Shown one piece after another: positions 1-27,985 of a DNA stretch of 27,985 nucleotides (position 1 is its first letter; each line of letters begins with the position of its first letter). The notes beneath the pieces were generated by a model. It saw nothing but the letters and a program-made list of their open reading frames with translations, did not search any database and had not been told where the DNA came from. The DNA comes from a virus. Made by a program: the position numbers and the translations under genes. The stretch spans positions 1 to 27,985 of the IMG/VR virus record IMGVR_UViG_3300027728_000067; one strand, 5' to 3'.

Positions 1-4
1 TCAC

Positions 5-12
5 TATCTTTG
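5..12 (+). promoter_or_regulatory. -7 promoter element TATCTTTG
   Basis: TATCTTTG matches the Bacteroidota -7 consensus TAnnTTTG and ends 5 nt before the ATG at 18, so transcription would begin at or next to the start codon (leaderless mRNA). The -33 element would lie outside the window. The same geometry recurs at 26001, 27445 and 27502. Confidence 0.5.
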
Positions 13-17
13 TTGGT

Positions 18-80
18 ATGACACAAGAACAACGAGACCTACTACACAGAGAACTATCCGACCTAAAAAATCGGAAAGCA
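18..80 (+). repeat. Direct repeat copy 1 (5' end of paralogous genes) with hairpin
   Basis: The first 60 coding nucleotides match 1344-1403 with only four differences, including at synonymous positions, and similarity stops soon after. It contains CTATCCGA (54-61) and TCGGAAAG (71-78), which can form a stem with one mismatch around a CCTAAAAAA loop. Copy 2 has the perfect stem. Confidence 0.85.
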
Positions 81-452
81 TTCAACTATACTAGTGACGC
101 ACAGTTATTAAATGGTGAATTAAGTTGTGTTCCTTACGAACAGGTTAAAGAAATGTATGAGACCTGTAAATTGATAGGTTTGAAAAAAACCGGTGAAAAA
201 TACAACAAATCCAACAAAAATATTATCATACACTTCCAAAAATACAATTTTCCACGTGTAGGTAGAACGTATAGTCTTTACGAGAAAGAAGCAATACTTA
301 AAAAACAAACAAAATCACTGACTGAAAAATATCAAGACAGTTTAACTTTAGGATACACTGAATGGAATCTTAAGTATAATACTAAGTCAAAATCAATTTA
401 CTACAAACATAAAAAAGTTGCAAAAACATTTTTAAGTAATGAAACTTTGTAG
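18..452 (+). CDS. Putative HTH-like DNA-binding protein, paralogue 1
   Basis: A 144-aa, lysine-rich protein that I do not recognise as a named family. Residues about 40-80 (QVKEMYETCKL...KKTGEKYN) have the spacing of a helix-turn-helix. The C-terminal part has a second possible helical unit (EWNLKYNTKSKSIYYKHKKV). The first 20 codons are almost identical to those of the gene at 1344-1868, and both share QVKEM and a C-terminal pattern of W, YY and KK, so the two are paralogues. They flank the ATPase gene. The ATG at 18 is chosen because homology with the second copy starts exactly there and a TAnnTTTG box precedes it. It could be a homing-type or regulatory DNA-binding protein; no nuclease motif is visible. 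Confidence 0.7.
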   Translation: MTQEQRDLLHRELSDLKNRKAFNYTSDAQLLNGELSCVPYEQVKEMYETCKLIGLKKTGEKYNKSNKNIIIHFQKYNFPRVGRTYSLYEKEAILKKQTKSLTEKYQDSLTLGYTEWNLKYNTKSKSIYYKHKKVAKTFLSNETL

Positions 453-460
453 TATCTTTA
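453..460 (+). promoter_or_regulatory. Possible weak -7 element TATCTTTA
   Basis: TATCTTTA differs from TAnnTTTG only in the last base and lies 21 nt before the ATG at 482. I see no TTG at the expected distance upstream, so this is a weak candidate. Confidence 0.25.
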
Positions 461-481
461 CACCCTAATAAAATAACACAC

Positions 482-1339
482 ATGAAATACAACCTCAACC
501 AAGACCAACTCAACGCACTTACAGAGGGCGCTAACATCCGTAAACATATTGAGAACATCGTTACTCGTGGTATCAAAACCCCACTTGATTCCAAGTTCCC
601 ACACACCTACCTGTTTTCACTACCAGGATTCGGTAAGACCTTTACCGTGGAGAAACTTTTGAAGGAGTCAGGAAACGAACACCTGTCCATCAACGGTTCA
701 ACGTCTATGTTTGCGTTTGGTGTTCAACTTGCGGTCATCAACCATTTGGTTCCCAAGGGACAGAACATCATCATCTCTGTGGATGACTGTGATGGTATCC
801 TCAAGAACGAGGAGAACTGTAACATCATGAAGAATGTATTGACAGGATTCAAACAGTTCGCATACGAGAAGAACCTCACATCACAAATCGCAACCCTCAG
901 TGAAATCCAACAACAAGCAATCGAAGCACACACAGACCCTCAACGTATGGGATTTGTGGTTCCGACTAATAGGTTCAAGTTCATCTTCACAAGTAACTTC
1001 CCACTCCCGAGTGCGGATGACGTAAAGGACATGAGAGAGAAGGGTGGTAGTAGGAACATGTTACAGGTCCATAGGAACGCTATCCGTGACCGTGTGAAGT
1101 ATGCTGACATCCACTTGTCTTGGAGTGAACAGTGGGGACTGGTTTCAGATGTATTGATTAACAACATCAACCTTGACCACGCAACCGATGAGGTCAAAGA
1201 AAACATCCTCCATTGGACATATCAGAATTGGAACAAGATGACCGAACGTTCAATCCGAACCATAGAAAAAATGTTGGACACCGTATTGGAATCACCGTTT
1301 GATTACGTAGATTCGTGGGAGATTGATTACCTTCGTTAA
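482..1339 (+). CDS. AAA+ ATPase
   Basis: 285 aa. Walker A is SLPGFGKT at residues 46-53. A Walker B-like stretch, IIISVDDCDG, lies at 96-105. Sensor 1 is FIFTSN at 167-172. An arginine-finger region RNAIRDRV lies at about 198-205, and RSIRTIEKML near residue 256 could be sensor 2. These together identify a P-loop AAA+ ATPase of the size of phage and plasmid single-domain remodelers. The substrate cannot be told from the sequence; remodelling of DNA-bound complexes during replication is plausible. It lies between two paralogous HTH-like genes, with only 4 nt to the downstream start, suggesting the three act together. GC content and codon use look richer in C-ending codons than in the flanking genes. 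Start: ATG after an A-rich stretch, no Shine-Dalgarno. Confidence 0.9.
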   Translation: MKYNLNQDQLNALTEGANIRKHIENIVTRGIKTPLDSKFPHTYLFSLPGFGKTFTVEKLLKESGNEHLSINGSTSMFAFGVQLAVINHLVPKGQNIIISVDDCDGILKNEENCNIMKNVLTGFKQFAYEKNLTSQIATLSEIQQQAIEAHTDPQRMGFVVPTNRFKFIFTSNFPLPSADDVKDMREKGGSRNMLQVHRNAIRDRVKYADIHLSWSEQWGLVSDVLINNINLDHATDEVKENILHWTYQNWNKMTERSIRTIEKMLDTVLESPFDYVDSWEIDYLR

Positions 1340-1343
1340 GACC

Positions 1344-1406
1344 ATGACACCTGAACTACGAGACCTACTACACAGAGAACTTTCCGACCTAAAAAATCGG
1401 AAAGTT
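1344..1406 (+). repeat. Direct repeat copy 2 with perfect 8-bp hairpin
   Basis: Second copy of the repeat at 18-80. It contains the perfect inverted repeat CTTTCCGA (1380-1387) and TCGGAAAG (1397-1404) with a 9-nt A-rich loop inside the coding region. Identity falls off just after the hairpin. Confidence 0.85.
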
Positions 1407-1868
1407 ATTTCTAAAAACAGTGACAAACGACTTGAAAATTATGAGAAACTGAATATTTGGACAAACTCCGAGGAACACAAAACCAAGAGCAGGGAGACCG
1501 CTATGAAATTACGCGCACGGTTTACGATGGACCAAGTGAAAGAGATGAGAGATACATATTATTATGGTGAACCCATCACAATGGAAACACTCAATGAGAT
1601 ATTTGGAAATAAAGTCTCTATACAGAATATTAAACAGATATTAAAAAACGTGTCTTACAAGATTGATGATTGGAATTACTCTGACTATGAAGAACGTAAA
1701 AAACAATTTAAAATTTTTAGAGATAAAAAGTATGGTGAAGATGTCTTGAGTGGTATCAGTGTTATAGACTTTGAAAAGAAATGGGGAACCTCAAGATTTG
1801 TCTATTATAGAATCTGTAAAAAGATTGGATACAAATTAAGATATGGTTGTAAGAGACCACCTATGTAA
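1344..1868 (+). CDS. Putative HTH-like DNA-binding protein, paralogue 2
   Basis: 174 aa from the ATG at 1344. A longer frame using a TTG at 1323 would overlap the ATPase gene, and homology with paralogue 1 begins at this ATG. The N-terminal MTPELRDLLHRELSDLKNRK matches paralogue 1 nearly residue for residue, then the two diverge. Residues about 60-95 (TMDQVKEMRDTYYYGEPITMETLNEIFG) have a helix-turn-helix rhythm, and a second HTH-like unit (IDFEKKWGTSRFVYYRICKKIGY) lies near the C-terminus. Two successive HTH units would fit the specificity half of a homing-like protein or a regulator, but no catalytic motif is seen. It is the last gene before a strong terminator, so it forms one unit with the ATPase. 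Confidence 0.7.
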   Translation: MTPELRDLLHRELSDLKNRKVISKNSDKRLENYEKLNIWTNSEEHKTKSRETAMKLRARFTMDQVKEMRDTYYYGEPITMETLNEIFGNKVSIQNIKQILKNVSYKIDDWNYSDYEERKKQFKIFRDKKYGEDVLSGISVIDFEKKWGTSRFVYYRICKKIGYKLRYGCKRPPM

Positions 1869-1890
1869 AACATTGTCTGTGTTTGTCGGG

Positions 1891-1920
1891 AACCCTCATC
1901 AGAAATGGTGGGGTTTTTTT
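1891..1920 (+). terminator. Intrinsic terminator
   Basis: AACCC-(T)-CATCA, a GAAA tetraloop, then TGGTG-GGGTT followed by a run of T. A 10-bp stem with one bulged T and a GAAA loop plus U-tract is a canonical Rho-independent terminator. It separates the ATPase block from the packaging operon. Confidence 0.9.
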
Positions 1921-1951
1921 GTTTCTTTCTGAACCATTTTTGATATATTTA
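1918..1951 (+). promoter_or_regulatory. Candidate promoter of packaging/tail operon
   Basis: TTTG at 1918-1921, a 22-nt spacer and TATATTTA at 1944-1951 resemble the Bacteroidota promoter (TTTG, TAnnTTTG), with A instead of G in the last position. It lies directly after the terminator and 20 nt before the ATG at 1972. The same TGATATATTTATTG string occurs at the leftward promoter near 27452-27459. Confidence 0.5.
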
Positions 1952-1971
1952 TTGGATATAAAACAATATTT

Positions 1972-2229
1972 ATGGGATGTAATTGCAAAGGAAGAAAACC
2001 ACAAGTCCTCAACAATCTTGAATCAAAAGACCACCTTAACCTCGCACACGACATTTATCGTGATGTGATTAAAAAGAAGACCATCGAAGAGATGGATGAC
2101 CTTGACCACAAACAAATTATGTTTGGGTTCTATTCTATCTACCCAAACGCAAAGGGTGAGGTGACGATTGAACATGCAATCAACACCATAAAATCATCAA
2201 TCAAACCACACTACAATGGAATCGAATAA
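1972..2229 (+). CDS. Small MGCNC-motif protein upstream of terminase
   Basis: 85 aa, function unknown. It begins MGCNCKGRK, giving a CxC pair at the extreme N-terminus, then a region predicted helical from the residue pattern (DHLNLAHDIYRDVIKKKTIEEMDDLDHKQIMFGFYSIYPNA). I associate proteins starting MGCNC and lying just before the small terminase with Bacteroidota phages, but know of no assigned function. The CxC pair could bind metal or form a disulfide; this is inference. It is the first gene of the operon and its 3' end overlaps the next gene by 14 nt. Confidence 0.75.
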   Translation: MGCNCKGRKPQVLNNLESKDHLNLAHDIYRDVIKKKTIEEMDDLDHKQIMFGFYSIYPNAKGEVTIEHAINTIKSSIKPHYNGIE

Positions 2230-2638
2230 AAAACCAATAGGTAGACCAAGAACGGAAACCTACATTAATCCTATGTGGAAGGAGATAATCCTTGACCACG
2301 GAAGGAGAGGTTCACACGTGACTGCGTTCCTACAAGAACTCGGTTTATCATGGGACCAACACTATGCGATGTTGAAAAGAAACAAAGATTACAACCATGT
2401 ATTCCAAACCTATCAAAGGGATTGTGAGCAATGGTGGTATCAACAAGCACATAAAGCAATCGAATCAGGAGAGTCCAACAAGTTCAATCAAAGACTGTGG
2501 ACCATCATCATGAAGAACAAATTCCGTGAGAACTGGTCCGATGAAAAACAAATTGACATCACAACTCAAGGTGATAAAATCAACCCAACGGATAACAAAA
2601 TTCAAGTGGAAATTATTAGGAAGAATATTGATGAATGA
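2216..2638 (+). CDS. terS: Terminase small subunit (putative)
   Basis: 140 aa. Small terminase subunits bind the packaging site on phage DNA and hand it to the large subunit. Support: position just upstream of the large subunit; length typical of the family; an N-terminal HTH-like part (about residues 22-60, WKEIILDHGRRGSHVTAFLQELGLSWDQHYAML described by its pattern of alternating helix positions); and a C-terminal segment with the WTIIMKNKFRENWSDEKQ pattern seen in many small terminases (helix, N-K-F, W, then acidic residues). The tail IDITTQGDKI resembles the region that contacts TerL. Overlaps the preceding gene by 14 nt. The functional call is by pattern and context, not by a catalytic motif. 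Confidence 0.75.
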   Translation: MESNKKPIGRPRTETYINPMWKEIILDHGRRGSHVTAFLQELGLSWDQHYAMLKRNKDYNHVFQTYQRDCEQWWYQQAHKAIESGESNKFNQRLWTIIMKNKFRENWSDEKQIDITTQGDKINPTDNKIQVEIIRKNIDE

Positions 2639-2772
2639 AAAAATCACAGTCAACCACAACCAAAATTGTAAAACCTAAAATCTCAAGACCCGGTGTTCAT
2701 TCTAAAACCCGAACATCCAACAATAAGTTATCAAGGAATTACAAGAAGAAATACCACGGACAGGGAAGGTAA
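2635..2772 (+). CDS. Small basic 45-aa protein between terminase subunits
   Basis: A 45-aa protein beginning MKKSQSTTTKIVKPK and ending NYKKKYHGQGR. It starts on an ATGA overlap with the small terminase stop and ends 11 nt before terL. It has about 15 Lys/Arg and no Asp or Glu. The ending (SKTRTSNNKLSRNYKKKYHGQGR in pattern) matches a kind of tiny protein I recall beside terminases in Bacteroidota phages, of unknown role. The high charge suggests nucleic-acid binding, possibly an aid to packaging. Conserved spacing and overlap support that it is real despite its size. Confidence 0.7.
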   Translation: MKKSQSTTTKIVKPKISRPGVHSKTRTSNNKLSRNYKKKYHGQGR

Positions 2773-2783
2773 CAATACAAGAT

Positions 2784-3950
2784 ATGAAACTCCAAGCAAA
2801 TGAACTGTTCGCTCAAATACAACTTAAGATTCAGGAAGGTCTCAGATATATCTTCCTGAGGGGTTCATCTCGTTCAGGGAAAACCATAGCAGCAATACAA
2901 ACTCTTGTGGTGGAATGTCTATCCAATCCAAAGACCACCGTAACCATAGCACGTGAGACCCAAGTATCCATCAAGAACACCATTCTAATCGATTTTAAGG
3001 AGGTTATGGAACAGTTGGATATGTGGGTGGACGGAAGGTATAATAAAGTCGATATGGTGTATCGTTTTGATAATGGTTCATTAGTAAGATTTGTGGGGTT
3101 AGATGACACCACCGGTAAACTCCGAGGTATGAGAAGTGACATCGTTCTAATCGATGAGGTCAATACGGTATCAATTAGTTCATTTGTTCAGTTGGACATC
3201 AGAACAACCAAGTATGTGATGGGTGCATACAACCCTGAAATCCCAACAGATTGGTGGGGATTGGACTATGAGAAAAGAGACAACGGTTGTGTGTTGATAT
3301 CGACATGGAGGGACAATGCGTTCCTTGACCAACGAATAATTGATTCAATCAATTCTCTGAAGGAAACGGACCACGACTTATGGTTGATATACTCAGAGTC
3401 ACAAATCGTTCCTCCAAGAGAAATTGTATACCAAAAACCAAACACCTACGAGACCTTACCACAGGGAATCAAATACACCTACTACGGAATTGACTTTGGA
3501 TTCTCACAAGACCCGTGTGCGGTGGTGGAGGTCTTTGTAAAAGACAAAGAGGTCTACGTTAAGGAACTGGTATATGAACGAGGTCTCACCAATGAGGACC
3601 TAATCTACTTATTAAAAGATAGGGGTATTAACAGAAACAATGACATCGTTTGTGATAGTGCGGAACCTAAATCAATAGAAGAACTAAAACGAGGAGGACT
3701 AAATGTCAGAGGAGTCAGGAAAGGAGCGAACTCTGTTTTGTTCGGAATACAAAAATTACGTCAACACAAAGTCTTTGTTCACAAGGACTCAACCAATCTT
3801 ATCAACGAGTTTGATAACTACCGATATAGAAAAGACCGTTCAGGACGGATAACAAATTCAACTGATGGACCGGACCACGGATTAGACGCACTACGTTATG
3901 TCATGTCTGAGTTCATAGATAACAAACCAAGAAAATTTACAGTAATATGA
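2784..3950 (+). CDS. terL: Terminase large subunit
   Basis: 388 aa packaging motor and nuclease. ATPase domain: Walker A GSSRSGKT at 27-34; Walker B IVLIDEVN at 120-127 with D124 and catalytic E125; coupling motif around MGAYNP at 146-151. Nuclease domain with RNase H fold: first acidic residue D237 in YYGIDFGFS, second D291 in IVCDSAEPKS, and third cluster D364/H365/D368 in GPDHGLDALRY. All motifs are present and the length is normal, so the enzyme should be active. It cuts concatemeric DNA and drives it through the portal. The stop overlaps the next start by four bases (ATGA). Confidence 0.97.
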   Translation: MKLQANELFAQIQLKIQEGLRYIFLRGSSRSGKTIAAIQTLVVECLSNPKTTVTIARETQVSIKNTILIDFKEVMEQLDMWVDGRYNKVDMVYRFDNGSLVRFVGLDDTTGKLRGMRSDIVLIDEVNTVSISSFVQLDIRTTKYVMGAYNPEIPTDWWGLDYEKRDNGCVLISTWRDNAFLDQRIIDSINSLKETDHDLWLIYSESQIVPPREIVYQKPNTYETLPQGIKYTYYGIDFGFSQDPCAVVEVFVKDKEVYVKELVYERGLTNEDLIYLLKDRGINRNNDIVCDSAEPKSIEELKRGGLNVRGVRKGANSVLFGIQKLRQHKVFVHKDSTNLINEFDNYRYRKDRSGRITNSTDGPDHGLDALRYVMSEFIDNKPRKFTVI

Positions 3951-4624
3951 TAGAAGTTTTAATAGACGATAAAGTGGTAAAAATCAATCCTCATTTGACG
4001 GTTGAGAAATACCAAAAAATAATGAAGAACCCAATCAAGTATAACAGTCAAACTGAGTTGTTAGCATTGTATTTGGATTTGACCGCACATGAACTCAGGG
4101 AACTCCCTGTTGAACAGATTAGGTTCGTTGAGTCCGCACTATCACAACACCTGTTAAAACCTCCCACAAACGATATTATCTTTACCTTCAGTTACAAGGG
4201 TGTAACCTACGGATTGGAGAACGACTGGTCCAATATGAAATGGGGACAGTGGATTGACTTGGAGGTCTATTCTCAACAGGATAAAATGTATGAGAACTTA
4301 CATAAGGTTCTTGCTTTATTATACCGTCCAATAGAAATTGAGAACGGAACAAAATACAAACTCACGGAGTTTAAATCCTCAGAAGTTGACTCTCGTTCAG
4401 AGGTCATGAAAGAGGTTGATGTTATAATTTGGTATTCAGTGTCCGCTTTTTTTTTGCACATATTAAAAGAATTCACCACACGTATAAACACTTCTTTGAA
4501 AGTGAAGATGAAGATAGAGAAGTATCTGAAACCACTGAGGAAGATACTCCCGTCATTTGTGCTTCCGAGTCCACTACCCGATTTTACTTTGAACTCACGT
4601 ATCAACTCTGTAAAGAAGACCTGA
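3947..4624 (+). CDS. Tail assembly chaperone candidate, zero-frame product
   Basis: 225 aa read without frameshift. Residues 1-167 form the likely conserved part: an N-terminal region (MIEVLIDDKVVKINPHLTVEKY), then YKGVTYGLENDW...WGQWIDLEVY and LHKVLALLYRPIE, a pattern I associate with Bacteroidota phage proteins near the tail genes. A run of nine T at 4447-4455 follows. The zero-frame continuation (residues 168-225) is basic and low in recognisable structure and ends 127 nt before the next gene. By analogy with lambda G/GT, this would be the abundant short form and 3947-4752 the rarer fusion. Chaperones usually sit directly before the tape measure gene; here the distance is 6 kb, which weakens the assignment. 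Confidence 0.6.
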   Translation: MIEVLIDDKVVKINPHLTVEKYQKIMKNPIKYNSQTELLALYLDLTAHELRELPVEQIRFVESALSQHLLKPPTNDIIFTFSYKGVTYGLENDWSNMKWGQWIDLEVYSQQDKMYENLHKVLALLYRPIEIENGTKYKLTEFKSSEVDSRSEVMKEVDVIIWYSVSAFFLHILKEFTTRINTSLKVKMKIEKYLKPLRKILPSFVLPSPLPDFTLNSRINSVKKT

Positions 4625-4752
4625 CAAAGTGGGACCGATTACTTGAAACGAATATGTATTTATGTCTAAGCACTGCGTCTCTAATAAAAGATAGAATAAT
4701 TAAACAACAGAACGAGATAAAGAAACTTGAATCAAAAATGAAGAAAAACTAA
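3947..4752 (+). CDS. Chaperone fusion product by -1 frameshift (GT-like)
   Basis: Reading -1 at the T9 run gives a 268-aa product: 167 shared residues, then FFFAHIKRIHHTYKHFFES, an acidic stretch EDEDREVSETTEEDT, and a helical end (FYFELTYQLCKEDLTKWDRLL...KRIIKQQNEIKKLESKMKKN by pattern). The -1 frame is open from before the run to a TAA at 4750-4752 whose last A is the first base of the next ATG (TAATG), exactly the coupling used elsewhere in this operon. This supports that the -1 frame is coding. Alternative: a lost T in a T10 run (sequencing error or mutation), in which case only the fused protein would exist. Confidence 0.65.
4447..4456 (+). other. Slippery T-run, programmed -1 frameshift site
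   Basis: Nine T followed by G. In the zero frame it reads GCT TTT TTT TTG, offering the heptamers T TTT TTT (4447-4453) and T TTT TTG (4450-4456), both good -1 slippery sites of X XXY YYZ form. Confidence 0.65.
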
Positions 4753-5294
4753 TGAACCAATATACAACATTCCATAAGGTCTTGGATTACCTTCAAGACT
4801 TCCAAGTCGACTCACCAATTATGAATACGTTTTCGTATGGTAACTTGGTAGATTTTGGACAGATTCATATATCAGGGGGAACTGTAGAATATCCGTTTAT
4901 GTTTGCGGTCCCACAATCGATTCAATACGATGACAACATAACGACATATAACATGACGTTGATTTTTGCTGACATCTTGAATTGGGATTTAAGTAATGAA
5001 AGGGATTGTGTTTCAGATATGAGTCTTCAAGCACGTAGATTCCTATCCTATGTTAAAAGAGGTATCCATACCTTCCCTGAATTGTATAACAATTTTGACA
5101 TCAATCTACCGGTTCAAGCAATACCGTTCTTTGAGAGATTCGGTGACCACGTAGCAGGTGTTGCGATGGAGGTTCCAATCATGGTATTCGAAGACCTAAA
5201 CGCATGTGATTACTACGATGAGACTCCAACACCAACGGTGACAAGTAGTCCTACTCCGACACCAACAATCACACCCACGGTAACACCATCTTAA
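4752..5294 (+). CDS. Putative tail terminator/completion protein with Pro/Thr tail
   Basis: 180 aa. Residues 1-157 form a compact domain (FHKVLDYLQDF..., a central SGGTVEYPFMFAVPQ, then QAIPFFERFGDHVAGVAMEVPIMVFEDLNACDYY in outline) of the kind found next to gp10-like proteins in Bacteroidota phages, where tail-terminator genes sit. Residues 158-180 are a short TPTPTVT...TPTITPTVTPS tail, the same linker seen in three other virion proteins here. A bare linker at the C-terminus with nothing attached is odd: it may have lost a terminal module or serve as an exposed tether. Start overlaps the fused chaperone stop by one base; 6 nt separate it from the next gene. Confidence 0.65.
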   Translation: MNQYTTFHKVLDYLQDFQVDSPIMNTFSYGNLVDFGQIHISGGTVEYPFMFAVPQSIQYDDNITTYNMTLIFADILNWDLSNERDCVSDMSLQARRFLSYVKRGIHTFPELYNNFDINLPVQAIPFFERFGDHVAGVAMEVPIMVFEDLNACDYYDETPTPTVTSSPTPTPTITPTVTPS

Positions 5295-5300
5295 TAAGTC

Positions 5301-5873
5301 ATGAGTCAATCAACCAATTACCTTGAACTTATCGCAGACATTCTAAAGGATGACATCCAATCAGAACTTCTAAAAATTAGACCGTCAAGAGGATTTGATG
5401 GACAGAGAAAACCTGTGTCAGGTAAATACCCAACACCATTAAACAACCGTGTTGATACAGGTCGTTTATACAACTCAGTGACAGTAGATTTTGTGAATGA
5501 CCCCCAAGGTCAGACAAGACTAAGATTGTCGTTTCCAAACGCTCCTGAGTGGAGATTCGTTAACGATGGTCGTAGGGGTAAGAAACAAAATCCAGCACTC
5601 AGATACCCACCTTTAAGAGCAATAACAGAATGGACTTACAGAAGAGGACTGTCTCAATTTAGAGATTCCCGTGGTAGGTTCATAACAAATCAATCAAGAG
5701 CATTTATGGTTCAAAGAAGTATCGGTGAATACGGTATTTATCCAACCAAATTTATCGATGAAGGATTTAATAAAGCACGAGAAAGAATTGTTTATTATTT
5801 AGGTCTTTACGGAAGAACAATTCTTGAAGACTTTATACAGAAAAAAATTATCATTCAAACAAACCAAAGATGA
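5301..5873 (+). CDS. HK97 gp10-like tail/neck protein
   Basis: 190 aa. The order 'NRVDTGRLYNSVTVDF ... WRFVNDGRRGKKQNPALRYPPLRAITEWTYRRG' described by its motifs (DTGxLxxS, then W/Y-V-x-xGR, then PP...I..W) is typical of the HK97-gp10 family, which sits at the neck and helps join head and tail. A C-terminal basic amphipathic region (YYLGLYGRTILEDFIQKKI) follows. Position after the putative tail terminator agrees. Its stop overlaps the next ATG by four bases. Confidence 0.75.
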   Translation: MSQSTNYLELIADILKDDIQSELLKIRPSRGFDGQRKPVSGKYPTPLNNRVDTGRLYNSVTVDFVNDPQGQTRLRLSFPNAPEWRFVNDGRRGKKQNPALRYPPLRAITEWTYRRGLSQFRDSRGRFITNQSRAFMVQRSIGEYGIYPTKFIDEGFNKARERIVYYLGLYGRTILEDFIQKKIIIQTNQR

Positions 5874-7543
5874 GCATTTCATTCCTAAATACGCCTGCGG
5901 AATTCCAACCCGTATTATCAGACGGAATCTATTTCACCGTCTCAGGTTCAACCTATGACCCACAAACGACATTCAAATTCAAGTATGTCTACAATTTGGA
6001 AGTTGACGGTGTTCCTGTATTCTCAGGTAAGTGTTCTCCAAATCCATTCGGATTGGGGATTATTGACCTTCAACAGATATTGGAAACTTATACCAATTCG
6101 TTACCCATTTCATATTGGGATACGACCCCAATCTATACACACCAAACATTCCCGTTCTCAAGACCAGCAAACGTTGAAACCATCTTCTACCAAATCAAGG
6201 TAGGTTATGAGTATTCGGATTCTGCAATCAGTCCGATAACAGGTTTCACAGGATATGGAAACTCAATCGGTTTACCAGCGGTAGCGTCACAGGGATACAA
6301 GGTTTTCCGTTCAACTATGGGAACCAATCCAAACGCAACCCTACAAGACTTTAACATCAATCCATTTGTTTTATCAGGAACCCCACAAGGGATATATCCA
6401 ACAACATCAGGATTGTTCCTAACCAACGCACCACGAATATTAGATATCACACCCAATGACTATTTTACCTTGGGATTCACAAACTATTATCTGTGGAGTG
6501 GATTTACATCAATGGGTTTATCAGAACCATATTATAGTGAGTATAATTACTATGACGACCAAGGAGCACTAATCACCACCGAGAGGTATGAAAACCTCAC
6601 GACCAACGGAGGGGGTCCAAGAACTATATGCACGAACGTTTATCAGAACCTATTTCTGATTGACCCGTTGTCTGCGGTCACGGAGTTCAATACACTTTAT
6701 GTGGGAGCAGGACCTCTAAACATTCCTAACTTCCCGAGTGGAACAACACAATACACCGTTCAGTTGTTTGGTAAGTTCACAGGAACGACAACACCGATTC
6801 CTGCGTCCCCGACTCCAACACCTACACAGTTCTTAACACCAACTCCAACTCCTACACCATCATCAACCCCTGTAGGAATCTGTTCAGGTTGCACCGAGTA
6901 TCAAATAACATACACAGGAGAATCCGTAGCGAGTGTTACAATAATAAATTGTTATACACAACAACCACAAAATATTCTAATCCAACCCAACTTAGTTTAC
7001 AATTTATGTTCTTGTGAATTCCCTGTAACTGAAGTGGAGATGCAAATCTTAACAGGAGGTCCATGTGGTCCACCAATCACACCAACACCAACTCCAACTC
7101 CAAGTAATAGTTGTATTTGTGTAGAATACATAGTTACAAACGACACCCTATTGACTGACTTCATTCAATACATAAACTGTCTTGGTCAGGGAGTTACGTT
7201 TAGTTTAGGAGGAAATAGTGCGACAACGATATGTGGTTGTGAAGGGACCGTTGAAACAACATACTCAACTGTTAGTGAATTAGGACCTTGTGTTCCCCCA
7301 TCACAAACACCAACAAGAACCCCAACTAAAACTCCAACACCAACACCAACACCAGCGTGTGTTTGTGTTGAATACCAAATTGACTCAGAGCGAGAAGATG
7401 TAACTACAGTATCTTACATTGACTGCGATAATCAAGCGCAATTTGACTCACTACCTGGATTTGGAACCCTAATAATTTGTGCTTGTGAAGGTTCTGTTAA
7501 TGTTGAAGGTGGTGTTTCTATTACTAACTTAGGTCCTTGTTAA
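5870..7543 (+). CDS. Virion protein with three linker-joined Cys-rich repeats
   Basis: 557 aa. Residues 1-305 form a beta-rich domain (PAEFQPVLSDGIYFTVSGS..., SYWDTTPIYTHQTFPFSRP) of the type I associate with Bacteroidota phage tails. Then come three copies of a roughly 60-residue module at residues 338-399, 415-474 and 497-557. Each starts C-x-C/xxC then EY, has an internal Y/I-x-x-C, a C-x-C-E pair, and ends GPC. Pro/Thr linkers (TPTPTP) separate the copies at about 308-334, 403-413 and 480-495. The six conserved cysteines per copy suggest disulfide-stapled beta modules on the outside of the particle. Likely role: tail-side adhesion or decoration; the exact function is unknown. Confidence 0.7.
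   Translation: MSISFLNTPAEFQPVLSDGIYFTVSGSTYDPQTTFKFKYVYNLEVDGVPVFSGKCSPNPFGLGIIDLQQILETYTNSLPISYWDTTPIYTHQTFPFSRPANVETIFYQIKVGYEYSDSAISPITGFTGYGNSIGLPAVASQGYKVFRSTMGTNPNATLQDFNINPFVLSGTPQGIYPTTSGLFLTNAPRILDITPNDYFTLGFTNYYLWSGFTSMGLSEPYYSEYNYYDDQGALITTERYENLTTNGGGPRTICTNVYQNLFLIDPLSAVTEFNTLYVGAGPLNIPNFPSGTTQYTVQLFGKFTGTTTPIPASPTPTPTQFLTPTPTPTPSSTPVGICSGCTEYQITYTGESVASVTIINCYTQQPQNILIQPNLVYNLCSCEFPVTEVEMQILTGGPCGPPITPTPTPTPSNSCICVEYIVTNDTLLTDFIQYINCLGQGVTFSLGGNSATTICGCEGTVETTYSTVSELGPCVPPSQTPTRTPTKTPTPTPTPACVCVEYQIDSEREDVTTVSYIDCDNQAQFDSLPGFGTLIICACEGSVNVEGGVSITNLGPC
6881..7540 (+). repeat. Three tandem Cys-rich domain repeats with Pro/Thr linkers
   Basis: Protein-level repeats at 6881-7066, 7112-7291 and 7358-7540. 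Copies 2 and 3 are closest (CxCVEY ... CxCEG ... LGPC); copy 1 is more diverged (CSGCTEY ... CSCEF ... GGPC). Confidence 0.85.
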
Positions 7544-7556
7544 AAATTAAAATATT

Positions 7557-8090
7557 ATGGCTTTAATCCCACAACCAGTCCCAACAGGATACACACAAGG
7601 AATCTGTGCACAGTTCACACCTGTATCCGAAATATTTACATTCAACGTATCGTGTGGTCCAACACGTTCTTCAAACCAACATCTTCAGTTGATGTGGTTA
7701 AACAGATACGGACACTTTGATTACTATACGATGTTGTTTAACCGTTTCCAAGGTCTATCAATATCACGTCAACAATACAAGTCCCTCAATATTGATTGGG
7801 GGTCTCCTGACCCACAGAAAACACAATACTCAAGAGGACTAAACGACTCTGAGGTTGTGATGGTAGAGACCGTGATAGTAAACTCAGGATTCTGTAATCA
7901 ACCAACCTTCCAATGGTTAGAAGAACTTTACACATCAAATCTTGTATACGAAATCACAACAAACCGAGGACTCGCACCGGTGAATATCCTCAACACAGAA
8001 TTTGAGAAAAAGATTCAGGGTAACAGAACAATCTATAACTTGGAGTTACAATACGTTTATTCCAATAATATCAAACTTTTAGGTAAATAA
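7557..8090 (+). CDS. Putative tail protein
   Basis: 177 aa, no named family recognised. It starts ALIPQPVPTGYTQGICAQFTPVSEIFTF, has a middle region LMWLNRYGHFDYYTMLFNR, and ends with a beta-like region (NRTIYNLELQYVYSNNIKLL). The phrase on rotating W-L-N-R-Y-G-x-x-D-Y-Y recurs in tail proteins I have met in Bacteroidota phages. It lies between two larger tail proteins, with 13 nt before it and a one-base TAATG overlap with the next gene, so it is most likely a structural partner of the 870-aa protein. Confidence 0.6.
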   Translation: MALIPQPVPTGYTQGICAQFTPVSEIFTFNVSCGPTRSSNQHLQLMWLNRYGHFDYYTMLFNRFQGLSISRQQYKSLNIDWGSPDPQKTQYSRGLNDSEVVMVETVIVNSGFCNQPTFQWLEELYTSNLVYEITTNRGLAPVNILNTEFEKKIQGNRTIYNLELQYVYSNNIKLLGK

Positions 8091-10702
8091 TGAATACCAC
8101 CCTTTTGGTTCAATTATCAGGTAATACATGGACACAACTCGATTTGTTTGAGGATGTCCCAATTACCCTTATTATTCAACAGAATGACCTTACGAATTTA
8201 ACTACTCGTAGGGTTCCCTATTCAAGAACAATTTTGATTCCCGATACCGCAAACAACGCTATCATCTTTGAACATTACTACGAGGTCAATGGGAGTGAAT
8301 TCAACCCGTTACAGAAAATACCTTGTGTGGTTCAATATCGTGGAACAGACATCTTCCAAGGGGTAATGAGATTGAACTCTGTAACAACCTCAACAGAGGA
8401 AAGGGTATATGAGATTTTTGTCTTGGGTGAGGTATCCGACTTCACCGCAGATTTTCGTAACATAGAACTTCAGGATTTAAATTGGACTGACCTAAATCAC
8501 GACCACGTGTATAGTTCAATCACAGAATCTTGGGAGTGTAGAAACGATGGTGTAACAGGTTTATTTGGGGGTAAGATTCTTTATCCACTTATCAACTACG
8601 GATTGGATTATCAGGGGGACAGTTCCTCAGGAGCAACCCCAACATTCACCTATGACTTTGACGGTCCTTTATCATTTGATAGTGCATCATTTCCTGCTTC
8701 ACCGAGTATGTTCAAACCTGCACTTCAGGTAAAGGATGTGTTGGATAGAATTTTTAATACCACATCATATACGGTTAACAGTGAATTTTTCAATTCAGAA
8801 TACTTCACTTCAATGTATATGGATACGTTCCAAAATGGTAAGATTGGAATTGAGTATGCATCAGGGGTAACAAACCAAAACATCTTTAAAGCGTTCGGTA
8901 ACAATACTCGGGTTCAGACATTTGACTACAATAAAGATACCCGTCATGAGATTCAATTTTTTGATGATATTAACGGTGGTTATGACCCATTGAATAACTA
9001 CACATCTTCGGGAGGTAATACGTTCAGGGTTCCGTATTCAGGTCAATATGGGTTTAATCTAAGATTCAATTTATCAACGTTGGATTTCTGTATTTGGACC
9101 GCAATATTAGTTCCTGACATCACCATCCAAGCATGGAAGGGAACAGACCCAAATACAATTTTGACTACAGGGACTATGTTCTTTGAGTCCTCACCAATCA
9201 AACTATCTCAAGCATACGCAGGATTGGGTGGTTCAGGTCCATTACCGGTGAATCTGTTCTTCTCTGATACCTTAAACGCAGGCGAATTTGTCCGTGTGTT
9301 TATATTTGACAAGACCACATTTGGTAATCCATTTTGTTTTTCTCAAAACAAAGGAAATTATGAAATACTTGGATATGATGACGGGACAATCACTGACTTA
9401 CTCCCAATGTATGAACTCTACCAATCTCCAACAATTATCACAGAATTGGTGGATATGACTTTGGGTATTCCAAACGTAAATGCGTTTGAATTCCTTCGTA
9501 GTATCATCACCCTGTTTAACTTAATTATCGTTCAGGATGAGGTTCAGAAAGTTATTAGAATAGAACCGTATAATTGGTATTTTGATGATAACGGAAGACC
9601 CATAAAAGACTTCACAAAAATCATGGATTTGGACTCAGGTGTTAGAATTGAACCTCTGTCATTTGACCTCTCCAAAGACGTTACATGGACTTATAAGTTC
9701 ACAGATAATGAATTCCTACCCAAACAGTTTACAGACCGTTTTGATTACGTTTTCGGTAGGGAGAGATTTACTTCACCATCAAACATTTTTACCGGTGAAC
9801 AAGTCTATGAACTCCCGTTTGGTTCATGTCCTACCTCAGGGGTAACCAACGCACCGAACTTTATCATACCACAGTTCTATTACCTGAACAACCAACAACA
9901 AGCACCCTACTCCACAATTCCCCATTTATTCTTTTGGGTGGGAAACAGACATGCGTATAAGGATGCGTTGAAGTCAGACCAAGGGTCATGGTATTTGTTA
10001 TCAGGTTCCACACCAGTCGAATGGGTAACCTACCCATGTGTATCACACCTATCAACCTTGGAATCTCAAGGGGTGAGTGAGGTAATATCAGATTTAAACT
10101 TTAGAGGGACTTTTGACTTCTTTGGTAACTCAACCACACAGATACTACAGTTCACTCCGTTTACCATCTATAACTCGTTTTGGAGGACCTATGTGGAGAA
10201 TCTCTATGACCCAACAAATAAGAGATTAACAGGAAAGTTTTTCTTCAGACCGATTGATGTATATGAAACAAAACTCAACGATAAGATATGGATTAAAGAT
10301 TCCTATTTTACGATTGAAAAAATCACGGATGCTGACTTGGTGAATAAACGACTTACTCAGATTTCTTTGATTAAGGAATCAAGTCCATACTATAAGATTG
10401 AACCACCTGCTCCCATCTATATCTTGGACCCTAACGAAGGATATCCATCACCTGAACCGTTTTGGTATGGTCTTGCTTACGTATCGACAGACAAAGATTT
10501 GGTATGTAATGGAACAACACCATCACTAACCACCATTTATTCGTTTGGGTCAGGAACCTTAGGTAATTTGGACAAGGTATTCATAGACACAGGAACCTCT
10601 TACCAAGTTCTTCCAATGGGAACCTATGTAAGACAGACAACATCTACGACCACCTTTGTTGTGGTTGATATTTATGGAAGAGTATTACAAACCTCTTGTT
10701 AA
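8090..10702 (+). CDS. Large tail-tip/baseplate-type structural protein
   Basis: 870 aa, beta-rich with many Phe, Tyr and Asn residues and no membrane segment. The N-terminal part contains TRRVPYSRTILIPDTANN and a following YRGTDIFQGVMRL, a pattern resembling a domain of tail-hub or baseplate proteins in Bacteroidota phages. The middle has several Y/F-rich beta stretches, and the region near residue 500 (LFNLIIVQDEVQKVIRIEPYNWYF) resembles a tail-hub segment. The C-terminal 100 residues (SPEPFWYGLAYVSTDKDLVCNGTT...) look like a separate small beta domain. Located directly before the tape measure gene, so it probably builds the tail tip. Specific function is inferred from place and size. Confidence 0.6.
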   Translation: MNTTLLVQLSGNTWTQLDLFEDVPITLIIQQNDLTNLTTRRVPYSRTILIPDTANNAIIFEHYYEVNGSEFNPLQKIPCVVQYRGTDIFQGVMRLNSVTTSTEERVYEIFVLGEVSDFTADFRNIELQDLNWTDLNHDHVYSSITESWECRNDGVTGLFGGKILYPLINYGLDYQGDSSSGATPTFTYDFDGPLSFDSASFPASPSMFKPALQVKDVLDRIFNTTSYTVNSEFFNSEYFTSMYMDTFQNGKIGIEYASGVTNQNIFKAFGNNTRVQTFDYNKDTRHEIQFFDDINGGYDPLNNYTSSGGNTFRVPYSGQYGFNLRFNLSTLDFCIWTAILVPDITIQAWKGTDPNTILTTGTMFFESSPIKLSQAYAGLGGSGPLPVNLFFSDTLNAGEFVRVFIFDKTTFGNPFCFSQNKGNYEILGYDDGTITDLLPMYELYQSPTIITELVDMTLGIPNVNAFEFLRSIITLFNLIIVQDEVQKVIRIEPYNWYFDDNGRPIKDFTKIMDLDSGVRIEPLSFDLSKDVTWTYKFTDNEFLPKQFTDRFDYVFGRERFTSPSNIFTGEQVYELPFGSCPTSGVTNAPNFIIPQFYYLNNQQQAPYSTIPHLFFWVGNRHAYKDALKSDQGSWYLLSGSTPVEWVTYPCVSHLSTLESQGVSEVISDLNFRGTFDFFGNSTTQILQFTPFTIYNSFWRTYVENLYDPTNKRLTGKFFFRPIDVYETKLNDKIWIKDSYFTIEKITDADLVNKRLTQISLIKESSPYYKIEPPAPIYILDPNEGYPSPEPFWYGLAYVSTDKDLVCNGTTPSLTTIYSFGSGTLGNLDKVFIDTGTSYQVLPMGTYVRQTTSTTTFVVVDIYGRVLQTSC

Positions 10703-10708
10703 TAAAAC

Positions 10709-13700
10709 ATGCAAAATATAGCGTTAAACATCGTCTTGAACGGTGTCCCCCAAGCAATCTCAAACCTCACTCAATTTGAAGAGGTATTAATATCAGCAAG
10801 AAGTCAGTTATCAGAACTTGAAATTGGTAGTGTTGCGTTTAAGAAATTATCGGGTGAGATTAAAACTGCGGATAACTCATTACGTCAGTTAAAAAAACAA
10901 ACTGAGGGTAAAGACCTTGAAGGTCGATTGGGTGATTTTGGTAAATTAGGAGGAGCGATTGGTTCCTCATTTGCTGCTGCTACTGCTGCAATCCAACTCT
11001 TCGGAGATGGGTCAGAAGATTCCTTAAAAGCGGTGACTTCAGCACAAAACGCACTGACGATTGCATTCGCTGCTCGTGGGGTTGCGGAAGGTGCTGTCGT
11101 GGTTGAGAACATAGCGTTAGAGATTTCTAACTATGCGGTTGCGAAATCAGAACTTGCTGCAAACGCTGCAACCAAAGCGTTCTACACAACCCTTGCTGCT
11201 AACCCATACACCGCAATCCTTGTGGGTGTTGGATTACTTATTACAGCGTTCATCGGGTTGACGAGTGCGACCGATGATGCGAAGAAAGCACAGAAAGAAT
11301 TCAACGAAGCATTGACCAAAGATATTGCAAAAGAACAATCGTCTTTTAGGTCACTACAAAGAACCATTGAGAATACAAACTTGAGTTATGAAACCCGTAA
11401 GGATGCGTTAGATAAACTCAGGGAACAGTTCCCCAAGTATTTTGAAAACTTAGAAGATGAAGAAATACTCAACGGTAAGGTAAAAATTAGTTATCAACAG
11501 TTAGCAGAAGCAATCAGAAGTGCAGCAACTGCACGTGCTCTTGAAGGTCGTATTACATCACGAGCAGAAAAACTTCTTGAGTTAACCGATAGAGAAAAAG
11601 TTTTACAACAACAAATTACAAAAGCAAAAAAAGACCAAGTTGAATCACAAAAGGTTTTAATTTCAGGTGGTGGTTCAACCGGTATTGGTGGTAATTTAAT
11701 TTTCCAAGAAGGTGTAGAACGTAGATTATTTGGTTTACAGGACCAACAGAAATCAGTTCAAAAAGAAATCAGTAATTTAAAAGCGTTGGACCTTAAGGAT
11801 TCAAAAGCGATTTTTGATATCCAAAATCAAGTTGAACCTGTAATGGGTAAAATCCGAGACGATGAAAAAGACATCACCAAGGAGAAAGAGAAACAAGAGG
11901 TCTTAAATGTTAAACAACTTGAGATTGAAAGATTAAGATTGGAAGCGGTAGACCGACAAAAAGCAACCTTACAAGCAATCTTTGATTTTCAATCCATATC
12001 TCAACCTACGATTCTTAAAAACCAAGAACAGGAAATCAATAACCTAAAACAGATTGAGACCATACTCCAAGGGATTATCAAAGGTTCTCCCCTGTCAGAT
12101 GTATTCAGTCCTCTTGACACAGATAAAGAATATAAAGATGTATTTAAAACTATTGTTGATGGTTCTATTACAGCGATTAAATTTATTGATAAGTTTCCAA
12201 CATCGATTGAAGCAATTAAAAAACAATTTAATGATATCAATTTTGATGTTTTTAGTCCTGAACAACAGAAAGATATTGTGTTGTATTTCAACACTATTGA
12301 TGCAGGTATTCGAGCAATCGGTAAACTTAAGTTTGGTGAGAAACAATTAGATAATAGTAAGACACAATTACTAATTCAAAACCAAATTACAGAATCTCGT
12401 CGATTACAAGCGCTTGTTGATAAAGGTGCGTTCACTCAATCTGTTGCGAATCTAAAACTTAGAGAATCTCTATCAAAAGAAATAACCACACAATTAGGTT
12501 TAGAAGAAGAATTTACAAAGTTCTTATTAGCACAAACTGACGAACAGAAAAAAACATATCAAGCGTTTCTTGATTCAAAGGAGGAATACCAAGGTTTAAT
12601 TAGTCTCATCAATACAAGTTTATCGACTATCCTTAAGTTCAATACTGAGGTAAGTGACAGTGGTAAAAAAATTAATGAGAACACTGAGGAATACAAAAAG
12701 AAATTACAGGAAGTTAAAAGATTATTAAAAACTTTAAACGAAGAAGAATTCAAACAATTCTTACAAGCGACAGGATATGACTTCCAATCCGCATTGACTG
12801 AGGGTGTAACCAGCGCAAAGAAAATCGTTGAAATCGGTGGTAAAGAAGCATTACAAAAATGGTTAGACGCTACCGACAAGTTACCTATTGAATTTGATAA
12901 GATGACAATTAAACAATTGAAAAATCTTAAATCAACTTTAGAACTCGCAGGTGAAGAATTAGATGAATACGGTATTGTTGTAACCGAAACTTTTGACAAT
13001 ACATTATCAGGTGTTGAAGGAGCAATCAAGGAGAAAATCACAGTAAATATTCTCGGTGCTCTTCAAGAAGTTCAATCGGTTTTAAACACATTATCACAAA
13101 CCACATCAGCATACTATAACGCTCAGTTTGATGTTCTTGAGAAGAGAAATAAGAGAATAACTGAGGGTATTGTTGGTGACAGTGTCGCAGCAAATCAGAA
13201 ACGAATTGAAGCAGAAAAGTCCTACCAAACACAAAGAGCAAAACTTGAGAAACAAGCAGCAAAAACATCCCTTAGGATTTCACTTGCTCAGTCTTTATCA
13301 AACACCGCAGAAGCAATCACCAAAGCAGTTGCGGTATATGGACCCACACCAGGGTCATTCGTAGCAGCAGCGTTGGTTGCGACGCTCAGTGCGGTTCAGA
13401 CAGGAATCATCGCAACCCAACTTGCAAACATTGACAGTTACCGAAGTGGTGGTATGTTAAAGAGACAAGGTGGTGGGATGGTATTTGGTCCTTCACATGA
13501 AAACGGGGGAGTTAGATTTCAACAAGGAGGTATTGAACTCGAAGGTAATGAATCAGTAATCAACCGTGTATCCACTATAAACTATATGGGATTACTTAGT
13601 CAGATTAACCAATCGGGTGGTGGAAGACCAATCGGACCAGGTTATGATGATTCACGTATCGTGGAAGCAATCGCAAAACAACGTAATACCCCAATTAGAG

Positions 13701-13774
13701 CATACGTTGTAGAATCGGATATCACCGCTAAACAAGAGACAGCAAGACGACTTGAAAAACTCAGTCAGATTTAA
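10709..13774 (+). CDS. Tail tape measure protein
   Basis: 1021 aa. It sets tail length and is ejected or rearranged at infection. Long Lys/Glu/Gln-rich helical and coiled-coil regions fill residues about 190-900. Hydrophobic segments lie at about 160-184 (NPYTAILVGVGLLITAFIG) and around 870-900 (GSFVAAALVATLSAVQTGII), typical for tape measures. The C-terminal part shows a Gly-rich motif (GGGMVFGPSHENGGVRF, then IELEGNESVINRVST) found at the end of many Bacteroidota phage tape measures, from about residue 915 on. At about 0.15 nm per residue the tail would be about 150 nm (inference). The start is 6 nt after the preceding stop. Confidence 0.9.
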   Translation: MQNIALNIVLNGVPQAISNLTQFEEVLISARSQLSELEIGSVAFKKLSGEIKTADNSLRQLKKQTEGKDLEGRLGDFGKLGGAIGSSFAAATAAIQLFGDGSEDSLKAVTSAQNALTIAFAARGVAEGAVVVENIALEISNYAVAKSELAANAATKAFYTTLAANPYTAILVGVGLLITAFIGLTSATDDAKKAQKEFNEALTKDIAKEQSSFRSLQRTIENTNLSYETRKDALDKLREQFPKYFENLEDEEILNGKVKISYQQLAEAIRSAATARALEGRITSRAEKLLELTDREKVLQQQITKAKKDQVESQKVLISGGGSTGIGGNLIFQEGVERRLFGLQDQQKSVQKEISNLKALDLKDSKAIFDIQNQVEPVMGKIRDDEKDITKEKEKQEVLNVKQLEIERLRLEAVDRQKATLQAIFDFQSISQPTILKNQEQEINNLKQIETILQGIIKGSPLSDVFSPLDTDKEYKDVFKTIVDGSITAIKFIDKFPTSIEAIKKQFNDINFDVFSPEQQKDIVLYFNTIDAGIRAIGKLKFGEKQLDNSKTQLLIQNQITESRRLQALVDKGAFTQSVANLKLRESLSKEITTQLGLEEEFTKFLLAQTDEQKKTYQAFLDSKEEYQGLISLINTSLSTILKFNTEVSDSGKKINENTEEYKKKLQEVKRLLKTLNEEEFKQFLQATGYDFQSALTEGVTSAKKIVEIGGKEALQKWLDATDKLPIEFDKMTIKQLKNLKSTLELAGEELDEYGIVVTETFDNTLSGVEGAIKEKITVNILGALQEVQSVLNTLSQTTSAYYNAQFDVLEKRNKRITEGIVGDSVAANQKRIEAEKSYQTQRAKLEKQAAKTSLRISLAQSLSNTAEAITKAVAVYGPTPGSFVAAALVATLSAVQTGIIATQLANIDSYRSGGMLKRQGGGMVFGPSHENGGVRFQQGGIELEGNESVINRVSTINYMGLLSQINQSGGGRPIGPGYDDSRIVEAIAKQRNTPIRAYVVESDITAKQETARRLEKLSQI

Positions 13775-13792
13775 TCAAAATATTTATTAACA

Positions 13793-15820
13793 ATGTATAA
13801 AATTATAGAACTTGAGATAGACCCTGAATTATCAGGAAACACCGGTGTGTTCGAGGTAGCATGGGTTGAATACCCTGCGATAGAACAGGAACTTATGTAT
13901 TTCTCCAAATACAAATTCTTTAAAGCACCCGACTATGTCTCCTCCAAAGCATGTCAAGCAATCAAGGAGAACCAGAAACGTGGTAATCCAGCAGGGACTC
14001 AAGTAGGAAAGGTTCGTGCACAACAGTTGTGTAACCAAGAGGAAATCTCATTGGAGACCATCAAGAGAATGAAGTCATTCCTATCAAGAGCTTCGACCTA
14101 TGACACGGGTAATTGGGATGACAATGGAACGATTGCTATGGGACTTTGGGGTGGTCAGGAAGCGTTAACATGGGTCGACAAGATTCTTGACCAACAAGAA
14201 GAAATGGGTATCCAAGATTTTGTTTACCCAACAATCGGTGAACCCAAAGATGAGTTTATTTCCCGTTGTATTCCATATCTAATTAACGAAGGTAAGACCG
14301 AGGATGAAGCGCTAGGTCAATGTTATGGAATGTGGGAGAACAGGGAATTCTCTCCTGACAAAGTGTCATTTGATTGGGATGATACATTAGATACTCGTGG
14401 TGGTAAAATGTTATTGAAACAGGAACTCCAAAGGGGGTCTCTGATTTATATCATATCCGCACGTTCAATGACCTCAAAGGAAATGATTGACCTTAGTAAC
14501 GAATATGGATTCCCTGCGAGTCATATTTACACCACAGGAAGTAACCAAGAAAAGGTTGAAAAAATTAAAGAACTTGGAATCAAAAGACACTACGATAATA
14601 ACTTCAGAGTTATTCAAGATTTAGATGGAGTAGGTATCAAGTTCGATTACGATGTTACAGGATTACCAAGTTACGACAATTACCCATCATCAGGAGACAC
14701 CGACAGTATGTTGATTGAACCTGTGTTATTCTCATGTGGATGTGATTTACATGAAGAAGATTTTGAATGGACAGAGGAAGATTTGTTGATGAAACAAGAA
14801 TTCACCAAACTAAAAGAGAACCTGACTCAAGAAGAATTTGAAGCGGTCACCAACCCCCTACTTAGAGGATTTACTGAATCTGAAATTTACGGGTTGAATC
14901 ACCCTACACCTGTGACTTATTTTGAGTATAACAGAAAACTCGGAGGAAGTCCTGACAGAGACTTTTGCACTTCCATTCAGGGTAGATGGTTCCGTAGAGC
15001 ACAAATCGATGCTCTGAGGGATTTAAACACCCAATTTGGACATAACAGACAACCGTATTCTAAGTGGTTGTATAAAGGTGGACCGAATTGTGTTCACGCT
15101 TGGTATAAAGCATTATTCCAAGGTAGAAACCGAGCGGACCAAGGATACGCTCAGGGTCTTGCAGGACAAGCACCAAAAGAACTTCCTAACCAAGGATATT
15201 ACAACGAAGAGACGAAACGTAAAAGTGAGATTGCTTACATAGTATCTCAACAAAACATGAACTCAGTTTCTTATACCAAGTCATTAGATTGTTTTGGTGA
15301 TGTTTGTAAGGTAGGATTCAGTAAAGAAACCAATCAGATGTTCGCTACCAAGACGGACCAAAGGATGGTTTACACTCCACTGATGATACCTAATATTCTA
15401 ATACCTCGTTTTGATGAAGTGTCAAATGAAAAGTATTTTGTAAAATTTACTCTTGAGACAATTCTTAAGATTCAACAAAAGTTCATGATAGAACAACGAA
15501 CCCGAGCAACCAACTACGAACATTCAGATAAGAAATACAGTGATGCGGTGATGGTGGAGTCATGGATTGTTGAAGGTGAAAAGGATAAATCATATGAACT
15601 TGGTTTTACCCAAGAACAGATTCCGTTTGGAACATGGATGGGGGGGTATAAAATCCTCGAAACCCCCGAGGGAAATGAGATTTGGAATGAACTTATTAAA
15701 AATGGAAAAGTCAAAGGAATGTCCGTAGAAGGTAATTTCTTAATGAATTTTTCACAGGTTAAAACCGATGAGTATTTATTAGAACAAATCATAAACATAT
15801 TAAATCAAATAATTGATTAA
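13793..15820 (+). CDS. Mosaic head protein: WGG module, HAD phosphatase, MuF-like, XkdF-like prohead protease
   Basis: 675 aa with modules in order. (1) Residues 50-130: a module with the RG...G...A..L, then KRMKSFLSR and GLWGG, W pattern of phage head proteins. (2) 152-182: EFISRC...CYGMW, another head-protein motif. (3) About 188-288: HAD phosphatase: motif I FDWDDTL (D194, D196), motif II S222 in IISARS, motif III a Lys among 254-259, motif IV D268 in HYDNN. (4) About 355-440: MuF-like part with DRDFCTSI and GGPNCVHAW (Cys/His cluster 392, 433, 435). (5) 515-650: XkdF-like protease with VYTPLMIPN, NYEHSD (H577), VESWIV and GMSVEGNF (S644). It precedes scaffold and capsid genes, fitting capsid maturation. 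The HAD insertion is unexpected; its motifs look intact. Confidence 0.85.
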   Translation: MYKIIELEIDPELSGNTGVFEVAWVEYPAIEQELMYFSKYKFFKAPDYVSSKACQAIKENQKRGNPAGTQVGKVRAQQLCNQEEISLETIKRMKSFLSRASTYDTGNWDDNGTIAMGLWGGQEALTWVDKILDQQEEMGIQDFVYPTIGEPKDEFISRCIPYLINEGKTEDEALGQCYGMWENREFSPDKVSFDWDDTLDTRGGKMLLKQELQRGSLIYIISARSMTSKEMIDLSNEYGFPASHIYTTGSNQEKVEKIKELGIKRHYDNNFRVIQDLDGVGIKFDYDVTGLPSYDNYPSSGDTDSMLIEPVLFSCGCDLHEEDFEWTEEDLLMKQEFTKLKENLTQEEFEAVTNPLLRGFTESEIYGLNHPTPVTYFEYNRKLGGSPDRDFCTSIQGRWFRRAQIDALRDLNTQFGHNRQPYSKWLYKGGPNCVHAWYKALFQGRNRADQGYAQGLAGQAPKELPNQGYYNEETKRKSEIAYIVSQQNMNSVSYTKSLDCFGDVCKVGFSKETNQMFATKTDQRMVYTPLMIPNILIPRFDEVSNEKYFVKFTLETILKIQQKFMIEQRTRATNYEHSDKKYSDAVMVESWIVEGEKDKSYELGFTQEQIPFGTWMGGYKILETPEGNEIWNELIKNGKVKGMSVEGNFLMNFSQVKTDEYLLEQIINILNQIID

Positions 15821-16588
15821 ATGAACGCAACAGAAGCAATCAACAAAATCGCTGTTTTGTTAGGATTAAAATTTAAGTCCGAAAAGTTCATGGTTACTAA
15901 ATTGGTAGACGGTTCAACCGAAATCACAAATAATCAAGAAGGTCCATTCTCCGTAGGTGAAGGACTTTTTGTTGTTGGTGAAGATTCGATATTGGTTCCC
16001 GCACCATCAGGTTCACACGAAACTCGTGAAGGGTTGATTCTTACCGTTGGTGAGGATTCAATCATTTCAAAGATTGAGGACAAACCTGTGGTAGAGGAAT
16101 CGAGTCCTGTGGTAGATGCAGCGACGGATGTTGAAATCGAAACAGAAGTCCTATCAAAAGCAACCTTAACTGACGGAACTAAAATTGAAACTGACGAGGA
16201 AAGTGATTTCGCAGTTGGTCAAAAACTCTATGTTATTACAGAAAGTGGAGAAAGAGTTTCAGCACCCGAAGGTCAACACACAACAGAATCCGGTATCACT
16301 TTGGTGGTAGACGGTGAGGGTGTAATCACGGGGGTTAAATACCCTGATGAAGAAGGTGAAGGAAGTCTTGGAGACATGAAAAGTGACATGAAAAACATGA
16401 AACAAGCGATGACAGAAATGTTATCAATGTTAAACAATTTTTCCAAGGATTTTGAATCCTATAAAAAAGATTATGAAGAATTTAAAAATTCTCCTGTCCA
16501 TAATAATCCAGTGGTTAAAAAAACCTTTGGACAAGAAAACATAATGGACGCAAAGGTGAGATTTTTAAGGGAAGCATTAAAGAATTAA
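15821..16588 (+). CDS. Putative capsid scaffold protein with duplicated domain
   Basis: 255 aa, acidic. Two related beta repeats: residues about 28-88 (LVDGSTEI, VGEGLFVV, VPAPSGSHETREGLILTVGEDSIISKI in outline) and about 113-172 (LTDGTKIET, VGQKLYVI, SAPEGQHTTESGITLVVDGEGVITGV in outline). A Met/Lys-rich helical or coiled-coil region follows at about 180-225 (MKSDMKNMKQAMTEMLSML), then a C-terminal MDAKVRFLREALKN. Coiled coil plus basic C-terminal helix next to the capsid gene fits a scaffold that binds the capsid protein, and the start follows the protease gene stop directly. Likely a substrate of that protease; this is inference. Confidence 0.7.
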   Translation: MNATEAINKIAVLLGLKFKSEKFMVTKLVDGSTEITNNQEGPFSVGEGLFVVGEDSILVPAPSGSHETREGLILTVGEDSIISKIEDKPVVEESSPVVDAATDVEIETEVLSKATLTDGTKIETDEESDFAVGQKLYVITESGERVSAPEGQHTTESGITLVVDGEGVITGVKYPDEEGEGSLGDMKSDMKNMKQAMTEMLSMLNNFSKDFESYKKDYEEFKNSPVHNNPVVKKTFGQENIMDAKVRFLREALKN

Positions 16589-16606
16589 AAAAAAACAATA
16601 AAAAAA

Positions 16607-17575
16607 ATGAAAAAACAAATGTTAAAAAAAGGTGAAGCAAAAAACTTCTCTTTTAACTACGATTTGTCAAATCTTCCCACATACGAACAGTATGGAGATG
16701 ATATGATGATTAAAGCATTTCTTGGTCTTACACTTCCAAAATATAGTTCTGTAAGAGTAAATTTAAAGGGAACCACAGAATTGGTTGGTTTCGTAACTAA
16801 CGATGTAATTTTGCAAGACCTTTCTTGTGGATTTACTCCGACAGGTGATACAACACAAGATGTTGTAACTGTTAATCTTTGTAGCAAAAAGGTAAACCAA
16901 CAATTATGCCCATACTCGTTGTTTGATACCTATTTGTCTCAGTATTTAACTGACGCAAACTTCCAAGAGACAGTTCCATTTGAGGAGGTTATCTTAACTG
17001 ATATCGCTAACAGAACTGCTAACCAAATTGAACTACAATTATGGAGAAACACAACCGCATCAGGTGGAACAATTTATAACTCACAATGTTTTGATGGTGT
17101 AATTGCGTTAATTACATCAGGAAACGGAGCAACAAGAGTTGCTTACACAGGTGCTACTGCTACTAACGGTTTGGATGTATTCTCTTCATACTACAGAGCA
17201 ATTCCTGAGAACGTTCTTCACAGAGATGACCTTGTAATTTACTGTGGTTATTCTGACTACAGAGCGCTTGTTGCTAGCATGAGAAACAACTCATTCATCA
17301 ACCTGTTTACTGATAACACATCAGTAGGAACAGATAGTGCTGATTGGGGTGTTATGTTACCTGCATCTAACTGTAGAGTAATTCCAACTCAAGGTTTGAC
17401 TGGTCAAGGTAAAGTATACGCAGGACCGGCGCAATACGTAATGGTAGGTATGAATTCCGAATTTTTCACTCAACGCGCACTCTATGACCCGTTCGAGGAC
17501 ATTGTAAAACTTAACCTTCATGCTACATACGGGCTCGGCGTATTCAGCGTTGATTCTTTCGTAGTTGCAAACTAA
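16607..17575 (+). CDS. Major capsid protein
   Basis: 322 aa. Located after protease and scaffold, with an A-rich leader (AAAAAAAACAATAAAAAA) as expected for a highly expressed gene in a Bacteroidota host. The HK97-like fold is suggested by an early PTYEQYGDDMM segment, an E-loop-like part, the spine-helix region around VILTDIANRTANQIELQLWRN, and the C-terminal beta/P-domain ending (YAGPAQYVMVGMNSEFF, YDPFEDIVKLNLHATYGLGV) which is typical of Bacteroidota phage capsid proteins. A second ATG at 16619 is possible; the first is preferred for the leader. No N-terminal delta domain cut site can be told by eye. Confidence 0.85.
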   Translation: MKKQMLKKGEAKNFSFNYDLSNLPTYEQYGDDMMIKAFLGLTLPKYSSVRVNLKGTTELVGFVTNDVILQDLSCGFTPTGDTTQDVVTVNLCSKKVNQQLCPYSLFDTYLSQYLTDANFQETVPFEEVILTDIANRTANQIELQLWRNTTASGGTIYNSQCFDGVIALITSGNGATRVAYTGATATNGLDVFSSYYRAIPENVLHRDDLVIYCGYSDYRALVASMRNNSFINLFTDNTSVGTDSADWGVMLPASNCRVIPTQGLTGQGKVYAGPAQYVMVGMNSEFFTQRALYDPFEDIVKLNLHATYGLGVFSVDSFVVAN

Positions 17576-17601
17576 TAAACCTTAACTAAAATTATACAAA
17601 A

Positions 17602-18147
17602 ATGAGTTGCTTTATATCAAGCGGATACACCTTAGATTGTCGCACAGCGTCAACAGGTGGTATATCTACAGTATGGATTTTAGGGGGTTCAGGAACTGCT
17701 GCAATAACAGGTTATACTGAGAACGTTGATTCTCAAATTACCTCAGCATCAGGAACAGGAATTTTCTACAAATTTGAATTAACAAAACAGGGTTCTGCCT
17801 TCACAGAAGATATCAACATTAACACCACTTCAAGTTCAGTTGTATTCACACCAACATTGGTAATGAATCTTCCAAAACTTGACAAGGAACTTAGAAATAT
17901 GTTCTTTGAATTGGTTGGTCAAAATAATATCGTGTTCATCGTAAAAGATAATAACGGTAGATATTGGTCAGGAGCATGGAACAACGGAGCGTTGGTCATC
18001 TCAGGTGGAATTGCTACAGGTCAAGCATATACAGACCTTAACGGATTAAACGCTTTGACTATTCAAGGTGGTGAACCAGTCGCTACTCAAGAATTGTTGG
18101 TAACAACAACCTTAGGAGCATTATTCACAGGTATTACTGTTCAGTAA
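17602..18147 (+). CDS. Putative major tail tube or capsid-associated virion protein
   Basis: 181 aa. It begins MSCFISSGYTLDCRTASTGGI, a signature (S-C-x4-GY-x3-CR) I recall from Bacteroidota phages right after the capsid gene. The centre has FYKFELTKQGSAFTEDININ and LDKELRNMFFELVGQNNIVFIVKDNNGRYW, and the end NGLNALTIQGGEP. Beta-rich composition fits a tail tube or a decoration protein; tail tube is favoured for position and size. The gene ends 23 nt before a very strong terminator, so it closes the head/tail operon and is probably made at high level with the capsid. Confidence 0.65.
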   Translation: MSCFISSGYTLDCRTASTGGISTVWILGGSGTAAITGYTENVDSQITSASGTGIFYKFELTKQGSAFTEDININTTSSSVVFTPTLVMNLPKLDKELRNMFFELVGQNNIVFIVKDNNGRYWSGAWNNGALVISGGIATGQAYTDLNGLNALTIQGGEPVATQELLVTTTLGALFTGITVQ

Positions 18148-18170
18148 TTTCCCGTGATATTTATCATAAG

Positions 18171-18200
18171 AAGGGGGGAGGATAACCTCCCCCTTTTTTT
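18171..18200 (+). terminator. Strong intrinsic terminator
   Basis: AAGGGGGGAGG, loop ATAA, CCTCCCCC then seven T. An 8-bp GC-only core plus U-tract. No promoter of TAnnTTTG type lies between it and the next ATG at 18218; the only nearby AT-rich box (GATATTTAT, 18156-18164) is upstream of it. Confidence 0.93.
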
Positions 18201-18217
18201 AAAGCCAGATTAAAAAT

Positions 18218-19615
18218 ATGAAGTGGAACGGAAGAAGTTATAGACCCGTATCGGGTATTTCCCAAAAGAAAAAACCTTTTGATTTCCAAGAAGCGTTAAA
18301 ACCTCTTGGTGAAAAAAATATACCTGTATGGAATCTTGTTATGTCGGTTGACAATGAAGTTCCCGCATCACCTGTTCCAACATCATCACCTACCCCAACA
18401 CCAAGTATTACTCCAACAATTACCCCAACACCTGGATTGAGTCCAAGTCCGACTTCAACAGTAACCCCAACGGTTACTCCGTCAATATCGGTTTCGGTTA
18501 CTCCAAGTTTAACACCAAGTATTACCCCAAGTATTAGTCCTTCAGTTAGTCCAACTATTACTCCATCTGTATCCGTATCTGTTAGTCCAAGTTTAACACC
18601 GACAACAACACCTACAAATACACCAAGTATTAGTCCAACAACAACCCCAACTAATACACCATCAGTATCTGTATCTGTTAGTCCAAGTTTAACACCAACA
18701 ACCACACCTACGAATACTCCATCAGTATCTGTATCTGTTAGTCCAACTTTAACACCAACACTTACACCAACCCCAACGTCATCACCTATACCACCGAGTC
18801 CATCAGTGACTGCAACATCAACTCCTACTCCAACTCCAACTCCTCAAGGAGTGAGTGAAGCACAGACCTATATGTCTGCGGTAATTGCAGGTGGGGGAAC
18901 TCTTGACGCTACATCATCAGGAGCAACATATCAATTATTCTATGACCTATTCAATTATGGTCTATGGAGTAAATTATACTCATTCTACCCACTTTTAGGT
19001 GGAAATAGTAGTGGAGGTCAATCAGTCAACGGAAAGACCCCTGGAACCCGTAATATCACTTGGAATGGTGGTTTAACATTCTCTACCAATGGTGTTGTTT
19101 CAAATGGTTCAACAGGTTATGGTGATTTGAATTCTAACCCAAGTAGTATTGGAACATTGGATGATTTCCATATGTCGTTCTATTCAAGAACAAACCAACA
19201 AGAAGCGACTAACGAATTCGATATGGGTGTTTATGAAGTTGCTGCACAAAGAACTCAAATAAACTCAAGGTCAACATTGGATGATACAAGAGGTGTTGTA
19301 AACGCACAAACTCAAGGAACATTCTCAAATAGTGATTCTCAAGGATTATTTACCATAACAAGACGAAGTTCAACTGATACTGAATTTTATAGAAATTCAA
19401 CATCACTTGGTAATTCTGCAACAACATCAACATCAAGACCAAACGGTGATTTGTTCTTAATGGCAAGAAACTGGATTGGTAGTGGATTAGTTGAATCACC
19501 AACAACAAGACAATATGCGTTTGTTACTACAGGAACAAAATTAACAGATAGTGAAGTATCAAATCTATACACAACGATTCAGAACTTCCAAACAACATTA
19601 GGAAGACAAGTTTAA
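18218..19615 (+). CDS. Tail fibre/adhesin: anchor, Pro/Thr-Ser stalk, lectin-like head
   Basis: 465 aa. Residues 1-48 (MKWNGRSYRPVSGISQKKKPFDFQEALKPLG in outline) form a short conserved N-terminus that I take as the virion anchor. Residues about 50-209 are a low-complexity stalk of TPS/TPT/SVSVS units. Residues 210-465 form a beta-rich domain with SKLYSFYPLLGG, ITWNGGLTFSTNGVVSNG, GY and a C-terminal LTDSEVSNLYTTIQNFQTTLGRQ, which looks like the concanavalin-A/LamG-like domains of phage receptor-binding proteins. Downstream lies an 85-aa protein in tandem (2-nt gap). The sugar or protein recognised is unknown. Confidence 0.75.
   Translation: MKWNGRSYRPVSGISQKKKPFDFQEALKPLGEKNIPVWNLVMSVDNEVPASPVPTSSPTPTPSITPTITPTPGLSPSPTSTVTPTVTPSISVSVTPSLTPSITPSISPSVSPTITPSVSVSVSPSLTPTTTPTNTPSISPTTTPTNTPSVSVSVSPSLTPTTTPTNTPSVSVSVSPTLTPTLTPTPTSSPIPPSPSVTATSTPTPTPTPQGVSEAQTYMSAVIAGGGTLDATSSGATYQLFYDLFNYGLWSKLYSFYPLLGGNSSGGQSVNGKTPGTRNITWNGGLTFSTNGVVSNGSTGYGDLNSNPSSIGTLDDFHMSFYSRTNQQEATNEFDMGVYEVAAQRTQINSRSTLDDTRGVVNAQTQGTFSNSDSQGLFTITRRSSTDTEFYRNSTSLGNSATTSTSRPNGDLFLMARNWIGSGLVESPTTRQYAFVTTGTKLTDSEVSNLYTTIQNFQTTLGRQV
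18364..18846 (+). repeat. Pro/Thr/Ser-coding repeat array with 60-bp tandem unit
   Basis: Degenerate in-frame repeats (ACACCAACA, CCAAGTATTAC and similar). Within it, a 60-bp unit beginning CCATCAGTATCTGTATCTGT starts at 18659 and again at 18719, with a more diverged copy from about 18563. Such arrays can change length by slippage or recombination. Confidence 0.9.
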
Positions 19616-19617
19616 TT

Positions 19618-19875
19618 ATGAAAGTAGGATTATTAACAATTATACAAAAAGATACCCTTATAGGAGAAATGGTTGCTCCTGATTGGTATTTCTACCCTAT
19701 CCAAATGACAGATGGTGAATGGGTCATATCAACTCAAGAGATGGAAGCATCAGAGTTTCCTGAATTGGATTGGGTTAAAACATTACCACTTGTGGACTGG
19801 TTAGGTCCATATCAACCCATAACAGGAGATACCCCCAACTACTTTACACAGTTCTTTTCGGGGGAAACAAACTAA
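19618..19875 (+). CDS. Small conserved protein after fibre gene
   Basis: 85 aa, with no transmembrane segment. Pattern: MKVGLLTIIQKDTLIGEMVAPDWYFYPIQ in outline, then DGEWVISTQEMEASEFPELDWVKTLPLVDW. I recall proteins of this layout (a K-D-x-L-x-G start, P-D-x-x-x-x-P-I-Q, W-V-I-S and W-V-K-x-L-P) downstream of phage fibre genes in Bacteroidota, with no fixed function; a chaperone or small fibre-tip protein is plausible. Two nt separate it from the fibre stop. Confidence 0.6.
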   Translation: MKVGLLTIIQKDTLIGEMVAPDWYFYPIQMTDGEWVISTQEMEASEFPELDWVKTLPLVDWLGPYQPITGDTPNYFTQFFSGETN

Positions 19876-19895
19876 AATATTTATAAGAAAAACGT

Positions 19896-20693
19896 ATGAG
19901 TGCATTATCCCCACTACAAATTAACTTATCCTATCAGGGTTTATTAAAACTCGCTGATTCAACAACAGGTATTACACAGACCGTTCAATCAATTCAAGAT
20001 GGATTGGGTAATGACACGGGGTTTAAAATCGCTGAAAACAGAATACAAGGAGGTAATTTATTACCCTTCTATAAAGCAGGTGTTGGTCAATACTATGGTA
20101 ATGGTTTTGGGACATTAGCAGCTTCTCCTGGTTCAAACCAAAATCAATTATGTTCAACATATTTCTATGATAATGGTGTTGAGACTTATTCCGCTATTAC
20201 GGTTAACTGCACAACACTACACGCAACAGAGACGGTAGATATTTCTCTTTACAATTCACAATATTTGGATGGATATGGTTATATCCCTTATCAAAAAATA
20301 ATGAGTGAAATCACCGTTACAGGGACAACCTCAACAGGTGTAAAAACTATGGTTTTACCAACACCATTCACATTTTCAGGAACAGGACCCGGAGTTTACT
20401 TCGTTCTTACAAGATATAACGCAGCAACAAATCCAACCATTAGATTTGCAGCACCTATTACAACCACTACCAACTTTACACAGTTTGTCACATTTAATAC
20501 AGGTTGGGTGTTGAATACCGCAGGAACTGCAGCATTCTTGGGAACACAAAATATCGGAACTACCACAGTTCAAACTTGGGTTTACAATACTGCGTCCTTC
20601 CCTTCAACTTTTACCTCAACTGAAGCAGCAACCTTATCATCATCAACATCAGCAAACATTACAGCAGGTTTCTTATTACACACAATTAGATAA
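19896..20693 (+). CDS. Putative tail appendage protein
   Basis: 265 aa, rich in Thr, Asn, Gly and Tyr, beta-rich, no recognised family. The start MSALSPLQINLSYQGLLKLADS is a helix-like anchor and the rest (IQGGNLLPFYKAGVGQYYG, then TPFTFSGTGPGVYFVL, ending SANITAGFLLHTIR) resembles beta-sandwich surface proteins. It sits among fibres; no Pro/Thr linker. The AATATTTAT box at 19876-19884 lies 11 nt before the ATG. Confidence 0.55.
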   Translation: MSALSPLQINLSYQGLLKLADSTTGITQTVQSIQDGLGNDTGFKIAENRIQGGNLLPFYKAGVGQYYGNGFGTLAASPGSNQNQLCSTYFYDNGVETYSAITVNCTTLHATETVDISLYNSQYLDGYGYIPYQKIMSEITVTGTTSTGVKTMVLPTPFTFSGTGPGVYFVLTRYNAATNPTIRFAAPITTTTNFTQFVTFNTGWVLNTAGTAAFLGTQNIGTTTVQTWVYNTASFPSTFTSTEAATLSSSTSANITAGFLLHTIR

Positions 20694-20711
20694 TTTAACA
20701 ATTTATACAAT

Positions 20712-21752
20712 ATGGCTAACTTAAAAATATCCGCATTACCAACTACAACAGCATCCACATTTAATGACTGGTTGGTAAAAAATGATAGTGGTGAAACTAC
20801 AACATCAAAAGTTCAACTGAAATATGTGTTGGGTATGACCTCATTAAATGGTAATAATGCAGTTCAATCTTCATCTTGGTTAACACTTCTTGGAACAACT
20901 GCAACCACAGAGAGTGCAATCGCTATTGGTAATGGTGCTGAAGCGACCTCACCTTACTCAATTGCTATAGGATATAGAGCGAGAAATGATAACAGAGATG
21001 GAACAAGAAATAACTACATCTGTATTGGAACAGACTCAAGAGCGGTTCAAGAGTCATTCGCTTTAGGAACAGGTGCTAAAGCACTCGGAGCATCTACATT
21101 ATCTGTAGGTGAAAACGCAGAGACATACGGAAATTCGGGTTTAGCAATGGGTAAAAATAGTAATAGTCAGGGAACAAGTGCTGTAGCATTGGGACACGGT
21201 GCTATTGCTGTAGGTGATAGGAGTATTGCGATTGGAACTGACGCACAAGCATCCGCACCTGCAACAGAAGGTATTGCGATAGGTAGAAACGCATTAGCAT
21301 CAGCGGATGATGCAGTTGCGATAGGTGATGGTTCAGTTGCGGATAATGTAGGTTGTGTTGTATTTCAAGGACTAAACTCAAACCCATCAGGATTTACAAA
21401 TACTTTATTCTGTAAATCATTACAAACGGTAGGTAATACATCTGATTTAATCAATACAACTTCAGGTGGTTCAGGATTTACTATCAATTTTGATGTATCA
21501 TCTTCACAAAAAATAGTATTAGACCAAAACGCAACTTTAACTTTAACTAACATCAGAGATGGTGGTAGATATAGAATATTATTTGATAACACAGGAACAT
21601 ATAATCTAACATCTGTAACGGCATCAGGTTATATTGTAAATTACAATAATGGTGGTAGAGATAATCTAACCCACAATAGTTTTGATTTATGGTATGTTGA
21701 TGTGTTTGCTAATGAAATATACATCACTCAGAACTCAAACTATACAACCTAA
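20712..21752 (+). CDS. Tail fibre with YadA-like head repeats
   Basis: 346 aa. An N-terminal MANLKISALPTTTASTFNDWLVKNDSG part, as found at the start of many phage fibres, is followed at about residues 68-212 by repeats of the AIAIG/ALGxGAxA/SIAIG type about 14 residues apart (SAIAIGNGAEA, SIAIGYRA, SFALGTGAKA, SAVALGHGA, SIAIGTDA, GIAIGRNA, AVAIGDGS). This is the left-handed beta-roll of YadA-type trimeric adhesins, so the protein should be a trimer. The C-terminal 130 residues (INFDVSSSQKIVLDQNATLTLTNI in outline) are another beta domain. Likely host-surface binding. Confidence 0.8.
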   Translation: MANLKISALPTTTASTFNDWLVKNDSGETTTSKVQLKYVLGMTSLNGNNAVQSSSWLTLLGTTATTESAIAIGNGAEATSPYSIAIGYRARNDNRDGTRNNYICIGTDSRAVQESFALGTGAKALGASTLSVGENAETYGNSGLAMGKNSNSQGTSAVALGHGAIAVGDRSIAIGTDAQASAPATEGIAIGRNALASADDAVAIGDGSVADNVGCVVFQGLNSNPSGFTNTLFCKSLQTVGNTSDLINTTSGGSGFTINFDVSSSQKIVLDQNATLTLTNIRDGGRYRILFDNTGTYNLTSVTASGYIVNYNNGGRDNLTHNSFDLWYVDVFANEIYITQNSNYTT

Positions 21753-21784
21753 AATTCACATAATAAATAAAAAAAAGATTTGTT

Positions 21785-23089
21785 ATGGGTAGGGTTTTCC
21801 TCAATAAAAAGTTTAGTGATTATCTCGGTGAGAACCGAGCGTTATTGGATATTATAGTTAGGTTCGTTCCTGACCCATCATCAACACCATTACCACCAAC
21901 TCCAACACCAACACCTACACCGAGTATAACTCCAAGTATAACTCCAAGTATTAGTCAAACTCTTACTCCTACAAATACCCCAAGTATTACCCCAAGTATT
22001 ACACCTTCGGTATCTGTAAGTTTAACACCAACTCTTACTCCAAGTATCACACCGAGTATTACTCCGACTATTTCTTTAACTCCTTCTCCGCAATATTTGT
22101 GTAATAGTTTTGTAAATCCTCCTGATACAATCAATGGAATTACCATTACACAATCTTTTAGTGGTGCAGCAACTCCTTATGTCTTCAGTCCTCAACTTTG
22201 TTGTGGTGGAACGATATTCCCACCTACAGGTGGAATCTATGTAGGTTATGGTGGTGTTAGTGCATGTCCTCCTCCAATTTATCCATTCTCATACACCTTG
22301 AACTTTACAAGTGGTGTTAACGATATTGATATTGTAATATACGGTGGAGGATGTGCAGGTGGTCTTAATGAAGAATTATTTGATATTACAACAAGTGAAG
22401 GTAATCCGACATTATCATTTGTAGGTTCAAATTGTTTCACCACATTTACAGGAAACACCGTAGCACAAGGTTTAGGATGTTGTGCAAGTATTAGCGATAC
22501 ACCATTCGCTAAATTCAATATTAACGCACCAAGTAATTTTACTTCTCTAACCATAACAGGTAATGGTGGTTATCGAGGTGCGGTTATAGGATTATGTTCA
22601 GATTCAATTCCTTTTCCAACAACACCAACAAATACTCCAACAACAACCCCAACTATAACACCTTCGGTATCTGTTAGTTTAACTCCAACTAATACTCCAA
22701 CAAATACCCCGAGTATCACACCTACCAACACACCGAGTATCAGTCCAACAAATACTCCAAGTATCAGTCCTACAAATACCCCAAGTATCACACCTTCGGT
22801 ATCTGTGAGTCCAACTCTTACTCCAACACCGACAACATCACCTATACCTTTTAATTGTGCTTGGAGTGCTATAACTGAAGTATGGACATCCAATGCAAAT
22901 GATTGGGATGAGTGTCAACCTGTTCCTCCGTTTAGTCCAACACCAACTCCAACACAAACTAAAACACCAACACCGACTCCAACTAAAACCCCTACTCCAA
23001 CTCCAAGTGCATTACCACACTTCATTCTTTATGAAACAGGTGATATAATGGAAGCAGAGAACGGTGATTTAATTGAATACGAATACTGA
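21785..23089 (+). CDS. Long fibre: anchor, Pro/Thr linkers, Cys-rich domain
   Basis: 434 aa. Anchor at 1-29 (MGRVFLNKKFSDYLGENRALLDIIV in outline), different from the anchor of the 18218 protein. Linker 1 about 30-103, then a Cys-rich, Gly-rich domain at about 104-275 (CNSFVNPPDTINGITITQSFSG, CCGGT, YGGGCAGG, CCASIS), linker 2 about 276-354, a short NCAWSAITEVW...WDECQPVPP segment, linker 3 about 383-409, and a C-terminus SALPHFILYETGDIMEAENG. It looks built from cassettes joined by flexible stalks. Next gene overlaps by one base. Confidence 0.75.
   Translation: MGRVFLNKKFSDYLGENRALLDIIVRFVPDPSSTPLPPTPTPTPTPSITPSITPSISQTLTPTNTPSITPSITPSVSVSLTPTLTPSITPSITPTISLTPSPQYLCNSFVNPPDTINGITITQSFSGAATPYVFSPQLCCGGTIFPPTGGIYVGYGGVSACPPPIYPFSYTLNFTSGVNDIDIVIYGGGCAGGLNEELFDITTSEGNPTLSFVGSNCFTTFTGNTVAQGLGCCASISDTPFAKFNINAPSNFTSLTITGNGGYRGAVIGLCSDSIPFPTTPTNTPTTTPTITPSVSVSLTPTNTPTNTPSITPTNTPSISPTNTPSISPTNTPSITPSVSVSPTLTPTPTTSPIPFNCAWSAITEVWTSNANDWDECQPVPPFSPTPTPTQTKTPTPTPTKTPTPTPSALPHFILYETGDIMEAENGDLIEYEY
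21872..22092 (+). repeat. Pro/Thr/Ser-coding repeat array (linker 1)
   Basis: Low-complexity coding repeat with TPTPTPS and ITPSITPS units; contains the string ACACCTTCGGTATCTGT found again in linker 2. Confidence 0.9.
22612..22845 (+). repeat. Pro/Thr/Ser-coding repeat array (linker 2)
   Basis: Same type as linker 1. ACACCTTCGGTATCTGT occurs at about 22658 and 22791, giving near-identical stretches within one gene. Confidence 0.9.
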
Positions 23090-23535
23090 TGATATATCTG
23101 AATCAAAATCAAAACAACCAAGCAGCAGCGGTATGTTCTCGTAACAAAACACTTACAGGGAACGTAATTTACCTATGGTCGATGGTTCACAAACTTTCCA
23201 ATCAGAGGTTTCGTTTCATTCCGTTTAGAGTTCCACCAAGTATTAGTGGATACGAACCAGCGTATGACCTTTTTTGTATTGATATAGACGATTCAATTCC
23301 TGAGGTATTGACCGGTGCTACCATTTGTGGTGAAACCAATGTTCACTTAATTCCCGGTGAATACGCACTAAAAGTTTATGAACAATATTCAACAACCAAT
23401 TTAAATCCTGCGTTGTCTCATGACGTTGTTTATGAGACGTTGGTAAATGTTGTTGGAACCAATCAGAATAACCCTACCGTTTACTCAGGAACAACGGATA
23501 CTTATTATGTGATATACAATCCTAATAACGACTAA
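23089..23535 (+). CDS. Putative small virion protein
   Basis: 148 aa. Start MIYLNQNQNNQAAAVCSRNKTL, then a beta-rich part FRFIPFRVPPSISGYEPAYDLFCIDIDD and a segment LIPGEYALKVYEQYST. This layout (N-terminal YLN-x-N-x-N, F-R-x-x-P, then L-x-P-G-E-Y-x-x-x-V-Y-E-Q) matches a recurring Bacteroidota phage protein, probably an Ig-like virion component. TAATG overlap with the portal gene. Confidence 0.55.
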   Translation: MIYLNQNQNNQAAAVCSRNKTLTGNVIYLWSMVHKLSNQRFRFIPFRVPPSISGYEPAYDLFCIDIDDSIPEVLTGATICGETNVHLIPGEYALKVYEQYSTTNLNPALSHDVVYETLVNVVGTNQNNPTVYSGTTDTYYVIYNPNND

Positions 23536-24611
23536 TGATTAAAATAGACCAAATGAATTTCTCCTTAGACAACATCGACAGATGGGAGGAGAAACTGTAT
23601 AAAGGAAACCCTTTTGTGAGTTGGGGTGCGGATAATATGGAAGTCCAACGACTTTACCATTATGTAGATTACTCACCAATTAATAACGCTTGTATTCGTT
23701 CTAAGGTAATGAATGCAACGGGACAGGGATTCGTAAATGATTATAGAATCAATACCAAGGAGACATTGAATGATGTTATCCAACAGATGTTTTTTGAGTT
23801 TATTGTAACAGGAAATTTATTCCTTGAAATCGTGTGGAAAAAAGACCGTAGAGAAGGTATCTCAGGGTTCCATGTTATTCCGTCCAAATACATGAGAGCA
23901 GGTCAACCAAAGAACTCAGAATTATATTCTGACACTTGGTATTTTTGTAATGATTGGTTAACGTGGAAAAAAGCGGGTATTGTTGAACTGAAAGAGTTTG
24001 ACCCAAATGATTTTACTGACCGTCAGATTGTTCACATGAAATCTTATCAACCGGGTTATATGTTTTATGGTAGTCCTGAATACTCCTCAGCGTTATTGGA
24101 TATCCGTCTATCAAGAGCGATTTCTGAATACAATTTATCAAATATTTCCAACGGCGCTGCTCCGTCACTCTGGGTTCATTTCCCTGAGTCTGCTCCTGAT
24201 TCTCAGAACGAACAAGAGAACGTTTTACAGAGATTAGAGGAACGTTACACAGGAGCACGAAACACAGGTCGTATCATAGTATCGTGGGGTGGTCCTGAAG
24301 GAGAGAAACCTGAGATTACTCAGATTGCTCAAAACATGCAATCAGGGATGTTCTCTGAGATTTTCTCGTTGGTTAGAGAGAATATTCTTGCAGGTCACCG
24401 TATCCCAGACCCATCACTTTTGGGTCTTCCAACACCAACAGGATTTTCCTCACAAGCAGAACAAATCGAGACCGCATATAAGTTGTTCACCACAACGACA
24501 ATTAAACCTCTACAACAGTTCTTAATAAGGGAATTACAACCTGTTATGGAACTTATGTATCCAGGTCAGGAGATTGACCTATCAATCATACCAAACCCAA
24601 TCTTATCATAA
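23535..24611 (+). CDS. Portal protein
   Basis: 358 aa. Twelve copies would form the ring that TerL docks on and DNA enters through. Portal-type features: an N-terminal region with WGADNMEVQRLYHYVDYSPINNACIRSKVMNATG in outline, FIVTGNLFLEIVW, the segment FHVIPSKYMRAG, then HMKSYQPGYMFYGSPEYSSALLDIRLSRAISEYNLSNISNGAAPS in outline. This YGxPEY...A...I...NxxxxxNGxxP motif is a hallmark of portal proteins. The C-terminal AHRIPDPSLLGLPT-type segment also fits. The length is at the low end for portals. Unusually it is far downstream of TerL and after the capsid gene. Confidence 0.85.
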   Translation: MIKIDQMNFSLDNIDRWEEKLYKGNPFVSWGADNMEVQRLYHYVDYSPINNACIRSKVMNATGQGFVNDYRINTKETLNDVIQQMFFEFIVTGNLFLEIVWKKDRREGISGFHVIPSKYMRAGQPKNSELYSDTWYFCNDWLTWKKAGIVELKEFDPNDFTDRQIVHMKSYQPGYMFYGSPEYSSALLDIRLSRAISEYNLSNISNGAAPSLWVHFPESAPDSQNEQENVLQRLEERYTGARNTGRIIVSWGGPEGEKPEITQIAQNMQSGMFSEIFSLVRENILAGHRIPDPSLLGLPTPTGFSSQAEQIETAYKLFTTTTIKPLQQFLIRELQPVMELMYPGQEIDLSIIPNPILS

Positions 24612-25234
24612 TGGTTAATGTTCTTTTAATTTCCGAACAACGTCTGAAGGATTCAAGTCCTTTGGACCCAAATATTGATTCTGAAGAACTCCGATACGGG
24701 ATAGCGACAGCACAGATGATTTTCACTCAAGAGACCTTGGGGACTAATTTCTACAATCAGATTTTAGACCAAGTTTATACGGGTGATATTCAGTTGTCTG
24801 CGAATACATATAACAGGGAGTTATTGAATAATTTCATTCAACCTACCTTGATTGCGTTCTCATATTATCTTGTCTTGGACAACTTGTTCGTAAAAGCGGT
24901 AAACATCGGTCTCCAACAATTCCGTTCTGAGCAATCCGAATCCATTGGTATCAAGGAGTTCCGTTACATGAAGGAACAAGCACAACAGAGAGCACAGTTC
25001 CTCGACAACCTCATGAGAAGACACCTTGTATTTGAGTCATGGAAATACCCTGCGTATAGTCAAATCGGAGTAAACAGAGGTCAGTTGATTCCTGAATTCA
25101 CAGGAGCATTTAAATCATCAATTACCCTTCCAACCTCAAGAAGATTTAGGGGTCAATATGGTGGTGGGTTCTTAAACGTATTTGACTGTCCTATTCCTTT
25201 TTGGTATGGTGGTGGTCCCAATTCAGGTGAATAA
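24611..25234 (+). CDS. Head-tail connector (gp6-like)
   Basis: 207 aa. Start MVNVLLISEQRLKDSSPLDPNIDSEELRYGIATAQMIFTQETLG in outline, with the alternating helices of connector proteins that bind below the portal (SEELxxGIxxAQxxFTQxxLGxxFYNQIL). It then has YNRELLNNFIQPTLIAFSYYLVLDNLF and later helices with Q/R-rich pattern. A beta-rich C-terminus follows. It directly follows the portal gene (TAATG), as connectors usually do. Confidence 0.75.
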   Translation: MVNVLLISEQRLKDSSPLDPNIDSEELRYGIATAQMIFTQETLGTNFYNQILDQVYTGDIQLSANTYNRELLNNFIQPTLIAFSYYLVLDNLFVKAVNIGLQQFRSEQSESIGIKEFRYMKEQAQQRAQFLDNLMRRHLVFESWKYPAYSQIGVNRGQLIPEFTGAFKSSITLPTSRRFRGQYGGGFLNVFDCPIPFWYGGGPNSGE

Positions 25235-25235
25235 T

Positions 25236-25397
25236 ATGGAAAGAGATACCGTAATCGCAAATACACTTACGATGGTCGGTGTCGGAATGACAGTAATGAG
25301 TCCGATAGAAATTTTAACGATTGTTTCGTTAATGAGTGCTATCGGACTCAATCTAATTATGATTTGGAAGAACGTAAAATCTAAGAAAAAAGATTAA
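25236..25397 (+). CDS. Small membrane protein, holin candidate
   Basis: 53 aa from the ATG at 25236; a longer frame starting at 25182 would run far into the connector gene. Two hydrophobic stretches, residues about 6-21 and 24-42 (PIEILTIVSLMSAIGLNLIMIW), then a basic end KNVKSKKKD. This is the profile of a small holin or other lysis-accessory membrane protein. No endolysin gene is adjacent, so the role is inferred from form and position only. Its TAA shares bases with the stop of the opposite-strand gene (TTAA). Confidence 0.6.
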   Translation: MERDTVIANTLTMVGVGMTVMSPIEILTIVSLMSAIGLNLIMIWKNVKSKKKD

Positions 25398-25404
25398 ATA
25401 ATCT
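25385..25404 (-). terminator. Weak terminator for the leftward operon
   Basis: On the minus strand AGATT, loop ATTT, AATCT followed by six T. Five-bp AT-rich stem; overlaps the 3' ends of both converging genes. Confidence 0.35.
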
Positions 25405-25666
25405 GTTTGTCATTTAGTGGTTCTTCATAGAACACTTCATAATCAATGACGATAATATCGTCATCATCAACATTTCCTTCAATCCAACGGACGTAAAACA
25501 CATTGTCGTGTTTATCCATGATGAGCGCATAGTTATCGTTTTGACGGATGGTCACCTCAACGGATTCCAAATCCATTTTCATTTCGTCTAACACGTCACT
25601 CAAGAAGTGAAGAATCAAATCATTAGGATTTGAATATACGTTTTCATAGTATTTTACCTTACCCAT
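25394..25666 (-). CDS. Small acidic protein, unknown
   Basis: 90 aa from the ATG at 25666 (MGKVKYYENVYSNPNDLILHF). A longer frame beginning upstream lies within the previous gene and is disfavoured. The sequence is acidic with a C-terminal beta-like part (VEVTIRQNDNYALIMDKHDNVFYVRWIEGNVDDDDIIVIDYEVFYEE in outline). I do not recognise a family. Overlaps the previous gene stop by 8 nt in the pattern ATGGGTAA. Confidence 0.6.
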   Translation of the reverse strand: MGKVKYYENVYSNPNDLILHFLSDVLDEMKMDLESVEVTIRQNDNYALIMDKHDNVFYVRWIEGNVDDDDIIVIDYEVFYEEPLNDKQII

Positions 25667-25868
25667 TTTTTTTGTCTTTAATAAATTTGTCCACACCTTT
25701 GGTTTTTTCAATAATTTCTTTTGTTAAACCATTTTCAACATATTGAACCAAGTGTTCCGATGTCGCAAGTAATTCCAACATTGTGGGTTCTAATCCCATA
25801 TTAGAATAGAATTCAATCGTTCTATTGAGTGATGATTGTCGGATGATGAGTTTTTCTTTGTTATCCAT
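25659..25868 (-). CDS. Small helical protein, unknown
   Basis: 69 aa: MDNKEKLIIRQSSLNRTIEFYSNMGLEPTMLELLATSEHLVQYV in outline, mostly amphipathic helix, Lys/Glu-rich end KTKGVDKFIKDKKNG. No family recognised. Starts inside the stop of the 46-aa gene (ATGGATAA, 8-nt overlap), so translation is probably coupled. Confidence 0.6.
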   Translation of the reverse strand: MDNKEKLIIRQSSLNRTIEFYSNMGLEPTMLELLATSEHLVQYVENGLTKEIIEKTKGVDKFIKDKKNG

Positions 25869-26001
25869 TTTTTGATTTAATTGAGGTTTGAATTGTTTGT
25901 GATTTTTCTTTGGTCAGAAGGTAAAAATCTAAATCCTTAGCGAATTTCTGTTTCTGTAAAACAGGAATCGTTTTCTCGTAGTTTTCTTTTTGTTGTCCCA
26001 T
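25861..26001 (-). CDS. 46-aa small protein, unknown
   Basis: 46 aa: begins MGQQKENYEKTIPVLQKQKF and ends IQTSIKSKNG. Its own TAnnTTTG promoter lies 4 nt upstream of the ATG, and its stop is joined to the next gene by an 8-nt overlap, which together support that it is real. Charged and helical; family unknown. Confidence 0.6.
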   Translation of the reverse strand: MGQQKENYEKTIPVLQKQKFAKDLDFYLLTKEKSQTIQTSIKSKNG

Positions 26002-26005
26002 ATCA

Positions 26006-26037
26006 CAAATATAAAAAACAGATTTGATTAAAACAAA
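26006..26037 (-). promoter_or_regulatory. Bacteroidota-type promoter, leftward
   Basis: On the minus strand TTTG (26037-26034), a 20-nt spacer and TATATTTG (26013-26006), an exact match to TAnnTTTG. It ends 4 nt before the ATG at 26001, predicting a leaderless transcript for the last three genes of the operon. Confidence 0.75.
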
Positions 26038-26249
26038 TAATCCGAACTAATTTTTCGGGTAACTGTTCTTTCCAATTCGTTGAGTTCATTTATCAGGGAT
26101 AAAAACGTAGGGTCTGTTGGAGATACCAAGACACAGTATTTTGATATGAAGTTATTCTTTAGGACTTGAGCAACCCTGAGTTGATTTTGGTTCTGAACTG
26201 AGTTTATAACCTTTCTTACATATTGTAATTCTTTATCGTATTGTGTCAT
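26028..26249 (-). CDS. Small hypothetical protein
   Basis: 73 aa: MTQYDKELQYVRKVINSVQNQNQLRVAQVLKNNF in outline, then SPTDPTFLSLINELNELERTVTRKI. Helical; the first 40 residues could form a compact helix pair. No family recognised. Start overlaps the previous stop by ATGA. Confidence 0.6.
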   Translation of the reverse strand: MTQYDKELQYVRKVINSVQNQNQLRVAQVLKNNFISKYCVLVSPTDPTFLSLINELNELERTVTRKISSDYLF

Positions 26250-26701
26250 AATTGGTGTTTAATTTCAAATTGTTGATAAATTGGAATCTCACTGTTGGTA
26301 TCGTATCCAAGTAGGGTTAACATCTCCATTGATTGTTCCTTTTCGTTCTTACGTGCGAGGTCATTACTCCTTGGTCCGTTGTATATCTTGGTAATCACCT
26401 TACAGTTGTATTGGTAACCGTGACCACCTTTGGTTCGTTGAAAATCGTCACAGGGGTGAAACTCCTCATGTTTGGAACACAAACACATCTCAACACCGTC
26501 CACGATTTTATGACGGATTACTTTGTCCCTACGAGTTAGTTGATAACTGTTGATACATTTGCGACAGTAATAATTGAATCCGGTGATTTTTTTATTGTTT
26601 ACCGCAAACTCAGAACATGGCTGGTAACCCTCATGTTTTAGACAGTAACAATAATCAATACCGTCCTTTTGATATTTTCTATCTAAGTTGTGAGACATCA
26701 T
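26246..26701 (-). CDS. Double CxxC/CxC zinc-ribbon-like protein with FEIKHQL end
   Basis: 151 aa from the ATG at 26701; an upstream TTG and a downstream ATG at 26698 are alternatives. Two tandem repeats of one unit: KDGIDYCYCLKHEGYQPCSEF...NYYCRKC (about residues 11-50) and VDGVEMCLCSKHEEFHPCDDF...QYNCKV (about 66-103), each with CxCxKHE, P-C-x-x-F and a later C. These should bind zinc or be a degenerate nuclease-type finger. The C-terminus MLTLLGYDTNSEIPIYQQFEIKHQL matches the end of the 27116 gene. Starts inside the preceding HTH gene (23-nt overlap). Function unknown; DNA or RNA binding likely. Confidence 0.75.
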   Translation of the reverse strand: MMSHNLDRKYQKDGIDYCYCLKHEGYQPCSEFAVNNKKITGFNYYCRKCINSYQLTRRDKVIRHKIVDGVEMCLCSKHEEFHPCDDFQRTKGGHGYQYNCKVITKIYNGPRSNDLARKNEKEQSMEMLTLLGYDTNSEIPIYQQFEIKHQL

Positions 26702-27110
26702 CAAATACCCATTGATTATGAAACCTCGTAAGTTCTTCTGTGGAGGGTTGTTTTATCATCAGTGATATCTTACCCTCACTTTGTAGAGAACCGTTCTTAT
26801 ATGTCAAATAAACATACAAATTGGAGGTGTCTGTGAATACCATACCAATTACGGTTTTGTATATGGTGTCGATAACCTCAGTTTCAATGAGGTAATTACC
26901 TCCAAGTTCATATTTCATTACAAAGGAATGGTTCTCTGTATTCCATCTTTTGTTCCTACGAATTTGAGAGATGTGAACACGAGATAATGATTCACCCGAA
27001 TTGGTTCGGTAGATTCTTGAGATTTGACTGTTGTTTAGACCCATGTCAAACATTTCTTGTAGACGGTCGAGGTCATCTGTTGTCTGATTGATTTTACTTG
27101 CTCCTATCAT
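26679..27110 (-). CDS. HTH-containing protein
   Basis: 143 aa. Residues about 12-56 (DLDRLQEMFDMGLNNSQISRIYR ... VHISQIRRNKRWN) have the form of a helix-turn-helix: helix, N-N-S-Q-I-S-R-I turn, second helix, then an I-R-R-N-K-R-W-N recognition-like segment like those next to homing endonucleases. A beta-rich part follows (YLIETEVIDTIYKTVIGMVF, LYVYLTYKNGSLQSEG). No nuclease residues visible. Lies between two CxxC proteins, so it may partner with them. Confidence 0.65.
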   Translation of the reverse strand: MIGASKINQTTDDLDRLQEMFDMGLNNSQISRIYRTNSGESLSRVHISQIRRNKRWNTENHSFVMKYELGGNYLIETEVIDTIYKTVIGMVFTDTSNLYVYLTYKNGSLQSEGKISLMIKQPSTEELTRFHNQWVFDDVSQLR

Positions 27111-27115
27111 AATTT

Positions 27116-27445
27116 TTAAAGATTGTGTTTTATTTCAAATTGTTTCCATACAGGAAGTTCTGTTGGTCCAAATGTGTAACCAAGATTCTTCAGGAGAACT
27201 TCGGTCTGTTGGAAATCTGAATCTGTGATTGTATTCATCTTCAGATAATCCAACTCAGGGTTGTTCTGTGGTTTCTCTTTAACAAAATGGATTTTACATT
27301 TATAGGTCTTACCAAATGGAGTATGAACTGAATTATAGAATTCATCCTCACGTTTGTAATCACCACACAACCTACAGAAGTAGTAGATTCCGTCTTCCCT
27401 CCACAGTTTCCTTGAGAGGTATGTGTCAATACGTTTGTTTCCCAT
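27116..27445 (-). CDS. CxxC protein with FEIKHNL end, paralogue of 26246 gene
   Basis: 109 aa from the ATG at 27445; a TTG at 27481 and an ATG at 27463 would lie upstream of the predicted transcript start, and the promoter -7 box fits a start at 27445. It has one copy of the unit found twice in the 26246 gene (REDGIYYFCRLCGDYKREDEFYN...YKCKI), here with CxxC, and the same ending (LLKNLGYTFGPTELPVWKQFEIKHNL). First gene of the leftward operon. Family not recognised; metal-binding DNA or RNA protein is likely. Confidence 0.75.
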   Translation of the reverse strand: MGNKRIDTYLSRKLWREDGIYYFCRLCGDYKREDEFYNSVHTPFGKTYKCKIHFVKEKPQNNPELDYLKMNTITDSDFQQTEVLLKNLGYTFGPTELPVWKQFEIKHNL

Positions 27446-27451
27446 ACTCAA

Positions 27452-27481
27452 TAAATATATCATGACTTGACTAAGGGTCAA
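27452..27481 (-). promoter_or_regulatory. Leftward promoter, divergent pair
   Basis: Minus strand: TTG (27481-27479), 19 nt, TATATTTA (27459-27452), then 6 nt to the ATG at 27445. Overlaps the rightward promoter. Confidence 0.6.
27467..27481. promoter_or_regulatory. Candidate operator TTGAC-N5-GTCAA
   Basis: Perfect inverted repeat TTGAC TAAGG GTCAA whose two arms are the -33 elements of the two divergent promoters. A protein bound here would block both. The adjacent ribbon-helix-helix protein is the natural candidate. Confidence 0.6.
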
Positions 27482-27497
27482 TAGATGACTATATTTG
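27467..27497 (+). promoter_or_regulatory. Rightward promoter, divergent pair
   Basis: TTG (27467-27469), 20 nt, TATATTTG (27490-27497; exact TAnnTTTG), then 4 nt to the ATG at 27502, predicting a leaderless mRNA for the regulator gene. Confidence 0.75.
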
Positions 27498-27501
27498 TAT
27501 T

Positions 27502-27666
27502 ATGAAAACAGACAAAATGATACCGATTGAAATAAACTTACATTACGAGATGAAAGTTTATTGTGTAAAAAAACGACTAATTATGAAACGAATCGTTGAA
27601 GATTTGATGAGGGAATGGTTAGATAAAATGAAAAAGGGAGAAACAAGTTCTCCCAATGACAAATAA
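27502..27666 (+). CDS. Ribbon-helix-helix (Arc/CopG-like) regulator
   Basis: 54 aa. After MKTDKM, the segment IPIEINLHYEMKVYCVKKRLIMKRIVEDLMREWLDKM in outline fits a ribbon-helix-helix: a beta strand (PIEINLHYE), helix A (MKVYCVKKR), a turn, and helix B (MKRIVEDLMREWL). Proteins of this fold dimerise and bind palindromic operators. A promoter with leaderless geometry precedes it and a palindrome covers the -33 elements, so autoregulation and control of the leftward operon are likely (inference). A hairpin lies in its 3' end. Confidence 0.7.
   Translation: MKTDKMIPIEINLHYEMKVYCVKKRLIMKRIVEDLMREWLDKMKKGETSSPNDK
27636..27654 (-). terminator. Hairpin; leftward terminator-like
   Basis: GGGAGAA, loop ACAAG, TTCTCCC. 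Read on the minus strand it is followed by TTTTTC, so it could stop leftward transcription; in the plus direction no U-tract follows. It lies inside the 3' end of the regulator gene. Confidence 0.4.
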
Positions 27667-27677
27667 TAAATTACATT

Positions 27678-27985
27678 ATGGACTTAAAAAAATATAACTT
27701 TATCCAATATAGAGATTTTGGATATAATATGAGTCATAATTTACTGATATCATTTTTGACAAGTTATCCTGAAACAAGGGTCTCAAATGATTATCTATGT
27801 AAAAAATTAAGTTTGTCGGGGAGACAAGTCAAGAGAATCATTGGAGATTTAACCAAGGATAATATTGTGATTGTAAATCGTCCGACCGTAAGAATTAGAA
27901 TTATGAAGTTAAATGTGGACATCATTAAGAAGATACTTGAGGGTCAAAATGAACCACAGGTGGGGGTCAATATGAACCTCGAGGG
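27678..27985 (+). CDS. Winged-helix replication-initiator-like protein (partial, 3' end missing)
   Basis: Open to the end of the window: 102 codons plus two bases. Residues about 36-68 (RVSNDYLCKKLSLSGRQVKRIIGDLTKDNIVIVNRP in outline) match a winged helix: helix, L-S-x-R-Q-V-x-R-I recognition helix, then a beta wing. Such domains begin phage replication-initiation or replisome-organiser proteins, which often carry their own origin. Iteron-like repeats in the same gene at 27941-27978 support this. It is 11 nt after the regulator stop, so probably cotranscribed. It could instead be another regulator. Confidence 0.6.
   Translation, partial: MDLKKYNFIQYRDFGYNMSHNLLISFLTSYPETRVSNDYLCKKLSLSGRQVKRIIGDLTKDNIVIVNRPTVRIRIMKLNVDIIKKILEGQNEPQVGVNMNLE
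27941..27978 (+). repeat. Iteron-like direct repeats GGGTCAA(A/T)ATGAACC
   Basis: GGGTCAAAATGAACC (27941-27955) and GGGTCAATATGAACC (27964-27978), 14 of 15 bases identical, 23 bp apart (about two helical turns). Each half is nearly palindromic (GGGTCA/TGAACC). GGGTCAATA also occurs at 27475-27483 in the divergent promoter. The array may continue outside the window. Confidence 0.6.

Follow-up and report, generated by a model that had tools for sequence, protein, structure and literature searches.

The window, i.e. the whole stretch of DNA that was analysed, comprises 27,985 bases and is a virus record of IMG/VR. Among its head genes lies an ORF for a 675-aa protein, which is multidomain as judged from the matches of its modules and of its neighbours (Table 1). 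The protein matches Pfam Peptidase_S78_2 (PF14550, XkdF) with 45.9 bits at a cutoff of 24, and from the membership in this family a catalytic role can be ascribed to H577 and S644 of the protease core. The gene that follows is probably scaffold-like, as suggested by its position and by a counterpart which is fused to XkdF in phage P12024L.

Table 1. Features of the 675-aa protein and of the genes downstream of it (positions refer to the window)
Feature	Position	Strand	Basis
Modular 675-aa protein, split XkdF-type prohead protease with an inserted block (residues ~40-515)	13793..15820	+	ORF; Peptidase_S78_2
XkdF N-terminal 'VxxPAI' segment, residues 1-37	13793..13903	+	V25, P28, A29 and I30 invariant in 44 aligned proteins
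phrog_2859-type helical module, residues 48-135	13934..14197	+	phrog_2859, E 2.2e-8
'DEFxxRC' module, residues 146-183	14228..14341	+	Counterpart in relatives weakly matches phrog_2423
HAD domain, residues 185-290 (core ~186-287)	14345..14662	+	AF2, VIA, family alignments
HAD motif I FDWDDTL, residues 193-199, with D194 and D196	14369..14389	+	Exact DNA match, alignments
HAD motif II, S222 (in IISARS)	14456..14458	+	S/T in 119/132 copies
HAD motif III, K254	14552..14554	+	132/132 copies
HAD motif IV HYDNN (residues 266-270), with H266 and D268	14588..14602	+	Both in 132/132 copies
Linker FDYDVTGLPSYDNYPSSGDTDSMLIE, residues 284-309, major-capsid-N-terminus-like	14642..14719	+	Reciprocal profile matches
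MuF-like module, residues 345-460	14825..15172	+	RxFC...YKGGxNCxHxW signature
XkdF protease core, residues 518-648, H577 and S644 invariant	15344..15736	+	Pfam, alignments
Next gene, scaffold-like	15821..16588	+	Weak C-terminal match to phrog_24921, E 0.002
Likely major capsid protein	16607..17575	+	phrog_1623 virion structural protein, E 6.9e-5
Capsid N-terminal FNYDLSNLPTYEQY, resembling the post-HAD linker	16652-16693	+	Reciprocal profile match

A preliminary description of this DNA had proposed a HAD phosphatase in the middle of the protein, with D194 and D196 in motif I, a motif II Ser, a Lys and D268 in HYDNN, and our family alignments confirmed that these residues are in place. Among 132 distinct HAD copies K254, H266 and D268 are invariant, while D194 is present in 123, D196 in 117, the full DxD in 117, and Ser or Thr at position 222 in 119. 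Motif IV contains one Asp, in contrast to the commoner DD. Relatives of the domain are encoded by 232 IMG/VR stretches according to a first scan and by at least 487 according to a later one. The entire 675-aa protein is also encoded, at 100% identity, by the contigs L002 and L003, and therefore the presence of a HAD domain in XkdF is not an artefact of the assembly of this contig. A search of the domain against NCBIfam retrieved nothing, and its matches in Pfam and PHROGs were weak and did not name it; HAD-bearing relatives gave weak PHROG matches to nucleotidases. No cultured phage carrying a HAD of this family was found, and in bacterial genomes the first scan detected none and the second two loci.

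The HAD fold and named phosphatases

Residues 185-290 were modelled with AF2 together with 60 relatives (pLDDT 94.4, pTM 0.87). The Rossmann-like core expected for a HAD is present in the model: it is a five-stranded Rossmannoid of ~95 residues without a cap, and the motifs lie where strands 1, 2 and 4 end. Residues ~186-287 apparently form a HAD phosphatase domain that is minimal, capless and intact, with a complete catalytic set. With its pTM of 0.34, the AF2 model of the full-length protein was not used to infer how the domains pack, nor how the PAI segment lies against the core. When this model was used for fold searches, the matches were filled by HAD or XkdF.

The domain had also been likened to polynucleotide 3'-phosphatases, and this likeness is supported at the level of the fold only: the VIA comparison with the 3'-phosphatase domain of T4 Pnkp, which is capless as well, gave a Z of 10.8 and an rmsd of 2.7 over 100 of 106 residues, at 18% identity. 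However, it is shared with AphA (Z 10.1), with universal stress proteins (USP), which are not HADs (Z 10.9), and with several HADs (Z 8-11). Since USP folds score as high as HADs, the fold alone leaves the function unnamed. In hhalign, the HAD profile was aligned to T4 Pnkp with a probability of 5%, although motifs I and II are in register, and we do not claim membership in the T4 Pnkp family by sequence profile. The window HAD is also smaller and has no kinase domain. We consider it improbable that the domain is an end-healing enzyme, i.e. a T4-Pnkp-like 3'-phosphatase whose targets would be DNA, packaged or injected, or RNA that host defences have cleaved: the rank of T4 Pnkp among the top structural matches and the stand-alone HAD copies adjoining packaging genes (see below) are in line with such a role, while the tied Z scores and the separate sequence profiles argue against it.

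In the sequence search of PDB with a profile of 12 HAD sequences, the class B acid phosphatase AphA was the best match (E 8e-4). With a profile of 60 sequences this match weakened to E 0.18, and AphA was not retained as a sequence relative; the top match of the larger profile was a surface protein and was judged spurious. AphA differs from the window HAD also in being a cellular enzyme of about twice its length. Foldseek against PDB gave no match at E<=1e-3.

The slot within XkdF and the carriers of the domain

To see the domain in its context, the arrangement of XkdF itself has to be considered. In gp01 of the Nonlabens phage P12024L, which resembles the window protein in its N-terminal 'PA' segment, in the invariant His and Ser of the core and in the head-gene neighbourhood, the 'VxxPAI' segment is joined to the XkdF core by a short linker, whereas in the window protein ~475 aa of modules, the HAD among them, occupy this place. 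We analysed 75 XkdF proteins found by the protease core alone and not chosen for HAD, a sample which is biased to the query core and the fractions of which do not equal population frequencies. In 38 of these 75 proteins the gap between the 'VxxPAI' segment and the core is only ~16 aa long. In the others it contains a phrog_2859-like module (22 proteins), phrog_2859-like and DEFxxRC modules (12), DEFxxRC and HAD (1) or DEFxxRC alone (1), and one protein is cut. Since minimal XkdFs keep segment and core close to each other, residues 40-515 of the window protein fill an internal slot, and on these comparisons the whole block of phrog_2859 module, DEFxxRC, HAD, linker and MuF-like module is inserted between the 'VxxPAI' segment and the XkdF core. 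The statement of the preliminary description that the HAD lies upstream of XkdF is thus correct with respect to the core, but the domain is actually nested inside the XkdF chain.

The assignment of the region downstream of the HAD as MuF-like can be kept in part. Its RxFC...YKGGxNCxHxW signature is common to the window protein and to the portal-MuF-like fusions L067 and L085, and two relatives resemble the C-terminal part of the portal family phrog_33693, but Pfam gave no MuF match for residues 330-485. The other modules vary among the relatives: the phrog_2859-type module can be present, absent or moved, while the DEFxxRC module immediately precedes the HAD in most proteins. Further slot contents are a DUF5824-like module (L222 3852-5447 and L217 3882-5447) and a CxxC...CxxC zinc-ribbon-like stretch (L212 4287-5453). 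The full-length model is matched, too, by the BFVD entries A0A6J5KKZ6 and A0A6J5PDS7, whose names are Zeta toxin or ParB/Sulfiredoxin, so that XkdF may be accompanied by other enzymes as well.

A search for other XkdF and MuF proteins with a HAD had been suggested, and such HADs were found in the XkdF slot with many module orders and in portal-MuF-like fusions. The search for the loci counted here started from the HAD or from the complete protein, a query that lies inside XkdF, and only the best matches were kept, so that other contexts may exist. The commonest architectures among these best matches are PAI-DEFRC-HAD-XkdF (42) and PAI-P2859-DEFRC-HAD-MuF-XkdF (34), the latter being that of the window; other XkdF carriers contain the modules in differing orders. 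The best matches further include six complete portal-DEFRC-HAD-MuF-like proteins plus a few variants, and seven short ORFs with a HAD. In L099 and L191 the short HAD gene is located before the genes for the small (GP3_package) and large terminase subunits, and in L279, a contig binned as a Bacteroidetes MAG, directly after an insert-free XkdF gene. The stand-alone copies that were read have kept DxD. Already in UniProt/BFVD, XkdF proteins of uncultured Caudovirales (e.g. A0A6J7WUA4) contain the same HAD at 30-52% identity; their name 'PBSX protein, XkdF' covers XkdF only, and nesting, cassette exchange and pseudo-allele are absent from it.

In L046 (1-1179), a different HAD precedes the XkdF core, with a weak match to Acid_phosphat_B (25.7 bits versus a cut-off of 27), and this type was seen in no other contig scanned. 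This points to an independent recruitment of another HAD subfamily before XkdF. The XkdF slot can hold or lack several modules that are unrelated to one another, and such a pattern could result from mere genomic mosaicism, in which the HAD would be a mobile reading frame accepted by permissive linkers and without any role in the head. We regard this as very unlikely, because the catalytic set is conserved under purifying selection (see below), because the HAD is confined to the protease, the portal fusion or a nearby small gene and is never present twice in any locus checked, and because of the second HAD subfamily in L046.

Catalytic, dead and absent alleles

Fifteen of the 132 HAD copies lack DxD, and they correspond to one clade (FEWE-TL, FIQG) plus L031 and L114. 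When a HAD tree was built for the MuF-type set, the pseudo-HADs formed a single clade of 14 rows with a support of 100/100; they have lost DxD and motif II and have kept K254, H266 and D268. Loss of DxD in close relatives, which the preliminary description had regarded as speaking against a phosphatase, thus exists in one clade with an alternative allele and not in the window's own allele. A scan for the dead-type HAD detected it in 17 contigs, most of which already belonged to the set analysed, and those examined are of the window's carrier type.

On the carrier tree, which was based on the MuF-like and core parts, the HAD labels need 10 changes, at least seven of them forced for 'catalytic'. 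For the genes of L056 (catalytic allele) and L006 (dead allele), DNA identity is 95-100% over most of the length and locally 0.82-0.93, and at residues ~200-280 it drops to 0.40-0.62. In the pair L032 and L026, one gene cleanly lacks 99 codons which hold the HAD in the other. Among 190 pairs of close carriers, defined by a core identity of 88% or more, HAD identity is below 60% in 4 of 143 pairs, and the corresponding values are 0/123, 0/46 and 0/131 for the PAI segment, P2859 and DEFRC, and 1/72 for MuF. Differences in presence or absence concern P2859 in 25 of the 190 pairs and HAD in four. These data indicate that the HAD moves as a cassette between near-identical carriers of the window's architecture. 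All four pairs with exchanged HAD are L054/L056 versus L004/L006, and perhaps they reflect one recent event.

Both the catalytic and the dead allele appear to be under purifying selection, since the medians of dN/dS are 0.22 and 0.23 for the two alleles, although the pairs compared depend on one another and dS is high in some of them; for the window versus L014 dN/dS is 0.07. The existence of many carriers without HAD and of one dead clade implies that the HAD is not essential to assembly, and the dead allele speaks against essential catalysis and in favour of a binding role or of effector turnover. In this context it should be considered whether the HAD fold is a structural or scaffolding module, i.e. 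a domain that serves the protease or scaffold as a spacer or for docking, and in which catalysis is incidental or being lost. The retention of K254, H266 and D268 under purifying selection in the 14-member clade would agree with it, as would the restriction of the pseudo-allele to the few contigs mentioned above. We nevertheless think that this is unlikely, because DxD is present in most copies across ~50% identity and in the stand-alone copies read, and half of the sampled XkdFs do without an insert.

Possible entry into the head and release

Taken together, the HAD phosphatase is probably a cassette that can be present or absent and can be exchanged, and that occupies a single permissive slot of an XkdF-family prohead protease; from its carriers we infer its entry into the head, release and action. 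Prohead proteases and portals are located in or at the procapsid, and since they end up there, the HAD may enter the head together with its carrier. The head-gene context alone is weak evidence of such entry, because structural genes of phages cluster. In the head, autoproteolysis could free the HAD, possibly at the linker after it. The HAD is immediately followed by FDYDVTGLPSYDNYPSSGDTDSML. When a profile of the linker, built from relatives, was searched against 151 ORFs of the window, it matched, besides its own protein, only the likely capsid N-terminus (E 1.5e-5; next match 0.54), and in the reverse search the capsid N-terminus retrieved the linker (E 5e-4; next match 3.7). The linker is retained in relatives without HAD, and the capsid N-termini of small-XkdF phages are mostly without a linker-like stretch. 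The linker may serve as a cleavage site for the protease or as an element for docking. The freed HAD would then have a phosphate ester as its substrate, either inside the head or, after injection as an internal protein, in the host. In HADs, small size and the lack of a cap favour macromolecular substrates, e.g. a nucleic-acid 3'-phosphate.

Alternatively, the HAD could be an injected effector which dephosphorylates a host nucleotide or phospho-signal and thereby, much like polyvalent proteins, counteracts defence or helps to take over the host, with dead copies as binders or decoys. The exchange of alleles looks like effector turnover, and the PDB match to AphA (E 8e-4 with 12 sequences, 0.18 with 60) and the nucleotidase matches of the relatives, weak as they are, point in the same direction. 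However, the window HAD has no cap domain, while HADs with small substrates are usually capped unless they are oligomeric, and we hold this function to be rather unlikely. A precedent for it exists in the MuF/portal effector fusions: polyvalent proteins and such fusions combine head-associated carriers with enzymes thought to be delivered into the host (PMC5512222), and MuF polymorphic toxins have also been described (PMC5576092). They resemble the window protein in the combination of carrier and enzymatic domain, and some versions are inactive (PBECR in the MuF of Mu). They differ from it in the carrier, which for the HAD is the protease itself, and in the location of the cargo, which for the HAD is within the protease chain. 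Neither XkdF nor a phosphatase was found in the text of PMC5512222, and the papers searched contained no description of the arrangement seen here.

In phage T4, internal proteins and Alt are packaged and injected with the DNA; they can be compared with the HAD by analogy only, as they are encoded by separate genes and are no part of the protease. It is tempting to extend the cassette reading and to speculate that XkdF-type proteases are general cargo carriers, so that enzymes placed in the slot would enter the procapsid, be released by autoproteolysis at a capsid-like site and be injected, and that catalytic, dead and empty cassettes would be traded in response to hosts. This extension is possible but somewhat doubtful. 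Little is known about which enzymes phages put in their heads and by what route. An internal slot of a protease, in which enzymes can be exchanged, points to a simple way of targeting, namely to ride in with the protease and to be cut loose, and catalytic and dead alleles swapped between near-identical carriers represent a natural experiment on the purpose of the phosphatase.

Finally, some features elsewhere in the window were noted. Long Pro/Thr/Ser repeats (PTPTPS) are present in proteins of the structural region (4752-5294, 5870-7543, 18218-19615 and 21785-23089). The ORFs 18-452 and 1323-1868 share the N-terminal stretch RDLLHRELSDLKNRK and are likely paralogues, and the same holds true for the Cys-rich ORFs 26246-26704 and 27116-27481 on the minus strand, which have the similar C-termini QFEIKHQL and QFEIKHNL.
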